A stretch of DNA of 64,000 nt. Origin: Sneathiella sp. GTDB taxonomy: Bacteria; Pseudomonadota; Alphaproteobacteria; Sneathiellales; Sneathiellaceae. The notes under the pieces are model-generated. The model was not told the origin of the DNA. It saw nothing but the letters and a program-made list of their open reading frames with translations, and made no database searches. The position numbers and the translations under genes are program-made. Location: the NCBI GenBank assembly GCA_002706985.1, contig PAKP01000053.1:1-64000 (forward strand), in the 5' to 3' direction. Positions 1 to 64,000 of this stretch are shown here, piece by piece; within the stretch, counting starts at the first letter, position 1, and every line of letters begins with the position of its first letter.

Positions 1-473
1 CAACAGATATCGCCTATTTCGCGGCGGGTTGTTTTTGGGGCGTGGAAGCGGCCTTTCGTCAGGTACAGGGCGTTCGGGAAACGGTCGTTGGTTATCAGGG
101 CGGGGTTACCATCAATCCCAACTATCAGGATGTCTGTACCGGCCAGACCCAGCATGCCGAGGTTGTCAAGGTCGTCTTTGACCCCAACGTCGTGAGTTAT
201 GAAGATCTTCTGAATGTTTTCTGGCAAAGCCATGATCCGACCACACTCAACCGCCAGGGACCGGATATCGGTACTCAATATCGGTCTGCCATATTTTATC
301 GTGATGAGGAGCAGAAAGCGATCGCGGAGGCGTCCAAGCAGTCTCAGGGCCGGCGCGGATTTTTCCGCCGTCCGATTGTGACGGAGATTTCACCGGCACT
401 CGATTTCTATCCGGCGGAAGAATATCACCAGCAATATCTGGAAAAGCGGGGCCTTGCGACCTGTCATATCTGA
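1..473 (+). CDS. msrA: Peptide-methionine (S)-S-oxide reductase MsrA, 5' end cut by window
   Basis: Repairs oxidised methionine by reducing the S-sulfoxide, in the cytoplasm, using thioredoxin. The frame is open from base 3, so the true start lies outside the window. The catalytic GCFWG motif with its nucleophilic Cys is read at 27-41. It is followed by the VEAAFR and GYQGG segments and the later QYRSAIFY block, all typical of MsrA. The C-terminal tail contains the late Cys (ATCHI) that usually acts as recycling cysteine. The gene ends 18 bases before a convergent hypothetical gene. The family assignment is firm. Confidence 0.95.
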   Translation, partial: TDIAYFAAGCFWGVEAAFRQVQGVRETVVGYQGGVTINPNYQDVCTGQTQHAEVVKVVFDPNVVSYEDLLNVFWQSHDPTTLNRQGPDIGTQYRSAIFYRDEEQKAIAEASKQSQGRRGFFRRPIVTEISPALDFYPAEEYHQQYLEKRGLATCHI

Positions 474-490
474 CGGCACTTTGGCGGCGT

Positions 491-925
491 TTAGACCAGC
501 CGCTCCATGCGCCCGTCGAAACCCATAATTGTCGCCGTCAGGTTGAGGCTGTTATCGTAGGCCGCCGTTGCCCGGATGTGGGCGCGCTTCACGTCTGAAG
601 CGTCAACATCTCTGTCTTCTTGCTGGGCAAGTTGCTGTGTCAGAAATTGCGCAGAGTAGGGCGAATGGTCCGCCGCCTTCATGTCGCGCGCAGAAATGAA
701 AGTCTGCTGAATATCCCTTAACTGGACCGGCGCGGTGGATGGCTTCTGTGCCGTCTCTGAATTTGGCCGGGATTGCTGGCGTTCGGCCGACAGGTCCCGC
801 TCTGCTTCCATGCGGGCAGAAGCGCGCCTTGATGCCGCGGTGTTACGACTTTGAAAATATGTATCGCCGTCGTCACGCCGAGGGGGCAACGGGACTATAC
901 TTGCAATGGGCCGCGATATATCCAT
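491..925 (-). CDS. Hypothetical protein, 144 aa
   Basis: I do not recognise this protein. It is rich in Arg, Gln, Ser and Ala, with no signal peptide and no membrane segment. The middle (about residues 30-75) is low-complexity and probably disordered. The C-terminal half looks more ordered (a stretch around HIRATAAYDNSLNLTA). I chose the ATG at 925; a TTG lies one codon upstream. It runs convergent to msrA. The frame is clean for 145 codons and no better frame covers this interval, but coding status rests on that alone. Confidence 0.55.
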   Translation of the reverse strand: MDISRPIASIVPLPPRRDDGDTYFQSRNTAASRRASARMEAERDLSAERQQSRPNSETAQKPSTAPVQLRDIQQTFISARDMKAADHSPYSAQFLTQQLAQQEDRDVDASDVKRAHIRATAAYDNSLNLTATIMGFDGRMERLV

Positions 926-1151
926 CAATATCCGATCCGGGGCCGGTAATAATTTAAGGGCATTCGACCTTCATTCTGAGGCCGTTTGGCGGTGAGGGAT
1001 GGTGCGGATTCTCCATCATCCCGGAATCTGTCAGGCTACCATTATCGGAAACTCGACAATATTTCCTTAACAAGGAATAAAATTATCCAGAAAAATTAGC
1101 ACAAAATTACATGGAATGCAACTCTCGGAGAGGCTTAAGCCCGTGTAATCG

Positions 1152-1766
1152 TTATTTCTTTGTGCTCATTTCATCAATGCGCTTTTGCATGGAGTGCAGC
1201 TGATCCCTCAACTCCTGCATCATTTCAGCGGTCTGGTCGGCGTCCGGCTCCTTCGCAGACGCAGGCTTTTCATTCGACGTTTCGCTGTCTGTCCCGCCAA
1301 AGAAGGTCGGCGGCGCGAACATCCGGACGGCCTGGCTGAACATCTCCATGTTTTTGCGCCCCATTTCCTCAAACTGCTTAAACATGGGGTTTGCAGTCAG
1401 GTTGTCGGGCAGGACATCGCGCATTTTATCCTGATTGTCGGTAAAGGACCGCATGGACATTTCCAGGTAATCCGGGACTACTGTTTGCAATCGGTCGCCG
1501 TAAAAGCTGATGAGCTGGCGCAGGAAATTAATGGGAAGAAGATTCTGCCCCTTGGCCTCTTCTTCGAAAATAATCTGTGTGAGCACTGACCGTGTTATAT
1601 CCTCATTCGTCTTGGCGTCGAACACGACGAATTCGGTCCCCTCCTTGACCATCCGGCTCAAATGATCCAGCGTGACGTAAGAAGAGGTGGCGGTATTGTA
1701 CAGCCTGCGGTTTGCGTATTTTTTTATGACAATGGGCTTTTTGCCATCTGACGATTTATCAACCAC
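1152..1766 (-). CDS. phaR: Polyhydroxyalkanoate synthesis repressor PhaR
   Basis: Transcriptional repressor that senses polyhydroxybutyrate granules and controls phasin and PHA genes. The N-terminal DNA-binding domain is clear: IKKYANRRLYNT near residues 14-25, then TLDHLSRMV and FVVFDAKTNEDITR. A PHB-accumulation regulatory domain follows (LPINFLRQLISFYGD). The C-terminal third is charged, polar and probably flexible, with a final helix rich in Gln and Glu. The start is GTG at 1766, six bases after a good TAGGAG ribosome site. It is divergent from the PhaC-like gene and close to phaA-phaB, which fits its role. Confidence 0.93.
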   Translation of the reverse strand: MVDKSSDGKKPIVIKKYANRRLYNTATSSYVTLDHLSRMVKEGTEFVVFDAKTNEDITRSVLTQIIFEEEAKGQNLLPINFLRQLISFYGDRLQTVVPDYLEMSMRSFTDNQDKMRDVLPDNLTANPMFKQFEEMGRKNMEMFSQAVRMFAPPTFFGGTDSETSNEKPASAKEPDADQTAEMMQELRDQLHSMQKRIDEMSTKK

Positions 1767-1822
1767 TGTTTCTCCTAACTTATGTTGGAAGAGTTATTTT
1801 ACACCATTTTCGCCTGTTATTG

Positions 1823-1849
1823 TTGCAGTGCGCAAGTTTATTGTGCAAT
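1823..1849. promoter_or_regulatory. Candidate PhaR operator pair between phaR and the PhaC-like gene
   Basis: Two inverted repeats lie side by side in the divergent control region: TTGCAGTGCGCAA (1823-1835) and ATTGTGCAAT (1840-1849). PhaR proteins are known to bind TGC-rich inverted repeats, and phaR usually represses itself. The placement about 57-83 bases upstream of the phaR start fits autoregulation. The match is by eye. Confidence 0.4.
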
Positions 1850-2007
1850 GCCGTTCGTAAAAAACCTCTAAAAATTGAAAAATTACCTTTCTGTTCTGTG
1901 GATTAGCGCATTTCTTGGGTGTATATAGGCACGATGATATGCAATAATGGCCGGAATAATCAGGCCATGGCCTTTGATTGCCCGCCAAAGAAACTAATTG
2001 GCAGTTT

Positions 2008-3243
2008 ATGACTAGCACTTCGCAATTGACGCCGCAGCGCCTTGGCCCACGGCCACTGGCTTTGCATCTGGGGTTGGCAACGACAACCGTCGCCAGTTCC
2101 CTTGCGGGTTTGCCGTTTCATCGCCCGGAAGAGGCGTCCCCCCTGCCGCCGCTTCCCGATTCCTTTAATCACGCCCTGAATGCTGCGGCTGCAAATAGCG
2201 GCAGCGAAATGTTGCAGGCTCTGGCGGATCAGGGCAGCGAACTGGTTCAGGATATGATTGATGGCATTCGCCTATATCATTGCCATCCCTATCGGCGCGT
2301 ATCCCGTGATCGCCCGGTCATCTGGCAGGCCGGGTCAACCGTGGTTCTCGATGGGGCTCCGGCGGCTCCAGCAACGGCGCCGACAGTTCTTTTGGTGCCG
2401 TCCCTCGTGAATCGCGCTTATGTTCTGGATTTGATGCCCGGACGTAGCCTTGTTGATTTTCTCGCGGAATGTGGCATCCGGCCTCTTGTCCTCGACTGGC
2501 AGGCCCCGGGCGAGCAGGAACGGGGATTCGATGTGGCTGACTATGTAACGGAACGCATCTGTCCGGCGATTGAGTTTGTCGCGGAAAAGTATCCGGCGTC
2601 GCCATTGCATCTTGCAGGCTACTGCATGGGGGGAACATTCGCCGTTGCCGCCGCATTGCGGCAGCAGGAGAAAATACGCAGCTTCATTGCGATTGCTTCA
2701 CCCTGGGATTTTCATGCGGAAATTGGCGGGCAGGCGAAGATCCTGCTGAGCCAACGGGAAATGTGGGCGAATATCCTTGGTGGTTTCGGCGAATTGCCGG
2801 TGGATTTGCTGCAGACCTTTTTTGCCAGCCTGGATCCCAATCTCGGACTGCGCAAATTCAGTAAATTTGCTAAAATGGATATGTCGTCTGAACAGGCACA
2901 GGAGTTTGTTGCGATCGAAGACTGGCTGAACGACGGGTATCCTCTGGTAAAGGGGGTGGCCGCGGATGTATTCGATAAATGGTATGATCGAAATGAGCCG
3001 GGGCTCGGCAGTTGGAAGGTTGACGGTGCCGTTGTTCGCCCGCAGGATATAAAAATTCCGTCGCTTATTGCTGTGCCGAAAACCGACAAGATTGTACCGC
3101 GTCCGTCCGCCCTCGCGTTAGGGGCCGCACTGCCCGCGGCAACAGTCATTACGCCACCTTCCGGACATGTTGGGATGATGACCGGACGGCGGGCAAAAGA
3201 CGGTTTATGGCGGCATCTGGGGGACTGGATATTGGCGAATTGA
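2008..3243 (+). CDS. Short PhaC-like alpha/beta hydrolase (poly-3-hydroxyalkanoate synthase family)
   Basis: From the ATG at 2008 the protein has 411 residues (an in-frame TTG at 1978 is less likely). It has the PHA-synthase form of the lipase box, G-Y-C-M-G with nucleophilic Cys206, plus likely Asp360 (PKTDKIVP) and His387 (SGHVGMM) to complete the triad. The LDW motif near 162 is also typical. At this size it lacks most of the N-terminal region of the roughly 600-residue class I PhaC. Class III and IV synthases are this short but need a PhaE or PhaR-type subunit, and none is seen here. It may be a synthase, a PHB-related thioesterase or a depolymerase-like enzyme. Its position between phaR and phaA-phaB supports a role in PHB metabolism. 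Confidence 0.8.
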   Translation: MTSTSQLTPQRLGPRPLALHLGLATTTVASSLAGLPFHRPEEASPLPPLPDSFNHALNAAAANSGSEMLQALADQGSELVQDMIDGIRLYHCHPYRRVSRDRPVIWQAGSTVVLDGAPAAPATAPTVLLVPSLVNRAYVLDLMPGRSLVDFLAECGIRPLVLDWQAPGEQERGFDVADYVTERICPAIEFVAEKYPASPLHLAGYCMGGTFAVAAALRQQEKIRSFIAIASPWDFHAEIGGQAKILLSQREMWANILGGFGELPVDLLQTFFASLDPNLGLRKFSKFAKMDMSSEQAQEFVAIEDWLNDGYPLVKGVAADVFDKWYDRNEPGLGSWKVDGAVVRPQDIKIPSLIAVPKTDKIVPRPSALALGAALPAATVITPPSGHVGMMTGRRAKDGLWRHLGDWILAN

Positions 3244-3353
3244 GTTTTTTGCACGTAGGGGCAGAAAAAGGTTGCGATTGAGGACAACTAACGTTATTTC
3301 GTATGAAGGCTTGAAAAATATGAAAAGTTTCTCATGCGAGGTAATTTTTAAAC

Positions 3354-3359
3354 TATAAT
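3354..3359 (+). promoter_or_regulatory. Candidate -10 box for phaA-phaB
   Basis: A perfect TATAAT lies 31 bases upstream of the phaA start. No good -35 sits at 16-18 bases, so the promoter may depend on an activator or be weak. The surrounding 100 bases are AT-rich compared with the flanking genes. Confidence 0.35.
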
Positions 3360-3389
3360 TACAAAATCGGTAGATAGGAGAAACAAATC

Positions 3390-4559
3390 ATGGACGTTGT
3401 CATTACCAGTGCCGTACGGACGCCTGTTGGGTCCTTCAATGGCGCGCTGTCGCCGCTTTCGGCTCATCAGCTTGGCGAAATTGTTATCAAGGAATCGCTG
3501 TCACGATCCCAGACAGACGCGTCTGAAGTCTCCGAGGTTATCCTCGGCCAGATATTGAATGCCGGTGAAGGCCAGAACCCGGCGCGGCAGGCTTCTGTCA
3601 ACGCGGGGGTTCCCTATGAGGTGCCGGCCTGGGGTGTGAACCAGCTTTGTGGTTCGGGTCTCAGGGCTGTAGCGCTCGGCTATCAGGCAATTCTCAATGG
3701 CGATTCGCAGATTGTGGTCGCCGGCGGCCAGGAAAGCATGAGCCGGGCACCGCACTGTGCGCATTTGCGAAACGGACAGAAGATGGGCGCGCTTGAGTTT
3801 ACAGATACCATGCTCAAAGACGGTCTGATCGACGCTTTCCATGGCTATCATATGGGCAACACGGCAGAGAATGTTGCGGCAAAATGGCAGATCACCCGTG
3901 ATGCACAGGATGAATTTGCCGCGAACTCCCAGCGGAAAGCAGCGGAAGCACAGGCTTCCGGCCGGTTCAAGGATGAAATCGTGCCGGTGACAATCTCCAC
4001 CCGCAAGGGAGATGTTGTCGTTGATCAGGATGAATATATCCGGGGCGGCACAACGGTTGAAAAACTGAGCGGTTTGCGTCCGGCTTTCGCAAAGGATGGA
4101 TCGGTCACGGCCGGCAATGCTTCCGGCATCAATGACGGGGCGGCAGCCGTTGTCCTGATGACGGCAGATGCAGCAAAAGCCAAAGGCCTTACGCCGATGG
4201 CACGGATTGTGTCCTGGGCACAGAGCGGTGTTGATCCGGCCATCATGGGGACCGGCCCCATTCCAGCAAGCCGTGCGGCTCTCGAAAAAGCGGGCTGGTC
4301 GAAGGATGACCTTGATCTGGTTGAAGCAAATGAGGCGTTTGCCGCGCAAGCCTGTGCGGTGAACAAGGATCTCGGCTGGGACACGGACAAGGTCAATGTG
4401 AATGGCGGCGCCATCGCCATCGGACATCCTATCGGTGCATCGGGTGCCCGGGTTCTGGTGACTTTGTTGCATGAAATGCAGAAACGTGACGCGCATAAGG
4501 GCCTTGCAACCCTCTGTATCGGGGGCGGCATGGGCATCGCCATGTGTGTCGAGAGGTAA
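3390..4559 (+). CDS. phaA: Acetyl-CoA acetyltransferase PhaA
   Basis: Biosynthetic thiolase that condenses two acetyl-CoA to acetoacetyl-CoA, the first step of PHB synthesis and the entry to the ethylmalonyl-CoA pathway. At 389 residues it has full family length. The acylated nucleophile is Cys87 in NQLCGSGLR. The C-terminal His is in [11 protein letters not shown] and the second catalytic Cys is in [15 protein letters not shown] ribosome site precedes the ATG. phaB follows after 32 bases and ends at a terminator, giving a phaAB transcription unit. Confidence 0.95.
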
Positions 4560-4591
4560 ACACTTACTTAGATATCTAAAGGGAGCAGATA

Positions 4592-5314
4592 ATGTCGAGA
4601 GTAGCAATTGTAACAGGTGGAACGCGAGGGATTGGGGAGGCAATCTCCATCATGTTACATGAAAAAGGCTATAAGGTTGCGGCAAACTATGGCGGAAATG
4701 ATGAACGGGCCAAGGAATTTTCGGACCGGACCGGCATTTCCGCCTATAAATGGGATGTCTCGGACTTCGACGCCTGCACGGAGGGCGTTGCCAAGGTCAA
4801 ATCCGACCTCGGTGCCGTTGAAATTCTCGTCAATAATGCCGGAATTACCCGTGACGGGACGCTGCATCGAATGGACCCTGAAAACTGGCAGAAGGTCATC
4901 GACACTAATCTCGGCTCCTGCTTCAACATGTGCCGGGTGACCATTGAGGATATGCGGGCCAATAAGTTCGGTCGTGTGATCAACATTGGTTCCATCAATG
5001 GTCAGGCCGGACAATATGGACAAGTGAATTACGCGGCGGCAAAATCCGGCATTCATGGTTTCACCAAGGCGATGGCGCAGGAAGGGGCCGCGCAGGGCAT
5101 TACCGTCAATGCGATTGCGCCGGGATATATAGACACGGATATGGTCGCGGCCGTTCCGGAAAATGTGCTGGCGAAGATTGTTGCCGGTATTCCGGTCGGA
5201 CGTCTCGGTCAGGCGTCGGAAATCGCCCGCGGCGTCTGTTTCCTCGCGGCGGATGATGCGGGCTTTATTACCGGCTCAACTCTGTCCATCAACGGTGGTC
5301 AGCATATGTACTGA
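4592..5314 (+). CDS. phaB: Acetoacetyl-CoA reductase PhaB
   Basis: NADPH-dependent short-chain dehydrogenase (240 aa) that reduces acetoacetyl-CoA to (R)-3-hydroxybutyryl-CoA. The cofactor motif TGGTRGIGEAI is at the N-terminus, NNAG in the middle, and the catalytic Ser...YAAAK further on (QVNYAAAKSGIHGFTK). The C-terminal FITGSTLSINGGQHMY ending is characteristic of PhaB rather than FabG. A GGGAG ribosome site lies before the ATG. It is the second gene of the phaAB operon. Confidence 0.94.
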   Translation: MSRVAIVTGGTRGIGEAISIMLHEKGYKVAANYGGNDERAKEFSDRTGISAYKWDVSDFDACTEGVAKVKSDLGAVEILVNNAGITRDGTLHRMDPENWQKVIDTNLGSCFNMCRVTIEDMRANKFGRVINIGSINGQAGQYGQVNYAAAKSGIHGFTKAMAQEGAAQGITVNAIAPGYIDTDMVAAVPENVLAKIVAGIPVGRLGQASEIARGVCFLAADDAGFITGSTLSINGGQHMY

Positions 5315-5342
5315 TTTTCGCGACTTTACGGCAAATTACGGG

Positions 5343-5384
5343 AATGGCATGATGCGGCGCGGTCGGTCATGCCATTTCTTTTTG
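5343..5384 (+). terminator. Rho-independent terminator after phaB
   Basis: A perfect 10-bp stem, AATGGCATGA with TCATGCCATT (5343-5352 and 5367-5376), closes a 14-base loop and runs into a T-rich tract. It sits 29 bases after the phaB stop and separates the PHB operon from the exporter gene. Confidence 0.85.
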
Positions 5385-5406
5385 TCAGTATTCTCGCGGT
5401 AAAATC

Positions 5407-6315
5407 ATGAACAAGCAGGTTGGGGGAAGAACGATTGCGAGTCTCTGCGGGCTTGGTGCGGTCCTGCTCTGGGCATTGTTGGCGCTGTTTACGGCTGGAA
5501 CGGCAAACATTCCCCCCTTTCAGCTGACGGCGATGACGTTCTTGATCGCTTTTTGCGGTGTGTCCCTGAAATGGTTTTTTTATCGGCAGGATGTCAGGAA
5601 ATTCTTTCGCATCCCGCCGTCTCTCTGGCTGCTCGGCGTTGCCGGATTATTTGGCTATCATTTCTTCTATTTTCTGGCCCTTAAAAATGCTCCGGCGGCG
5701 GAAGCGAGCCTGATCGCGTATCTTTGGCCCTTGCTGATCGTGCTTTTCTCAACCCTGCTTCCCGGAGAGAGGTTCTATTGGTTTCATCTCGTGGGGGCGC
5801 TGATAAGTCTGGCGGGCGCGGGGCTGTTGATCACCAAAGGAGCAGCATTCGAACTGCAGCCAGAATACACCGTTGGTTATATTGCGGCGATCTGTTGTGC
5901 GTTTATCTGGTCTAGCTATTCGGTGCTGAGCCGCCGGTTTGCGGCTGTTTCTTCCGATGTCATTGGGCTGTTTTGCGGCATTACTGCCGTTCTGTCGCTT
6001 GGTGCCCATCTGCTGTTTGAGACAACGTTATGGCCCCAGGATGCCGTGCAATGGCTGTCCGTTCTTTGTCTGGGGCTCGGGCCCGTTGGGGCCGCTTTCT
6101 TCCTGTGGGATCGGGGAATGAAACATGGGGATATCCAGTCCCTCGGCGTACTGTCATATCTCTCCCCCTTGTTATCGACCCTGATTTTGCTGGCGATGGG
6201 TGTTGCCAGTTTTTCTTGGTCGCTGATTTTTGGGTGTCTTCTTATTACAATCGGCGCGCTTGTGGGCTCATTGAATTTGCTGCGATCCTTGTTATCGCCC
6301 GGGAAATCGGACTAG
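5407..6315 (+). CDS. EamA/DMT family transporter
   Basis: Integral membrane protein of 302 residues, almost entirely hydrophobic, with about ten predicted helices arranged as two EamA repeats. The NAPAAEASLIAYLWPLL segment in the first repeat and GPVGAAFFLWDRGMKHGD in the second are typical of the drug/metabolite exporter superfamily. The substrate cannot be told from sequence. The ATG at 5407 follows the phaB terminator. The 3' end overlaps the convergent cupin gene by four bases. Confidence 0.85.
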   Translation: MNKQVGGRTIASLCGLGAVLLWALLALFTAGTANIPPFQLTAMTFLIAFCGVSLKWFFYRQDVRKFFRIPPSLWLLGVAGLFGYHFFYFLALKNAPAAEASLIAYLWPLLIVLFSTLLPGERFYWFHLVGALISLAGAGLLITKGAAFELQPEYTVGYIAAICCAFIWSSYSVLSRRFAAVSSDVIGLFCGITAVLSLGAHLLFETTLWPQDAVQWLSVLCLGLGPVGAAFFLWDRGMKHGDIQSLGVLSYLSPLLSTLILLAMGVASFSWSLIFGCLLITIGALVGSLNLLRSLLSPGKSD

Positions 6316-6755
6316 ATATCGCCAGGGTTCCAGTTTTTCGGCGCCATCTCAAACCCTGCAAATTCAAATCCGGGTGCAACGGTGCAGCCGACCAGGGTCC
6401 ATTCCCCTCGCGACCGGGCCGATTGCCAATATCCCCGCGGGATGACAACCTGTGGACGCTCTCCCGCCATTAAGTCGGTCCCCAATATCCACTCATCCGC
6501 CGGGGCGTCGTCCGCAGCGATTGTCAGGGTAAGCGGCGCACCGGCGTAATGGTGCCAGACTTCAACGGCGTCAACCCGGTGCCAGTGCGAATAATCTCCC
6601 TTCTCCAACAGATAATAGATCGCAGTGGAAAAGGCCCGTTCCTGATCCGGCAGCGTCATTTCATCGCGAAAGGTTTCTACGAAATGGCCACCTTCCGGAT
6701 GCGGCTGCATCCCGAGACGCTGGATGATATCCGCGGCCGTCAGTTCACTCGTCAT
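6312..6755 (-). CDS. Cupin domain protein, DUF985 family
   Basis: Small 147-residue cupin of the DUF985 type. The HPEGGHFVETFRDE segment near residue 18, the STAIYYLL strand, the SHWHRVDAVEVWHHYAG metal-binding-like block and the VIPRGYWQSA strand are the family's signature. Enzymatic activity is not established for most members. It starts three bases after gloB and is probably its operon partner. Its stop overlaps the convergent exporter. Confidence 0.85.
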   Translation of the reverse strand: MTSELTAADIIQRLGMQPHPEGGHFVETFRDEMTLPDQERAFSTAIYYLLEKGDYSHWHRVDAVEVWHHYAGAPLTLTIAADDAPADEWILGTDLMAGERPQVVIPRGYWQSARSRGEWTLVGCTVAPGFEFAGFEMAPKNWNPGDI

Positions 6756-6758
6756 CGG

Positions 6759-7529
6759 TCAGAAATTGTCCTTCCTGCGGCGGGTTTCGGCAAAGACTTC
6801 CACTGGATCGGCGCCTGTCAGAGCAAGTTCCGCCTGCAGACCCGGGTCATCGGCGCGCATGAAGGGGTTGGTTTGCTTCTCCTCGCCGAGGGTAGAAGGA
6901 ACGGTCGGGAGCTTCTTCTTCCGAGTCTCTAGGATCTCATTGAACCGCTGTTTAAGGGCGGAATTCTTGGGGTCTACCGAAAGGGCAAACCGGCCATTGG
7001 CCTCGGTATATTCATGGGCGCAATAGACCTTTGTATCATCCGGCAGGGCGCGGAATTTGCCGATACTGTGCCACATTTGCGCCGGTGTTCCCTCAAACAG
7101 ACGGCCGCATCCAAGGGCGAAGAGAGTATCGCCGCAAAATAACGCATCTGACTCCTCGAACCAGTAGGCGATATGCCCGACGGTATGGCCGGGAACCTCA
7201 AATATTTTGGCGCTTTGGCTGCCGAACTCGAAAATATCGCCTTCTTTCAACTGAATATCGATCCCGGGAATCCGGGCGGCATCATTTTTTGCGCCGACAA
7301 TGGTGCAACCGGTCTTTTCTTTCAGCTCTAGATTGGCGCCTGTGTGATCCGGATGATGGTGGGTGTTGATGATGTGGGTAAGCTTCCAGCCGAGCTCGTC
7401 CAGCTTTTTCAAGACCGGTTCACTGACCGCGGGATCAACGACACCGACTTGGCCGCTGACGGGGTCACGGAACAGATAAACATAATTGTCGCTCAGGACA
7501 GGAATTTGATGAATTTCCAGCTTGCTCAT
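6759..7529 (-). CDS. gloB: Hydroxyacylglutathione hydrolase (glyoxalase II)
   Basis: Hydrolyses S-lactoylglutathione to D-lactate and glutathione in methylglyoxal detoxification. It is a metallo-beta-lactamase-fold enzyme of 256 residues. The metal motif is THHHPDHTGAN (about residues 56-66), with further ligands in VPGHTVGHIAYW and FCGDTLF. The C-terminal glutathione-binding segment includes CAHEYTEANGRF and ends in the usual RRRKDNF. It is divergent from a methyltransferase with only 69 bases between starts. Confidence 0.95.
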   Translation of the reverse strand: MSKLEIHQIPVLSDNYVYLFRDPVSGQVGVVDPAVSEPVLKKLDELGWKLTHIINTHHHPDHTGANLELKEKTGCTIVGAKNDAARIPGIDIQLKEGDIFEFGSQSAKIFEVPGHTVGHIAYWFEESDALFCGDTLFALGCGRLFEGTPAQMWHSIGKFRALPDDTKVYCAHEYTEANGRFALSVDPKNSALKQRFNEILETRKKKLPTVPSTLGEEKQTNPFMRADDPGLQAELALTGADPVEVFAETRRRKDNF

Positions 7530-7598
7530 AATGTGCTCTTTCGGAATTTCGTGTTTTTGTTAAGTGTCCATTCTCATAATTTATGGCAGTATAACACT

Positions 7599-8363
7599 AT
7601 GATAAGACCTGATGTCATCGATTTGCGGAATTTTTACCACAGCCCTCTCGGGCAGATGGTACGCCGGACGATTGGCCGTAAAATCAGGCTGATGTGGCCA
7701 GACCTGAAGAACTTTCGTGTTCTCGGTTTAGGATATGCGACACCCTATCTGAATTCCTTCCGGTCCGAGGCAGAGCGGGTTATTTCCTTCATGCCGCTGC
7801 AGCAGGGAGTGATTCAGTGGCCGCGGGAAGGTGGAAGCCTTGTCAGCCTTGTCGATGAACGGACATTGCCGCTGCCTGATTCTTCGATTGACCGGATCAT
7901 CTGGGTGCACGGGCTTGAGAACACCACGGATGTCGATCCGATCATGCAGGAATTGTGGCGGGTGCTGACTTCAACGGGAAAGCTTCTGGTCGTGGTGCCG
8001 GGCCGGCGCGGGATGTGGGCCCGTACGGAGAATACGCCCTTTGGCTACGGCCATCCCTACAGTGACAAGCAACTCAACCGCTTGCTGCGGGATAACAGCT
8101 TCACACCCGGGGATCTTCAGGGTGCGCTCTATATGCCGCCCAGTAAATGGCGGCTTAACCTGCGGCTTGGAAAAGCCTGGGAGAATGTCGGTGAGAAATG
8201 GTGGGGCCATTTCAGCGGTGTCCGCTTGATGGAGGCGGAAAAACAGGTCTATGCCTTGACAGCCCTGCCGGAGAGGAAAGTGCGGCAGCGTCCGGTCATC
8301 CTGCCCGCTGCGCGACCGGTGATTGCCGGCAGAGAGGTCCGGCGGACCTCAAACGACGGCTAA
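7599..8363 (+). CDS. SAM-dependent methyltransferase, type 11-like
   Basis: I take the ATG at 7599 (254 aa), because upstream codons in this frame overlap gloB. The core contains VLGLGYATPYL (a degenerate SAM-binding loop) and FMPLQQGVIQWPREG. LPLPDSSIDRIIWVHGLE then matches the motif II/III region of Methyltransf_11 proteins, followed by LWRVLTSTGKLLVVVPGRRG. This is the short form commonly found beside gloB in alphaproteobacteria. The substrate is unknown. The stop overlaps the convergent metW by four bases. Confidence 0.8.
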   Translation: MIRPDVIDLRNFYHSPLGQMVRRTIGRKIRLMWPDLKNFRVLGLGYATPYLNSFRSEAERVISFMPLQQGVIQWPREGGSLVSLVDERTLPLPDSSIDRIIWVHGLENTTDVDPIMQELWRVLTSTGKLLVVVPGRRGMWARTENTPFGYGHPYSDKQLNRLLRDNSFTPGDLQGALYMPPSKWRLNLRLGKAWENVGEKWWGHFSGVRLMEAEKQVYALTALPERKVRQRPVILPAARPVIAGREVRRTSNDG

Positions 8364-8998
8364 TCTTTTTTGGACAACATGAAAATGCAGTCTGCGCCAA
8401 AGAAATTGGCAAAGCTGCCATAGGATGCGCGAGTCATGACCTGCCCCGATGCCTTGACGATGACCGATTGCTCAATCTTGACATCCATCTGTTCGCAGAG
8501 CGTAGTAAAATCTTTGAGCGTACAGAAATGAATATTCGGCGTTTCATACCAGGGAATATCCAGTGAATTTGTCATCGGCATCCGACCCTTGAAAGCGAGA
8601 TAGGTCCGGCAGCGCCAATAGGCGAAATTCGGGAAAGAGACAATCGCCCGCCGTCCAATGCGCAAAAGCTGTTCCAGCACGACATGCGGCTGATGGGTGG
8701 TTTGCAGCGTTTTGCTCAAAATAGCGTAATCGAAACTGTCGTCAGGATAATAGACAAGATCGGTGTCCGCATTTCCCTGCACCACCGACAGGCCGTTGGA
8801 AACGCAGATGTTCACGCCATGCTGGCTGAGCTCAAGCCCACGACCGTCGACATTTTTTGTCTCAGCAAGATGGGCGAGGAGTTGTCCGTCATCGCAGCCG
8901 ACATCCAGAACCCGGCTTCCCGGCTCGATCATATCCGCGATAAGCTGCCAATCGACGCGGATATCCCGCTTGGGCACAAATTTGATCGGATCGTTCAT
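8360..8998 (-). CDS. metW: Methionine biosynthesis protein MetW
   Basis: MetW (212 aa) is a methyltransferase-fold partner of MetX, needed for full homoserine acyltransferase function in several proteobacteria. The SAM-like loop [15 protein letters not shown] lies near residue 36, with [15 protein letters not shown] and [20 protein letters not shown] downstream. The last is the MetW signature. Its start overlaps the metX stop by four bases (ATGA), so the two are translationally coupled. Confidence 0.94.
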
Positions 8999-10140
8999 GA
9001 TATCAGGCCCCGGCTTTTCGCACTCGACTGCAGAAACCCATCAATGGTTTTGAACATTTCGGGTGTATCCAGCAGGAAAGCATCATGACCCTTGTCCGTC
9101 TCCACTTCGACGAAGCTGACATTGGCCGCCGCGGCAATCAGCGCATGGACAATCTCCCTGTTCTCCGAGGTCGGGAACAGCCAGTCGCTGGTAAAGGAGA
9201 CAATGCAGAAGCGGGTCTTCGTTCCTTCAAAAGCATTGGCGAGGGAGCCGCCGTGGTCTTCCACCAGATCGAAATAGTCCATGGCGCGGGTGATATAGAG
9301 ATAGGAGTTGGCATCGAACCGATCGACAAAATTAATGCCCTGATAACGGAGGTAGCTCTCTACCTGAAAATCCGCATCAAAGCCGTATGTCAGATTATCC
9401 CGATCCTGTAGATTCCGGCCAAATTTACGATGCAATGCGGCTTCTGACAAATAGGTTACATGCGCGGCCATACGGGCAACGGCGAGGCCTGCGGTCGGCT
9501 TGCTTTCGCTTGCGTAATAATTGCCGCTCTGCCAGTTCGGGTCGGCCATGACAGCCTGCCTTCCAACCTCATGAAACGCAATATTTTGCGCGGAGTGCCG
9601 TGCGGCACAGGCAATGGGAATCGCGCTGAAAACTCGGTCGGGATAGGCACTTGCCCATTGTAGGGCCTGCATTCCCCCCATGGATCCGCCGATGACGCTG
9701 AACCAGCTTTCTATTTCAAGATAGTCCTGCAGAAGGGCCTGCGCCCGCACCATATCAGCAATTGTGATGATCGGGAAATTCAATCCATACGGCTTGCCGG
9801 TCTTTGGGTCCGTGTCTTTCGGGCCGGTCGTTCCCATACAGCCGCCCAGAACATTACTGCAGACGATAAAGTACTTATCGGTATCGAGAACCTTGCCCGG
9901 GCCGATCATAATATCCCACCAGCCGTTTTTGCCGGTCAGCGGCTGACGGCTGGCGGCAAACTGGTCGCCCGTCAGCGCATGGCAGATCAGAATCGCATTG
10001 GATTTGTCCGCATTCAATTGCCCATAGGTGCAGTAGGCGATATTGACGGCCTCCAGCGAGATGCCACAATCCAGCGGTAAGGGGGTTTCCGTTGCGAGAA
10101 CAACGGAGTGATTACCGGAATGTGGAGGGTTTGCGGACAC
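8995..10140 (-). CDS. metX: Homoserine O-acyltransferase MetX
   Basis: Alpha/beta-hydrolase that activates homoserine for sulfhydrylation (381 aa). The nucleophile elbow [13 protein letters not shown] carries the catalytic Ser, with [12 protein letters not shown] and [10 protein letters not shown] supplying the likely Asp and His. MetX enzymes were long called acetyltransferases, but many that pair with MetW and MetZ use succinyl-CoA. The MetZ-type sulfhydrylase at 53-54 kb makes succinyl specificity plausible here; that is inference. The ATG at 10140 is preceded by a consensus -35. Confidence 0.93.
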
Positions 10141-10203
10141 GTTTACTTCTCTTTTCGCCTAAATTGGATTAGAAAAATCTTTGTTTTGCATGACTTTGCT
10201 GTT

Positions 10204-10232
10204 AGCTAGTGCGGCGAGGCGAGGTCTGTCAA
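10204..10232 (-). promoter_or_regulatory. Candidate sigma-70 promoter for metX-metW
   Basis: On the minus strand a perfect TTGACA (10227-10232) is followed after 17 bases by CTAGCT (10204-10209), 64 bases upstream of the metX start. No SAM-II-like aptamer is visible in this leader, unlike that of metZ. Confidence 0.45.
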
Positions 10233-10304
10233 TATATTCTTTGCCAATTAAAGGGCTTTGTGGTCCAATTTTGACGAAATGGTCTGTTTATTCAGGTAAC
10301 TAAA

Positions 10305-11159
10305 GTGACAATAACAAATACGAAACTGGAAGCACTTCGGGCTGAAATCGATCGGCTGGATATGGAACTTCTGTCGGTTCTGGAAAAGCGCGTTGCCATT
10401 GTCGAGGATATCGCGGCGGCAAAAAAGGAAGATGGCAAGGCGACCGCCTTTCGTCCGGGCAGAGAGGCGTCCATTCTTCGCAATATTCTTAAGACGCATT
10501 CCAGCAAACTTCCTGATGCGGTTGTTGCGGCGATCTGGCGGGAGCTTATTTCCGCGGTTGGCGCGATGCAGCGGCCCTACTCCGTTTCCATTACGGCCCC
10601 GGACAAGTCGGTCGGTTACTGGGATCTTGCAAGATTTCATTTTGGTTCGGCGACACCAATGAAGCTTTATCAGCTCCCGACGGTGGTTCTTCGTGAAGTA
10701 TATGAAAATCCGTCGACGTTGGGCGTGCTGCCATGGCTGTCCCGGGAGCGGGATACCTGGTGGATGCAGCTTGCGCAGGGCGGGGACAATGTTCCGAAGA
10801 TTCTCGCGGCCCTGCCGTTTCTCGATAACCCCTCCGGCGGTTTTGAAGACTTGAACTCGTTGGTGATCGGACAGGCGGAGCCGGAACCCTCCGGTGACGA
10901 TGTGACTTTGATGGTCGTCGTTACCCGCGATGAAGTGAGCCGCGCCCGCCTCAATGAGAACCTCGCCAAGGCCGGCCTCAAGGGCTATTGCGCTGACTCC
11001 CGGACTCCAGATACCGGAGACGGGGACTGGTTGCATCTTATTGAAATGCCGGAATTTGTGGCGAAAAATGACGCGCGCCTTGAAGAACTTGGCAAGATAA
11101 ACGGAGACGGGTTTATCAAGGCGGTTATCCTTGGGGCTTATGCCGTCCCCATACAATAA
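10305..11159 (+). CDS. Chorismate mutase with C-terminal degenerate prephenate-dehydratase-like domain
   Basis: Residues 1-90 form an AroQ-type chorismate mutase: LRAEIDRLDMELLSVLEKR, VEDIAAAKKE, then R.GREASILRNIL. The remaining 190 residues resemble the two-lobed dehydratase scaffold (ARFHFGS..., VLREVYENPSTLGVLPW). I do not see the TRF catalytic motif of true prephenate dehydratase, so this part may be structural or regulatory. The start is GTG at 10305. It is followed by an aminotransferase and a TyrC-type dehydrogenase, forming a tyrosine/phenylalanine operon. A long minus-strand frame over the same bases is a shadow. Confidence 0.88.
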   Translation: MTITNTKLEALRAEIDRLDMELLSVLEKRVAIVEDIAAAKKEDGKATAFRPGREASILRNILKTHSSKLPDAVVAAIWRELISAVGAMQRPYSVSITAPDKSVGYWDLARFHFGSATPMKLYQLPTVVLREVYENPSTLGVLPWLSRERDTWWMQLAQGGDNVPKILAALPFLDNPSGGFEDLNSLVIGQAEPEPSGDDVTLMVVVTRDEVSRARLNENLAKAGLKGYCADSRTPDTGDGDWLHLIEMPEFVAKNDARLEELGKINGDGFIKAVILGAYAVPIQ

Positions 11160-11191
11160 CTATTCACGTAATCCCAGTTGAAAGCAATGCT

Positions 11192-12280
11192 ATGACGACA
11201 CCGGTCCCGCAACCAGGTATTATGACCATATCACCCTATGTGGGCGGTAAATCAAAGGCGGGAGAGAACCAGAAGGTTGCGAAGCTCTCCTCCAATGAGT
11301 CCCCGCTCGGCCCAAGCCCCAAGGCTGTCGCTGCGATAGAGGCTGTACTGAAGGACGGACATCGGTATCCGGATGGCGGCTCCCGGCTTTTGATCGAAGC
11401 GATTGCCGAGATACATGATATTAACCCGGCGCATATCGTCTGCGGGAATGGTTCGGATGAACTGATTTCACTGCTGAACATGGCCTATGTCGGACCCGGT
11501 GACGAGGTACTTTTTCCTGAGCATGGCTTCCTGATGTATGCCATTTCCGCGACTGTTGCCGGGGCAACGCCGGTTAAGGCACCGGAGGTGAACCGGACGA
11601 CCGATGTTGACAGTCTGCTTGCGGCGGTAACAGAAAGAACGAAGATTGTGTTCCTTGCCAATCCGAATAATCCAACGGGAACCTACATCTCGCATTCGGA
11701 GGTGGAACGCCTGAGGGATGGGTTGCGGGACGATATCCTGCTGGTTCTTGATGCGGCTTATGCGGAATATGTGACACGGGAAGATTATCGGGCTGGAATA
11801 GAAATGGTGGAGGCTCATGACAATGTCGTCATGACGCGCACATTCTCGAAAATCTATGGTCTCGCGGCGGCGCGTCTCGGCTGGGCTTATTGTCCGCCTG
11901 CCGTTGTTGATGTCCTTAATCGTGTACGCGGACCTTTCAACATCAACGCGCTGGCCCAGGCGGGTGGCGCCGAGGCGGTGCGGGATCAGGCGCATATTGA
12001 AAAGGCGCGACAGCATAATGAGAAATGGCTACCGGTTCTGACGCAAAGTTTCCGCGGAATGGGCCTGGACGTGACCCCGAGCGTCGGCAATTTCCTGCTG
12101 CTCGACTTCGACGGTACCGGTAAGTCGGCGGCGGATGCCGAAGCTTATCTGGCGGAGCAGGGGTTGCTGCTGCGGGCAGTGGCCGGATATGGTCTGCCTA
12201 ACTGCCTGCGCATGACAATCGGGCTGGAAGATGAGAACCATGCAGTGATAGAGGCACTGCGGACGTTTCTTGGGAAATAG
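11192..12280 (+). CDS. hisC: Histidinol-phosphate/aromatic aminotransferase (HisC family)
   Basis: PLP-dependent class II aminotransferase of 362 residues. Substrate and cofactor segments seen: SSNESPLGPSPKA, GNGSDELISLL, NPNNPTGTYIS and DAAYAEY. The PLP-binding Lys is in TRTFSKIYGLAAARLGW, followed by RGPFNINALAQ. Members placed between chorismate mutase and prephenate/arogenate dehydrogenase usually act on aromatic keto acids or prephenate. So this is probably the aromatic paralogue (often called hisC2) rather than the histidine-pathway enzyme. It ends three bases before tyrC. Confidence 0.88.
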   Translation: MTTPVPQPGIMTISPYVGGKSKAGENQKVAKLSSNESPLGPSPKAVAAIEAVLKDGHRYPDGGSRLLIEAIAEIHDINPAHIVCGNGSDELISLLNMAYVGPGDEVLFPEHGFLMYAISATVAGATPVKAPEVNRTTDVDSLLAAVTERTKIVFLANPNNPTGTYISHSEVERLRDGLRDDILLVLDAAYAEYVTREDYRAGIEMVEAHDNVVMTRTFSKIYGLAAARLGWAYCPPAVVDVLNRVRGPFNINALAQAGGAEAVRDQAHIEKARQHNEKWLPVLTQSFRGMGLDVTPSVGNFLLLDFDGTGKSAADAEAYLAEQGLLLRAVAGYGLPNCLRMTIGLEDENHAVIEALRTFLGK

Positions 12281-12283
12281 ATT

Positions 12284-13225
12284 ATGACGGAAGTAAAATT
12301 CAAACGACTGGCCCTCGTGGGAATCGGCCTGATCGGCTCTTCGATTGCCCGGTCCGCGCGCAAGAACGGTCTCGCCGATGAAATCGTCTGCGCGGCCCGC
12401 ACGGCAGACAGCCGCCGCGTCGCCAAGGAGCTTGGGGTTGTTGATGAGGCGTATGACAATCCAGTTGACGCGGTCAGGGGCGCGGATCTGGTGATTTTCT
12501 GTACCCCTCTCGGCACCTATGGCAAGCTGGCGGAACAGGTTGCGCCGGTACTCGAAAAAGGCGCTATTCTTACCGATGTGGGTTCGGTCAAAAGCGCGGT
12601 GATCGAGGCCATCGGACCGCATGTGCCGGAGGGCGTGGAGTTTGTTCCGGGCCATCCGGTTGCGGGAACGGAAAAGTCCGGGCCCGCCGCTGGCTTTGCG
12701 GAACTCTTTATCAATCGCTGGCTCATCCTGACGCCGTGCGGGCGGGCAAGCGATGCTGCGGTTGAGAAACTGACTGCCTTCTGGGCCGCCATGGGCAGCA
12801 AGGTAGAGATAATGGATGCGGATCATCATGATCTCGTCCTTGCCATCACGTCCCATATTCCGCATCTGATCGCCTATAACATCGTTGGCACAGCGGACGA
12901 TCTGGAAGATGTGACCCAGTCGGAAGTCATTAAATACTCTGCGGGTGGTTTTCGGGATTTTACCCGTATCGCCGCATCCGACCCTACCATGTGGCGGGAT
13001 GTTTTTCTGCACAACAAGGAGGCCGTGCTGGAGATGCTGGGCCGCTTTACCGAGGACCTGACAGCATTGCAGCGGGCCATCCGGCGGGACGACGGAGAGA
13101 CTTTGTTCAATATCTTTTCCCGCACGCGGGCGATCCGGCGGCAGATTATCGATGCCGGGCAGGAAACGCCGGAGCCTGATTTCGGCCGTACGCATAAAGT
13201 GGAAGACACCGAGAAGAAATCCTGA
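12284..13225 (+). CDS. tyrC: Prephenate/arogenate dehydrogenase (TyrC/TyrA family)
   Basis: NAD(P)-dependent oxidative decarboxylation of prephenate or arogenate towards tyrosine (313 aa). The Rossmann motif ALVGIGLIGSSIARS opens the protein. FCTPLGTYGK, TDVGSVKS, the HPVAGTEKSGP block with its catalytic His region, and DLVLAITSHIPHLIA follow. There is no fused chorismate mutase; that activity is encoded by the first gene of the operon. There is no ACT domain, so feedback control, if any, lies elsewhere. Confidence 0.92.
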   Translation: MTEVKFKRLALVGIGLIGSSIARSARKNGLADEIVCAARTADSRRVAKELGVVDEAYDNPVDAVRGADLVIFCTPLGTYGKLAEQVAPVLEKGAILTDVGSVKSAVIEAIGPHVPEGVEFVPGHPVAGTEKSGPAAGFAELFINRWLILTPCGRASDAAVEKLTAFWAAMGSKVEIMDADHHDLVLAITSHIPHLIAYNIVGTADDLEDVTQSEVIKYSAGGFRDFTRIAASDPTMWRDVFLHNKEAVLEMLGRFTEDLTALQRAIRRDDGETLFNIFSRTRAIRRQIIDAGQETPEPDFGRTHKVEDTEKKS

Positions 13226-13230
13226 GAGAA

Positions 13231-14277
13231 CTATTTGCTCCCGATAACGGAGCCGAGTTGCATCAGGAAAACGGGGCCAAGATACATCCCGCCATCCTGA
13301 GCGGATAGCGGCAGAGCGATATATCGCCTGCCCTCTTCATCTTCCCGCGAGAGCAGGTTAAGCCCGAACCCGATTGTGCGGGCCGTCTGGGCATCTAACT
13401 GACGTGTTTCGGTCAAAGCTGCCAGGATTGCGCCATAGCCGGAGATACGGGTATCAAGTATGCCGAGGGGACGCATCCTGTCATCAAGGGAAATTGCACC
13501 TTCGCCCGTCATGGCGCTTTGGCCCCATTTGATATTCAATCCTTCAACATCGACATATCCCCCGTTGTCTCGCCAGATCGCGAGTGTATCCTCTGCGGGC
13601 AGGCGCGGAATCTGACCGTGAAGAACGGCGGAGATGGAGAAATCCTCTATCCGGCGGCCCAGCGGAAAATCGGCCATGCTATCGACGGTTACATCTTCGG
13701 CACGCAGGACAATCTGCTGTGCGGCAAGTTTCGGCTTTTCGTTCTGGGCTTTAGTGTCACTGGGCGGCATTGGTCGCCCATGAAGCTGTACCCTGTGCGC
13801 CGTGAGCGGAGGATGCCAGGACGGCAGGGCATCGAGTTCCCTGATATCGAGGGCAACGGTTTGCAGGCGTCCCTGAAGATTGAATGTTGCGCTCCCCAAT
13901 GCAGAGGCGGATGAAACATCGAGTGTTCTCTCTTCTCCATTCTCCTGCCAGCGGGCTTTTATGTCTCCGTTGGTGCCAAAAATGACATGGTTAATCTGCC
14001 AAGGCTGAACCACGGCCCAGAACTCGGGAATTCTGATAACAAGGGACTGGACATGTGTCGGATTAGCGAGGGCAAGATTCTCTGTTGTTACTTTGACGCG
14101 ATAGGGAAAGCCGGATGTCACCAGAGGATCATGGGTGACGTCATATCCTTCGCTGATACGCCGCTCTCGCCAGTTGTCGGCGAGTTCCACAAGCCGGTCA
14201 GCGACATGATGCCACCAATAGACATAGCCGCCTGCAATAACGATCAGCGCCAATATTCCACTATACAGGATTCGCAT
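13231..14277 (-). CDS. DUF2125 domain-containing protein
   Basis: A 348-residue protein with one N-terminal membrane anchor (about residues 4-22, LYSGILALIVIAGGYVYWW) and a large exported domain. The WRERRISEGYDV and GFPYRVKVTTENL pieces, and the repeated strands on glycine- and aspartate-rich turns, match DUF2125 proteins, which are common in alphaproteobacteria. Function is unknown; an envelope role is likely from topology. It is convergent with tyrC (five-base gap). Confidence 0.82.
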   Translation of the reverse strand: MRILYSGILALIVIAGGYVYWWHHVADRLVELADNWRERRISEGYDVTHDPLVTSGFPYRVKVTTENLALANPTHVQSLVIRIPEFWAVVQPWQINHVIFGTNGDIKARWQENGEERTLDVSSASALGSATFNLQGRLQTVALDIRELDALPSWHPPLTAHRVQLHGRPMPPSDTKAQNEKPKLAAQQIVLRAEDVTVDSMADFPLGRRIEDFSISAVLHGQIPRLPAEDTLAIWRDNGGYVDVEGLNIKWGQSAMTGEGAISLDDRMRPLGILDTRISGYGAILAALTETRQLDAQTARTIGFGLNLLSREDEEGRRYIALPLSAQDGGMYLGPVFLMQLGSVIGSK

Positions 14278-14377
14278 TTAAAGTCCGGGGTTGATTGCTT
14301 GTGAAACTGCCTGGCACTCTATATAGAAAGGACAGTAACTGTCACCGAATTTTCGGCATCCGGACCCTTCGTATCTT

Positions 14378-15286
14378 ATGATCAATTCCGCCGCCCCCTT
14401 GCATGAGACATTATTCCTGAAGGCCATGCCTTTTATTTTCGTGTTTCTGTGGAGCACGGGATTTATCGGGGCAAAACTCGGCCTCCCCTATATCGAACCG
14501 CTGAACTTTCTTGCGATCCGCTTTGGCATTGGCTTTTTATTGATGGTACCGGTCGTCCTGTTCACGCGGACCCATTGGCCCGCTCGCGGGCAGGATTATT
14601 TCCATATCTCTGTTGGCGGCCTTCTGATGCACGGCGGTTATCTCGGCTTTGTTTTTCTCTCTATCAGCTACGGGACACCGGCAGGTATCTCTGCGCTTAT
14701 TGTCGGCATTCAGCCTTTGATCGTTGCGGCTCTCGCGGGCTTCTTATTGAAAGAGGATGTCTCTCTGCAAAAATGGATCGGTTTGCTGCTGGGCCTTGCC
14801 GGTGTTTTCCTCGTTGTCTTCAATAAGCTGGCCTTGGGGGAAGGAACCTATTTTGCGATGAGCTTCTCCTTTATCGCGCTTTTCTGTATTGCGGCCGGAA
14901 CCCTGTATCAGAAGCGTTTCTGCTCAAATATGAACATCAAGAGCGGCAATATGATCCAGTTCGCAGTGGCGGGCGTGTATTTTTTCATCACCTCCCAAAT
15001 TTTCGAGACGGGACGCATTGTCTGGTCCGGCGAGCTGATCTTCGCGCTGCTCTGGCTGGTGTTTGTTCTGTCGCTTGGCGCCATGACGCTGTTGTATCTG
15101 TTGCTGCGAAGCGGAGCGGCGGCAAATGTCTCCAGCCTGTTTTACCTGACCCCGCCCTGCACGGCGGTGGTTGCCTATTTCCTCTTCGACGAGCAGCTTG
15201 GGTTCCTTTCCCTGATCGGCATGGCGGTTGCGGCGGTTGGCGTTGCATTGGTAAATTATCAACGGAAGAAGACGGGTGGCGTATGA
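14378..15286 (+). CDS. EamA/DMT family transporter
   Basis: Second drug/metabolite exporter in the window, 302 residues with about ten helices. The N-terminal FVFLWSTGFIGAKLGLPYIEPL and the repeated GLAGVFLVVFNKLALGE are EamA hallmarks. It is not a close copy of the exporter at 5.4-6.3 kb. The stop overlaps the start of the ChaC-like gene by four bases (ATGA), implying coupling. The substrate is unknown. Confidence 0.86.
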   Translation: MINSAAPLHETLFLKAMPFIFVFLWSTGFIGAKLGLPYIEPLNFLAIRFGIGFLLMVPVVLFTRTHWPARGQDYFHISVGGLLMHGGYLGFVFLSISYGTPAGISALIVGIQPLIVAALAGFLLKEDVSLQKWIGLLLGLAGVFLVVFNKLALGEGTYFAMSFSFIALFCIAAGTLYQKRFCSNMNIKSGNMIQFAVAGVYFFITSQIFETGRIVWSGELIFALLWLVFVLSLGAMTLLYLLLRSGAAANVSSLFYLTPPCTAVVAYFLFDEQLGFLSLIGMAVAAVGVALVNYQRKKTGGV

Positions 15287-15885
15287 CACGGAAATATGAC
15301 TTGCAGCTGGAGCCCGATCTGCCCCCCGTCGATTATCCTCAGCCGGAATTGCCGGAGGGCCAGGATCTCTGGATTTTCGGATATGGGTCGTTGATGTGGC
15401 GACCGGGCTTCGATCATCTGGGCATCCGCGATGCCCGGCTTTTCGGATATCACCGGGCCTTCTGTGTGTCTTCCATTGTGCATCGTGGAACGCCGGAAAA
15501 TCCGGGGCTTGTGTTGGGCCTTGATCGGGGCGGCTCCTGCCGCGGGAAAGGTATTCTTTGCCCCGCAGATATACGTGAACCCGTCATTGATTATCTTTAC
15601 CGGCGTGAAATGGTCACCAGTGTTTACCGGCCAAGGATGGTTCGGATCAAGCTGCTGGACGACGGCGTCATGGCGTCAGCACTGACTTTTGTTGCCGATC
15701 CATCTCACGCGCAATATTGCGGCAAGCCCGCAGTGGAAGAGGCGGCGAAAATCATCGCCCGCGCCCATGGCCGTGGCGGTCCCAATGTGGACTATTTAAA
15801 AAGCACGCTGGAGCATCTTGATGAATTCGGAATCGCGGAAGGCCCCCTTCATCGCATCCTCAATCTGATCGAACGCGGAATTTAA
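15283..15885 (+). CDS. Gamma-glutamylcyclotransferase, ChaC-like
   Basis: A 200-residue ChaC-type protein. The N-terminal LWIFGYGSLMWRPGF is the family's signature, FGYHRAFC follows, and the general acid Glu is likely in REMVTSVYRP. Known ChaC enzymes cleave glutathione to 5-oxoproline and Cys-Gly in the cytoplasm. It is translationally coupled to the upstream exporter, so the pair might export a glutathione breakdown product or an amino acid; that is inference. Confidence 0.9.
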   Translation: MTRKYDLQLEPDLPPVDYPQPELPEGQDLWIFGYGSLMWRPGFDHLGIRDARLFGYHRAFCVSSIVHRGTPENPGLVLGLDRGGSCRGKGILCPADIREPVIDYLYRREMVTSVYRPRMVRIKLLDDGVMASALTFVADPSHAQYCGKPAVEEAAKIIARAHGRGGPNVDYLKSTLEHLDEFGIAEGPLHRILNLIERGI

Positions 15886-15906
15886 AGGTTTTGCCATCAA
15901 GTATGG

Positions 15907-16335
15907 CTACTTGGCGAAGAGCTGATCCAGGTTCCTGAATGCTTTCAGTTCTATGGCATTGCCGGCCGGATCGGTGAAAAACATTGTTGCCTGCTCTCCC
16001 GGCTCGCCCTTGAAACGGATATAGGGTTCAATGACGAAGTCGATGCCTGAGCCGGTCAGGCGGTCGGCGGCTTTCTGCCAGTCGTCCATGTCCATGACCA
16101 ACCCGAAATGACGGCAAGGCACACCATGTCCGTCGACAGCACTGGTTTTGACGGTACCAATTTCCTCCGGCGCAAGATGGGCAACGATCTGATGACCGTA
16201 AAAATTGAAGTCTACCCAATCCGAGGAACTGCGCCCTTCACCGCACCCGAGGAGATCTTTATAGAACGCGCGCGCGGCCTCAAGGTCGTCGACCGGAAAG
16301 GCCAGATGAAAGGGGCGGATGGTTTTTTCCGTCAT
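15907..16335 (-). CDS. VOC family (glyoxalase-like) protein
   Basis: With the ATG at 16335 the protein has 142 residues and starts [15 protein letters not shown], the natural beginning of a vicinal-oxygen-chelate fold. Further upstream codons in this frame add a tail unlike the family. The ligands expected at [18 protein letters not shown] and [13 protein letters not shown] are present. FYKDLLGC and [17 protein letters not shown] suggest a dioxygenase-like or lyase-like member of unknown substrate. It follows nrdJ by 28 bases. Confidence 0.84.
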
Positions 16336-16363
16336 GAATAACTCCGATAAAGAATGTTCGCTA

Positions 16364-18694
16364 TTAGCTGCATTTTGAATAACCGCATGTGGTGCAGGTA
16401 TCGCAGCCTTCAATTTTAAGCAAGCCGGCTTCTCCGCATTGCGGGCACTGACGTAAGAGACCCTCTTTCGGTTTGCTTTCCCCATCCACCATGACTTTTG
16501 AGACAGCTTCGCTTGCCTTGTCTTTGTTCTCCCCGGCGGGAGGGAGGAAACCAATCTGGATCATATGGGTTTCAATAACTTCGCCAATGGCCGCCAGGAG
16601 AGAGGGAACATATTTCCCCTTAACCCAGGCGCCGCCGCGCGGATCGAAAACGGCTTTCAGCTCCCCGACAACAAAACTGACATCACCGCCCCGGCGAAAG
16701 ACAGCGGAGATCATCCGGGTGAGGGCAACGGTCCAGGCAAAATGCTCGACATTCTTGGAGTTGATGAAAATCTCAAACGGACGCCGCCGTCCATCCTGAA
16801 TAATGTCATTCAATGTTATATATATGGCGTGATTGCTCTCTGGCCAACGCAGTTTGTAGGTTTGTCCGGGTAGTGTGCCGGGGCGGTCCAGTGGCTTGGT
16901 CATATAAACAATGCCGCCTGCCTCGAAGCTGTCATCGGGTGTGGAGAAGGGCTCCTGTAGGGGCAGATCGGGCTGTCCACTGGTGTCATTTTGCTTCTTC
17001 ACCTCAAGGACAGCTCCGGTAACGTCATTGGGCCGGTAGGTAGTGCAGCCCTTACAACCCTGCTCATAAGCCTGAAGGTAAATATCCTTGAAATTTTCGA
17101 AGCTGATGTCCTCAGGACAATTGATGGTTTTGGAAATGGAACTGTCAATATAGTCCTGCACGGCCGCCTGCATACGTACATGGTCCGGCGGTGTTAAGAC
17201 CTGCGCATCCACGAAGTAATCGGGCAGCGGGGCATCTTCGCCTTTCAGGCGCCGGAAAAGTCGAAGTGCATAATCGGTTACTTCCTCCGTCCTGCGGCTG
17301 TCATCGGGCATCAGGACATTGCGGGTGTATGAAAAGCTGAAAACCGGTTCGATCCCGCTCGAGACATTATCGGCGAGCAATGAAATGGTTCCGGTCGGCG
17401 CGACGGACGTGATAAGGGCGTTGCGTATTCCATTTTCCGCGATGGCCTTCTGCACATCCTTATCAAGTTTCCGGATCGTTTCACCGGCAAGATATTTTTC
17501 CTTGTCATAAAGCGGAAACGCCCCCTTTTCCCTCGCAAGTTCGGTGGAGGCAAGATAGGCTGACCGCTGAATCTGTGCCATCCACTTGCGGGTGAGATCA
17601 AGCGCCTTTTCTGATCCATAACGAACGCCGCACATGATCAGAGCGTCGGCAAGCCCGGTAATTCCAAGACCGATCCGTCGTTTTGTCCGCGCTTCATTTG
17701 CCTGCTCGGGCAGTGGATAGCCCGAAACATCAATCACATTATCCATCAACCGGATGGCATCCCTCACCACACCATCGAGTTTGTCTAGATCGACGGCGGC
17801 TTTTCTCTCAAACGGGTCCGTCACCATTTTTGTCAGGTTAACGGATCCCAGAAGGCAGGCGCCATAGGGCGGCAGCGGCTGTTCCCCGCACGGGTTGGTG
17901 CCGGTTATGGTTTCGCAATAATATAAATTGTTCCGGGCGTTGATCCGGTCGATAAAGATGACGCCCGGCTCCGCAAAGGCGTAGGTCGCGCGCATTATCT
18001 CATTCCACAGATCGCGGGCCTGAAGCGTTTTGTACAAAGTTCCGTCAAACCGGAGCTCCCACGCATCATCCTTCTTGACCGCCTCCATAAACGCATCCGT
18101 TACCAGCACTGAGAGATTGAACATCCGGAGCCGGCCGGGGTCCTGCTTTGCCTTGATGAAATCCAGAATATCCGGATGGTCGCAGCGCATCGTTGCCATC
18201 ATGGCGCCGCGGCGGGAGCCGGCGCTCATGATCGTGCGGCACATGCTGTCCCAGACATCCATAAAACTGAGCGGGCCGGAGGCATCCGACCCCAAAGCAC
18301 GGACGGGTGCCCCCTTCGGCCTCAGGGTTGAGAAGTTGTAGCCAATGCCACCGCCTTGCTGCATGGTCAGGGCCGCTTCCTTCAGGTTATCGAAGATGGA
18401 CGACATATCGTCGCCTATATCGCCCATGACGAAACAGTTAAACAGGGTGACCTTCCGCTTCGTTCCTGCACCGGATAAAATGCGGCCAGCCGGAAGGAAT
18501 TTATAATCCTCAAGGAGGGCATAAAAGCGCTCTTCCCATTTGTCGCGGGCTTCAGCGGGCTCAACCTCGGCCATGGCTTTGGCAACACGCCGCCAGCTAT
18601 CTTCGATTGAGCGTTCCTTGTTGTTGTCATCGGCGGATCTGTGCCGGTATTTCATATCCCAAATCTGCTGTGAAATGGGGGCAACGGGTGGCAT
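16364..18694 (-). CDS. nrdJ: Vitamin B12-dependent ribonucleotide reductase (class II)
   Basis: Makes deoxyribonucleotides with an adenosylcobalamin radical, with no need of oxygen. The protein has 776 residues. Seen in order: [31 protein letters not shown], a [10 protein letters not shown] loop, and the active-site [14 protein letters not shown]. Then GITSL-type barrel segments, a TSCPD domain ([20 protein letters not shown]), and a Cys-rich C-terminus (CPQCG...[12 protein letters not shown]). The tail should shuttle electrons to the active site. The start at 18694 has a GAGGTG site. I see no cobalamin riboswitch in the short leader. Confidence 0.95.
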
Positions 18695-18720
18695 GAGGCA
18701 CCTCGTATCCTGTAAATTCA

Positions 18721-18740
18721 GACTATCTATAAATATAGTC
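18721..18740. promoter_or_regulatory. AT-rich palindrome upstream of nrdJ
   Basis: GACTAT and ATAGTC are separated by eight bases, and an inner CTAT/ATAG continues the symmetry. The site ends 26 bases before the nrdJ start. It resembles, but does not match, an NrdR box. Confidence 0.3.
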
Positions 18741-18781
18741 CGAAAGGAACGATGCGCAAAATCTAAAGTGGAATGCCGGCC

Positions 18782-19510
18782 TTAGGAGAGATAATTTTCC
18801 CGCCCTTCGGCGACGAGGGCCTGGGTTTTTGTCTCTATGCGCTCCTTCAGCTCCTTCATAAAGACTTTACGGTCAAGCCCCGCTTCGATTGGCGGGAGAA
18901 ATTCGATGACCATTACGCCCGGACGGCAGAAAAAGCTTTTCCGTGGCCAGAAAAGCCCGGTGTTCAGGGCAACCGGGGTGACAGGCTGCTGCAATTTCGT
19001 GTACAGGGCGGCGATACCGGGCTGAAATGGCAGATCACCATCCAGGGGTGAGCGAGTGCCTTCGGGGAAAATGATAATCGGTCGTTCGTCCTCGATCGCC
19101 TGCTGGGCTTGCGCCAGCATTGACTTTAATGCAGCCGCATGGCCCTTCCGATCCACCGCAATCATTTTCGTTTTGCGGCAGTACCATCCATAAACCGGAA
19201 TATTCAGAAGTTCTTTCTTGAGGATAATCGCTGGATCGTCCGTAATCCGGTGAAAGACCATGGTCTCAAAGGCGGACTGGTGCTTTGCAGCAACGATCGC
19301 GGCCCCCTTGGGTAGATATTCTTCCCCCCGGATCTCCAGTCGCAGGCCGCAGATATTCTGCAGCAGAAAGACGATTCCGTTTGCCCAGATACGCTGACCG
19401 AGGACGATCCACTTCCGATTAAAGGGCAACGCCGGCAGGAAGGCCAGGTTCATGATGACCGACCAGGCAAAAAAGCAGATGAAAAAGCCAAGGGAACGCA
19501 GTTGTGTCAC
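18782..19510 (-). CDS. plsC: 1-acyl-sn-glycerol-3-phosphate acyltransferase (PlsC family)
   Basis: Adds the second acyl chain to make phosphatidic acid at the inner membrane (242 aa). Two hydrophobic stretches lie at residues 7-28 and 45-55. The catalytic box is HQSAFE (His77, Glu82), an HX4E form instead of the commoner HX4D; this variant is frequent in alphaproteobacterial PlsC. IIIFPEGTRS is the phosphate-binding motif and MIAVDRKG the third block. It is the last gene of the ftsE-ftsX-HAD-ydcF-plsC run. Confidence 0.9.
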   Translation of the reverse strand: MTQLRSLGFFICFFAWSVIMNLAFLPALPFNRKWIVLGQRIWANGIVFLLQNICGLRLEIRGEEYLPKGAAIVAAKHQSAFETMVFHRITDDPAIILKKELLNIPVYGWYCRKTKMIAVDRKGHAAALKSMLAQAQQAIEDERPIIIFPEGTRSPLDGDLPFQPGIAALYTKLQQPVTPVALNTGLFWPRKSFFCRPGVMVIEFLPPIEAGLDRKVFMKELKERIETKTQALVAEGRENYLS

Positions 19511-19531
19511 AAAACTCTCTTTCGGCAGAGG

Positions 19532-20113
19532 TTAATCGAGCCGGGCCCGGACAAGACTGAAAACATATTTGTTAAACTCACCGGCGACCACCATAAAGGC
19601 TCGCGGGTTTTTCCACCAGCCGGTTAGTTCGAGCGTATCACTTGCCACCGGATACGCAATAAATTTGACGTCCGGCATCTGACGCTTCAACTCAACCAGA
19701 CTGCGCGGCATGTGGTAGGCGCTGGTGACAATCGCCAAGCTGTTGAAGTTGTTGGATTTCGCCCATAGCGATGTTTCATAGGCATTGCCGACCGTGTTAC
19801 GGGCGAGTCGCCCCAGATCAACGCAGCAATTCATAAGCTCCTGACTCTGTCCTGTCGCCTGTCGCAGGTTTTCGCGGGTTACTTTGGAATTTACGCCGGA
19901 CACCAGCAGCCGCGCCCCTTCATTCTCCTTAAGCAGGTCAAACCCGGCGGTGAGCCGTGCCGGTGTCCCTGTCAGTATGACGATCCCGCTGACTTTTTGA
20001 GATGGTGTGGGCGCAACGTCATTAACATCTGCCATAAAAGTCAGGAACGCCCCCATCCACAAACAGAGCAATATGAACAGGGTCGTGAAAACGCCTCTTA
20101 TCCCGAAGGGCAT
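19532..20113 (-). CDS. YdcF family (DUF218) protein
   Basis: A 193-residue protein with an N-terminal membrane anchor (residues 5-27) and a DUF218 domain. GIVILTGTPARLTAGFDLLKEN, LLVSGVN and the VTSAYHMPRSLVELKR block are characteristic. Family members include ElyC and SanA, linked to envelope integrity, but the activity is unproven. It starts three bases after the HAD phosphatase and is followed by plsC after 21 bases. Confidence 0.87.
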   Translation of the reverse strand: MPFGIRGVFTTLFILLCLWMGAFLTFMADVNDVAPTPSQKVSGIVILTGTPARLTAGFDLLKENEGARLLVSGVNSKVTRENLRQATGQSQELMNCCVDLGRLARNTVGNAYETSLWAKSNNFNSLAIVTSAYHMPRSLVELKRQMPDVKFIAYPVASDTLELTGWWKNPRAFMVVAGEFNKYVFSLVRARLD

Positions 20114-20116
20114 GGT

Positions 20117-20662
20117 CTAGAACCTCCCTTCAAGAATAAAATTCGCTGCCTGATCCAGATCGGATGCGACATGAACCGGCATCAGATGGCGCTTAAGACC
20201 TGTCGCCAGCGTTTTCCTCCCTTTCCCTGTCTGGACAAGGATGCGGTGGCAGTCTGCGGACTTGGCCGCCTCGATATCGCGTTCGCTATCGCCGATTAAA
20301 ACAGTGTCGGAGGAGTGTATGTTGAATTTCCGCATGGCCTCTATCAACATGCCCGGCCCGGGCTTGCGGCGTTCTGTCGCCGCCCAAGGTGCATCCGGCG
20401 CGATGAATATTTCGTCCAGCCGCCCGGATACTTTCGCCAGCATATCACGCAGTTTTCCATGAATTGCTGCAAGCTGTTCATCATTGATGATACCGCGTCC
20501 GATACAGGACTGATTAGTGACGAGCGCCAGCTTGTGTCCATGGCTGTTGAGCCGTGCAATTGCTTCCAGTGACTTCGGAATTAAAATCAGCTCCTCCGGT
20601 GATTTGACGAAATCCTCCCGATCCTCGTTAATCACACCGTCTCTGTCCAGCAAAACCAGCAT
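20117..20662 (-). CDS. HAD-IIIA hydrolase, GmhB/HisB-N-like
   Basis: A 181-residue HAD phosphatase. Motif I is LLDRDGVIN, motif II LVTNQS, motif III the Lys in RRKPGPGML, and motif IV LIGDSERDIEAA. These resemble D-glycero-D-manno-heptose 1,7-bisphosphate phosphatase. The zinc-binding cysteines of genuine GmhB (before RKP) are missing, with APWAATE in their place. The substrate may therefore differ, or metal dependence may have been lost. It is packed between ftsX (one-base gap) and ydcF. Confidence 0.82.
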   Translation of the reverse strand: MLVLLDRDGVINEDREDFVKSPEELILIPKSLEAIARLNSHGHKLALVTNQSCIGRGIINDEQLAAIHGKLRDMLAKVSGRLDEIFIAPDAPWAATERRKPGPGMLIEAMRKFNIHSSDTVLIGDSERDIEAAKSADCHRILVQTGKGRKTLATGLKRHLMPVHVASDLDQAANFILEGRF

Positions 20663-20663
20663 C

Positions 20664-21551
20664 CTACATCATCCGGCCGAGGGATTTCAGGACGACCAGC
20701 CGCACAGTGTATTTCGTGAGCAGAGCAACCAGGATGGGCAGCAATAACAAAGCAATAATCCCTTCAATACCGACAGACAGCGGTGGCAACATCGAGGCCT
20801 CCAGCGATCCGACCAGAAAATTGAAAACAAACATGACAATGATGGCGACGACAAGGCCGGGCAGGGCGCCGAGAAAACTGAGCCTGGAAAAATAATTCTG
20901 GAACTGTTCGGCGATATAGTTATCCCGGGCGCCGATGAGGTGAAGAACCTGGATAACTTCCGAATGCATGATGAGGCCGGTCCGTACCGCAAAGATAACA
21001 ATAATCACGGTTACGCCGCCGATCAGCAGCATGATGGTGGCAGCGAGCAGCTGGATAGAGCGTCCCAAGAGAACCATCTTGTCGAGCCAGGGGCGGTGTA
21101 TATCAAGGCGGGCACCGGCAACCGACTCGGACAGTTTATCATTAAGGGCGGCGAGATCAATGGCGCTGTCCTGTGCAATAATCACTTCTATCAACCGGGG
21201 AACAGGCAGATCGCCAAGGGCGGTATTCTTGCCAAGGAACGGTTCCAGCAGTTTCAAGGTTTCATCGCGTTCAATGGCGCGTGCCGCCGCTACTCCTGGC
21301 GTATTGGTAAGAAGCTCAACGGCATCTAAGACCTTCTGGTCCAAATCCGCGGTTGGGTCAAAGGCGATTTCTACCGTCAGATTTCCGGTAAGAGTTTCTG
21401 ACCAGTCATTAATTGCGTTGTTCAGAGAAAAAAGACCGCCAATGGATAAAGCCGCTAGGAAGATCATGGCGGATATCACAACGGGGAGGTATCGCGTCGA
21501 GACATCCTTTTCCAGCTGTAATTCAGCCGATTTTCCGAATAGCTGCATCAT
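20664..21551 (-). CDS. ftsX: Cell division protein FtsX
   Basis: Membrane half of the FtsEX complex that activates peptidoglycan hydrolases at the septum (295 aa). A cytoplasmic N-terminus is followed by a helix near 28-48 and a periplasmic loop (about 60-170). Three more helices form the FtsX/ABC3 permease fold, with VIQVLHLIGARDNYIAEQF as the family's signature between helices. Its start overlaps the ftsE stop by four bases. Confidence 0.93.
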   Translation of the reverse strand: MMQLFGKSAELQLEKDVSTRYLPVVISAMIFLAALSIGGLFSLNNAINDWSETLTGNLTVEIAFDPTADLDQKVLDAVELLTNTPGVAAARAIERDETLKLLEPFLGKNTALGDLPVPRLIEVIIAQDSAIDLAALNDKLSESVAGARLDIHRPWLDKMVLLGRSIQLLAATIMLLIGGVTVIIVIFAVRTGLIMHSEVIQVLHLIGARDNYIAEQFQNYFSRLSFLGALPGLVVAIIVMFVFNFLVGSLEASMLPPLSVGIEGIIALLLLPILVALLTKYTVRLVVLKSLGRMM

Positions 21552-22246
21552 GTTTCGGCCCTGCCGGATTGTGCCGGTGACTGCTCGGGCCCGCTGGTCG
21601 TAAGCAGTCCGTCCTTAAGATACATGACCGGGTTGCCGAATCGCTTTATGAGTTCAAGGTCATGGGTCGCCACCACGACCGTCGTGCCGATTTTATTAAG
21701 TTCCTGAAACAGATACATCAATCGAAGGCCCATTTCCGCATCCATGCTGCCGGTCGGTTCGTCCGCGATCAGGAGTTGGGGGCGGTTTATGACGGCGCGG
21801 GCAATTGCGACGCGCTGTTTTTCACCGCCTGAGAGGGTCGGCGGTTTGGCATCGACTTGTCGGCCGAGACCGACCCATTCCAGTAATTCGGCGACATGCT
21901 GATAAATCTGGGCATTTTTCGCACCTGCAATTTTCAGCGGTAAAGCGACATTTTCAAGAGCGGAAAGATGATCGAGCAGACGGAAATCCTGAAAAACGAC
22001 ACCGATTTTCCGGCGCATGGCAGGCAGGTCATCCCGGGCGAGGCCTGAAACTTCCTTGTTAAAAAGTGTGATCAGTCCCCGGCTTGGGCGATGGGAGAGA
22101 GCCAGTAGCTTCAGCAGGGAACTTTTCCCGGCTCCCGTTGGGCCTGTCAGAAAATGAAAGGACCCTGGACGCAGGTGAAAATTGATATCACGCAATACTT
22201 CTGGCCCGAGGCCATAGCGCATGCCGACATTTTCAAACCTGACCAA
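21548..22246 (-). CDS. ftsE: Cell division ATP-binding protein FtsE
   Basis: ABC ATPase of 232 residues driving FtsX. Walker A GPTGAGKSSLLKLL, Q-loop FQDFRLLDHLSALENVALPL, signature TLSGGEKQRVAIARA, Walker B LLIADEPTGSMD and H-loop ATHD are all intact. The spacing of LSGGEKQR and DEPTG is that of FtsE. It is divergent from the zinc-ribbon gene. Confidence 0.95.
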   Translation of the reverse strand: MVRFENVGMRYGLGPEVLRDINFHLRPGSFHFLTGPTGAGKSSLLKLLALSHRPSRGLITLFNKEVSGLARDDLPAMRRKIGVVFQDFRLLDHLSALENVALPLKIAGAKNAQIYQHVAELLEWVGLGRQVDAKPPTLSGGEKQRVAIARAVINRPQLLIADEPTGSMDAEMGLRLMYLFQELNKIGTTVVVATHDLELIKRFGNPVMYLKDGLLTTSGPEQSPAQSGRAET

Positions 22247-22372
22247 TCCGCCCTCCTAAAAAATACGCGACGAAAGATAAACTATGATAGATTTATCAGC
22301 CAGTCTTGTGCATGTCCAAGCAAACGCCTATAAAAAAGAAACTTTTAATTCGTGAGCTGGTGTTTCTGGCCG

Positions 22373-23080
22373 ATGATTTTAACTTGTCCGAGTTGCTCAA
22401 CCCGTTATTCGATTGACCCGATTACCATCGGCCCGGAGGGGCGTGCGGTAAAATGTGCTAAATGTGGCCATAAATGGCGGGAATTTCAACCCGAGGACAT
22501 GCCGAAACCCGTTGCTCCTGACGCTCTGCAAGCAGAAAAAGTTAAACCGGAGGAAACGGGACAAGCGCAATCCGGTATGAGCATTGAGCAGATGACGAAG
22601 GCTCAATCTCGAACGACGTCTCTGGTAAATGTTGGTAAAAAGCGGCGCTGGCTCGCATGGCTGCTGCTCCTGCTTATACTTGCCGCTCTTGTTTGCGGCG
22701 CGTATTTTGCCCGGAATGTCGTGGTGCAAGTCTGGCCCGGCTCGGCCGAGTATTACCAGTATTTGCGTATTGATGTTGAAACACAGAATATGCTCGGTCT
22801 GGAAATTCATGACCTCAAGACCCGTTCCGTTCTGAAGGACGGTGTTACGACCTTGACCGTTTCCGGTATTATCAAGAACATTACTGATAGTCCGCAGGCC
22901 CTGCCGAGAATCAAGGTTGCGCTTATCGATGAGATGGGCCAAAGCGTTTACAGCTGGACCACGACCGTTGAAGAATCCGAGGTTATGCCTTGGGGGCAGG
23001 TGGAATTCTCTACCAGCATGAATCAGCCGCCCGAAGAGGCGAAGAATGTCAAAGTCGATTTGGTTGATCCGGAAAATTAG
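22373..23080 (+). CDS. MJ0042-type zinc-ribbon membrane protein
   Basis: From the ATG at 22373 the protein (235 aa) begins MILTCPSC, the normal start for this family; the GTG at 22352 is less likely. The ribbon has two CxxC pairs (TCPSC and KCAKCGHKW, about residues 4-33). A charged linker leads to one membrane helix near residues 96-118. The C-terminal exported domain (LTVSGIIKNITDSPQALPRIKV) is DUF3426-like. Function is unknown. It lies upstream of hpt and cpdR, in a common alphaproteobacterial order. Confidence 0.86.
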   Translation: MILTCPSCSTRYSIDPITIGPEGRAVKCAKCGHKWREFQPEDMPKPVAPDALQAEKVKPEETGQAQSGMSIEQMTKAQSRTTSLVNVGKKRRWLAWLLLLLILAALVCGAYFARNVVVQVWPGSAEYYQYLRIDVETQNMLGLEIHDLKTRSVLKDGVTTLTVSGIIKNITDSPQALPRIKVALIDEMGQSVYSWTTTVEESEVMPWGQVEFSTSMNQPPEEAKNVKVDLVDPEN

Positions 23081-23134
23081 GTGTAACTTGACCGGCAGTA
23101 TTTCATCTGCCGGCCATTAGGGAATGTGAAGAAT

Positions 23135-23674
23135 ATGGCAGAAGCCAAACCCGAAATTGAAATCCTGTTTGCGAGTGCAGACATTGCCAAACGCAATGAG
23201 GAGCTGGCGGAGGAAATTGCCTCAACAATGGGATCGGATATTCTGGTCATAGCGGTGTTGAAGGGTAGCTTTGTTTTCGCGGCAGATCTCATTCGCGCGC
23301 TTCACCATGCGGGGGTTAATCCGCAAATCGACTTTATGGCGCTATCTTCCTATGGAGATAAAACGGTCAGCAGCGGAAATGTGGTCATCACCCGGGATAT
23401 CGTCGATACGGTGAAGGGCCGCAAGGTTTTGCTGATTGATGATATCCTGGAATCCGGCCGTACCATGGCTTTTGCAACAAAGGAGTTGCTGTCCCGTGGC
23501 GCCGAAACAGTGAAAACCTGCCTGATGCTGGATAAAAAGGGAAAGCGGGTTTCCGATTTCGAGGCGGATTTCATCGGGTTTGATTGTCCGGATTTGTTCG
23601 TCGTCGGTTACGGTCTTGATTTCGCACATTACTACAGGGAACTTCCCTATATCGGTCATATCATCAAGCATTGA
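23135..23674 (+). CDS. hpt: Hypoxanthine phosphoribosyltransferase
   Basis: Purine salvage enzyme that makes IMP (and GMP) from PRPP. From the ATG at 23135 it has 179 residues; a GTG three codons upstream is possible. The flexible-loop region SSYGDKTVSSGNVVI, the PRPP motif VLLIDDILESGRTM and the base-contact segment ADFIGFDCPDLFVVGYGLD are characteristic. It is followed after 12 bases by cpdR. Confidence 0.93.
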   Translation: MAEAKPEIEILFASADIAKRNEELAEEIASTMGSDILVIAVLKGSFVFAADLIRALHHAGVNPQIDFMALSSYGDKTVSSGNVVITRDIVDTVKGRKVLLIDDILESGRTMAFATKELLSRGAETVKTCLMLDKKGKRVSDFEADFIGFDCPDLFVVGYGLDFAHYYRELPYIGHIIKH

Positions 23675-23686
23675 ACGGAATTTAAG

Positions 23687-24115
23687 ATGGCACGCATCCT
23701 GGTTGCAGAAGATGAAGTGGCCCTCAGGGAGTTTATCACTCGTGCCTTGACGCATCACGGACATGAAGTCGTCGCGGTGGCGGATGGGGCCGAGGCGCTG
23801 ATGGCACTGCAAAGTTCCGAGTCCTTTGACCTGCTGCTGACTGATATCGTCATGCCGGTCATGGACGGGATTGCGCTGGCCCTAAAAGTCACCAAGGAAT
23901 TGCCGGATATCAGAATACTGATGATGACTGGCTATGCCGCGGAGCGGCAGCGGGCCTACAATCTCGAAATGCTCATACATGATGTGATTGCGAAACCGTT
24001 CACCCTTGATGAAATCTGTGAAAAGGTGGCCGAAGCTCTGGTAAGCGACCGCAGCGTTCTTAATCATGCTACCACCTCGGATGAAGGGCTGCTCGCCAAG
24101 GACAGGGAAAAATAG
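23687..24115 (+). CDS. cpdR: Single-domain response regulator, CpdR-like
   Basis: A receiver-only protein of 142 residues. Acidic pocket Glu8/Asp9, phosphoacceptor Asp53 in LLLTDIVMPVMDG, the switch residue in MMTGYAAE, and the conserved Lys in IAKPF are present. CpdR of Caulobacter, when unphosphorylated, primes ClpXP for cell-cycle proteolysis. The ERQRAYNLEMLIHDVIAKPF segment and the family's position after hpt support the call. The tail is about 20 residues longer than usual and polar. Confidence 0.86.
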   Translation: MARILVAEDEVALREFITRALTHHGHEVVAVADGAEALMALQSSESFDLLLTDIVMPVMDGIALALKVTKELPDIRILMMTGYAAERQRAYNLEMLIHDVIAKPFTLDEICEKVAEALVSDRSVLNHATTSDEGLLAKDREK

Positions 24116-24126
24116 GGCGCTAGCCT

Positions 24127-24663
24127 CTACATTACCTTGAAGAACTGATAGAAAACGACGAAGCCCGCGATGGCAATAGCCACACCATAAGGGAGTTGCA
24201 GGCCGAGGGCTTTACCAGCCTGTAAATGCGGCGCAGGCTTTTTCAAAATGGTGACAAAAAACCAGTCAATCAACGCGGACATGGCGGGTATCCGATAAAG
24301 GATCATTGGAAGGACATAGACGATTGCCAGCGCGCCTCCGGCAAGGCACGTCATCAGCAGGAGCAGGAAAAGCTGATCCGGCCCGGCCCACAGGGCAAGT
24401 GCGGCAAGAAGTTTCACATCGCCCCCGCCAAGCCAGCCGAACGAGAAAATGACAATCCCGACAACCAGAACACCGGCGCCGCAGAGCAAATGCCACGGAA
24501 GCGCGGCCCAGTCACCGGCAATTCCGGCTTGCACCAGATAGAGCGCGGCAATGATCAGGGGCAGCAGGTTCGGTATCCGGCGTGAAAAGACATCCCAGAT
24601 CGCTGCAAGAAGGACCAGACCACCGACCGACATCATCAGGACAGGCATTTTATGTAACCTCAA
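24127..24663 (-). CDS. cpaA: Prepilin peptidase, CpaA/type A24
   Basis: A polytopic membrane aspartic protease of 178 residues, without the N-terminal methylase domain of PilD; this short form is typical of CpaA. The first catalytic Asp is in IWDVFSRRIPNLL (residues 22-34) and the second in the GGGDVKLLAAL motif (GxGD). About six membrane helices are predicted. No tad/cpa pilus genes are in the window, so it stands alone here. Confidence 0.87.
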   Translation of the reverse strand: MRLHKMPVLMMSVGGLVLLAAIWDVFSRRIPNLLPLIIAALYLVQAGIAGDWAALPWHLLCGAGVLVVGIVIFSFGWLGGGDVKLLAALALWAGPDQLFLLLLMTCLAGGALAIVYVLPMILYRIPAMSALIDWFFVTILKKPAPHLQAGKALGLQLPYGVAIAIAGFVVFYQFFKVM

Positions 24664-24762
24664 CAGTCAATAAACCAGTGTAATTGCTGGAATCCTACCG
24701 GTCAGGTCTTAGCATATCGTTAAGAATTTCTGCGGAAATATATCGAAACGGAGATGGTTTGA

Positions 24763-24848
24763 TGGTGCCCCTGGCCTGACTCGAACAGGCACGCCCTAAG
24801 GACAACAGATTTTGAATCTGTCGCGTCTACCAATTCCGCCACAGGGGC
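24763..24848 (-). tRNA. tRNA-Leu(CAA)
   Basis: On the minus strand the 86-base sequence has a 7-bp acceptor stem (GCCCCTG with CAGGGGC), the TGGCGGAATTGGTAGACGC D-arm, and a long class II variable arm. The anticodon loop is TTCAAAA, giving anticodon CAA. TTCGAGT lies in the T-loop and the CCA end is encoded. It sits alone between cpaA and the YqaA gene. Confidence 0.95.
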
Positions 24849-25013
24849 CTGCGTGGAAAAATCGCACTATAGCGATGATTTTGACCGGGTCAATAGACCT
24901 TCTGACTGGAAGCCGTTTCACGGTAATTTGTCGATTAAAGATTGTGGGGTTGGGAAAAAGCGTCTAAAAAGTTTTCACTTCTTTTTGTGATTAAACAAGT
25001 TCTGGTCCGCTGT

Positions 25014-25595
25014 ATGCTGCGACGTTTATATGATTTCACCATGGGGCTGGCGGCAAAACCGCGGGCGAAGTGGTTTCTGGGTGGCGTTTCCTTCGCGGAA
25101 AGTTCTTTTTTTCCCATCCCGCCCGACGTTTTGCTGATCCCCATGATTCTCGCTAATCGCAAAGAGGCGTGGCGACTTGCCCTCCTCTGCAGCATAACGT
25201 CAGTTCTTGGGGGGCTTTTCGGTTATATGCTGGGGGCTCTTTTTTATGATTGGATCGGGGCGCCGATTATTGATTTCTACGGTTATACCGATAAATTCGC
25301 AAGTTTCACCGAAGCATATAACGAGTGGGGAGGCTGGATTGTCGCCTTCTTTGGGCTGACGCCTTTTCCTTACAAAGTTATCACGATTGCGAGTGGTGTG
25401 ACGGACCTTAATCTGGCTGTGTTCATTATTGCCTCTGTCTTGTCACGCAGTGCACGGTTTTTCCTCGTGGCTGGTCTTCTTTGGAAATTTGGTGCGCCGA
25501 TACAGGTATTTATCGAGAAATATCTTGGGTTGCTGACCCTTCTCTTCTTCATATTGCTGATTGGCGGCTTTGTTCTGCTCAAATATGTGGTCTAG
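25014..25595 (+). CDS. YqaA family (DedA-like, SNARE-associated) membrane protein
   Basis: From the ATG at 25014 (193 aa) the protein begins MLRRLYDFTMGLAAKPRA, the usual start of this family; an upstream GTG at 24942 adds an atypical tail. SFAESSFFPIPPDVLLIPM and the GLTPFPYKVITIASG motif are the DedA/YqaA signatures, with four to five helices. Members are linked to lipid scrambling and membrane homeostasis. It is followed by dsbB. Confidence 0.88.
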   Translation: MLRRLYDFTMGLAAKPRAKWFLGGVSFAESSFFPIPPDVLLIPMILANRKEAWRLALLCSITSVLGGLFGYMLGALFYDWIGAPIIDFYGYTDKFASFTEAYNEWGGWIVAFFGLTPFPYKVITIASGVTDLNLAVFIIASVLSRSARFFLVAGLLWKFGAPIQVFIEKYLGLLTLLFFILLIGGFVLLKYVV

Positions 25596-25625
25596 ACATC
25601 GGCTTAACGCGGAGGTCGGGAAGTT

Positions 25626-26114
25626 TTGACATTTCTGTATAAGAATGCGTTGTGGGTTACCCTGTTGACGGCAGCTGCCGCGCTTGGCACTGCCTTTACG
25701 GCGCAATATGTCTTTGATCTCTGGCCGTGTGTACTGTGCCTTTATCAGCGCTGGCCTTATGCCGTTGTCATCGTTATATCGATACTCGGAATTGCCCTGC
25801 GAAAGCGAATGGGAGTCGGGACCTTTCTAATGCTATGTGCCGTTGCCTTTGCCGTGACGGCGGGAATTGGCGGCTTCCATGTGGGGATTGAGCAGGGCTG
25901 GTGGGAAGGAAGCCAAGAATGCGTCGGGGATACAGCCAAGGCGGATAGTTTGCAAGATCTTAAAGCCAAGATCATGTCGACCCCGATTGTCCGGTGTGAT
26001 GATGTTGCCTGGTCACTTTTCGGGATATCGATGGCGGGCTACAACTTTATCGCGGCGGCAATTCTGGCTGTTTTTTCATTCATGGCCGCGCTAAGTTCTT
26101 ACAAGAACAAGTAA
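25626..26114 (+). CDS. dsbB: Disulfide bond formation protein DsbB
   Basis: Quinone-linked inner-membrane protein that reoxidises DsbA (162 aa). The first redox pair is Cys35/Cys38 in WPCVLCLYQRWPY and the second is Cys99/Cys124 in the second periplasmic loop. Four membrane helices are evident. The start is a TTG at 25626, ten bases after a GGAGG site; no ATG fits. No dsbA is nearby. It leads into coq7 after nine bases. Confidence 0.9.
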   Translation: MTFLYKNALWVTLLTAAAALGTAFTAQYVFDLWPCVLCLYQRWPYAVVIVISILGIALRKRMGVGTFLMLCAVAFAVTAGIGGFHVGIEQGWWEGSQECVGDTAKADSLQDLKAKIMSTPIVRCDDVAWSLFGISMAGYNFIAAAILAVFSFMAALSSYKNK

Positions 26115-26123
26115 GGACCTGTG

Positions 26124-26696
26124 ATGACAGAGAAGCGCTCAAAAACGACTAAGCCCGCATTCGGTCGACAGCCCGGCGACCTTAGCCCGCGTGAACGGCT
26201 TGAACGGACTATTCGCGTTGATCATGCCGGCGAATTTGGGGCGGTGCGGATCTATGAAGGGCAATATGCGGTTTTAAAGGACACCGAAGCTGCGGATACC
26301 CTAAAACATATGAAAGAGCAGGAAGAGGTTCACCGGGAAAAGTTTGAGGAGCTTCTGGCGTCCCGGCGTGTTCGTCCGACGCTTCTCGGTCCGCTCTGGC
26401 ATGTCGCCGGATATGCGTTGGGTGCAGGCACTGCAATGTTGGGAAAAGAGGCGGCCATGGCTTGTACCGAAGCTGTGGAAGAGGTCATCGATGCCCACTA
26501 TCAGCAACAGCTGGATGCTCTGGGTGAGGACGAAGCGGAACTAAAGGAAACCATCTCCAAATTCCGGGAGGAAGAGATAGAGCATCGTGATATCGCCCGG
26601 GAGCAAGGCGCGGATGAGGCGCCGGGCTATGAGTTGCTCACCTCGGCCGTGAAAGCCGGATCAAAAATGGCGATCTGGCTGTCATCCCGTATCTGA
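26124..26696 (+). CDS. coq7: Demethoxyubiquinone hydroxylase Coq7
   Basis: Di-iron monooxygenase for the last ring hydroxylation of ubiquinone synthesis (190 aa). The ligands of the two ExxH halves are visible: VDHAGEFGAVRIYEGQ, KEQEEVHREKFEEL, TEAVEEVIDAHY and REEEIEHRDIA. The long duplicated-helix form is that of alphaproteobacterial and mitochondrial Coq7. The ATG at 26124 directly follows a GTG. It is in the same direction as dsbB and could be co-transcribed. Confidence 0.93.
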   Translation: MTEKRSKTTKPAFGRQPGDLSPRERLERTIRVDHAGEFGAVRIYEGQYAVLKDTEAADTLKHMKEQEEVHREKFEELLASRRVRPTLLGPLWHVAGYALGAGTAMLGKEAAMACTEAVEEVIDAHYQQQLDALGEDEAELKETISKFREEEIEHRDIAREQGADEAPGYELLTSAVKAGSKMAIWLSSRI

Positions 26697-26711
26697 CAAA
26701 ACTTTCCGCTT

Positions 26712-27440
26712 TTATGGAAAATCACAGCGCGTGGCAGAAATGGTCGCGAAGCTTTGCTTGCCCGCCAATATGCTGAAACGATACTCGTTTGAGCCAAAGA
26801 CGACACTTTTGTGAAGCGGCAGGACGCCGCTTAGTTTTTCCGTCTGGCCTCCGAGCTGTGTGAAGGTAATCTCGACCGGTTGATCCGGATCGTACCATGC
26901 CTCTACCTTGTTTTCCGAATTAACGACGGATTGTCCGTTTCCCGTGACGGTGATGGTGCCATCGCCTAGACTGACAGAGTTCCCGGGGCTGGAAAAAATC
27001 GGTGTGTTGACGATAAACCGCTTAGTCTCCGGAGCGGCATCGCAATTCTGGCTGTTCTGCGCCAAAGAAATCAACGATAGCAGGCGATCCGGTTCCAGAC
27101 CGTCTGCAAGGCGTTTTTGCACCAAATCCAGAATTTCACGGGTCGGGCCACTCGGGATTTCATTTTCGAACTTGTCACGCCATTGCCGCGCCTCCGCGAG
27201 GGCGGCGCTCTGCTTGTCCAAGGCGGCGCGGGCCTGATCGTTCAGCCTGTCGTTCTCGCTGGTCAGGACAATGACCTGCCCTTCGATATCGGCGACGCGC
27301 CTGTCGGCATTGGCCTGCCCTTCATAATATCCGTAGACACCAACGCCGGCGAGCAACGCAATAAACAGGATGAATTTGAAAAACCGGTTGCGTCGTTGCC
27401 GCGCTTGTTTTTTCTCCGAAAGTCCAAGACCATAACTCAT
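26712..27440 (-). CDS. Hypothetical membrane-anchored coiled-coil protein
   Basis: Not recognised by family. It has 242 residues: a basic cytoplasmic start, one helix (about residues 23-43, FFKFILFIALLAGVGVYGYY), a coiled coil of about 55 residues rich in Ala, Glu and Gln, and a beta-rich C-terminal domain with two Cys (DCDAAPE-like region and ATRCDFP). Topology suggests a periplasmic domain. It is convergent with coq7. Confidence 0.65.
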   Translation of the reverse strand: MSYGLGLSEKKQARQRRNRFFKFILFIALLAGVGVYGYYEGQANADRRVADIEGQVIVLTSENDRLNDQARAALDKQSAALAEARQWRDKFENEIPSGPTREILDLVQKRLADGLEPDRLLSLISLAQNSQNCDAAPETKRFIVNTPIFSSPGNSVSLGDGTITVTGNGQSVVNSENKVEAWYDPDQPVEITFTQLGGQTEKLSGVLPLHKSVVFGSNEYRFSILAGKQSFATISATRCDFP

Positions 27441-27548
27441 TGTGCGTCACTTCTTCAGCGATAAGGGGATTGATTACAAACAGAATTCTATATAGCCGTC
27501 GAAGCGTGGGGAAAGCAAGTCACGAGAAGTCTGGTATCCGAAATTTCG

Positions 27549-28088
27549 TTATTCTTCGAGTTCCGTATCCCAGTAAAGATAGTCGCGCCAGCTTTCGTGA
27601 AGATAGTTGGGCGGAAAGGCGCGGCCCTGTCTGTTGAGCATCTGCGGGGTGGGTATGTAGGGCCGGATTGCGGGGAACATGTTCACTTCCCGCGGAAGCC
27701 GCCCGCCTTTTTTCATGTTGCAAGGAGCGCAGGCCGTTGTGATATTCTTCCAGCTTGTCTGGCCACCGAGGCGGCGCGGCAGCACATGATCGAAGGTAAG
27801 TTCCTCGGTCGATCCGCAATACTGACAGCTGAATCCGTCCCGCAGGAAGAGATTAAATCGTGTGAAGGCGGGTTGTTTGTTCTGCTTGATATATCGTTTG
27901 AGACTGATCACGCTGGGCAGGCGCATCTCAAAGCTGGGGGAGCGGACAACGCGGTCATATTCCGAGACAATGTCCACCCGCTCAAGGAAGACTGATTTAA
28001 GCGTATCCTGCCAGGACCACAGCGACAGCGGAAAATAGCTGAGGGGCCTGTAATCGGCGTTTAAAACCAGCGCCGGATATTTCTCCAT
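27549..28088 (-). CDS. HNH endonuclease family protein
   Basis: From the ATG at 28088 (179 aa) the protein begins MEKYPALVLNADYRPLSYF, the standard start of this widely conserved family. Zinc knuckles CQYCG and CAPCN flank the HNH core (LTFDHVLPRRLGGQTSWKNI). The biological role of these stand-alone chromosomal HNH proteins is unsettled; the conserved LPREV...P tail is shared. It is not linked to a restriction or defence gene here. Confidence 0.86.
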   Translation of the reverse strand: MEKYPALVLNADYRPLSYFPLSLWSWQDTLKSVFLERVDIVSEYDRVVRSPSFEMRLPSVISLKRYIKQNKQPAFTRFNLFLRDGFSCQYCGSTEELTFDHVLPRRLGGQTSWKNITTACAPCNMKKGGRLPREVNMFPAIRPYIPTPQMLNRQGRAFPPNYLHESWRDYLYWDTELEE

Positions 28089-28298
28089 TGATGTTTGCAA
28101 GGCTCTATCGGTCTCCAAACAGGATGCTATATAGAAAGTTTGGCGCGTCCCTCTGAAAAATGCAAATGCTAATACAGTATTTTGTGTGAAATAAATATGA
28201 AACCACCGCATATTGAAGGCGCTGTGGCGCTAAGTCCGCCTGATAGGAGAACCGCGGGTAACTCGGGAATCGAACGAAGTCTGGTTTAGTCCTGTGGT

Positions 28299-28940
28299 TT
28301 AATCAGAAATGTTCTTGCGTGTTGGCGCCTGGACTACATCGGCATAGTAGCGCCACAAGATGCGGGCGGCGATGGTTCGGTATGGCCGGAGGGGCTCGGC
28401 CAGGGCATCCATATGGGCGATGTCCGGACGCACCGGTAGTTTCTTAAGATGACCGAAGGCGGATTGCAGGGCGACGTCCCCGGCAGGCCAGATATCCGTT
28501 CGGCCCAGACAGGCCATCATGTAAATTTCTGCCGTCCAGCGGCCGATCCCTTTGACTTGCGTCAACTGGCTGAGGACATCGTCGTCGTTAAGGTGGTGCA
28601 GCTTGTCGAGGGTCAATCGACCGTCCAATATATCTTCTGCGAGAGCACGGCAATAGCGTGCCTTTTGCCGGCTGAGGCCCAAACCGCGCAATTCCTCCTC
28701 GCTAAACTCGATCATCTGAGATGGCGTAAAGGGCGCGACGGCATCCGTAAGCCGTCGCCAGATCGCTTCGGCACTTGCGAGGGAGACCTGTTGTTCGACG
28801 ATGATTTTAGCCAGAGGTTCAAACCCGGCCGGGCGTGTGCGCGAAGGTAATGGCTGGATCAGGGAAATGGCATGGCTGAAGTCCGGGTCCCGGTCGCATA
28901 AAAACTCAAATGCGACCGAGAGGTCCGTATCTTCCGTCAT
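28299..28940 (-). CDS. DNA-3-methyladenine glycosylase II-like (HhH-GPD)
   Basis: Base-excision repair glycosylase of the AlkA type (213 aa) for alkylated purines. Residues around LAKIIVEQQVSLASAEAIWRR open the fold. The helix-hairpin-helix is VKGIGRWTAEIYMM and the catalytic Asp is in WPAGDVALQ. The iron-sulfur Cys of the Nth group is absent. Its ATG overlaps the ctpA stop by four bases. Confidence 0.88.
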   Translation of the reverse strand: MTEDTDLSVAFEFLCDRDPDFSHAISLIQPLPSRTRPAGFEPLAKIIVEQQVSLASAEAIWRRLTDAVAPFTPSQMIEFSEEELRGLGLSRQKARYCRALAEDILDGRLTLDKLHHLNDDDVLSQLTQVKGIGRWTAEIYMMACLGRTDIWPAGDVALQSAFGHLKKLPVRPDIAHMDALAEPLRPYRTIAARILWRYYADVVQAPTRKNISD

Positions 28941-30223
28941 TGTGTCGTTGCATAGGCCGTTGTCAGGCCGGAAGAACAGTTCAGGCTTTTCGCGGCAAGA
29001 GCAATCTGTGACTCATCACTCTCTCCCTCCGCCATGAGGTGGGGGATATCCGGCGCAAGGCCTACGTCATGGAAAGTCGGTCCGCCGCCGGTTGTAAATC
29101 GTCCCGTCGTGAGACGGAGGCCACCGCCGTTTCGAAGCGGCATCAGGGATTGCATCAGCCCTTTGCCAAAGCTTTTCTCGCCAAAGAGTTTGGCCCGGGC
29201 CTGATATTTAAGCGCGCCCGCCACAATTTCGGAGGACGATGCCGACTTGCTGTTGAGCATGACGACAATCGGCGCGCCTTTTGTCTGATCTCCGCGATCC
29301 GCTTCGCGTGCAATCAGTTCCCGTCCACGGTTTCTGACCGTATAGATATTTCCGCCATCAAGAAACGCGCTGGCGACAACCTCTGCTTCGGAAACAAGGC
29401 CGCCGGGATTGTTGCGCATATCCAGAACAATGCCGCACAGGCCGGAACCCAGGGTGCTTTCAAACTCCTCAAGTGCGGCGACAACGCCTGGGCCTGTCTT
29501 CTTGGTGAAGGAGAAAATACGGATATATCCGACATTGCCATCGACACGATGGGTGACCGCCGCGACATCCACCTCGCGGCGGGTAACGTCGATCTGGATA
29601 GGCAATGGGCTGCTCTGGCGTTGCACGGTAAGCGCGGCAACGGTATTTTCCGGGCCGCGTAATTTTGCCCTTGCCTGTGCCATTGTCAGGCCATGAATAG
29701 GCTCCCCATTGACGTGTGTAATAATATCTTTTTCCCGGACATCTGCCTCTTCCGCCCCTGATCCGCGTAGAAGATTCATAACAGTCAGATTGCCGTCGAT
29801 CATCCGGATATGGATGCCCAGCCCGACAAAATGCCCTTCCAGCCCTTCGCGATATGAGGAATAGTTCCGCGGTTCCATATAGCTGGTGTAACGATCCATT
29901 GAGGCCAGCATTGCGTTCAATGCCCGTGTTGTTGGGTCACTTTCCCAGTTTTCTCCCGCTGGTACGGCTTTCAGGCCCTCAATCGCTTTATCGATGAGAT
30001 CTTCCGGGTCCACATCATCGACATAACGCTGATCCACTGTTTGCAAGACATCTGCCATGACGTTGATATTCTGCGCCATCAACGGGTCATCCTTGACGGT
30101 TTCCCGATAAGCCAATTCGTAGCGGTCAATAGCGGCACTGACATCATGGGTTCGCGTAATCGGAATCGCACATGCTGTCACCAGCATTAACAGGTTGAGT
30201 GCGATCAAAATTCTTTTAAACAT
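28937..30223 (-). CDS. ctpA: S41 family C-terminal processing peptidase, lipoprotein
   Basis: A 428-residue protease with a lipoprotein signal: hydrophobic start and lipobox LVTAC, Cys18. The PDZ domain (about residues 120-200) contains GLGIHIRMIDGNLTV. The peptidase core has LDMRNNPGG, the catalytic Ser in SKSASSSEIVAGAL and the Lys in GEKSFGKGL. CtpA-type enzymes trim envelope proteins. The downstream glycosylase overlaps by four bases. Confidence 0.9.
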   Translation of the reverse strand: MFKRILIALNLLMLVTACAIPITRTHDVSAAIDRYELAYRETVKDDPLMAQNINVMADVLQTVDQRYVDDVDPEDLIDKAIEGLKAVPAGENWESDPTTRALNAMLASMDRYTSYMEPRNYSSYREGLEGHFVGLGIHIRMIDGNLTVMNLLRGSGAEEADVREKDIITHVNGEPIHGLTMAQARAKLRGPENTVAALTVQRQSSPLPIQIDVTRREVDVAAVTHRVDGNVGYIRIFSFTKKTGPGVVAALEEFESTLGSGLCGIVLDMRNNPGGLVSEAEVVASAFLDGGNIYTVRNRGRELIAREADRGDQTKGAPIVVMLNSKSASSSEIVAGALKYQARAKLFGEKSFGKGLMQSLMPLRNGGGLRLTTGRFTTGGGPTFHDVGLAPDIPHLMAEGESDESQIALAAKSLNCSSGLTTAYATTQ

Positions 30224-30362
30224 TTGTCTCGCCCGTAGAAATTTTTTATAATTAATAAATTCTTAACAAAGGCTAGCGCCGGGTCAGGTCACTGACAAGA
30301 AAAACAGATAAAATTTTAGGCGTATTGAATATTTTTTTCCGGACCACCCTTTTGTTAACGAT

Positions 30363-31208
30363 ATGGTAACTATAACGCGTTTTGCGCCAAGCCCAACCGG
30401 TTTTCTTCATCTCGGACATGTTTATTCGGCCTCACTTGCCTGGCGTTCCGCGCGAGAAAGCGGGGGCCGTTTCATTCTCCGGATGGAAGACATAGATAAG
30501 ACCAGATGCCGTCCGGAATTCGAGGCGGCTATCTATGAAGATCTGACCTGGCTGGGTCTGGAATGGGACCCGCCCGTTCGCCGCCAAAGTGAGCATCTGG
30601 ATGACTATTCAGCCTTGTTGGAGAAGCTCAGCGACCGCAATCTGATTTATCCCTGCTTCTGCACCCGGAAAGAAATAGCGGCGGAAATTGCCCGCAGTAA
30701 TTCTGCACCTCATGGCCCGGAAGGCCCTGTATATCCGGGCATTTGCAGGGATATGCCGGAAGCGGAACGACAAAGACGATTTGAGCAAGACGAGCCATAC
30801 GCGCTTCGGCTGAATATGGTTAATGCTATTGCGGCCGTAAAGCTTGAGACGATGCGCTTTCATGAAATCGGAAAAGGTTACATTCAGTGTAATCCGGAAC
30901 CCTTCGGAGACATCGTTCTGGCGCGCAAGGAGACGCCGACGAGCTATCATCTTGCCGTAACATTTGATGATGCAATTCAGGGTGTTAACCATATTATCCG
31001 GGGGCAGGACCTGTTCCCGTCAACCCATATTCACAGGTTGCTGCAGGGTCTGCTTGACCTTCCCACGCCGACCTATTTTCACCATGGTTTGATCTCCGAT
31101 GGGAAAGGCCGTCGCCTGTCAAAGCGTGACAAGGATGCAACAATCAAATCTTTACGCGAATATGGTTACCAGCCCGAAGAAGTGCGGAAAATGGTCGATT
31201 ATGGTTAA
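30363..31208 (+). CDS. gluQ: Glutamyl-Q tRNA(Asp) synthetase
   Basis: A truncated class I synthetase (281 aa) that attaches glutamate to queuosine in tRNA-Asp and lacks the anticodon-binding domain. Signature FAPSPTGFLHLGH and the KMSKS-like RLSKRDKDA are present. The zinc site uses CFC (residues near 99-101) and a later Cys in GICRDM. It is divergent from ctpA. Confidence 0.92.
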   Translation: MVTITRFAPSPTGFLHLGHVYSASLAWRSARESGGRFILRMEDIDKTRCRPEFEAAIYEDLTWLGLEWDPPVRRQSEHLDDYSALLEKLSDRNLIYPCFCTRKEIAAEIARSNSAPHGPEGPVYPGICRDMPEAERQRRFEQDEPYALRLNMVNAIAAVKLETMRFHEIGKGYIQCNPEPFGDIVLARKETPTSYHLAVTFDDAIQGVNHIIRGQDLFPSTHIHRLLQGLLDLPTPTYFHHGLISDGKGRRLSKRDKDATIKSLREYGYQPEEVRKMVDYG

Positions 31209-31247
31209 TTTTCCGCCGGTTTCGCGAATCTTTTTTTACCCGTTTGA

Positions 31248-33260
31248 TTAGGCTACATCTTCGTATTTCATGATCATGTCGACCATGTCGATAATGATGC
31301 CGGCCATGTCGAAATCCTTCGGCGTATAGATTGCGCTCACTCCGGCCTTGGTGAGCTTTTCGGCATCCTCCGGCGGAATGATCCCACCGACGACAACCGG
31401 GATATCACCAATCCCGGCTTCGCGCAGCTGTTTGCAGACTTCCGTTGCGAGGGATACATGAGAGCCGGACAGGATTGAAAGGCCGACCAGGTCCACAGTG
31501 CCTGCGCGGGCCGCGTTCACAATCTGCTCCGGTGTGAGCCGGATGCCTTCATACACGACCTGCATACCGCTATCGCGCGCGGCAACAGCAATCTGTTCCG
31601 CGCCGTTCGAATGGCCATCCAGGCCTGGCTTGCCAACGAGAACCTTCAAAGGCCGACCGAGAGCTCCCGCCGCTGCTGCCACTCTCTCACGGGCCGGCTC
31701 CAGTATATCGTTCTCCGCATTGGAGATGGCGGATCCAACGCCGGTGGGGGCGCGATACTCGCCATAGACCTGACGCAGTGCTTCCGACCACTCCCCCGTC
31801 GTAACGCCCGCTTTCGCGGCCGCAATGGAGGGGGGCATAATGTTTTGACCTCCTCTGGCGGCTTTTGTCAGTTCTTCGAGCGCCTTTTGTACTTGGGCGT
31901 CATCTCGTTCTGCCCGCCAAGCTTGAAGTCGTTCAATCTGCTCCGCTTCCGCTTTTTCATCCACCGTCATAATCCCGCCGTCTGCTTCCTGAGTAAGGGG
32001 TGACGGAGCGGACTCGGTAAATTTGTTGACGCCAATGACCGGCAAATCGCCTGCGATGACCGATTGCACCCTATCGGTATTGGCATTAACAAGGCTTTCT
32101 TTCAGATAGCCGGTGTCCACAGCGGCAACCGCACCCCCCATTTCATCAATCAGGCGAAGCTCCTCACGGGCTGCTGCTTTCAGCTCTTCGACTTTTCGGT
32201 CGATCTCGACTGACCCTTCAAAGATATCGCCGAATTCCAGTAGATCGGTCTCATAGGCAACGATCTGCTGAAGACGGAGAGACCATTGCTGATCCCAGGG
32301 CCTGGGTAGGCCCAGCGCTTCATTCCAGGCCGGAAGCTGTACGGCCCGGGCGCGGGCATTTTTGGAAAGGACAACGGCCAGCATTTCCAACAGAATGCGA
32401 TAGACGTTGTTCTCAGGCTGCTGTTCTGTGAGGCCGAGGGAATTTACCTGCACGCCGTATCGGAATCGTCGAAATTTTTCGTCTTCAACACCATATCGAT
32501 CCCGCAGGATTTCATCCCATAGATCGACGAACGCGCGCATCTTGCACATCTCGGTGATGAACCGGATGCCGGCATTCACGAAGAAACTGATACGGCCTGT
32601 CGCGGCGGGGAAATCCTCCGCGCTGATCTGCCCGCCTTCCTTAACCGCGTCGAGGACTGCTATTGCGGTCGCCAGTGCGAAGGAGAGCTCCTGAACCGGC
32701 GTCGCACCTGCTTCCTGCAGATGGTAGGAGCAGACATTGGTCGGATTCCATTTTGGCATATGCTGATAAGTGTAGCTGACGACATCGGTTATCAGACGCA
32801 TACTGGGAGCTGGCGGGAAAATATAGGTCCCGCGCGAAAGATATTCCTTGATGATGTCATTCTGCACGGTCCCCTGAAGGGCGGAGACATCCGCGCCCTG
32901 TTCCTCGGCGACCGCGACATAGAGCGCCAGCAACCAGGCGGAGGTTGCATTGATGGTCATCGAGGTATTCATTTTTTCAAGTGGAATTTCATGGAACAAG
33001 GTCCGCATATCACCAAGATGACAGATCGGAACACCCACCTTACCAACTTCGCCGCGCGCCAGAATATGATCCGAATCGTACCCTGTCTGGGTGGGTAGGT
33101 CGAAGGCGACGGACAAGCCGGTCTGACCCCGCGCAAGGTTGGTCTTATAGAGCTCATTTGACGCCTGCGCGGAGGAATGGCCCGAATATGTGCGGAAAAG
33201 CCACGGACGATCTTTTTTTGGGGCGCCGGACTTCACGGCTTCCTGCTTGTCGTTTGCCAT
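31248..33260 (-). CDS. ecm: Ethylmalonyl-CoA mutase (MeaA-type)
   Basis: B12-dependent mutase converting ethylmalonyl-CoA to methylsuccinyl-CoA in the ethylmalonyl-CoA pathway. It is 670 residues in one chain. The catalytic barrel has RPWLFRTYSGHSSA, GLSVAFDLPTQTGYDSD and the MNTSMTINATSAWL block. The cobalamin domain has the base-off motif DGHSNG with His550, then GLSILSGSH and the VVVGGIIP segment. The length and the beginning of the barrel favour Ecm (the former MeaA group) over methylmalonyl-CoA mutase. It is divergent from ccrA. Confidence 0.93.
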   Translation of the reverse strand: MANDKQEAVKSGAPKKDRPWLFRTYSGHSSAQASNELYKTNLARGQTGLSVAFDLPTQTGYDSDHILARGEVGKVGVPICHLGDMRTLFHEIPLEKMNTSMTINATSAWLLALYVAVAEEQGADVSALQGTVQNDIIKEYLSRGTYIFPPAPSMRLITDVVSYTYQHMPKWNPTNVCSYHLQEAGATPVQELSFALATAIAVLDAVKEGGQISAEDFPAATGRISFFVNAGIRFITEMCKMRAFVDLWDEILRDRYGVEDEKFRRFRYGVQVNSLGLTEQQPENNVYRILLEMLAVVLSKNARARAVQLPAWNEALGLPRPWDQQWSLRLQQIVAYETDLLEFGDIFEGSVEIDRKVEELKAAAREELRLIDEMGGAVAAVDTGYLKESLVNANTDRVQSVIAGDLPVIGVNKFTESAPSPLTQEADGGIMTVDEKAEAEQIERLQAWRAERDDAQVQKALEELTKAARGGQNIMPPSIAAAKAGVTTGEWSEALRQVYGEYRAPTGVGSAISNAENDILEPARERVAAAAGALGRPLKVLVGKPGLDGHSNGAEQIAVAARDSGMQVVYEGIRLTPEQIVNAARAGTVDLVGLSILSGSHVSLATEVCKQLREAGIGDIPVVVGGIIPPEDAEKLTKAGVSAIYTPKDFDMAGIIIDMVDMIMKYEDVA

Positions 33261-33294
33261 AATTTTCTTTCGTTTTTAAACTCTAATAAGATTG

Positions 33295-33328
33295 GTTATT
33301 ACGTGTGCTTATCGCCACACGTAATAAC
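33295..33328. promoter_or_regulatory. Perfect 13-bp inverted repeat between ecm and ccrA
   Basis: GTTATTACGTGTG (33295-33307) and CACACGTAATAAC (33316-33328) are exact reverse complements with an eight-base spacer. It lies 35 bases upstream of the ecm start and about 200 bases upstream of ccrA. No T-tract follows on either strand, so it looks more like an operator or leader hairpin than a terminator. Confidence 0.6.
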
Positions 33329-33334
33329 ATAACT

Positions 33335-33350
33335 TTGTGCTGCAGCGCAA
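33335..33350. promoter_or_regulatory. TGC-rich near-palindrome, candidate PhaR-type site
   Basis: TTGTGCTGCAGCGCAA is palindromic except for one pair (positions 4 and 13). It shares the TGCAG...CGCAA words of the phaR-phaC control region. A TGCAATGC word also occurs here (33431-33438), as in the phaR region (1844-1851). Binding by PhaR is inference. Confidence 0.3.
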
Positions 33351-33530
33351 AAAAAACTTGTTATCTGGTCAAAGGTCAGTAATCTTCTCATAAACCGGGC
33401 TAAAGTAAAGGTCTCTGTTTCGTTTTTTGATGCAATGCGATATATGAAGGCGAGAAATCGAGATTTGTAAATTCTAAAGACCTGATGCCCTATAAAGAAG
33501 ACACGATAATAAATACGAGGGATATTTTTG

Positions 33531-34835
33531 ATGTCAAATACGCAAGCTTCCGCGCTGTCCGACACAGGTAATGAGATGTCGGCAGGTGAAATCAAGGACC
33601 TGTATGAGGTTGGAGAAATTCCACCGCTCGGCCACGTGCCTTCCAAAATGTATGCTTGGGCGATCCGGCGCGAGCGCCATGGCGAACCGGAATCCGCCAT
33701 GCAGGTTGAGGTAGTTGATACGCCGGAACTGGACAGTCATGATGTCCTCGTTCTCGTTATGGCGGCTGGCGTCAACTACAACGGCGTCTGGGCAGCGCTC
33801 GGCGAGCCTATTTCCCCGTTTGATGTCCACAAACAGCCGTATCATATCGCGGGCTCTGATGCGTCAGGCGTCGTCTATGCCGTTGGCAACAAGGTGAAAC
33901 GGTTCAAGGTTGGTGATGAAGTCGTAGTTCATTGTAATCAGGACGATGGCGACGATGAAGAATGCAACGGTGGCGATCCGATGTTCTCGACGAGCCAGCG
34001 CATCTGGGGCTATGAAACACCAGACGGGTCCTTCGCGCAATTTGCGCGGGTTCAGGACCGGCAGCTGATGCCCCGGCCAAAACATCTGACCTGGGAAGAG
34101 AGCGCCTGCTATGTTCTGACGCTGGCTACGGCGTATCGCATGCTGTTCGGTCACCGGCCACATATCCTGCGTCCGGGCCATAATGTTCTTATCTGGGGTG
34201 CGTCCGGTGGCCTGGGATCGATGGCGATCCAGATATGCGCCGCCGCAGGCGCGAATGCCATCGGGGTGATTTCAGATGAAAGCAAACGCGATTTCGTAAT
34301 GTCGCTCGGTGCGAAGGGTGTGTTGAACCGGAAGGACTTCGATTGCTGGGGCCAGCTTCCCAAGGTGAACGGTGAAGGCTTCGGTGAATATATGAAGAAA
34401 ACCCGGGAATTCGGCAAGGCAATCTGGGATATCACCGGCAAAGGCAACGATGTTGATTTTGTCTTTGAACATCCGGGTGAGCAGACCTTCCCCGTCTCCT
34501 GTAACATAGTGAAGCGCGGTGGTATGGTGGTCTTCTGTGCTGGCACGACCGGATTTAACCTCACCATGGACGCGCGGTTTGTCTGGATGCGCCAGAAACG
34601 TATTCAGGGCAGCCATTTTGCTAACCTGAAACAAGCGTCACAGGCAAACAATCTGGTTGTTGAACGGCGGATTGACCCATGTATGTCCGAGGTTTTCTCA
34701 TGGGACGATATCCCCCGGGCGCATACGAAAATGATGAATAACGAGCATAAGCCTGGCAACATGGCGGTGCTGGTGTCGTCTAAATATCCGGGCCTTCGGA
34801 CTATTGAGGATGCAATTGAAGCCGGAAACGGCTAA
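33531..34835 (+). CDS. ccrA: Crotonyl-CoA carboxylase/reductase
   Basis: Key enzyme of the ethylmalonyl-CoA pathway: reductive carboxylation of crotonyl-CoA with NADPH and CO2 to ethylmalonyl-CoA. The protein has 434 residues, an MDR-superfamily fold with NADPH motif WGASGGLGSMAIQ. VNYNGVWAALGEP, the FEHPGEQTF element and IQGSHFANLKQA (with the family's conserved His) mark true carboxylase/reductase rather than plain enoyl reductase. The ATG at 33531 has a GAGGG site nine bases upstream. mcd follows after 32 bases. Confidence 0.95.
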   Translation: MSNTQASALSDTGNEMSAGEIKDLYEVGEIPPLGHVPSKMYAWAIRRERHGEPESAMQVEVVDTPELDSHDVLVLVMAAGVNYNGVWAALGEPISPFDVHKQPYHIAGSDASGVVYAVGNKVKRFKVGDEVVVHCNQDDGDDEECNGGDPMFSTSQRIWGYETPDGSFAQFARVQDRQLMPRPKHLTWEESACYVLTLATAYRMLFGHRPHILRPGHNVLIWGASGGLGSMAIQICAAAGANAIGVISDESKRDFVMSLGAKGVLNRKDFDCWGQLPKVNGEGFGEYMKKTREFGKAIWDITGKGNDVDFVFEHPGEQTFPVSCNIVKRGGMVVFCAGTTGFNLTMDARFVWMRQKRIQGSHFANLKQASQANNLVVERRIDPCMSEVFSWDDIPRAHTKMMNNEHKPGNMAVLVSSKYPGLRTIEDAIEAGNG

Positions 34836-34867
34836 GTTGCCACCAAAATAAACAAGGAAGAATAATA

Positions 34868-36562
34868 ATGACAATGTCAGAAATGACTGAAGCTCCCCGC
34901 ACTCTATTGATAAGCGGGCTGGATGTCCTTTGTGAAAAAGCTCTGGATTCCGCTGAATCCTTCAAGCAGAAGGCGATTATCTCCGTTGCCGAACTGACAC
35001 GAGGCAGCAATGGCCGGATCAGCGCGGAATTGGTTGAAGCTAACCAATACGCGACCCACGGTCTTGCCTGGCTCGCAACCTATGTCGAGGCATTGCGGGA
35101 GACACTTAACTGGTCCCGCAATCTCGCCTCTGAGGGAAAGTTGGGAGAATTGGAGCAGCTTATTCTCCAGGCGGGTTTCGCTGAGTATCTAAGCCAGATT
35201 GCAGGTGGCATTCCGATGACCTTGGGCGAAATTATCCGTCCGGCGGACCTCGGTCTGGAAGATGCCGCCATTGCCGGCTTTAAGACGGCAGAAGTTGCCG
35301 CACTGATTGACGCCGGGTACAGCGCCGACGTTAAGGAGCGTATTGCCGAGTTGATCGCGGAAGGAATGGACACAGGACATTTCGGGGACCCCGGTCTCGA
35401 TGAGACGTTCGCCATGATTCGCGACCAGTTCCGTCGGTTCGCCAATGAGGAGGTTATGCCTTACGCCCATGACTGGCATTTGAAAGACGAGTTGATCCCC
35501 ATGCCTGTGGTTCAGAAAATGTCAGAGCTTGGCGTATTCGGTCTGACCGTGCCGGAGGAATATGACGGTCTCGGCCTTGGCAAGATGTCCATGTGTGTTG
35601 TTTCGGAAGAACTCTCGCGGGGGTACATCGGTGTCGGGTCACTGGGGACGCGGTCCGAAATCGCCGCGGAACTTATTCTGACCGGTGGCACGGAAGCACA
35701 GAAGGATAAATGGCTGTCTCCCATTGCAACGGGTGAAATACTGCCAACGGCCGTGTTTACGGAACCGAACACCGGCTCCGACCTTGCCTCATTGAAGACC
35801 CGTGCCGTGAAGGACGGGGATGTCTATAAAGTTACAGGCAATAAGACATGGATTACCCATGCTGCGCGCGCTGATGTGATGACCATGCTGGTGCGGACGA
35901 ACCCGAATGAGCCGGGCTACAAAGGGCTTTCCATGTTCCTTGCAGAAAAACCGCATATGACGGAAACGGAAGATTTTCCGGCGAAGGGAATGACCGGCGG
36001 CGAGATTGAAGTGCTCGGTTATCGCGGCATGAAGGAGTATGAGCTTGGGTTTGACGATTTTGAAATCAAGGCAGAAAACCTGTTGGGCGAGGAAGAGGGG
36101 AACGGCTTCAAGCAATTGATGCAGACCTTTGAAAGCGCCCGTATCCAGACGGCAGCCCGTGCGCTGGGTGTGGCGCAGAACGCAATGGAGCTTGGGCTTC
36201 GGTACGCGCTGGACCGAATTCAGTTCGCCAGGCCGATCATCAAGTTTCCGCGCGTTGCCGGAAAGCTCTCCTGGATGGCTGTTGAAATCATGATGGCGCG
36301 GCAGCTCACATATGCCTCCGCCCGCGCGAAGGATGAAGGTCGGCGCTGTGATCTTGAGGCGGGGATGGCCAAACTTCTCGGGGCCCGCGTTGCCTGGAGC
36401 ACGGCAGACAATGCCCTGCAAATTCACGGGGGCAATGGCTTCGCGCTGGAATATCCGATCAGCCGTGTCCTGTGTGATGCGCGTATCCTCAATATTTTTG
36501 AGGGCGCCGGTGAAATTCAGGCGCAGGTGATTGCCCGCCGCCTGCTGGAAGGGGCAAACTGA
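34868..36562 (+). CDS. mcd: (2S)-methylsuccinyl-CoA dehydrogenase
   Basis: FAD acyl-CoA dehydrogenase converting methylsuccinyl-CoA to mesaconyl-CoA, passing electrons to ETF. At 564 residues it is much longer than a standard 380-residue dehydrogenase. The extra N-terminal domain of about 160 residues (LISGLDVLCEKALDSAESFKQK...) is typical of Mcd. The core shows VPEEYDGLGLGKM, FTEPNTGSDLASLKTRA and LGVAQNAMELGLRYA. The end is QIHGGNGFALEYPISR. It is cotranscribed with ccrA; etfBA is 4 kb away. Confidence 0.93.
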   Translation: MTMSEMTEAPRTLLISGLDVLCEKALDSAESFKQKAIISVAELTRGSNGRISAELVEANQYATHGLAWLATYVEALRETLNWSRNLASEGKLGELEQLILQAGFAEYLSQIAGGIPMTLGEIIRPADLGLEDAAIAGFKTAEVAALIDAGYSADVKERIAELIAEGMDTGHFGDPGLDETFAMIRDQFRRFANEEVMPYAHDWHLKDELIPMPVVQKMSELGVFGLTVPEEYDGLGLGKMSMCVVSEELSRGYIGVGSLGTRSEIAAELILTGGTEAQKDKWLSPIATGEILPTAVFTEPNTGSDLASLKTRAVKDGDVYKVTGNKTWITHAARADVMTMLVRTNPNEPGYKGLSMFLAEKPHMTETEDFPAKGMTGGEIEVLGYRGMKEYELGFDDFEIKAENLLGEEEGNGFKQLMQTFESARIQTAARALGVAQNAMELGLRYALDRIQFARPIIKFPRVAGKLSWMAVEIMMARQLTYASARAKDEGRRCDLEAGMAKLLGARVAWSTADNALQIHGGNGFALEYPISRVLCDARILNIFEGAGEIQAQVIARRLLEGAN

Positions 36563-36574
36563 CGGAGTTCCGCG

Positions 36575-37000
36575 ATGGAACAAAGGCTGTCATTGATAAC
36601 GCTTGGTGTCAGGGATCTGGCGCGAAGTACCGCCTTTTTCGAATCCCTTGGCTGGAAGCGTTCCGTAAAGGATGCTCCCGGCGTTTCCTTTTTTCAATGC
36701 GGTTCAATTGCATTCGGCCTGTTTCCGCGGGATGAATTGGCGAAAGACGCTGGCGTAACCGCCGACGGTTCCGGTTTTGAAGGGTTCTCGATTGCCTATA
36801 ATGCCCGGAGTAAGGCTGAAGTCGATGACGTGCTGTCGGAGGTTCAGTCTTTGGGCGCGGAAATCGTCAAACCGGCGGAGGATGTATTCTGGGGCGGGTA
36901 TTCCGGATATTTTCGCGACTTTGACGGTCATCTTTGGGAAGTTTCCTGGAATGCCGGGTTTGAGGTTGACAGCTCTGGCGCCGTGATGCTTCCGGATTGA
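36575..37000 (+). CDS. VOC family protein
   Basis: Glyoxalase-fold protein of 141 residues: LITLGVRDLARSTAFFESLGW at the start and YSGYFRDFDGHLWEVSWNAGF at the end, a common VOC pattern. It follows mcd by 12 bases and is likely in the ccrA-mcd operon. It is not a clear match to ethylmalonyl/methylmalonyl-CoA epimerase, which is usually about the same size but begins differently. A pathway role is possible but unproven. Confidence 0.82.
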   Translation: MEQRLSLITLGVRDLARSTAFFESLGWKRSVKDAPGVSFFQCGSIAFGLFPRDELAKDAGVTADGSGFEGFSIAYNARSKAEVDDVLSEVQSLGAEIVKPAEDVFWGGYSGYFRDFDGHLWEVSWNAGFEVDSSGAVMLPD

Positions 37001-37011
37001 TAACGCCCATT

Positions 37012-37839
37012 TTATTTATCTTCCATATCACCGGTAAATTCAAAACCGAGGACGGCGGCAATGGAGGCTCCGAACAGGACAACAGCCCAACTTACATAGA
37101 GCCAGATCAGAAAGAGGGGAATGGCAGCCATGGCGCCATACACCACCTCGTATGATGGAAAATATTGAAGGTACAGTTTGAAGAAATACTTTCCGAGCAT
37201 GAACAGTGCCGTCGCAACCGCTGCACCGATGAAGGCATGCCGCCATTTCACATCGCAGGCCGGAACAATCCGATAAAGAATAAACAGCACGATAAAAGGC
37301 AACAGAACCGGTAGGATTGAGCGAACGAGATCGATGGTTCCCGCAATCTGGATACCGGTTGCTTCCTCGCTTACCTTGATGATCCAGTCAATAAGGGTGA
37401 GGCTGGTCCCGATGGCGATGGGGCCGATCAGGGTAATGATGATATAAATGATAAATCGCTTGAACGGATTACGCGTCGCCGCAACTTTCCATATTTGGCT
37501 GAAAATTTCTTCAATGCTGGACATGAGCAGTAATGCCGTTATGGCGATACCCGCAAGACCGAAGAGGGTTAGCTGATTGGCGTTGATTGTAAAATTGCGA
37601 AGTGCCGTATCTACCGTTGAGATTTTCGATGGCAGCAGGCTATCAAAAAGGAAATTGGTGATTTGTTCCTGCAGATGGGTGAAAGCGGGGATAGCTGTGA
37701 AGAGGGCAAAGGCGACGGCGGCCAAAGGAACAATCGCCAGCAACGTCTGATAGCTCAATGCGGTAGCCATCCGCAGGCAGTTCTGTCCGGTGAAATGCTG
37801 CCAGATTCGGATCAGTAATGAGACAACAGAGTTCTGCAC
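37012..37839 (-). CDS. YihY/BrkB family membrane protein
   Basis: A 275-residue polytopic protein with six helices. The N-terminal TALSYQTLLAIVPLAAVAFALF is the family's signature, VDTALRNFTINANQLT is a conserved loop, and the C-terminal VYGAMAAIPLFLIWLYVSW motif is present. Once thought to be ribonuclease BN, the family is now treated as an inner-membrane protein of unknown transport function. It is the last gene of a three-gene minus-strand run. Confidence 0.88.
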   Translation of the reverse strand: MQNSVVSLLIRIWQHFTGQNCLRMATALSYQTLLAIVPLAAVAFALFTAIPAFTHLQEQITNFLFDSLLPSKISTVDTALRNFTINANQLTLFGLAGIAITALLLMSSIEEIFSQIWKVAATRNPFKRFIIYIIITLIGPIAIGTSLTLIDWIIKVSEEATGIQIAGTIDLVRSILPVLLPFIVLFILYRIVPACDVKWRHAFIGAAVATALFMLGKYFFKLYLQYFPSYEVVYGAMAAIPLFLIWLYVSWAVVLFGASIAAVLGFEFTGDMEDK

Positions 37840-37860
37840 ATTGCCCTCTTGTATAAACCA

Positions 37861-38055
37861 CTAATCGGGAAACTTGCTGCTGGCAAGCTCCCCACCCAGC
37901 CCCCAGTCATCTTTGGTGATATTGTTGATGATCACGTTGACGCTGGCTGCCCCGCAACCGGTAATGCGAACCATTTCGGCAGTAATCGATTTAACCAGCT
38001 CCTCTTTTGTTTCGCGATCGCGTCCTTCAAACATATCAATTCTGACAACAGGCAT
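37861..38055 (-). CDS. 4-oxalocrotonate tautomerase family protein
   Basis: Only 64 residues, the normal subunit size. It starts MPVVRIDMFEGRD, so removal of Met exposes the catalytic Pro1. KEELVKSITAEMVRITGCG and the VNVIINNITKDDWGLGGEL tail match 4-OT-like proteins that act on keto-enol substrates. It sits 24 bases after the FAD oxidoreductase, suggesting that the pair acts on the same intermediate. Confidence 0.88.
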   Translation of the reverse strand: MPVVRIDMFEGRDRETKEELVKSITAEMVRITGCGAASVNVIINNITKDDWGLGGELASSKFPD

Positions 38056-38079
38056 TTACGGTATCCTTCTCTAAATTAT

Positions 38080-39258
38080 TTATACAATATTACGTTCCAG
38101 TACAGCTTCTCCTGCCGCCACCCGCGAAAAAGAGAAGCGGGAGAGGTCGAGGCTTCTATATTCACCGTGGGTAATGAATTCGGCTATACCGCGACCAACG
38201 GCGGGGGACTGCTGTAACCCGTGCCCAGAAAATCCATTTGCAAAAAAGAAATTCGTGATCTCGGGGTGCGGTCCGAGAATGGCATTCTGATCCAGAATAT
38301 TATAGGCGTAATGGCCCGCCCAGGCATTCTCAAGCTTGATGGCTTCAAACGCTGGCACGCGATGGGCCAGGATTGGCCATATATGCTCATCAAACCAGCC
38401 ATAGTCGATTTCGAAGTCTGAACAATCCGGATCATTCTCTGGATCCGGGGAGCAGCCGGCAATAAACTGGCGCCCTTCCGGTGAAAAGTGCACGCCGCTC
38501 GGGTCAATCACCAGTGGGCAGCCGGAAATTTCCGTGCGGCAACTGAAACAGAAAGCAAAGCGCTTACGCGAGCGGACGGGAAGCTCGATGCCAGCCCACC
38601 GGGCAACCTCCGCTGCCTGAGGGCCTGCGGCATTTACGACATGCCCCGCAGGCAGCTTCGAGCCATCCTTGAGAAGGACACGGTTTATGCGCTTTGCCGC
38701 CCTCTCAAATCCGACAGCTTCGGCAGCCAGAAATCGCACGCCCAAAGATATTGATTTCTTACGAAAAGCCTGATTAAGGCTATAGGCATCGAGGCGCCCC
38801 TCCCCGCTTAAACCGAGCGATCCGCCTGCGAGATCGGACACATTCATCCAGGGATAACCACGCGCAAGATCATCGGTATCTAGAAGGCCGACATTCACTC
38901 CCAGTTTTCGCTGAATGGCATTGTTCGTGTAGAGCAGCGGAATGTGGCGGTCCTCTGCCAGGAACAGGTATCCGTATTCGTGATACCCCACATCAACCGG
39001 CGTGTCATTGACGGCAAGATGATGTGTAATCTTCCCCAGAAACTCCTGCATGAATTGCGACATGAGGATATTTTCGGGTGTTGAGAACTGTTGCCGGACT
39101 CCTCCCCATGAACGCGCGGTGGACCCGAACTCATAGCTCGGGTCTTTTTCGAGAACAGTCACGCTGCCATCAAACCCGGCCGTGCTTTTCAGGAAATAGG
39201 CAATGGACGATCCGACAACGCCGCCGCCGATAATTACGATATCCTGGGTTGCTTCCAT
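38080..39258 (-). CDS. FAD-dependent oxidoreductase (DAO family)
   Basis: A 392-residue flavoenzyme with the FAD dinucleotide motif IVIIGGGVVGSSIAYFL at the start. SYEFGSTARSWGGVRQQF is the usual second motif (glycine/sarcosine oxidase-like). The C-terminal HYAYNILDQNAILGPHPEITNFFFANGFSGHGLQQSPAVGRGIAE block is typical of DAO dehydrogenases. The substrate (an amino or hydroxy acid) is unknown. It is the first gene of the run with the tautomerase and YihY. Confidence 0.86.
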   Translation of the reverse strand: MEATQDIVIIGGGVVGSSIAYFLKSTAGFDGSVTVLEKDPSYEFGSTARSWGGVRQQFSTPENILMSQFMQEFLGKITHHLAVNDTPVDVGYHEYGYLFLAEDRHIPLLYTNNAIQRKLGVNVGLLDTDDLARGYPWMNVSDLAGGSLGLSGEGRLDAYSLNQAFRKKSISLGVRFLAAEAVGFERAAKRINRVLLKDGSKLPAGHVVNAAGPQAAEVARWAGIELPVRSRKRFAFCFSCRTEISGCPLVIDPSGVHFSPEGRQFIAGCSPDPENDPDCSDFEIDYGWFDEHIWPILAHRVPAFEAIKLENAWAGHYAYNILDQNAILGPHPEITNFFFANGFSGHGLQQSPAVGRGIAEFITHGEYRSLDLSRFSFSRVAAGEAVLERNIV

Positions 39259-39335
39259 TACTTTTCCTGTCCATATAAGGCGTGAACGTGTAGCGTAGGT
39301 GAATTTCTTTATATGATGAAGCCGGACCGATCATT

Positions 39336-39530
39336 ATGATTAACTATCTCATTGTTGCTGCTGTAATTGCAACGGCGCTTGTTCTGTTCTTTGGCGTATT
39401 GACAATGGCACGCGGCGGCGAGTTCAACCGTCGCTACGGAAACAAGCTGATGCGCTTGCGTATTCTGGTGCAGGCCGTCGCGGTTATCCTTATTATGATC
39501 GGGATATGGCTTGCAGGGACTTCAACTTAG
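39336..39530 (+). CDS. Small twin-transmembrane (HIG1-like) protein
   Basis: A 64-residue protein with two helices (about residues 3-24 and 43-61) and a basic loop, GGEFNRRYGNKLMRLRILVQ. This is the bacterial twin-transmembrane HIG1-type protein often found next to the PduO-type adenosyltransferase gene in alphaproteobacteria. Some homologues associate with cytochrome oxidase; here the role is unproven. The adenosyltransferase follows after 44 bases. Confidence 0.82.
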   Translation: MINYLIVAAVIATALVLFFGVLTMARGGEFNRRYGNKLMRLRILVQAVAVILIMIGIWLAGTST

Positions 39531-39574
39531 ATTAGCGCCTTCCGGTTGGCTGTTATTTCGACTATGTGTGAAAA

Positions 39575-40147
39575 ATGGTAAAGCTTACAAAAATATATAC
39601 GCGTGGCGGAGACAAAGGGAAAACATCTCTAGGGGATGGCGCGCGGGTCAGCAAAACAAATCCGCGTGTCGAGGCCTATGGTGATGTGGATGAAACAAAT
39701 GCTATCATCGGTCTTGTGCGGTTGCATGTAACTGGCCAGATTGGTGAAATGCTGGCGCGTATCCAGAATGATCTTTTTGACTTGGGGGCGGATCTTTGTA
39801 CACCGGAGCAGGAGAACCCGAAATACCCTCCGCTCAGGATTGTAAAAGCGCAAGTTGATCGTCTTGAAGACGAGATTGACGAGATGAACTCGGAGCTGGC
39901 GCCGCTTAATTCCTTTATTCTGCCAGGGGGCTCTGTGGCGTCTTCCTATTTGCATCTGGCCAGAACAGTCTGTCGGCGGGCAGAGCGGCGGATGATTACA
40001 TTGAGCGATTCGGAAATAGTCAATCCGCAGGCGGTTGCCTATGCCAATCGCCTGTCTGATTTCCTGTTTGTGCTTGGCCGTTTCCTGAATGACAAGGGAA
40101 CGGAAGACGTTCTCTGGGTCCCCGGGGCCAACAGGGAAACGGTTTGA
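39575..40147 (+). CDS. Cob(I)alamin adenosyltransferase, PduO type
   Basis: Makes adenosylcobalamin from cob(I)alamin and ATP (190 aa). The N-terminal ATP motif TRGGDKGKTSLGDGARVSK and VEAYGDVDETNA are unmistakable. The RRAERRM helix near 137-143 and the C-terminal RLSDFLFVLGRFLN complete the trimeric fold. It supplies the cofactor for Ecm and NrdJ in this window. Often named pduO or cobO; I leave the symbol blank. Confidence 0.92.
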   Translation: MVKLTKIYTRGGDKGKTSLGDGARVSKTNPRVEAYGDVDETNAIIGLVRLHVTGQIGEMLARIQNDLFDLGADLCTPEQENPKYPPLRIVKAQVDRLEDEIDEMNSELAPLNSFILPGGSVASSYLHLARTVCRRAERRMITLSDSEIVNPQAVAYANRLSDFLFVLGRFLNDKGTEDVLWVPGANRETV

Positions 40148-40207
40148 GTTTAATTATATAGGCAAAACAATTGGTTAGGGTGCGTAAAAATGTCCTGCTA
40201 CGGCGAA

Positions 40208-40236
40208 TTGACAGATAGTCAATAGCTATTTATTGT
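40208..40236 (+). promoter_or_regulatory. Candidate sigma-70 promoter of etfBA with overlapping inverted repeat
   Basis: TTGACA (40208-40213), exactly 17 bases, then TATTGT (40231-40236), about 115 bases upstream of etfB. ATTGAC-AGATA-GTCAAT (40207-40223) forms a six-base inverted repeat over the -35 and could be an operator. Confidence 0.55.
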
Positions 40237-40351
40237 GCACTGCCGAATAAGAGTAGAAATTACATAATATTATAACCTTAAAATCACGCTATCGGAAGAA
40301 CGGGTTTCCGGTGGAAAGTGAAGAAACTATAACCCGGGAGTAGACCGATCC

Positions 40352-41101
40352 ATGAAAGTTCTCGTCGCTGTTAAACGTGTCGTGGACTACAACGTTAAGA
40401 TCCGTGTTAAAGCGGACAAGACTGGTGTAGACCTCGCAAACGTCAAGATGTCCATGAACCCCTTTGATGAAATTGCCGTTGAGGAAGGTCTCCGCCTTCG
40501 TGAAGCCGGCGTGGCAACGGAAGTTGTCGCCATGTCCGTCGGGCCGCAAGCTGCGCAGGAAACATTGCGCACCGCCCTTGCCATGGGCGCAGACCGGGGC
40601 ATTCTGGTTAAAACGGATGAGACAGTCGAACCCCTTGGTGTTGCGAAATTGATGAAAGCCGTTGCCGAAGAGGAAAAGCCGGATTTGATCATCGTCGGCA
40701 AACAGGCCATTGACGATGACTCCAATCAGACCGGTCAGATGCTGGCGGCATTGCTGGGCTGGTCCCAGGGTACGTTTGCCTCTAAGGTCAGCCTGGAAGA
40801 TGGCACGGCAAAAGTCACCCGCGAGATTGACGGTGGCCTGCAAACAGTCAATCTGAAGATGCCTGCTGTTGTCACGACAGATCTCCGCCTGAACGAGCCG
40901 CGTTACGCGTCCCTGCCAAACATCATGAAAGCGAAGAAAAAGCCGATTGATGAAAAATCGCCTGAAGATCTCGGTGTTGACATTGCACCGCGTCTGACGA
41001 CGCTCAAAGTGGAAGAACCGGCAAAACGTGAAGCTGGTGTTATGGTAGAAACTGTCGCTGAACTGGTCGACAAGCTGAAAAACGAAGCGGGGGTTATCTG
41101 A
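40352..41101 (+). CDS. etfB: Electron transfer flavoprotein beta subunit
   Basis: The 249-residue subunit that binds AMP in the ETF heterodimer, which takes electrons from acyl-CoA dehydrogenases such as Mcd and passes them to ETF-quinone oxidoreductase. It starts [20 protein letters not shown]. The signature [18 protein letters not shown], the recognition-loop region [13 protein letters not shown], and [18 protein letters not shown] are clear. The stop overlaps the etfA start by one base (TGATG). Confidence 0.96.
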
Positions 41102-42030
41102 TGACTGTTCTTGTACTTGCCGATCATGATAATGAAGTGTTGGGCACAGCGACGCTGAATGCCGTAACTGCTGCGACTGAACTGGGCGGGGACGTCCATG
41201 TACTGATTGCGGGCAATGGTTGCTCGGCGGTTGCCGATGAAGCCGCAAAAGTTTCTGGTGTCGCAAAAGTTCTGTTGGTGGAAGACGCCCTTTATAGCGA
41301 TATGCTGGCGGAAAATGTTGCCGCGCTTGTTGTTTCTCTTGCCGATAGCTATGACGCGATTGTGGCGGCTGCAACTTCTGCTGGCAAGAATATCCTGCCG
41401 CGTGTTGCTGCTCTTCTTGATGTCGGGCAGATTTCTGAAATTGTCGAGGTGGTTTCGCCAGATACCTTCGTTCGTCCGATCTATGCCGGCAACGCCATGG
41501 CGACCGTGCAGAGCAGTGACGCAAAGAAAGTGATCACTGTACGAGCAACGAATTTTGCCGCCGCAGACGCAACCGGCGGTTCGGCCTCTGTTGAAGCCGC
41601 GAGCGCGGCTGCTGATGCTGGACTTTCCACTTTTGTTGGAGCGGAGCTTTCTGAATCCGAACGTCCTGAGCTTACATCGGCGAAAATTGTGATTTCGGGC
41701 GGTCGCGGTATGCAATCCGGTGATAACTTTCATCTGCTTGAAGCAATTGCCGATAAGCTCGGTGCTGCCGTTGGCGCCAGCCGCGCTGCGGTTGACGCAG
41801 GTTTCGTGCCGAACGAGTTTCAGGTGGGTCAGACCGGTAAGGTTGTTGCACCGCAGCTTTATATTGCCGTTGGTATTTCCGGTGCCATTCAGCATCTTGC
41901 AGGTATGAAAGACAGCAAGGTGATTGTGGCCATCAACAAGGATGAGGAAGCCCCGATTTTTCAGGTGGCGGACTACGGACTTGTCGCAGACCTGTTCAAG
42001 GCCCTGCCGGAGCTGGATGCCGCTCTGTGA
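41101..42030 (+). CDS. etfA: Electron transfer flavoprotein alpha subunit
   Basis: FAD-binding subunit (309 aa). N-terminal domain [22 protein letters not shown]; the FAD-binding C-terminal domain shows VISGGRGMQSGDNF, LGAAVGASRAAVDAG, QVGQTGKVVAPQLYIAVGISGAIQH and AGMKDSKVIVAINKD. All are canonical. It is translationally coupled to etfB and followed by hbd. Confidence 0.96.
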   Translation: MTVLVLADHDNEVLGTATLNAVTAATELGGDVHVLIAGNGCSAVADEAAKVSGVAKVLLVEDALYSDMLAENVAALVVSLADSYDAIVAAATSAGKNILPRVAALLDVGQISEIVEVVSPDTFVRPIYAGNAMATVQSSDAKKVITVRATNFAAADATGGSASVEAASAAADAGLSTFVGAELSESERPELTSAKIVISGGRGMQSGDNFHLLEAIADKLGAAVGASRAAVDAGFVPNEFQVGQTGKVVAPQLYIAVGISGAIQHLAGMKDSKVIVAINKDEEAPIFQVADYGLVADLFKALPELDAAL

Positions 42031-42094
42031 TGACGTGTGGAAGTCGGACTATTGGCGTTATGATCGCGCTCACCTTTATGCTTGGAATTAGGCA

Positions 42095-42967
42095 ATGATA
42101 AACAAAGTAAGTGTGATTGGCGCTGGCCAGATGGGCAATGGTATTGCCCATGTTCTGGCTGTTGCGGGAATAGACGTATTCCTGAAGGATATTTCCAAGG
42201 AACAGCTGGACAAGGCCTTGAACACCATTGAGCACAACTTGCGACGGCAGGTTGGGCGTGGCGCTCTTTCCGAGGCGGATATTACCAAGGCGCTTGCTCA
42301 TATCAGTCCGGTTACAGATGATGCACATCTTTCTGAAGTGGATCTGGTGATTGAGGCGGCCACCGAGAATGAGGAGATCAAGAAGCAGATTCTGACTACT
42401 CTCGGACCGCAACTCAAGCCGGAGGCGATTATTGCCACCAATACATCGTCCATTTCCGTGACCCGCCTCGCTGCGATAACGGACCGGCCGGAAAAATTCA
42501 TCGGGATGCATTTTATGAACCCGGTTCCGGTGATGCAGCTGGTGGAACTGATCCGGGGCATTGCGACGAATGAGGAAACGTTTGAGACGATCAAGGATCT
42601 TGCTGTTCGTCTCGACAAGACGCCGACCCCGGCGGAGGATTTTCCGGCCTTTATCGTCAATCGTATTCTGCTGCCCATGATCAATGAGGCGGTCTATACC
42701 CTCTATGAAGGGGTCGGTTCGGTTCGGGCAATCGATACAGCAATGCGCCTTGGCGCCAACCATCCGATGGGCCCGCTTCAACTTGCGGATTTTATTGGGC
42801 TGGATGTTTGTCTTGCTATTATGCAGGTTCTGTATGAAGGCTTGGCGGATACCAAATATCGGCCTTGCCCACTTCTCGTGAAATATGTGGAGGCCGGCTG
42901 GCTTGGGCGTAAGTCCGGTCGCGGTTTCTATGATTACACTGGCGAAGAACCAATCCCGACACGATAA
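42095..42967 (+). CDS. hbd: 3-hydroxybutyryl-CoA dehydrogenase
   Basis: NAD(P)-dependent oxidation/reduction between (S)-3-hydroxybutyryl-CoA and acetoacetyl-CoA (290 aa). Dinucleotide motif VIGAGQMGNGIAHVLA; GMHFMNPVPVMQLVE contains the catalytic His region; GFIVNRI-like PAFIVNRILLPMINEA and LGANHPMGPLQLADFIGLD follow. It lies 64 bases after etfA and ends at a shared bidirectional terminator. Confidence 0.93.
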   Translation: MINKVSVIGAGQMGNGIAHVLAVAGIDVFLKDISKEQLDKALNTIEHNLRRQVGRGALSEADITKALAHISPVTDDAHLSEVDLVIEAATENEEIKKQILTTLGPQLKPEAIIATNTSSISVTRLAAITDRPEKFIGMHFMNPVPVMQLVELIRGIATNEETFETIKDLAVRLDKTPTPAEDFPAFIVNRILLPMINEAVYTLYEGVGSVRAIDTAMRLGANHPMGPLQLADFIGLDVCLAIMQVLYEGLADTKYRPCPLLVKYVEAGWLGRKSGRGFYDYTGEEPIPTR

Positions 42968-42985
42968 GCCGTAAAGCATGGAAAC

Positions 42986-43026
42986 AAAAACCCCCGGAAA
43001 CCTGTATGGGCTTCCGGGGGGTTTTT
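42986..43026. terminator. Bidirectional rho-independent terminator between hbd and thiolase
   Basis: A nine-bp stem (CCCCCGGAA at 42991-42999 with TTCCGGGGG at 43012-43020) is flanked by A5 (42986-42990) and T5 (43022-43026). So both convergent genes, hbd (+) and thiolase (-), get a stem plus a U-tract. Confidence 0.9.
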
Positions 43027-43041
43027 GAGGCTGTTTCTGGA

Positions 43042-44226
43042 TTAGTTGACTTCGAAAAGCCCGGCGGCGCCCATACCGCCACCGATGCACATCGTCACAA
43101 CGACATATTTTGCACCGCGACGCTTGCCTTCGATAAGGGCGTGGCCCGTCAGGCGAGCGCCGGACATGCCGTACGGGTGTCCGATGGAGATTGCCCCGCC
43201 GTCAACATTGAGAAGGTCATTGGGAATACCAAGCTTGTCCCGGCAGTACAGAACCTGTACGGCGAAGGCTTCGTTCAGTTCCCAAAGGCCGATGTCATCC
43301 ATCTTGAGGCCATGGCGTTCGAGCAGTTTCGGAACCGCAAAAACCGGACCGATTCCCATCTCGTCAGGTTCACAGCCCGCGACAACCAGACCGCGATAGA
43401 TTCCAAGCGGTTCGATATTACGCTGCTCGGCAAGTTTGCTGTCCATGACAACGCAGGCAGAGGCGCCGTCGGAAAGCTGACTCGCATTCCCCGCCGTAAT
43501 AAAGCAGTCCTCACCCAGGACCGGCTTCAGGCTGGAAAGCCCTTCCAGCGTTGTGCTGGGGCGATTGCCTTCGTCCTGGGTCAGGGTGACTTCTTCATGG
43601 AGGGTTTCGCCGGTTTCCTTATTCTCCATAACCTTGATTGTGGTCATGGGGACGATTTCCTGATCAAACCGGCCCGCTTCCTGCGCCGCTGCAGTACGCA
43701 TCTGGCTTTGATAGCTGTATTCGTCCATGGCTTCGCGGGTGATGCCATAACGTGTTGCGACGGTTTCCGCAGTTTTCAGCATCGGATCGTAAATGGACGG
43801 CTTATGTTCAAGGAGCCATTCATTCTGCGCGCGATAGCGGTTCATATGCTCATTCTGCACGAGGCTGATGCTGTCCATTCCACCGGCGGCCATGACAGGC
43901 ACCTTGTCGACGATAACCCGTTGTGCAGCCATTGAAATTGTTTGCAGGCCGGAGGAGCAGAAACGGTTGACGGTCGTGCCGGATGATGTGACGGGCAGGC
44001 CCGCCCGAAGCAGCGCCTGGCGAGCAATATTTCCACCTGTTGCGCCCTCAGGATTTGCCACGCCAAAGATAACATCCTCGACCTCGGCTGGATCAACGCC
44101 GGCGCGTTCAACGGCATGCTTGATAACATGCCCGCCCATGTCAGCCCCGTGTGTGTTGTTGAAGGCACCGCGATATGCCTTGCCGATAGGGGTTCTGGCG
44201 GTGGATACGATAACGGCATCTGCCAT
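43042..44226 (-). CDS. Acetyl-CoA C-acyltransferase (thiolase family)
   Basis: From the ATG at 44226 (with an AGGAG site), 394 residues. The acylated Cys is in [12 protein letters not shown], the His in [11 protein letters not shown] and the second Cys in [15 protein letters not shown]. The sequence differs from PhaA, and the [14 protein letters not shown] and [12 protein letters not shown] segments suit a degradative 3-ketoacyl-CoA thiolase (FadA-like). It is convergent with hbd. Confidence 0.92.
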
Positions 44227-44282
44227 AAGAATTCTCCTCATTTGTTATTATTTATGCGCCCATGCCCTGTAAACGCAGGCGG

Positions 44283-44298
44283 GAATTGCCCGCAATTC
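44283..44298. promoter_or_regulatory. 16-bp palindrome upstream of the thiolase gene
   Basis: GAATTGCCCGCAATTC is a seven-base perfect inverted repeat with a two-base spacer. It lies 57 bases before the thiolase start. On the minus strand a TATATAG box abuts it, the geometry of a repressor site overlapping the start of transcription. Confidence 0.5.
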
Positions 44299-44389
44299 TA
44301 TATAGAGTGATCGCCGATGGAAAGGATGAATTACGGTCTTACTGTGATGACCGCAACAACTTTACAAATTTGTTGGGTGCTGTTCCCGA

Positions 44390-44737
44390 TCACAGGATTT
44401 CAAGGACCGATTCCGGCGGGCGGCCGATGCGGGCCTTTCCGTTGGCAATCACGATCGGCCGTTCGATAAGTTTTGGATGATCGACCATGGCTTTGATGAG
44501 AGCGTCGTTGCTGAGCGCCGCGTCACCGAGATTATTTTCCTTATATTCTGTTTCGCCTTTCCGCATCAAATCCCTGGGCTGCATATCCAGCATTTCCAGT
44601 ATTTCTGCCAGCCGATCTCTGGATGGAGGGGAAGTAAGATACTCCGTCACACTGGGCTCGATACCTTTTTCCTGCAAAAGGGCAAGGGTCTGACGGGATT
44701 TGCTGCAGCGGGGATTATGAAAGATTTCAACGGACAT
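44390..44737 (-). CDS. arsC: ArsC family (arsenate reductase-like) protein
   Basis: Glutaredoxin-dependent ArsC/Spx-fold protein of 115 residues. NPRCSKSRQTLALLQEKG carries the catalytic Cys, MRKGETEYKENNL and LIERPIVIANGKARIGRPPE follow, including the arginines typical of this group. No arsR or ars transporter is adjacent, so it may be the housekeeping YfgD/YffB-like branch rather than a resistance gene. Confidence 0.86.
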   Translation of the reverse strand: MSVEIFHNPRCSKSRQTLALLQEKGIEPSVTEYLTSPPSRDRLAEILEMLDMQPRDLMRKGETEYKENNLGDAALSNDALIKAMVDHPKLIERPIVIANGKARIGRPPESVLEIL

Positions 44738-44892
44738 TCTTTGTTCTACTCCGGACAGATTATGACAAGTCTTTATTGTGGCTTATTATTTAACGCAGTG
44801 CTCGCGTTTATACCAGCTTCTGATCGGCAGGTTTGGCATGATGCCTGAATTGTTTGCTTGCCTGTTGAGGCGCGATTGCATATTTAAGCCGC

Positions 44893-45732
44893 ATGACAAT
44901 TCACATGGCAACTCAAAATAACGCGGATAAACCCGGCGTGATGCTGCGCATCGGAAGCAAGATTGGACTTGCGAACTGGCGTGGCATGATCACGCTCCTG
45001 TCCAAGGAAGTCCGCCGGTTTATGAAAGTGCCGCTGCAAACCGTGCTGGCACCGATGATGACGACCATTCTGTTTCTGGCGATCTTTACGCTGGCCTTCG
45101 GCGGAAGCGAGCGATATGTCGGAGATGTTTCTTACGCCAGTTTCCTGGCGCCGGGGCTGATCATGATGGCAATTATCCAGAACTCTTTTGCCAACACATC
45201 ATCGTCAGTTCTGATTTCGAAAATTCAGGGCAATATTGTCGATATTCTGATGCCGCCGCTCTCCCCGGCGGAACTGACGCTTGCCTATGTGCTCTCCGGG
45301 CTTGCCCGCGGGGTGACGGTTGCCCTTGCCGTCGGTGCGGTAATGTGGGTTCTGATCGACATTTCTGTATATTCCTGGGTAGCGGTGATCTATTACACCA
45401 TCGGTGCTGGGTTGATGCTGTCGCTGCTTGGGATGATCGCCGGAATAGTCTCAGAAAAGTTCGACCACATGGCGGCCATGACTAATTTTATCATCATGCC
45501 GCTGTCTTTCCTGTCCGGGACATTCTATTCAATCGACCGGCTGAATGGTATCTGGTACCAGATCAGTCATCTCAACCCTTTTTTCTATATGATTGATGGC
45601 TTTCGATTTGGGTTTATTGGCACTTCTGACAGCTCCGTCTGGGTTGGGTCACTGTTTATCGCCTGCGTCGATATTCTCCTCTATATTGCCGTTTGGGCGC
45701 TGATAAGAAGCGGATATCGCCTGAAAGCCTGA
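44893..45732 (+). CDS. ABC-2 type transporter permease
   Basis: A 279-residue permease with six helices. LSKEVRRFMKVPLQTVLAPMMTTILFL and the PPLSPAELTLAYVLSG and FDHMAAMTNFIIMPLSFLSG segments are the ABC-2 pattern of multidrug or polysaccharide exporters (YadH-like). No ATPase gene lies next to it; it needs a partner elsewhere in the genome. Confidence 0.87.
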   Translation: MTIHMATQNNADKPGVMLRIGSKIGLANWRGMITLLSKEVRRFMKVPLQTVLAPMMTTILFLAIFTLAFGGSERYVGDVSYASFLAPGLIMMAIIQNSFANTSSSVLISKIQGNIVDILMPPLSPAELTLAYVLSGLARGVTVALAVGAVMWVLIDISVYSWVAVIYYTIGAGLMLSLLGMIAGIVSEKFDHMAAMTNFIIMPLSFLSGTFYSIDRLNGIWYQISHLNPFFYMIDGFRFGFIGTSDSSVWVGSLFIACVDILLYIAVWALIRSGYRLKA

Positions 45733-45759
45733 AAATATCGTTTTCAACGTAAGAGTTTG

Positions 45760-45789
45760 ATTGACAGGGCACGGTCTCCTGTCAATACT
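45760..45789 (+). promoter_or_regulatory. Candidate argD promoter inside a 9-bp inverted repeat
   Basis: ATTGACAGG (45760-45768) and CCTGTCAAT (45778-45786) are exact reverse complements around nine bases. The repeat contains TTGACA, and AATACT follows 17 bases on (45784-45789), 60 bases before argD. No T-tract follows, so a terminator is less likely. Confidence 0.45.
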
Positions 45790-45848
45790 TCCGCGCTTTC
45801 TGGCAGCGAAAATTAGCCGGTTACCCTTTAGTTTCGTGGAGAAAGCAT

Positions 45849-47024
45849 ATGATTCCCGCATTATTGTCAAACTATGCTCCTGCCGATCTTTCCTTTGAAA
45901 AGGGGGAAGGTCCGTATCTCTATGGGAATGATGGTCGACGATACCTCGATTTTGCGGCGGGCATCGCGGTCAGCGGGCTCGGGCACGCCCATCCGAAACT
46001 TGTGGCGGCATTGACGGACCAGGCCCAGAAAGTGTGGCATGTGTCCAACCTTTTCCGTATTCCGGGACAGGAGGAACTTGCCCGCAAGCTGGTCGATGCG
46101 ACTTTTGCGGACGCCGCGTACTTCTGTAACTCCGGCGCGGAGGCCAATGAGTGCGGCATCAAGATGGTTCGGAAGTATTTCAGCACCAACGGTCATCCCG
46201 AAAAATATAGGATCATCGCTTTTGAAAACTCTTTTCATGGCCGGACCTTGGCAACAATTGCCGCAGCCGGGCAGGACAAGCTGCTGGCCGGCTTCGGGCC
46301 GGTCGTGGACGGATTTGACCATGTTCCCGTCCACGATATCGAGGCAGTGAAGGCAGCGATTACGGATGAAACGGCGGCCATTCTGATTGAACCGGTTCTG
46401 GGAGAGGGCGGCATTCAGGTTGTTGAGCCCGAGTTCCTGCGCGCACTTCGAAAATTATGCGATGAGCATGATCTTCTCTTGATGCTGGATGAAATCCAGA
46501 CTGGCATGGGGCGCACAGGCAAGCTCTTCGCTTATGAACATGCGGGCATCAAACCTGATATCCTGACCTCCGCGAAGGCGCTCGGTGGTGGGTTCCCGGT
46601 TGGTGCCTGTCTCGCTGTGGAGAAAGTCGCAAAGGCCATGACCGTCGGGAGCCATGGCTCCACCTATGGCGGCAATCCGCTCGCTATGGCGGTTGCCGGT
46701 GCCGTTGTCGATGTGATGAGCGAAGAAGGCTTCATGGATCATGTCGTCGAAATGGGGAATCACCTGAAACAGGGGATTGTCGGTGTGATCGATCGCCATC
46801 CGGATATCCTTGAGGAAATTCGGGGTGTTGGGTTGCATCTCGGACTGAAATGCAAGGTGGAGAACACGCTGGTGAGTAATAAATTGCTGGAACTTGGTGT
46901 GTTGACGGCGAAAGGCGGGGACAATGTTGTCCGCCTTCTGCCACCACTGATTATTGAAGATGCCCAGGTGTCAGAGTTTATCAATCTGCTGGATGAAGCC
47001 TGCACGGAGCTTGAAAATGGCTAA
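45849..47024 (+). CDS. argD: Acetylornithine aminotransferase
   Basis: PLP enzyme of arginine synthesis (391 aa), possibly also acting in lysine synthesis as in other ArgD. The N-terminal [47 protein letters not shown] and [12 protein letters not shown] motifs are classic; the PLP Lys is in [14 protein letters not shown]. The start has a GGAG site. Its stop overlaps argF by eight bases (ATGGCTAA). Confidence 0.95.
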
Positions 47025-47946
47025 CCCACTTCATTTTCTTGACCTGAATGCACTCTCGAAAGCCGATGTGCGCGCTATTATCGATGATGGTATCGCGTTG
47101 AAGCGCGCGCGTGCGGGTTTACCGAAAGGCACGATGGATAAGGAGGCGCCGCTCAAGGGCCTTACCCTCGCCGCGATATTCGAGTTTCCATCAACCCGGA
47201 CGCGTGTTTCCTTTGACATGGCGATGCGCCAGCTCGGAGGGCATACGATTGTTCTAAACAGCAATGACATGCAGCTGGGGCGTGGAGAGACGATTGCGGA
47301 TACGGCGCGGGTTCTCTCGCGCTATGTGGATGCGATCATGATCCGCACAGATGAGCATGCGAAGCTGCTCGAACTGGCCGAGTATGCGACGGTGCCGGTC
47401 ATAAACGGCCTCACGAATGACAGCCATCCATGTCAGCTAATGGCAGATGTCATGACGTTTGAAGAGCATCGCGGCCCGATCAAGGACAAGATTGTTGCCT
47501 GGTGCGGGGACGGAAATAACATGGTAACCTCCTGGATCCATGCGGCGGGAGTGTTCGATTTTGAATTTCGGATTGCCTGTCCGGAAGAGCTGGCGCCGGA
47601 TCAAAGGGCGCTTGACTGGGCGAAAGAGGTGGGAGCAACAGTATATGTTACCCGGGACGCGGCTGAGGCGGCATCCGGCGCCCATTGTATCGTCGCGGAC
47701 ACATGGGTTTCCATGGGCGATGATGTTGCCAACCGTCATAATCTGCTGGCGCCTTATCAGGTGGATGAAGCCCTGATGGCGCGTGCGGCGAATGATGCGG
47801 TTTTCATGCACTGCCTGCCGGCGCATCGCGGAGAAGAGGCGACGGCCGCTGTCATGGATGGGCCGCAATCGGTTATTTTTGATGAGGCGGAAAACCGTCT
47901 TCATGCGCAAAAAGCCGTCCTTCGCTGGTGTCTTGGCGCGAATTGA
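47017..47946 (+). CDS. argF: Ornithine carbamoyltransferase
   Basis: Makes citrulline from ornithine and carbamoyl phosphate (309 aa). Carbamoyl-phosphate loop [16 protein letters not shown], the HPCQ motif, [10 protein letters not shown], and the ornithine loop [11 protein letters not shown] are intact. I start at the ATG at 47017, because earlier codons lie inside argD. hslO follows after 28 bases. Confidence 0.95.
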
Positions 47947-47974
47947 TATTTCACCTGAACGAGAGAGAGACCGT

Positions 47975-48880
47975 ATGACCGACGCAGGTCAGAGAATAAT
48001 AACTGATAACCTTATCCAGCCCTTTCAGATGGCGAAAGCCGGGGTGAGAGGACGCGTCGTTCGGATGGGAAGTGTTGTTGACTCTATTCTCAACCGGCAT
48101 GGATATCCGGAGGCGGTCGCCCGGTTTCTCGGGGAAGGCCTCGTGCTGGCGGCGATGGTGGGCAGCGCTCTCAAGTTTGATGGTATCTTTACGGTGCAGA
48201 CCAAAGGGGACGGTGCGATTAGCATGATTGCCGCGGATATGACGACTCCCGGTAACATGCGGGGCTATGCGTCATTCGATCGGGAAAAGCTGGATGAGCA
48301 CCCTGCGGATGCTGTTTCGCTAAACGTCAAGGATTACTTCGGTAAAGGGTATGCCGCCTTCACCATTGACGCCGGTGAAGAGCATAAAAGATACCAGGGG
48401 ATCGTTGATCTTGAGGGGGACAGCCTCGCCGCCTGCATGGAGAACTATTTCGACAAGTCGGAACAGATTGATACATTGCTGCGGGTCGCCGTTGACAAGA
48501 GCGATGGAAAGTGGCGCGCAGGTGGTTTGATGATCCAGCGGCTGCCGGATGAGAATGCAACTGAATTCAATCAGGATCAGGAAGAAGAGAACTGGCGCAA
48601 TGCCCAGGCTCTTGCCGGTACAATAACGTCTGAGGAGCTGACCAGCCCGATCCTCAAGTCTGCCGAGTTGTTGTACAAGCTGTTTCACGAAGACGGCGTC
48701 TGGCTTTATGATCCGCAGGAGCTTCAGGATCAGTGCAGCTGTAGCGAGGAGCGAGTCCTGAACACCTTGAAAACCTTCGCCGGATCGGATGTGGAAGATA
48801 TGGCAGAGGGCGGTGTCATTTCGGTGGATTGCCAGTTCTGTTCCAGCAAATATGAAATCCGGGTTGAGGATATAGTCTGA
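47975..48880 (+). CDS. hslO: Redox-regulated chaperone Hsp33
   Basis: ATP-independent holdase activated by oxidation and unfolding (301 aa). The C-terminal zinc switch is present as CSC and CQFC, spaced about 30 residues apart. N-terminal core: GRVVRMGSVVDSIL, LVLAAMVGSALKF, QTKGDGAISMIAADM and GNMRGYA. The ATG at 47975 has a GAGAGAGAG site. Translation upstream in this frame is inside argF. Confidence 0.95.
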   Translation: MTDAGQRIITDNLIQPFQMAKAGVRGRVVRMGSVVDSILNRHGYPEAVARFLGEGLVLAAMVGSALKFDGIFTVQTKGDGAISMIAADMTTPGNMRGYASFDREKLDEHPADAVSLNVKDYFGKGYAAFTIDAGEEHKRYQGIVDLEGDSLAACMENYFDKSEQIDTLLRVAVDKSDGKWRAGGLMIQRLPDENATEFNQDQEEENWRNAQALAGTITSEELTSPILKSAELLYKLFHEDGVWLYDPQELQDQCSCSEERVLNTLKTFAGSDVEDMAEGGVISVDCQFCSSKYEIRVEDIV

Positions 48881-48977
48881 CAACCCGTAGAAAGTATCCC
48901 TTAAACACAGGGTTGAACTTCATCCACCGACCGTAATAGAGTATATCCGGTTCAATTCTTTTCAAGGTGAGAGTAAA

Positions 48978-49571
48978 ATGGCTGGCCTTCGCCGTCTTCT
49001 GACAATAGCTACCCTCCTGCTGCCAACCCTTCTCTTCGGTTGTGCCGCCCCGCCGCCAAATCCGGTCTATCCGGAGATTACTTTTCAACATCTCAACCCG
49101 CTGTATCTTAATGTGGGCGAAATAAAGATCGTGGATGAGTTTACGCCGCCTCTCAAACCGCCGCATGTCGAACATGAGCTTCCTGTTTCCATTGACCAGA
49201 CAGTACGGAACTGGGTGCGGGATCGCTTGCGGACCACTGGAAACAGCGGTGCGGTGGCGACCGTAACCATCAAGGACGCGAGCGCTGTCGAAAAGGGACT
49301 GGAGAAGGAGACGGGCCTCAAAGGTCTGATCACGAAGGATCAATCCGAGCTGTATGAGTTTCATGTATTGGTGGAGCTCAAGATTATGGAAATATCCGGC
49401 TCCTCTGCCTTCGTCACAGCGGAAGCTACGCGCACGAAATCCGTCGCCGAAGGAATTACGCTGAACCAGCGTGAAAAGACCTACTTTGATCAGGTGGAGG
49501 CCCTGATGCGAGCTTTTGATCCGGAAATGGAAAAGAATATCCGGGCCTTTATGGGCGCATATTTGCGATAA
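48978..49571 (+). CDS. Hypothetical lipoprotein
   Basis: A 197-residue protein with a lipoprotein signal and lipobox LLFGC, Cys22. The mature part has a proline-rich start (APPPNPVYPEI) and a mixed alpha/beta domain. An ELYEFHVLVELKIMEIS strand pair and a charged C-terminal helix follow. No known family is recognised, though similar small lipoproteins are common in alphaproteobacteria. It follows hslO by 97 bases. Confidence 0.7.
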   Translation: MAGLRRLLTIATLLLPTLLFGCAAPPPNPVYPEITFQHLNPLYLNVGEIKIVDEFTPPLKPPHVEHELPVSIDQTVRNWVRDRLRTTGNSGAVATVTIKDASAVEKGLEKETGLKGLITKDQSELYEFHVLVELKIMEISGSSAFVTAEATRTKSVAEGITLNQREKTYFDQVEALMRAFDPEMEKNIRAFMGAYLR

Positions 49572-49663
49572 CGGAAACGGCTCTAAACGCCTTCTCGGGA
49601 TACCTTCGCACTATAAACAGGACATGTTAATAAAGACCAAGTTCAAACGATTGATCCAGTAAA

Positions 49664-50335
49664 ATGAAACAGCCAGGCTCCTCAACTTCGAACAGAATGC
49701 TGGAAACAGCGGGACGATTGTTTGCCGACAGGGCATTTGACTCTGTTTCGACCCGCGAGATAGCGGCGGCAGCTGAGGTTAACCTGTCCGCTATTTCTTA
49801 TCATTTCCATAACAAGGAAGGGCTCTATCGGGCGGTGTTCGAGAAGATCGTCCGCGATCTGAAGCCGGTTCGGGTGAGCCTGGCGCTTATACTTGAAAAC
49901 CAGCTTGCGGCGGCCAGTGATGATCGAAAAGCCTATGCCGAGACTGTCACAGTTTTCGTCTCCCGCCTTGTCGACAGTGCGATTTCGCCCGTTACGCGCT
50001 GGCGTATGCGCCTGATCAAGCGGGAAATAGAGATGCCGACAGATTGCTTCCAGATCATCATGGAAGGGCATATCAACGTCATTCATGACTTGCTCGGCAT
50101 CCTGATCTCTAAAATATCCGGAGAATCACCAACAAGCGAGAATGTTAGGCTCGAAGCCATGTCCATTCTCGCGATCTGCCTGCAATATGCGCTGAATGAA
50201 GAGATGGTGAAGGCGAGAATGGGGTGGTCGGACATTGGCCCCAGTGAAATTGAAGGAATAAAAATCTCTATGGCGGAAATGGTCTTGCGGTCGCTTGATC
50301 TCGGAGACTGTATAGATCGCAGCAGGATAGAGTGA
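49664..50335 (+). CDS. TetR family transcriptional regulator, CerR-like C-terminus
   Basis: A 223-residue repressor. The helix-turn-helix is STREIAAAAEVNLSAISYHFHNKEGLYRAV (about residues 27-56), the standard TetR pattern. The ligand domain (residues 70-210) resembles the CerR/DUF1956 type. It is convergent with trkH; no obvious efflux target is adjacent, so the regulated gene is unknown. Confidence 0.86.
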   Translation: MKQPGSSTSNRMLETAGRLFADRAFDSVSTREIAAAAEVNLSAISYHFHNKEGLYRAVFEKIVRDLKPVRVSLALILENQLAAASDDRKAYAETVTVFVSRLVDSAISPVTRWRMRLIKREIEMPTDCFQIIMEGHINVIHDLLGILISKISGESPTSENVRLEAMSILAICLQYALNEEMVKARMGWSDIGPSEIEGIKISMAEMVLRSLDLGDCIDRSRIE

Positions 50336-50352
50336 TTGTCCGCCGCTGCTGC

Positions 50353-51804
50353 TTAGCGCTGCCAGAACCGCTGTGAGAACAGGACAAGTACTGTAAAGAG
50401 TTCAAGCCGTCCCAAGAGCATTCCGAGTGACATCAGCCATTTCGCCGGATCTGACAGGGACTTGAAGGTGCCTGACGGCCCGACGGTTTCACCAAGACCC
50501 GGGCCGACATTGGTGATTGCGGTCCCCGCACTGGAAATCGCTGTCAGAAAATCCAGTCCGGTCAGGCCAAGTGCGATTGTGAGAAGCGCAAATATAGCAA
50601 GAAACAAAAAGACAAAACTGGTTACCGAGATAATGGTCTCCTCTGGAAGAGGCTGGCCATTATAGTGAGGCTTGAAAATCCCGCTGGGCCGGATCAGCTG
50701 CATGAACTGACATTTTACGGTTTCGACAAGAATCTGGATGCGGAAAACCTTAATACTGCAGGATGCCGATCCCGCACACCCGCCGATAAACATGAAAAAG
50801 AAGAATGCGACGGTCCCGAAACCGCCCCAGCTGCTATAGTCAACGGTCGCATATCCTGTGCCCGTGATAATGGATGTCACGTTAAAGGTGGCATGTCGCA
50901 AGGCTATCCAAAACGGAATATCTTCGTTTAGTATTTGCCAGATTATCATTGTGATGATGCCAAAGAGGACGATTGAGAGGAACCATCTTACCTGGCTGTC
51001 CATCAGGAAACTGCCCGGCTTGCCCTTGACGATATGCAGATACATCAGAAAGGGCAGGGCGCCCATAATCATGAAAATGACCATGATGCTCTCAACAAGC
51101 GGACTTTCGAAATCCCCGGCGGATTGATCCGATGTTGAAAACCCGCCTGTGGATATGGTTGTCATGGCGTGGGTTGCCGCATCAAACAGGCTCATTCCTG
51201 TCATCCACAGGGAAAGCGTGCAGATCAGGCTGAGTATAAGATATATATAACCGATGGCCTTGACGATATCGGCGACCCTTGGCAAGGCCTTCTCCGATGT
51301 TGCTTCCGAGGCTTCCATACGGAAAAGCTGCATTCCGCCAATCCGGAGCAGGGGCATGATGGCAATTGCCATCACAATAATGCCGATCCCGCCAAACCAC
51401 TGCAGCAACGCCCGCCACATGAGGATGCCGGGTGGCGCCGTATCAAGGCCGGTCAATACGGTTGATCCGGTGGTTGTCAGACCGGACATCGCTTCAAAGA
51501 ACGCATCCGTGTAGGGTATATCCATTTCACTGAAGGTGAAAGGGAGAGCCGCCGCCGCCGGCATTAAAATCCAGACGGCCGTTGTCAGAATAAAAGCCTG
51601 TTGACGCCCAAGCTCAAGGCTGCCGCTTCGGTTAGAGAGAAATAATCCGCCCCCGGCAAATACCGAAACAGCGGCGGATACTAGAAAAACCTGCCAGTCA
51701 TTATGTCCAACGAACAGATCCACCAGCGCCGGAATGATCATTGCCAACCCAATAACCACGAGAAGGATACCAAGAATGGCGAGAATCAGGCGATAATTGT
51801 TCAC
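50353..51804 (-). CDS. trkH: Trk potassium uptake protein TrkH
   Basis: Potassium-translocating membrane subunit with four pore-loop repeats. A GTG at 51804 gives 483 residues, the common TrkH length, and leaves a 13-base gap to folE. A TTG at 51840 would instead overlap the end of folE. Pore motifs: MSGLTTTGSTVL, MTTISTGGFSTSDQS, SIITGTGYATVDYSS and SAGTAITNVGPGLG. FFFFMFIGGCAGSASCSIK is a hallmark. No trkA is nearby. Confidence 0.91.
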   Translation of the reverse strand: MNNYRLILAILGILLVVIGLAMIIPALVDLFVGHNDWQVFLVSAAVSVFAGGGLFLSNRSGSLELGRQQAFILTTAVWILMPAAAALPFTFSEMDIPYTDAFFEAMSGLTTTGSTVLTGLDTAPPGILMWRALLQWFGGIGIIVMAIAIMPLLRIGGMQLFRMEASEATSEKALPRVADIVKAIGYIYLILSLICTLSLWMTGMSLFDAATHAMTTISTGGFSTSDQSAGDFESPLVESIMVIFMIMGALPFLMYLHIVKGKPGSFLMDSQVRWFLSIVLFGIITMIIWQILNEDIPFWIALRHATFNVTSIITGTGYATVDYSSWGGFGTVAFFFFMFIGGCAGSASCSIKVFRIQILVETVKCQFMQLIRPSGIFKPHYNGQPLPEETIISVTSFVFLFLAIFALLTIALGLTGLDFLTAISSAGTAITNVGPGLGETVGPSGTFKSLSDPAKWLMSLGMLLGRLELFTVLVLFSQRFWQR

Positions 51805-51817
51805 GGCGCGGCCGTAC

Positions 51818-52456
51818 TCAGCCTTTATCGATGAACGCAAGCAACTCGCGCCGTGTGATATCGGAACGGCGGAAGATGCCCAGCATTGTGCTGGTGACCA
51901 TCGTTACGCCATCTTTGTGCACGCCGCGTGTTGTCATGCATTGATGGGCGCTTTCAATCACAACAGCAACGCCCTTGGGCTGAAGCGTCCGTTCTATGGT
52001 TTCCGCAATTTGCCGGGTTAGCTTTTCCTGTATCTGCAGGCGCTTGGAATAGGCGTCCACAACACGGGCCAGCTTGGATATGCCAACAACCCGATTGCTC
52101 GGCATATAGGCAACATGGGCAACACCGATGATAGGGACCATGTGATGCTCGCAATAGCTTTCAACGCGAATATCTTTCAGAACGACCATCTCGTCATAGC
52201 CGTTCACTTCCTCGAATGTGCGGGAGAGATAGGTATCCGGATCTTCATTGTAGCCGGCAAAAAATTCGAGATAGGACCGCGTTACGCGATCGGGCGTGCC
52301 TTTCAATCCCTCGCGTGTCGGATCATCGCCTGCCCAACGGATCAGCGTTCGGACAGCTTCTTCTGCTTCCTTCTTTGTAGGCTTGTTCTGTACCGATTTA
52401 TCCGGGTGAATTTGCTTGTTCATTACTGGATCATTTCCCAAGGCATCGTCCGCCAT
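51818..52456 (-). CDS. folE: GTP cyclohydrolase I
   Basis: First enzyme of the tetrahydrofolate and pterin route (212 aa), forming 7,8-dihydroneopterin triphosphate. Zinc ligands are in [13 protein letters not shown] and [32 protein letters not shown] is canonical. The ATG at 52456 follows the apaG stop by two bases; a Met at 52423 is an alternative start. Confidence 0.94.
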
Positions 52457-52458
52457 TA

Positions 52459-52866
52459 TCAGTTTATGGACGATATTGAATCCGGACTGTCAAGTGAGAA
52501 GGCCGGAATATCGACCGCGAATGTCTTTCCTTCTTCCGATTCCATATCATAGGTGCCGACCATAATGCCGGACGAGGTGGAAAGGGGCGTTCCGCTGGTA
52601 TATTCATAAATATCGCCGGGCGCAAGAACAGGCTGTTCACCAATGACGCCCTCTCCATCAACCGTTTCTGTGTGCCCGTCGGCATTGGTAATACGCCAGT
52701 GGCGATTTCTGAGGGTTACGGTTCTGCTTCCCTGATTTTCAATTCTGACCTGATAGGCCCAGACATATAATCCGTCAGATGGACGTGATCGCTCAGCCAA
52801 ATAGACGGGCGTCACCGAAACCATGATATTCTCGGTAATTTTGCTATAGGCCGCCGCACCCGTCAT
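52459..52866 (-). CDS. apaG: ApaG domain protein
   Basis: A 135-residue beta-sandwich protein of the ApaG (CorD) family. [34 protein letters not shown] is the signature block, and [23 protein letters not shown] closes it. Linked to divalent-cation resistance and Ap4A in enterobacteria, but its biochemical function is unclear. It is first in an apaG-folE-trkH run. Confidence 0.93.
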
Positions 52867-52998
52867 GATATCCCCCTAGCTTGCGTTTTCAGCTCCATAT
52901 TTGATCTGAATATTGCGTTCCGGGAGCAATTTGTCCAGTAAATCGGATTTTGGGATGTCGGAAGAGAGGAAGAAAAGCTCTCTCTCCCAACCCTTTAA

Positions 52999-54216
52999 TC
53001 AAGCGTTTTGTCGGCTAAGCGCGTAGCCTAAGTCCTCGATAAGATCGTCGACATCTTCCAGCCCGACAGATAGCCTTAACATGCTTTCCGTTATTCCCAG
53101 CTCTTGCTTTGTTGCCTCGTCAACGCTGGAATGGGTTGTCGTCGTCGGATGGGTGATCAGTGATTTTGCATCCCCGAGGTTATTGCTTATATCGACAAGC
53201 GACAGGCGGTTTAGAATGGAGAAGGCATCGTCCTGATTACCAGCCACTTCAAATGCGATGAGGGAGCCGCCGCGCGACATCTGCCGTTTCGCCAGCGCAT
53301 AATGTGGATGCGTGTCGCTGCCTGGATATAAAACGCGCTTGATAGCCGGATGACCGCTCAGGAAGGCGGCAATTTTTTCTGCGTTATCACATTGCTTTTC
53401 GACACGCAGTTCCAGCGTTTCCAACCCTTTTAGCAGGTTCCAGGCATTGAATGGGCTGAGCGCAGGACCGGTGTGCTTGAGATATGGCGCAAGAGTGTCT
53501 TCAACAAATTCTTCCGACCCGAGAACGATACCGCCGAGACAGCGACCCTGACCATCTATATGCTTTGTTGCGGAATAAACGACGATATCCGCCCCCAGTG
53601 CGATCGGATGTTGCAATACGGGTGTCGCGAAAACATTATCCACAACGACCTTTGCACCGACCTTATGGGCTAACTCCGAAATTGCCCCAATATCCATGAT
53701 TTCCAGCGCCGGGTTGGACGGTGTTTCGAAGAATACGCAGGCTGTCTTTTCAGTAATTGCTTTTTTCCATTGATCGATATCTGTGCCATCGATCAGGGTC
53801 ACCTCTATTCCGAATCTCGGGAGAATCGTCTCTATAATATACAGGCAGGATCCAAACAGCGCCTTTGGGGCAACCACATGATCTCCGGCCTTCAGCTGCG
53901 ACATCAGAGCGCCGTTTACGGCGGCCATGCCGCTTGCTGTTGCGCGGGCGGCCTCAGCCCCCTCTTCCAGAAGGATCATGCGTTCTTCAAACATGGAGAG
54001 GGTGGGGTTGGCGTATCGGGAATAGATGTAGCCGTCATTCTCTCCCTTGAAGCGGCCAGCGGCTTGCTCGGCGCTGTCATAAACAAAACCCGAATTCATG
54101 AAAATGGCTTCGGATGTCTCATTAAACTGGGAACGTTTGGTGCCGCCGCGGACCAGCTTTGTCGCTGTCCGGTATTCCGATGCGCGGGTCGGCGCTGTCT
54201 CTTTCTTGTCTGTCAT
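52999..54216 (-). CDS. metZ: O-succinylhomoserine sulfhydrylase MetZ
   Basis: PLP enzyme that adds sulfide to O-succinylhomoserine, giving homocysteine (405 aa from the ATG at 54216). Motifs: YIYSRYANPTLSMFEERM, ATASGMAAVNGAL, VVVDNVFATPVLQHP, the PLP Lys in VYSATKHIDGQGR, and SLGDAKSLITHPTTTTHS-like segments (NNLGDAKSLITHP). The transcript begins with a SAM-II riboswitch and a terminator. It supplies the step after MetX/MetW. Confidence 0.94.
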   Translation of the reverse strand: MTDKKETAPTRASEYRTATKLVRGGTKRSQFNETSEAIFMNSGFVYDSAEQAAGRFKGENDGYIYSRYANPTLSMFEERMILLEEGAEAARATASGMAAVNGALMSQLKAGDHVVAPKALFGSCLYIIETILPRFGIEVTLIDGTDIDQWKKAITEKTACVFFETPSNPALEIMDIGAISELAHKVGAKVVVDNVFATPVLQHPIALGADIVVYSATKHIDGQGRCLGGIVLGSEEFVEDTLAPYLKHTGPALSPFNAWNLLKGLETLELRVEKQCDNAEKIAAFLSGHPAIKRVLYPGSDTHPHYALAKRQMSRGGSLIAFEVAGNQDDAFSILNRLSLVDISNNLGDAKSLITHPTTTTHSSVDEATKQELGITESMLRLSVGLEDVDDLIEDLGYALSRQNA

Positions 54217-54232
54217 CTTACCCTCGAGGCAT

Positions 54233-54258
54233 AAAAAAACCCCGACCATCGATCAGGG
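54233..54258 (-). terminator. Riboswitch terminator of metZ
   Basis: In mRNA sense CCCTGATC pairs with GGTCGGGG around a three-base loop GAT, followed by seven U. Two pairs are G-U. It lies 16 bases before the metZ ATG and just upstream of a GAGGG ribosome site. Confidence 0.8.
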
Positions 54259-54265
54259 TTCATAC

Positions 54266-54360
54266 GAGCCCCGACCTTTTAGCGTTTCTTTTAACGTGGC
54301 CGCAAGCCGGTCGGCACAAATCACCACAGCAAAAAGCATTATCGCCACCGGCTGGGGCTG
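54266..54360 (-). promoter_or_regulatory. SAM-II riboswitch leader of metZ
   Basis: The aptamer reads (mRNA sense) GTGGTGATTTG, then CCGACCGG, CTTGCGGCCACGTTAAAA and ACGCTAAAAGG. The P1 stem is GTGG with CCAC, and GATTTG, CTTGC and GCTAAAA are the conserved SAM-II pseudoknot words. It is a class typical of alphaproteobacterial met genes. A helix AGCCCC (54354-54359) with GGGGCT (54267-54272) may close the element. The octamer GGTCGGGG just after the aptamer (54269-54276) is repeated inside the terminator. Confidence 0.88.
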
Positions 54361-54412
54361 TCAAGAATTTCTGTTGCGGTCTTGGGTTTCTTTCTGTAGG
54401 AACTGAATTTGC

Positions 54413-54486
54413 GCGGGCGTAGCTCAATGGCAGAGCAGAAGCTTCCCAAGCTTACGACGAGGGTTCGATTCCCTTCGCCCGCTCCA
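54413..54486 (+). tRNA. tRNA-Gly(CCC)
   Basis: A 74-base tRNA with acceptor GCGGGCG/CGCCCGC, D-arm AGCTCAATGGCAGAGC, anticodon loop TTCCCAA (CCC), T-loop TTCGATT and an encoded CCA. The outermost anticodon-stem pair (G27-A43) is a mismatch; the other stems are intact. Confidence 0.95.
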
Positions 54487-54517
54487 ATATTTCGTCAGCA
54501 CTGCTTCTTGATATGGT

Positions 54518-54691
54518 TCAGGATAAACCATAGAAAACCACCATTTGCAGGCCGAGGTATATACCGATGGCAATCAGAAAAAGATTTAGGGTGCGATCCG
54601 CGGCCTTACCCATCTCTTTGAGTTTCTTGGCGAATAAAATCCGGGCGATAAACAGGATAACAAACGCGATGGCGAGAAGTTTCAGGATCAT
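54518..54691 (-). CDS. Small two-helix membrane protein, 57 aa
   Basis: A short gene easily missed by size cut-offs. It starts at 54691 with MILKLLAIAFVILFIAR and ends at 54518. Helices lie at about residues 4-20 and 36-54, joined by a basic loop (AKKLKEMGKAADR). Its ATG overlaps the TGA of the GGDEF gene (ATGA), implying coupled translation. It has no recognised family; function is unknown. Confidence 0.72.
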   Translation of the reverse strand: MILKLLAIAFVILFIARILFAKKLKEMGKAADRTLNLFLIAIGIYLGLQMVVFYGLS

Positions 54692-55887
54692 GTGGCGGCG
54701 GCAAGCTCCTCATCTGACATATCTGTATCTTTTGTCTCGGAGGGGGAGTATACGGCGATATCATTGCCGCCCCTGGATTTTACGGCATACATCTGATTAT
54801 CTGCAATTTCCACAAGAGCAGACCAGTCGCTGACATCAGCGCTCTGTCGGTCAACGATGCCGAAGCTGGCCGTTACCATTTTTCCGTCGGGACGTGTTCC
54901 AAGACCGATATTGCGTAACCGCCGGATCGACTTCAACGCGCCTTCTGCGTCCGTATTGGGAAGCAGAATGACAAATTCCTCACCGCCCCAGCGGATCAGC
55001 ACGTCTGACCCGCGCGCGTTTCGGCGAATATTCGCCGCTGCCGTGGAGAGAACCCGGTCGCCCGCTTCATGGCCATACCGGTCATTGACGGACTTAAAAC
55101 TGTCCAGGTCCGTAAAAACAATGGAAAAGGGTGTGTTCTGTCTTTTGGATATTTTAAACTGAACATCGATAATCTCTTCACCGCTGTTCCGGCTGTAACA
55201 GTGGGTTAATGTATCGATGGAGGCTTGATCAATCAGCAGGGAAATATATAGCAGCTGACTTATCGCGGCGAAGGCGCTGAGAACAGCTGTCGCGGTAAGC
55301 GTCAGGAGCATTCCAAGTTGCAGGTTAGGGTCTGCATTTTCAGGCATGAGGATCAAGATCAGCATCTGGACCACAAAAAATAGAATCAGCGTAAGCACGG
55401 CCTCTTTGATCGTCAGGGGAAAGATCGCGATACATCCGACGATCAGGAAGGGAAACAAGGCATAGCCGGCGGCAACCAGACTGGTGATGGACAAAATATC
55501 CGTAATGTCGAGAAGCGGCTGATACATTGTCTGAAATGTCAGCAGTATTGCGAAAAAGATACCGAGGGCGCGATAGGCATCGCGCATGGTCTCCCCGTTG
55601 CTGATGCCAAAGAAGAGGGCAAGGAAAAGGACTGACATCAGCACACGCGTTATCCCGAGCGTAATGTAGGTCTCGACGTTGAAAGTCAGCATATCAAATA
55701 GAAATCCCAGAGGGAAAGCGACTACGCATAGAAGGCTTAAAAACCGGATACGGGATATAATGACACGTGCGCGTCGGCGGATGAGTACCGGGGAGTGGCT
55801 CTGGTTGGAAATAAGACGCTCCAGTCCTTCAGCCGACGCATATTGACGTCCGCTTCCGGAAAAAACGTCATACAAATAAACCAGCAC
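54688..55887 (-). CDS. Membrane GGDEF diguanylate cyclase
   Basis: A 399-residue protein with about six membrane helices (residues 50-215) and a C-terminal GGDEF domain. The active-site loop is RWGGEEF (GGEEF at 301-305). An RGSD inhibitory I-site lies exactly five residues upstream, so product feedback by c-di-GMP is likely. No EAL domain. The start is a GTG at 55887 with no strong ribosome site. It is coupled to the 57-residue membrane protein. Confidence 0.86.
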   Translation of the reverse strand: MLVYLYDVFSGSGRQYASAEGLERLISNQSHSPVLIRRRARVIISRIRFLSLLCVVAFPLGFLFDMLTFNVETYITLGITRVLMSVLFLALFFGISNGETMRDAYRALGIFFAILLTFQTMYQPLLDITDILSITSLVAAGYALFPFLIVGCIAIFPLTIKEAVLTLILFFVVQMLILILMPENADPNLQLGMLLTLTATAVLSAFAAISQLLYISLLIDQASIDTLTHCYSRNSGEEIIDVQFKISKRQNTPFSIVFTDLDSFKSVNDRYGHEAGDRVLSTAAANIRRNARGSDVLIRWGGEEFVILLPNTDAEGALKSIRRLRNIGLGTRPDGKMVTASFGIVDRQSADVSDWSALVEIADNQMYAVKSRGGNDIAVYSPSETKDTDMSDEELAAAT

Positions 55888-55981
55888 TGATTGCGTACCC
55901 CCTCGACTGGACTGACGGTCCTTTCATAACAAATAAACTCTGCGAACGGTATTTATTTTGGATTGGCGGGTTTGTAGAGGG

Positions 55982-56752
55982 CTATCGCGGACGATTGATG
56001 AAATTCTCCATCATCCTTTTCGGCTCGTTGCTCTCATAGGAACGTGCGAAGGCTTCAATCCCGAGCTGGATGCCATCGCGAAGGGAGTTATTCTCCCAGT
56101 CGTTACAAAGTTCTTTCTGGATTGCCATGGCGTTGCGGCCGCCAGCCAGGATTTCGGTGATGACCTTGTCCACCTCCGCATCAAGGGCGGTGTCTTCGGC
56201 CAACCGCTGGACAAAGTCGGCATTATGCGCTTCTGCGGCCCCCATGCGCCGTCCCGTCAGCACGAGATCACGGGCGAGGTTATACCCCAAAATGCGCGGC
56301 AGCAGCGCCGCATCGATTACGGATGGGATTCCGACCCGGACTTCCGGCATGGCAAATTCGGCGCTTTTGCAGGCAACTATCATATCGCAGGATGCTGCAA
56401 ATTCCATTCCTGCACCGAGACAGAAGCCGTTCACCCTGGCAACGACAGGTGCATGGAAATAGCGGACTTTATGACAGACATGGTGCATGTTGGTAATAAA
56501 GCTGCGGGCGGACATGGGATTCAGCTTCGCCATCTCGGTAATGTCCGCACCGCCGATAAAGCTTCTGTTACCAGCTCCTGATATGATGAGCACGGCAATA
56601 TCCTTGTCTTTATCGAGGTCGGTGATCGTCTCGTCCAGTTCTCGGATAACATGTGAATTCAGGGTATTGAGTTTTCGCTGGTTGTCGACAGTCAAACGTG
56701 CGACCTTGCCTTCCGGTTGGTCTTCGAGTTCCGTCAGAATAAATTTGGTCAT
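55982..56752 (-). CDS. Enoyl-CoA hydratase (crotonase family)
   Basis: From the ATG at 56752, 256 residues; the longer open frame upstream is not used. The oxyanion loop is in GNRSFIGGADITEM. Both catalytic Glu are placed as in crotonase (LGAGMEFAASCD and MPEVRVGIPSV). Substrate range is uncertain; crotonyl-CoA supply to Ccr is one possibility. It is divergent from the Nfu-like gene. Confidence 0.88.
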   Translation of the reverse strand: MTKFILTELEDQPEGKVARLTVDNQRKLNTLNSHVIRELDETITDLDKDKDIAVLIISGAGNRSFIGGADITEMAKLNPMSARSFITNMHHVCHKVRYFHAPVVARVNGFCLGAGMEFAASCDMIVACKSAEFAMPEVRVGIPSVIDAALLPRILGYNLARDLVLTGRRMGAAEAHNADFVQRLAEDTALDAEVDKVITEILAGGRNAMAIQKELCNDWENNSLRDGIQLGIEAFARSYESNEPKRMMENFINRPR

Positions 56753-56857
56753 TGTTTTCTCCGCTATTATTATTAATTTACTACTGAATGTATGCTGAAG
56801 CCAACGGCCCTTGGCATGACAACCAATCTTCACAATAGTGAAAAAAGAGACGAAAAA

Positions 56858-57676
56858 ATGTTTATTCAGACGAAGCCAGGTGACAATGCGACAGAGCTGG
56901 AATTTTTCCCGGCCGAGACTGTTTATGAAAATGGTCCACTTGACATCTCGCAAAAGGATGCGGCAAGCAGTTCGCCGCTTGCACAGCGGCTTTATGAGAT
57001 TGACGGTGTTGCCGCCGTAACATTGAAATCTGAAAGTATTATTGTCTCGAAGACGGATGCGCGTGACTGGGCGTCCCTCCGGACCGAAATTTTCGGTGCG
57101 ATTGTAGCGCATTTCCAGAGCGTTGAAACTGCTGTCAACGAAAATGCGGATGATGCGCCCGGTGAGTTCGATGCCGAGATCATCGAACAGATCAAGGATC
57201 TGCTCGCAACGCGGATTGTACCGGCGGTAACGCAGTCGGGCGGAGATGTCTCGTTTCACAGCTATAAAAACGGTAAGCTCTATTTGAAGTTCCAGGGCCC
57301 TGCCTTCTCCATGCTGACGGGCATCCAGAACATGCTGCGGCATTATATTCCGGAAATTACCGCAGTCCTTGATTATCGTGAAGCATTGCCAAAGCCGGGC
57401 CTGAAGACACCGGAGGGAATTGCGATCCGCAAACTGCTGGAGGAAAAGGTGAACCCGTCAATTGCGGCACATGGCGGGCGTATCACACTCGTCGATCTGC
57501 AGAAGGATCGTGCCTATGTTCGCCTGGATGGCGGCTGCCAGGGGTGCGGTATGGCGGATGTAACGCTGAAACAGGGGGTTGCGGTTGAAATCCAGAATCT
57601 CGTGCCGTCGATCACCGAGGTGCTGGACGTGACCGATCATGCAGATGGGACCAATCCCTATTATCAGCCAGCTTAA
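56858..57676 (+). CDS. Nfu-type iron-sulfur scaffold with an extra degenerate NifU domain
   Basis: From the ATG at 56858, 272 residues in three parts. Residues 1-90 are an Nfu N-terminal domain (MFIQTKPGDNATELEFFP). Residues 104-172 form a NifU-like fold without the CxxC (GPAFSM in its place). Residues 185-258 are a canonical NifU domain with Cys227 and Cys230 in GGCQGCGM. Iron-sulfur carrier proteins of this class deliver clusters to client enzymes. Most Nfu proteins have only one NifU domain. Confidence 0.86.
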   Translation: MFIQTKPGDNATELEFFPAETVYENGPLDISQKDAASSSPLAQRLYEIDGVAAVTLKSESIIVSKTDARDWASLRTEIFGAIVAHFQSVETAVNENADDAPGEFDAEIIEQIKDLLATRIVPAVTQSGGDVSFHSYKNGKLYLKFQGPAFSMLTGIQNMLRHYIPEITAVLDYREALPKPGLKTPEGIAIRKLLEEKVNPSIAAHGGRITLVDLQKDRAYVRLDGGCQGCGMADVTLKQGVAVEIQNLVPSITEVLDVTDHADGTNPYYQPA

Positions 57677-57686
57677 TCCTTTTACT

Positions 57687-59489
57687 TCAGGTTAATTGGT
57701 AAATCGTTACCGGGTCCTGCCTGCCTTTTAGCTGGTAATCTCCGATTTTCGTTGCGTTGATGTCCGGCGCGGCTTTGTAGGTTGCGTCGGTCATCAGGAT
57801 AAAAACCTCTTCCTTCTGGTCTGGAGAGAGGGTCTTGCCATGCTGTTCCATTCGCTGGGCCGTATTCACGGTATCACCCACGACGGTATAATTAAGCCGC
57901 CCTGCTGAGCCAATGTTTCCGACAACGAGCGGTCCTGTATGAATTCCAATTCGCATATGAACTTCCGTAAGGCCCTCTTCGCGGCGTTTCTTATTATCTG
58001 CGATTATGGCTTCTTTAATTGCCATGGCCGCGCGGCAGGCACGCGCAGCATGATCTTCCTGTATTTCCGGTGCCCCCCAGAACGCCATCACGGCGTCGCC
58101 GATGAATTTGTCGACGGTCCCTCCCTCTGCTTCGATGCAGCTTGTAATCAGCTCAAAATGGTGATTGAGAAAGTTCGCGACTTCTTCCGTTTTCATGCCT
58201 TCCGCCTGCGGGGTAAAGCCCGTGATATCCGTAAACATGACGGTCACGATGCGCTCTTCGGAATTCGCCTCTCCGCTTTCCATGAGTTTGCGAACGAGAG
58301 ACTTTGGAACATATGTCTCAAACCAGGTTAGTCCGCGCAGCATGGCATTGTAGGCATCGTTTGCCTCGTTAACCTCGGTAAAGCGACTTCTCGGTAAGGA
58401 CTTCACCGCCTGAAAATCCAGATTTGAGATTTGTCTTGAGGCATCCGATAGCATAAGAACAGGCCGGGAAATTCTCCGTCCGATGACAATTGCGACCAGC
58501 GCGCTTAACAGCATTATTACGAGCCCGGCAATACCTGCGACAGCAAGACGGCGAAGTTCTGTCGATATATCCTCATCCCGGATCCAGTATCCAATTGTGA
58601 AAGTCTTGTCTGAATATCCATCAAGTTGCTTGTAAATAAAGATATAGCCTTCGTCTTCTACCTCCAGATAATGACTTTCAAATGCGGTTGAATCCCCTAG
58701 AAGGTCAAGATTCTCACGTTCCTCTGACCAGATTTTCCTGAGAACAGGGTCATCAACCTCTTCCAGTTTCGGAACAACATTATCGACGCTCAAGCCGCTT
58801 GCGGGTCTGCTGATTCCCTGCTGCAAAAGCACGTGATCCTGTCCGTAGAGTATGAAGCGTTTTCCGTTGGTGAGGGATTGTGCTGCATTCATCCGGTTAT
58901 TGACCGTCGTCACAGTGATTGTTGCAATAAGGGCGCCTATAAACTGCCCGTCCTGGATGATGGGTTCACGAAAACTGAGAATGGTCTCCTGAAGTGTCGG
59001 TACATAAATGAGCTGCCCCCAGCTCCCTTTCTTGCGGTTGGAAATTTCCCTAATTGCCAACCTCGCAACAGGATCCCTGCTTTCATCGAAGGTAATTATG
59101 TTTTGACTGTCCCTGCTCGAGGCCATGCCCTGCAATGTGGGTCCCACAAACGAGAGGGTAGAAATCTGCGGTGTTCCCGCCACCGCTGCCAGAAGGTAGT
59201 CTCTAAGCTGGTCTTGATTGTTGACGTCGAGCTTACCTTCGCCGATCAGCTTCGCGATATACTGCGTTTGATATGCGGCCGGATTGAGCAGTTCCGTCAG
59301 GTCGTTTTCCGCCGATTCCATCGCCGTCGCAGCCTTGTCGATGAGCAGGTCTCGTGTGTTGGTAAGCCCGGAAGTGAGGCTGATGCCGAGGACAATGACA
59401 ACGGTAATGACAACCAATGTGCCAAAGCTGAGGGCCAGAACAGTTGCAATCGGCAGGGATCGAATAGGTTTACGGGGGCTGGTTGAAAT
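57687..59489 (-). CDS. Membrane class III adenylate/guanylate cyclase
   Basis: A 600-residue sensor cyclase if it starts at ATT 59489; the first TTG in frame (59417) would cut into the first helix. A membrane helix (SLPIATVLALSFGTLVVITVV) is followed by an extracytoplasmic Cache-like domain (about 50-290), a second helix, a HAMP segment, and a cyclase domain (FTDITGFTPQAEGM, GDAVMAFWGAPE, RIGIHTGPLVVGNIGS). The metal-binding Asp and transition-state Asn/Arg region (LNYTVVGDTVNTAQRMEQ) look intact, so cAMP or cGMP synthesis is expected. Confidence 0.87.
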   Translation of the reverse strand: MSTSPRKPIRSLPIATVLALSFGTLVVITVVIVLGISLTSGLTNTRDLLIDKAATAMESAENDLTELLNPAAYQTQYIAKLIGEGKLDVNNQDQLRDYLLAAVAGTPQISTLSFVGPTLQGMASSRDSQNIITFDESRDPVARLAIREISNRKKGSWGQLIYVPTLQETILSFREPIIQDGQFIGALIATITVTTVNNRMNAAQSLTNGKRFILYGQDHVLLQQGISRPASGLSVDNVVPKLEEVDDPVLRKIWSEERENLDLLGDSTAFESHYLEVEDEGYIFIYKQLDGYSDKTFTIGYWIRDEDISTELRRLAVAGIAGLVIMLLSALVAIVIGRRISRPVLMLSDASRQISNLDFQAVKSLPRSRFTEVNEANDAYNAMLRGLTWFETYVPKSLVRKLMESGEANSEERIVTVMFTDITGFTPQAEGMKTEEVANFLNHHFELITSCIEAEGGTVDKFIGDAVMAFWGAPEIQEDHAARACRAAMAIKEAIIADNKKRREEGLTEVHMRIGIHTGPLVVGNIGSAGRLNYTVVGDTVNTAQRMEQHGKTLSPDQKEEVFILMTDATYKAAPDINATKIGDYQLKGRQDPVTIYQLT

Positions 59490-59602
59490 CTTATTTCTCC
59501 TGAACGGTCGCTATTTTCCGATAGCATAGGCAGGTGTTTTATACAAAGTTAAACGCTATATGGGCCAGTAGACAAAGCCGTGCAAGTCGATATACTTCCT
59601 GC

Positions 59603-60190
59603 ATGAATCTGGTTGTCGCGTTTGAAGCAATTTTAGTTGTTTGTTGCCTGATTTCCCTTAATCTGGCGCGGCAGTCCTTTTTTCCGGCAAGCCTCTTTTG
59701 GGCCTTTGGCGTTGTAACAATCGGTGTGGCGGCGACGCTGGGCGGCTTCAAGTTTGCCGGTTTTGGCGGTTTGGAATCCTATCACACGCTTGCAAAGCAA
59801 TTTGCCGGATCAATCGGTATTGCAGCTTTTGCCATCGGGGCTCTTGCGGGATTGCTTGCAAATTTCTTTATACGCTTCCATTGGTGGATATTGCTCTTTC
59901 TGATCCTGTTGTTATGCGCGGCATTATTGCTGGGCACCTGGCGGTTTCCCGCGCAAATCCAACTCGGTCTGGTCGGGCTGATCCTGCTTGTCGGGGTAAT
60001 CCGGCTCATTTCGTCCGGTTTGCTCGCAATATATCTGTTGCTGGGGGTCGCCTGCCTGATCCTGTCCGACATCGCCACCAGATGGCTCGCTGTTAACACA
60101 GGAATGGCAGAGGTGAATATATACCATGTCCTGTTATCGCTTGCGGTGATTTCATTCGGCCTGTCGGCATCGCGTGATAATTGGGAGTAG
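59603..60190 (+). CDS. Hypothetical polytopic membrane protein
   Basis: From the ATG at 59603, 195 residues with six to seven helices in near-continuous succession and no charged domains. The glycine-rich WAFGVVTIGVAATLGGFKFAGFGG near residue 35 is the only notable loop. I do not recognise a family. It is divergent from the cyclase. Confidence 0.7.
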   Translation: MNLVVAFEAILVVCCLISLNLARQSFFPASLFWAFGVVTIGVAATLGGFKFAGFGGLESYHTLAKQFAGSIGIAAFAIGALAGLLANFFIRFHWWILLFLILLLCAALLLGTWRFPAQIQLGLVGLILLVGVIRLISSGLLAIYLLLGVACLILSDIATRWLAVNTGMAEVNIYHVLLSLAVISFGLSASRDNWE

Positions 60191-60315
60191 TTTTTGCTAT
60201 ATTTGTTCGCGGTGTGTTGATTCTGTTTCGTATCTCGTTATAACCGGCGACGAATCGTCCGGTCCGTTATGTCCGGCTGACGATGTCCTGTCCATTTTGA
60301 AATAGAAAGGGTGTC

Positions 60316-60531
60316 ATGGCAGAAGCAAATTCGAAATCGGCCAAGGAACTGTTTGTGGTCTTTGGCGGCAGGGTGACAGATACGCGGGGCCGGGATTTTG
60401 CTGATCCGGGCAATTTGGATGTCCGCGGCTTTTTTGAAAACTATGACAGCGCCCTGTCAGCATGGCGCGCCGCCAGTCAGTCGCAGGTGGATGATGCCTT
60501 TACAAAATACGTGATCGTCCGTCTTTGGTAA
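60316..60531 (+). CDS. DUF4170 domain-containing protein
   Basis: A 71-residue protein starting MAEANSKSAKELFVVFGGRV and containing NLDVRGFFENYDSALSAWRAASQSQVDDAFTKYVIVRLW, the complete DUF4170 pattern. This family is nearly confined to alphaproteobacteria; its function is unknown. It precedes the GGT-like gene by about 117 bases. Confidence 0.88.
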   Translation: MAEANSKSAKELFVVFGGRVTDTRGRDFADPGNLDVRGFFENYDSALSAWRAASQSQVDDAFTKYVIVRLW

Positions 60532-60648
60532 TAGGCGGACGTTTCCATACCGCGGAAAAGCTGCCAAAGCAGGCCGTGTAATTTTGCACAACTGCAAAAG
60601 ATGGCGTATTGTAACACCCTCTGAACTTTATTGAAAAGCAGGTGTCCC

Positions 60649-62238
60649 GTGCGCGATTTTTTCCAACCCGGCCGTTCCGTGACCTATGGCTTGAACGGCG
60701 CTGCCGCCGCTTCCAGCGTGCATGCTTCGCAGGTAGCTCTTGGCATCCTGAAATCCGGTGGCAATGCCATGGACGCAGCCATTGCCGCCTGTGCGGTGCA
60801 ATGTGTTGTTGATCCTATGCAAACCGGTATCGGCGGGGACTGTTTTGCGCTCGTTGCCATGGGCGGCGGCAGTCAGGTCGAAGGACTAAACGGATCAGGT
60901 AAGGCGCCGGGCGCGTTGACTGCGGATTATCTTCTCTCTAAGGGTGTCAACAAGATGGACGCGACCAGCGCCCATTCCATCACCATTCCGGGCGCCATCG
61001 ATGCCTGGGTTCGGCTGCATGAAAAATATGGCAGTATGGACTTTGCGGATATTCTAAAGCCCGCCATCGATTGCGCAGAAAACGGATATGTGGTGACGGA
61101 CCGTACCTCCGTCGACTGGCAGATGGGAGTGGCCAAACTCCAAAAGAACGAGGCCGCAAGCGAGATTTTCCTTAAAAACGGCAAGCCACCGGCAGCTGGA
61201 ACCACTTGGCGCATGCCGAAGCTGGCGGCGACATTGAAGGTTATTGCAAAAAACGGGCGTGCAGCCTTTTATGAAGGAGATATTGCGGAACAGATGACGG
61301 AAACCTTGAAAGCCGCAGGAGGGTTGCATGAGGCATCGGACTTTGCCGAGACGGGCGCCGATTTCGTGGCACCCATTCATAGTGAGTATCATGGGCATAC
61401 CGTTCACCAGATTCCCCCGAATGGTCAGGGGATTACGGCGCTTATCATGCTAAATATCCTGAAGCGCCTTGATATGAACGGGCTGGACCCTTTAGGGGCC
61501 AAGCGGCTTCATCTAGAAGCGGAGGCGGCGCGCCTTGCCTATCTTGCCCGGAATAAATATGTTGCCGATCCGATGAAGGCGGACGTGCCCGTCGATATGC
61601 TGCTGTCCAATGAGTTTGCTGAGCATCTCTGCGGGTTTATCGAAGTTGGAAAGGCGGGTGATCCTACTGGGGCTAATGCATTAGAACGTCATCGGGATAC
61701 CGTATATCTGACCGTCGTCGACAAGGATAGAAACGCGGTATCTTTCATCAATTCACTGTTTCAGGGGTTCGGAAGCGGCATTGCCTGTGCCAAAACAGGG
61801 GTTTTATTCCAGAACCGGGGTTTCGGTTTCGTCGTCGATCCGGACCATCCGAACTGTATTGCCCCCGGCAAAAGACCCATGCATACCATCATCCCTGGCA
61901 TGGTAACGAAGGACGGCAAGGCGACCATGAGCTATGGCGTCATGGGCGGCGGTTATCAGCCGGTCGGCCACGCACATGTTCTCATGAATGTCTGGGATTA
62001 TGGAATGGATGTGCAGGAGGCGCTGGACTGTCCGCGCGCGTTCTATGACGCAGGTGTCCTGGATGTTGAAAAATCCATTCCGGCCTCCGTGCGCCAGGAA
62101 CTAGCAGACATGGGCTATCAACTGAGAGATCCCGACGTTCCTCTTGGGGGCGGACAGATCATAGCCATCGATCCGGAAACCGGCGTTCTTTCCGCGGGTT
62201 CCGAACCACGAAAAGATGGCTGCGCCCTCGCATATTGA
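60649..62238 (+). CDS. Gamma-glutamyltransferase family protein
   Basis: An Ntn-hydrolase (529 aa from the GTG at 60649, with an AGCAGG site) that self-cleaves before a catalytic Thr. The N-terminal GILKSGGNAMDAAIAACAVQCVVDP and GIGGDCFALV blocks are typical. In place of the usual TTHYSVVD the nucleophile region is HRDTVYLTVVDKDRNAVSFINS, as in the YwrD-like branch. There is no signal peptide, so it is probably cytoplasmic. It may hydrolyse a gamma-glutamyl compound other than glutathione. Confidence 0.87.
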   Translation: MRDFFQPGRSVTYGLNGAAAASSVHASQVALGILKSGGNAMDAAIAACAVQCVVDPMQTGIGGDCFALVAMGGGSQVEGLNGSGKAPGALTADYLLSKGVNKMDATSAHSITIPGAIDAWVRLHEKYGSMDFADILKPAIDCAENGYVVTDRTSVDWQMGVAKLQKNEAASEIFLKNGKPPAAGTTWRMPKLAATLKVIAKNGRAAFYEGDIAEQMTETLKAAGGLHEASDFAETGADFVAPIHSEYHGHTVHQIPPNGQGITALIMLNILKRLDMNGLDPLGAKRLHLEAEAARLAYLARNKYVADPMKADVPVDMLLSNEFAEHLCGFIEVGKAGDPTGANALERHRDTVYLTVVDKDRNAVSFINSLFQGFGSGIACAKTGVLFQNRGFGFVVDPDHPNCIAPGKRPMHTIIPGMVTKDGKATMSYGVMGGGYQPVGHAHVLMNVWDYGMDVQEALDCPRAFYDAGVLDVEKSIPASVRQELADMGYQLRDPDVPLGGGQIIAIDPETGVLSAGSEPRKDGCALAY

Positions 62239-62245
62239 TTGGTGT

Positions 62246-63328
62246 TTAGGCTTCGGCGATGGAATTTCCAGTTGCGCCGAGCTCCTTGCATGCCTGCTGA
62301 ACGCGTTCCGCCATGGATTTTTCGCATTCCCGCAGCCAGGCGCGTGGATCGTAATGCTTTTTGAAGGGTGTGCCGTCGACCGGATCGATCTGGTATTTAA
62401 ATGCTTTCGGATGCGCTTCAACATAGGCGCCGACCGGCTTGGAGAAGGCGAACTGCGTGTCGGTGTCGACATTCATTTTAAAGACACCATAGCTGACGGC
62501 TTCCGCAATTTCTTCGGCGCTTGAACCGGAGCCGCCGTGGAAGACGAAATCAAGCGGCTTTTCCTTGGTGTCGTATACACTCTGCACATGCTTCTGCGAG
62601 GCCAGAAGAATTTCTGGCCGGAGCTGGACATTGCCCGGCTTGTAGACACCATGCACATTACCAAAGGCGGCGGCAACGGAGAAATGACCAATGGAAGAGA
62701 GGCGTTCATATGCCTGCAGCACTTCTTCGGGCTGGGTATAGAGTTTGCTGTTATCCATGACATCGACATCACTTCCGACGCCGTCTTCCTCACCGCCGGT
62801 AACACCGAGCTCGATTTCAAGGCTCATATCAATCTTGGAGAGGCGCTTCAGGATGCGCTCGCAATCGGCAAGGTTTTCTTCAATCGGTTCTTCAGAGAGG
62901 TCAAGCATATGGGAGCTGAAAAGCGGCTTGCCCGTTGCTTCATATTCTGCCTCGCTGGCGTCGATCATGCCTTCAACCCAAGGGATAAGGCCCTTGTTTG
63001 CATGGTCTGTATGCAGAACGACGCAGATTCCATATTCCTTGGCAACGGTATGAATGTGACGGGCTGCGGAAATGGCGCCGACGATGCGGGCTTTATCGAC
63101 GTCCTTGATGCCCTTGCCAGCGAAGAACTGTGCGCCACCATTCGAGAGCTGAATGATAATGTCAGATTTGCTGAGCATCGCAGCCTCAAGCGCTGCATTG
63201 ACGGTGTTGGTGCTGGTAACATTGATGGCGGGAAGTGCGAATCCCTGCGTTTTGCAGTTTTCAACAAGGGTCAGGTAATCTCGTCCTGTTACGACACCTG
63301 GTTTCAGCTTCTTGGTTTTTTCTTGCAC
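62246..63328 (-). CDS. fba: Class II fructose-bisphosphate aldolase
   Basis: Zinc-dependent aldolase of 360 residues. Metal and substrate motifs: VVLHTDHANKGLIPW, ELGVTGGEEDGVGSD, GNVHGVYKPGN, FHGGSGSSAEEI and GVFKMNVDTDTQFAF. The long form with these features matches the FbaA type. It follows argS by 70 bases on the same strand. Confidence 0.94.
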   Translation of the reverse strand: MQEKTKKLKPGVVTGRDYLTLVENCKTQGFALPAINVTSTNTVNAALEAAMLSKSDIIIQLSNGGAQFFAGKGIKDVDKARIVGAISAARHIHTVAKEYGICVVLHTDHANKGLIPWVEGMIDASEAEYEATGKPLFSSHMLDLSEEPIEENLADCERILKRLSKIDMSLEIELGVTGGEEDGVGSDVDVMDNSKLYTQPEEVLQAYERLSSIGHFSVAAAFGNVHGVYKPGNVQLRPEILLASQKHVQSVYDTKEKPLDFVFHGGSGSSAEEIAEAVSYGVFKMNVDTDTQFAFSKPVGAYVEAHPKAFKYQIDPVDGTPFKKHYDPRAWLRECEKSMAERVQQACKELGATGNSIAEA

Positions 63329-63398
63329 GTCTTAATTCCTCTTGATGACAGTTTTCGTGATTTGCACGAGAAGATAGGAGATAAATATTTAAAATTCT

Positions 63399-64000
63399 TT
63401 ACATCCGGTCGGGAACGTCAATTCCCAGAATATACAAAACCTTTTCCATTTGGCGCAATGTAATGCCGCACAGGCACAGGCGGGAAGCGCGAATGTCAAG
63501 GTTCGCCTCTCCAAGAACCGGGCATTCGTGGTAGAAGCTATTGAATTCCTGACTTAGATTGTAAACATGATCACAGAGAATGTTCGGCGCATTTTTCTCC
63601 GCGGCGGCGGTGATGGCCTCTGGAAGAGCGGCAATCGCCAGCATCAGGTTTCTCTCCGCATCATGTGTCGCCAGCAGGCGACCTTCCGTCAGGTTCTGTT
63701 CCGCCGCTTTTCGAAGCATGGATTTGATACGAACGGCCGCATACATCTGATACGGCCCGGTGCGCCCTTCAAACTTCGTGAATCTTTCAAGGTCGAAAAC
63801 ATAGTTGGACATTCTCTGGTTCGAGAGGTCCGCATATTTGATTGCGGCAATCCCGACCTTTGTCGAGATGTCGTCAAGTTCTGCTGTATCAAACCGTTCG
63901 GACATTCCTGTCTCGGCGATGACCTTGCGCGCTTCGCCGATTGCGTCCTCAATCAGACTCCGCAGCCGAACGACGCCACCATCGCGGGTTTTAAGGGGTT
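63399..64000 (-). CDS. argS: Arginyl-tRNA synthetase, 5' end outside the window
   Basis: The C-terminal 200 residues of ArgRS; the frame stays open to the window edge at 64000. It begins within the KMSKR-like region (LKTRDGGVVRLRSL, Arg/Lys at the motif), then VGIAAIKYADLSNQR and the DALR anticodon-binding domain. The end is RLCLCGITLRQMEKVLYILGIDVPDRM, the standard terminus. The nucleotide-binding core lies upstream, beyond this sequence. Confidence 0.93.
   Translation of the reverse strand, partial: PLKTRDGGVVRLRSLIEDAIGEARKVIAETGMSERFDTAELDDISTKVGIAAIKYADLSNQRMSNYVFDLERFTKFEGRTGPYQMYAAVRIKSMLRKAAEQNLTEGRLLATHDAERNLMLAIAALPEAITAAAEKNAPNILCDHVYNLSQEFNSFYHECPVLGEANLDIRASRLCLCGITLRQMEKVLYILGIDVPDRM

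Follow-up and report, generated by a model that had tools for sequence, protein, structure and literature searches.

The metZ locus and its leader

The window, by which we mean the whole 64,000-nucleotide stretch of DNA analysed here, carries on its minus strand a metZ gene for O-succinylhomoserine sulfhydrylase. The best MetZ-coding loci among the matches listed from the named collection belong mostly to Sneathiella, with 81-89% identity at the top of the list. Read along the minus strand, the metZ leader presents in order a predicted promoter, a SAM-II aptamer, a short terminator with T7, a Shine-Dalgarno-like GAGG and metZ itself. The features of this arrangement are the following:

54359..54364, minus strand: predicted −35 box TTGACA of the metZ leader promoter, called from the conservation of TTGAC
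54354..54359, minus strand: AGCCCC, proposed as the 5′ half of a closing helix; it lies in the promoter and is not supported as part of the RNA (sequence, leader comparison)
54338..54343, minus strand: predicted −10 box GATAAT after a 15-nt spacer (sequence and leader comparison)
54259..54337, minus strand: SAM-II (SAM_alpha, RF00521) aptamer, 68.7 bits over the full model
54324..54327, minus strand: P1 5′ strand GUGG (RF00521 alignment)
54309..54314, minus strand: P2 5′ strand CCGACC, which covaries with octamer copy 1 across families
54296..54299, minus strand: P1 3′ strand CCAC (RF00521 alignment)
54269..54276, minus strand: octamer copy 1, GGUCGGGG, whose first six bases are the P2 3′ strand and which is also the putative antiterminator 5′ arm (pairing, covariation)
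54251..54258, minus strand: shared arm CCCUGAUC, partner of copy 1 (antiterminator) or copy 2 (terminator), from pairing
54240..54247, minus strand: octamer copy 2, GGUCGGGG, the terminator 3′ arm, exact in 24/24 family leaders
54233..54239, minus strand: U-tract (T7) of the intrinsic terminator (terminator scan, sequence)
54221..54229, minus strand: CCUCGAGGG with the Shine-Dalgarno-like GAGG (sequence and family leaders)
52999..54216, minus strand: metZ, 405 aa, TIGR01325 at 567 bits against a cut-off of 510, and PF01053

A simple promoter consensus scan, which requires a spacer of 16-18, reported no promoter in the region; we attribute this to the 15-nt spacer before GATAAT, and the promoter call therefore rests on the conservation of TTGAC. 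This motif lies 34-46 nt upstream of P1 in 141 of the 174 SAM-II leaders compared below, and anywhere between 30 and 62 nt upstream of P1 in 144/174, against a mean of 4.3 and a maximum of 9 in 50 shuffles. The −10 box could instead be TAATGC, which would give a 17-nt spacer.

Just upstream of the metZ start, CCTCGAGG (54221-54230, minus strand) is exact in 21/24 leaders of the window's family, a conserved stretch that exceeds the Shine-Dalgarno bases alone. An ApaG-domain gene (52459-52866) and folE (51818-52456) come after metZ on the same minus strand and might be co-transcribed with it. On the plus strand, a tRNA-Gly (CCC) gene at 54413-54486, divergent from metZ, begins ~50 bases from the metZ −35 box; at L154, a SAM-II locus of another family, an opposite-strand tRNA lies ~120 bases away.

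The SAM-II aptamer and its P2 pseudoknot

A preliminary description of this DNA, made from its letters, had read a full SAM-II core in the metZ leader and had proposed a covariance-model scan as a check. The scan bears this out: RF00521 (SAM-II, SAM_alpha) matches 54337..54259 on the minus strand over its full length (model positions 1-79 of 79) with 68.7 bits, above the gathering score of 36 (E 2.4e-13), and this match is the sole one found in the window's own genome, which is 94.5% complete. The RF00521 alignment contains the P1 stem and the conserved core GAUUUG, GGCUUGC and CGCUAAA. The structure line of the model draws P1 only; the P2 pseudoknot, formed by the P1 loop with the 3′ tail, has 6/6 pairs in the window (CCGACC/GGUCGG), and its two strands show covariation across families, at most 1 swap in 500 being as good in any of 10 draws. 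The gene downstream is one of methionine synthesis, with 42 nt from the end of the match (54259) to the metZ start codon (54216).

A duplicated octamer with one shared partner

The octamer GGTCGGGG occurs at 54276..54269 and again at 54247..54240 on the minus strand, and the complementary stretch CCCTGATC at 54258..54251 of the same strand can pair with each copy over 8/8 positions; written as RNA, each copy makes 8/8 pairs with CCCUGAUC, two being G-U. The preliminary description had noted both the repeat and its common partner, and had taken the second copy for the 3′ arm of a terminator, in agreement with the terminator scan, which places a hairpin at 54261..54237 followed by a T-run (element to 54233, with T7). 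The position that it had given to the first copy, just after the aptamer, needs correction, as copy 1 lies inside the aptamer, where its GGUCGG is the P2 3′ strand facing CCGACC (54314..54309).

The terminator scan alone is not significant, since it found one terminator in the region where shuffled sequences gave 1.2 on average. The repeat was likewise rejected as striking by itself, because an exact 8-base repeat within 128 bases arises in 317/2000 first-order Markov sequences. What makes the octamer pair credible is its conservation among the leaders of the window's family (octamer 2 exact in 24/24, octamer 1 in 22/24) and not the length of the repeat.

Using ViennaRNA, which here models neither the pseudoknot nor SAM, we folded the growing chain and found that octamer 1 goes over to CCCUGAUC once CCCUGAUC is nearly complete, and that with CCCUGAUC complete the best fold holds octamer 1 in the antiterminator hairpin (−12.5 kcal/mol). 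Once octamer 2 has been made the terminator wins at −13.9 kcal/mol, with −10.0 for its core stem. When octamer 1 and CCGACC were blocked, mimicking SAM, the antiterminator could not form and the terminator did. Relative to its base composition, the full leader does not fold exceptionally well (z −1.85; 12/200 shuffles as good).

Comparison of 174 SAM-II leaders

For comparison, 174 leaders were gathered from the matches listed in three genome searches, with further regions added; an RF00521 match at E 0.001 was present in 57/95 genomes of relatives and 190/385 of class members, the two sets overlapping. Listed matches outside the 174 are G105, G219, G250, G094:C616 and six places below threshold. 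All 174 leaders could be placed by alignment to the window's aptamer (an earlier regular expression had kept 160/174), the placement of P2 being unreliable in weak RF00521 matches. A terminator, defined as a hairpin with a T-tract and at most 2 bases between stem and T-run, was found in 148/174 leaders, and in 135/174 under our first criterion; among the 26 that have none by these criteria, L168 is represented by 43 nt only. By tblastn, the downstream gene is MetZ-like in 149 leaders (130 with terminator), MetA-like in 8 (4 with terminator) and other or unassigned in 17 (14 with terminator). The MetA-like query, taken from L003, is a sequence that we presume to be rightly so named.

We then compared the P2 3′ strand with the terminator 5′ arm in one leader per family (55 families), exchanging the arms between families. 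Duplexes of the P2 3′ strand with its own arm average −9.30 kcal/mol, versus −8.31 (sd 0.24) for swapped arms, and 0/500 swaps were as good in each of 20 draws; ten additional draws yielded 0 or 1 such swap in 500. No comparable gain appeared for five sham segments taken from these leaders (z from −1.0 to +1.1); for one sham segment (8 nt upstream of copy 1), 5 and 10 of 500 were reached in two of 10 draws. Weaker tests gave smaller differences: the mean longest exact repeat was 4.58 versus 4.23 swapped (0 to 29 of 500 swaps as good per draw), and at least 6 contiguous pairs occurred in 32.3 versus 27.2 of 55 (0 to 116 of 500 swaps as good). Over all leaders with a terminator, 87/148 have at least 6 contiguous pairs versus 19.9 with shuffled arms, and taken singly 64/148 beat shuffled arms at p 0.05.

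The same tendency is visible at one antiterminator pair, where a C in the P2 strand meets a G in the arm in 8/8 leaders and never an A (of these eight C-G rows at least one, G356, seems shifted in register), and a U meets A in 58 leaders and G in 21. Fisher's test on this table gives p 7e-5 by leader and 0.005 by families (the same family may be entered in two cells); 87/148 leaders were usable for it, 26 having no P2 motif and 35 no arm motif. The covariation of the two octamers that the preliminary description had named as a check is thus seen across other families; inside the window's own family it does not appear, both octamers hardly varying there, with the inner UC-N4-GA of the antiterminator kept in 23/24 leaders. 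The comparison lends support to the idea that the P2 pseudoknot strand may serve a second time, as the antiterminator strand, in SAM-II switches of the terminator type.

The proposed switch and its alternatives

Membership in the aptamer class, the three mutually exclusive pairings (P2, antiterminator and terminator), their conservation and covariation, and the place of the promoter were computed; the order of folding, the binding of SAM by the window's RNA and a termination that depends on SAM are what we infer. Two traits of an off-riboswitch that terminates transcription were found at the locus, namely an intrinsic terminator after the aptamer and an antiterminator that, by predicted pairing and covariation, competes with both the terminator and the ligand-bound aptamer. 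Very probably, in our view, the element is a SAM-II riboswitch and shuts off metZ by terminating transcription. With SAM bound, P2 (CCGACC with GGUCGG) would hold octamer 1, so that CCCUGAUC would be free for octamer 2 and the terminator hairpin with U7 would form. With SAM absent, octamer 1, transcribed ahead of octamer 2, would pair first with CCCUGAUC, and the polymerase would pass the resulting antiterminator hairpin. Since the two hairpins are close in energy and copy 1 is transcribed first, the choice between them is expected to be kinetic. The role of copy 1 as an antiterminator opposing the terminator, already put forward in the preliminary description, is supported by the predicted energies and by covariation across families.

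That description had also let a closing helix around the aptamer, AGCCCC/GGGGCT (AGCCCC/GGGGCU as RNA), hold copy 1 when SAM is bound. The two sets of six bases are complementary in the window's own genome. However, AGCCCC starts on the final base of the −35 box TTGACA (54364..54359) and extends into the spacer before GATAAT (54343..54338), so it is present as letters and not expected in the RNA; the sections of Corbino et al. cited here likewise describe near-consensus promoter elements and a start a few nucleotides upstream of P1 (PMC1273637). Moreover, within the 62 nt upstream of P1, AGCCCC is found in 1/24 family leaders (the window's own) and 5/174 overall, and the reverse complement of a leader's own 6-mer at the place of GGGGCT in 6/174, no commoner than in swapped controls (4.6, sd 2.0). 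On its promoter position and its rarity among leaders we reject the closing helix, which we regard as extremely unlikely. The element able to hold octamer 1 is likely the P2 pseudoknot, a part of the SAM-II aptamer itself. The claim that a complete switch can be read from the sequence stands for the antiterminator and terminator and falls for the closing helix, whose place is taken by P2.

A mainly translational switch, in which the Shine-Dalgarno GAGG is partly masked by pairing of GCCUCGA with octamer 1 or 2 and SAM alters this pairing, would account for the exact conservation of CCTCGAGG in 21/24 family leaders, which include four that have no U-tract, and the full-length best fold does offer GCCUCGA a partner, UCGGGGC of copy 1. 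We nevertheless hold it to be improbable. The U-tract is intact in the window and in 20/24 family leaders overall, and blocking octamer 1, in imitation of SAM, raises the modelled opening of GAGG in the window from 0.47 to 0.73, the wrong sign for an off switch; the same block opens GAGG in 19/19 family leaders that have both the U-tract and the CTCGA block, these modelled effects being small and calculated without the pseudoknot. Somewhat less probable still, and in our judgement very unlikely, is a terminator that is constitutive or makes a small RNA, with the octamer repeat as a by-product of GC-rich sequence. Chance repeats of this length are not rare, as the 317/2000 above attests, and the Sinorhizobium meliloti sRNA RZ fits termination after a metZ switch, as far as the cited part of PMC9373788 goes. 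Yet exchanging arms between families weakens the pairing with the P2 3′ strand even though the exchange preserves row and column effects, GC content among them, and C-A mismatches are absent at the antiterminator pair tested.

Leaders without a U-tract and variant aptamers

The U-tract is absent in 4/24 family leaders, L025, L087, L089 and L091 (G005, G009, G007 and G018). All four keep both octamers and CCTCGAGG, and their tails read TCCTACAA, TCTAATAT and TTAATATG (twice). Downstream, L025 has an open frame of 398 codons, and in L087, L089 and L091 the frame stays open for at least 186-187 codons, up to the sequence end.

On blocking octamer 1 in the model, the opening of GAGG falls in three of these leaders (0.22 to 0.08, 0.39 to 0.30 and 0.42 to 0.38) and is flat in the fourth (0.24 to 0.25). 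The family may be shifting its level of control, such that in these four leaders the strand exchange would control the Shine-Dalgarno sequence, either in place of termination or in addition to it; we offer this as a tentative suggestion and think it rather unlikely.

Several weaker matches deviate from the aptamer described above. Five leaders from five families (L103, L104, L106, L108 and L109) match SAM_alpha at 38-44 bits and form a coherent aptamer variant with a GCGCC-type P1. The gene downstream of L103 and of L104 resembles what we take to be a sulfonate-type transporter binding protein; that of L108 is presumably siroheme-synthase-like and that of L109 presumably homocysteine-synthase-like. 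L105, a weak SAM-II match of 40 bits, precedes a gene that we assume to resemble MetK; possibly the SAM-II model has here caught a different class of SAM or SAH riboswitch.

Comparison with known systems

No paper linking Sneathiella with a riboswitch appeared in the literature searched. In the parts of the literature drawn on here, no covariation test of a SAM-II antiterminator was seen, and the sections used of PMC4239095 and PMC3764141 hold nothing on such an element; antiterminator covariation has been tested for purine riboswitches (PMC3723493, in part). SAM-II aptamers and terminators were surveyed in 2007 among riboswitch mechanisms (PMC2258182), but the part of that survey cited here contains no covariation test of a SAM-II antiterminator.

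The SAM-II/metA element class (RF00521, Corbino et al. 2005) shares with the window the P1 stem, the P2 pseudoknot and a promoter just upstream of P1, and many of its members were then assigned putative intrinsic terminators (PMC1273637, sections cited). It differs in that no antiterminator is named, the word 'antiterminator' occurring 0 times in the main text (PMC1273637). The metX SAM-II riboswitch (2QWY, Sargasso Sea) belongs to the same aptamer class, and SAM stabilises its P2; however, its P2 strand covers the ribosome-binding site and has no antiterminator role in the cited parts of PMC10907184 and PMC9373788.

The S. meliloti metZ riboswitch, although from another genus, resembles the window in having a SAM-II aptamer upstream of metZ with a terminator predicted to form on SAM binding (PMC9373788). 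According to the same source, so far as it was drawn on, the RZ sRNA of ~100 nt reaches higher levels in rich (TY) medium than in minimal medium, and a metZ fusion falls when metK is induced, as cited there.

Terminators and the pseudoknot are thus known from the papers used, and the general knowledge of riboswitches is left as it was by the present result. The result annotates the control element of metZ in a Sneathiella-like genome as a predicted transcriptional SAM-II switch, well formed and of an established kind, and the 174 leaders add comparative support for the sharing of one strand between P2 and the antiterminator.
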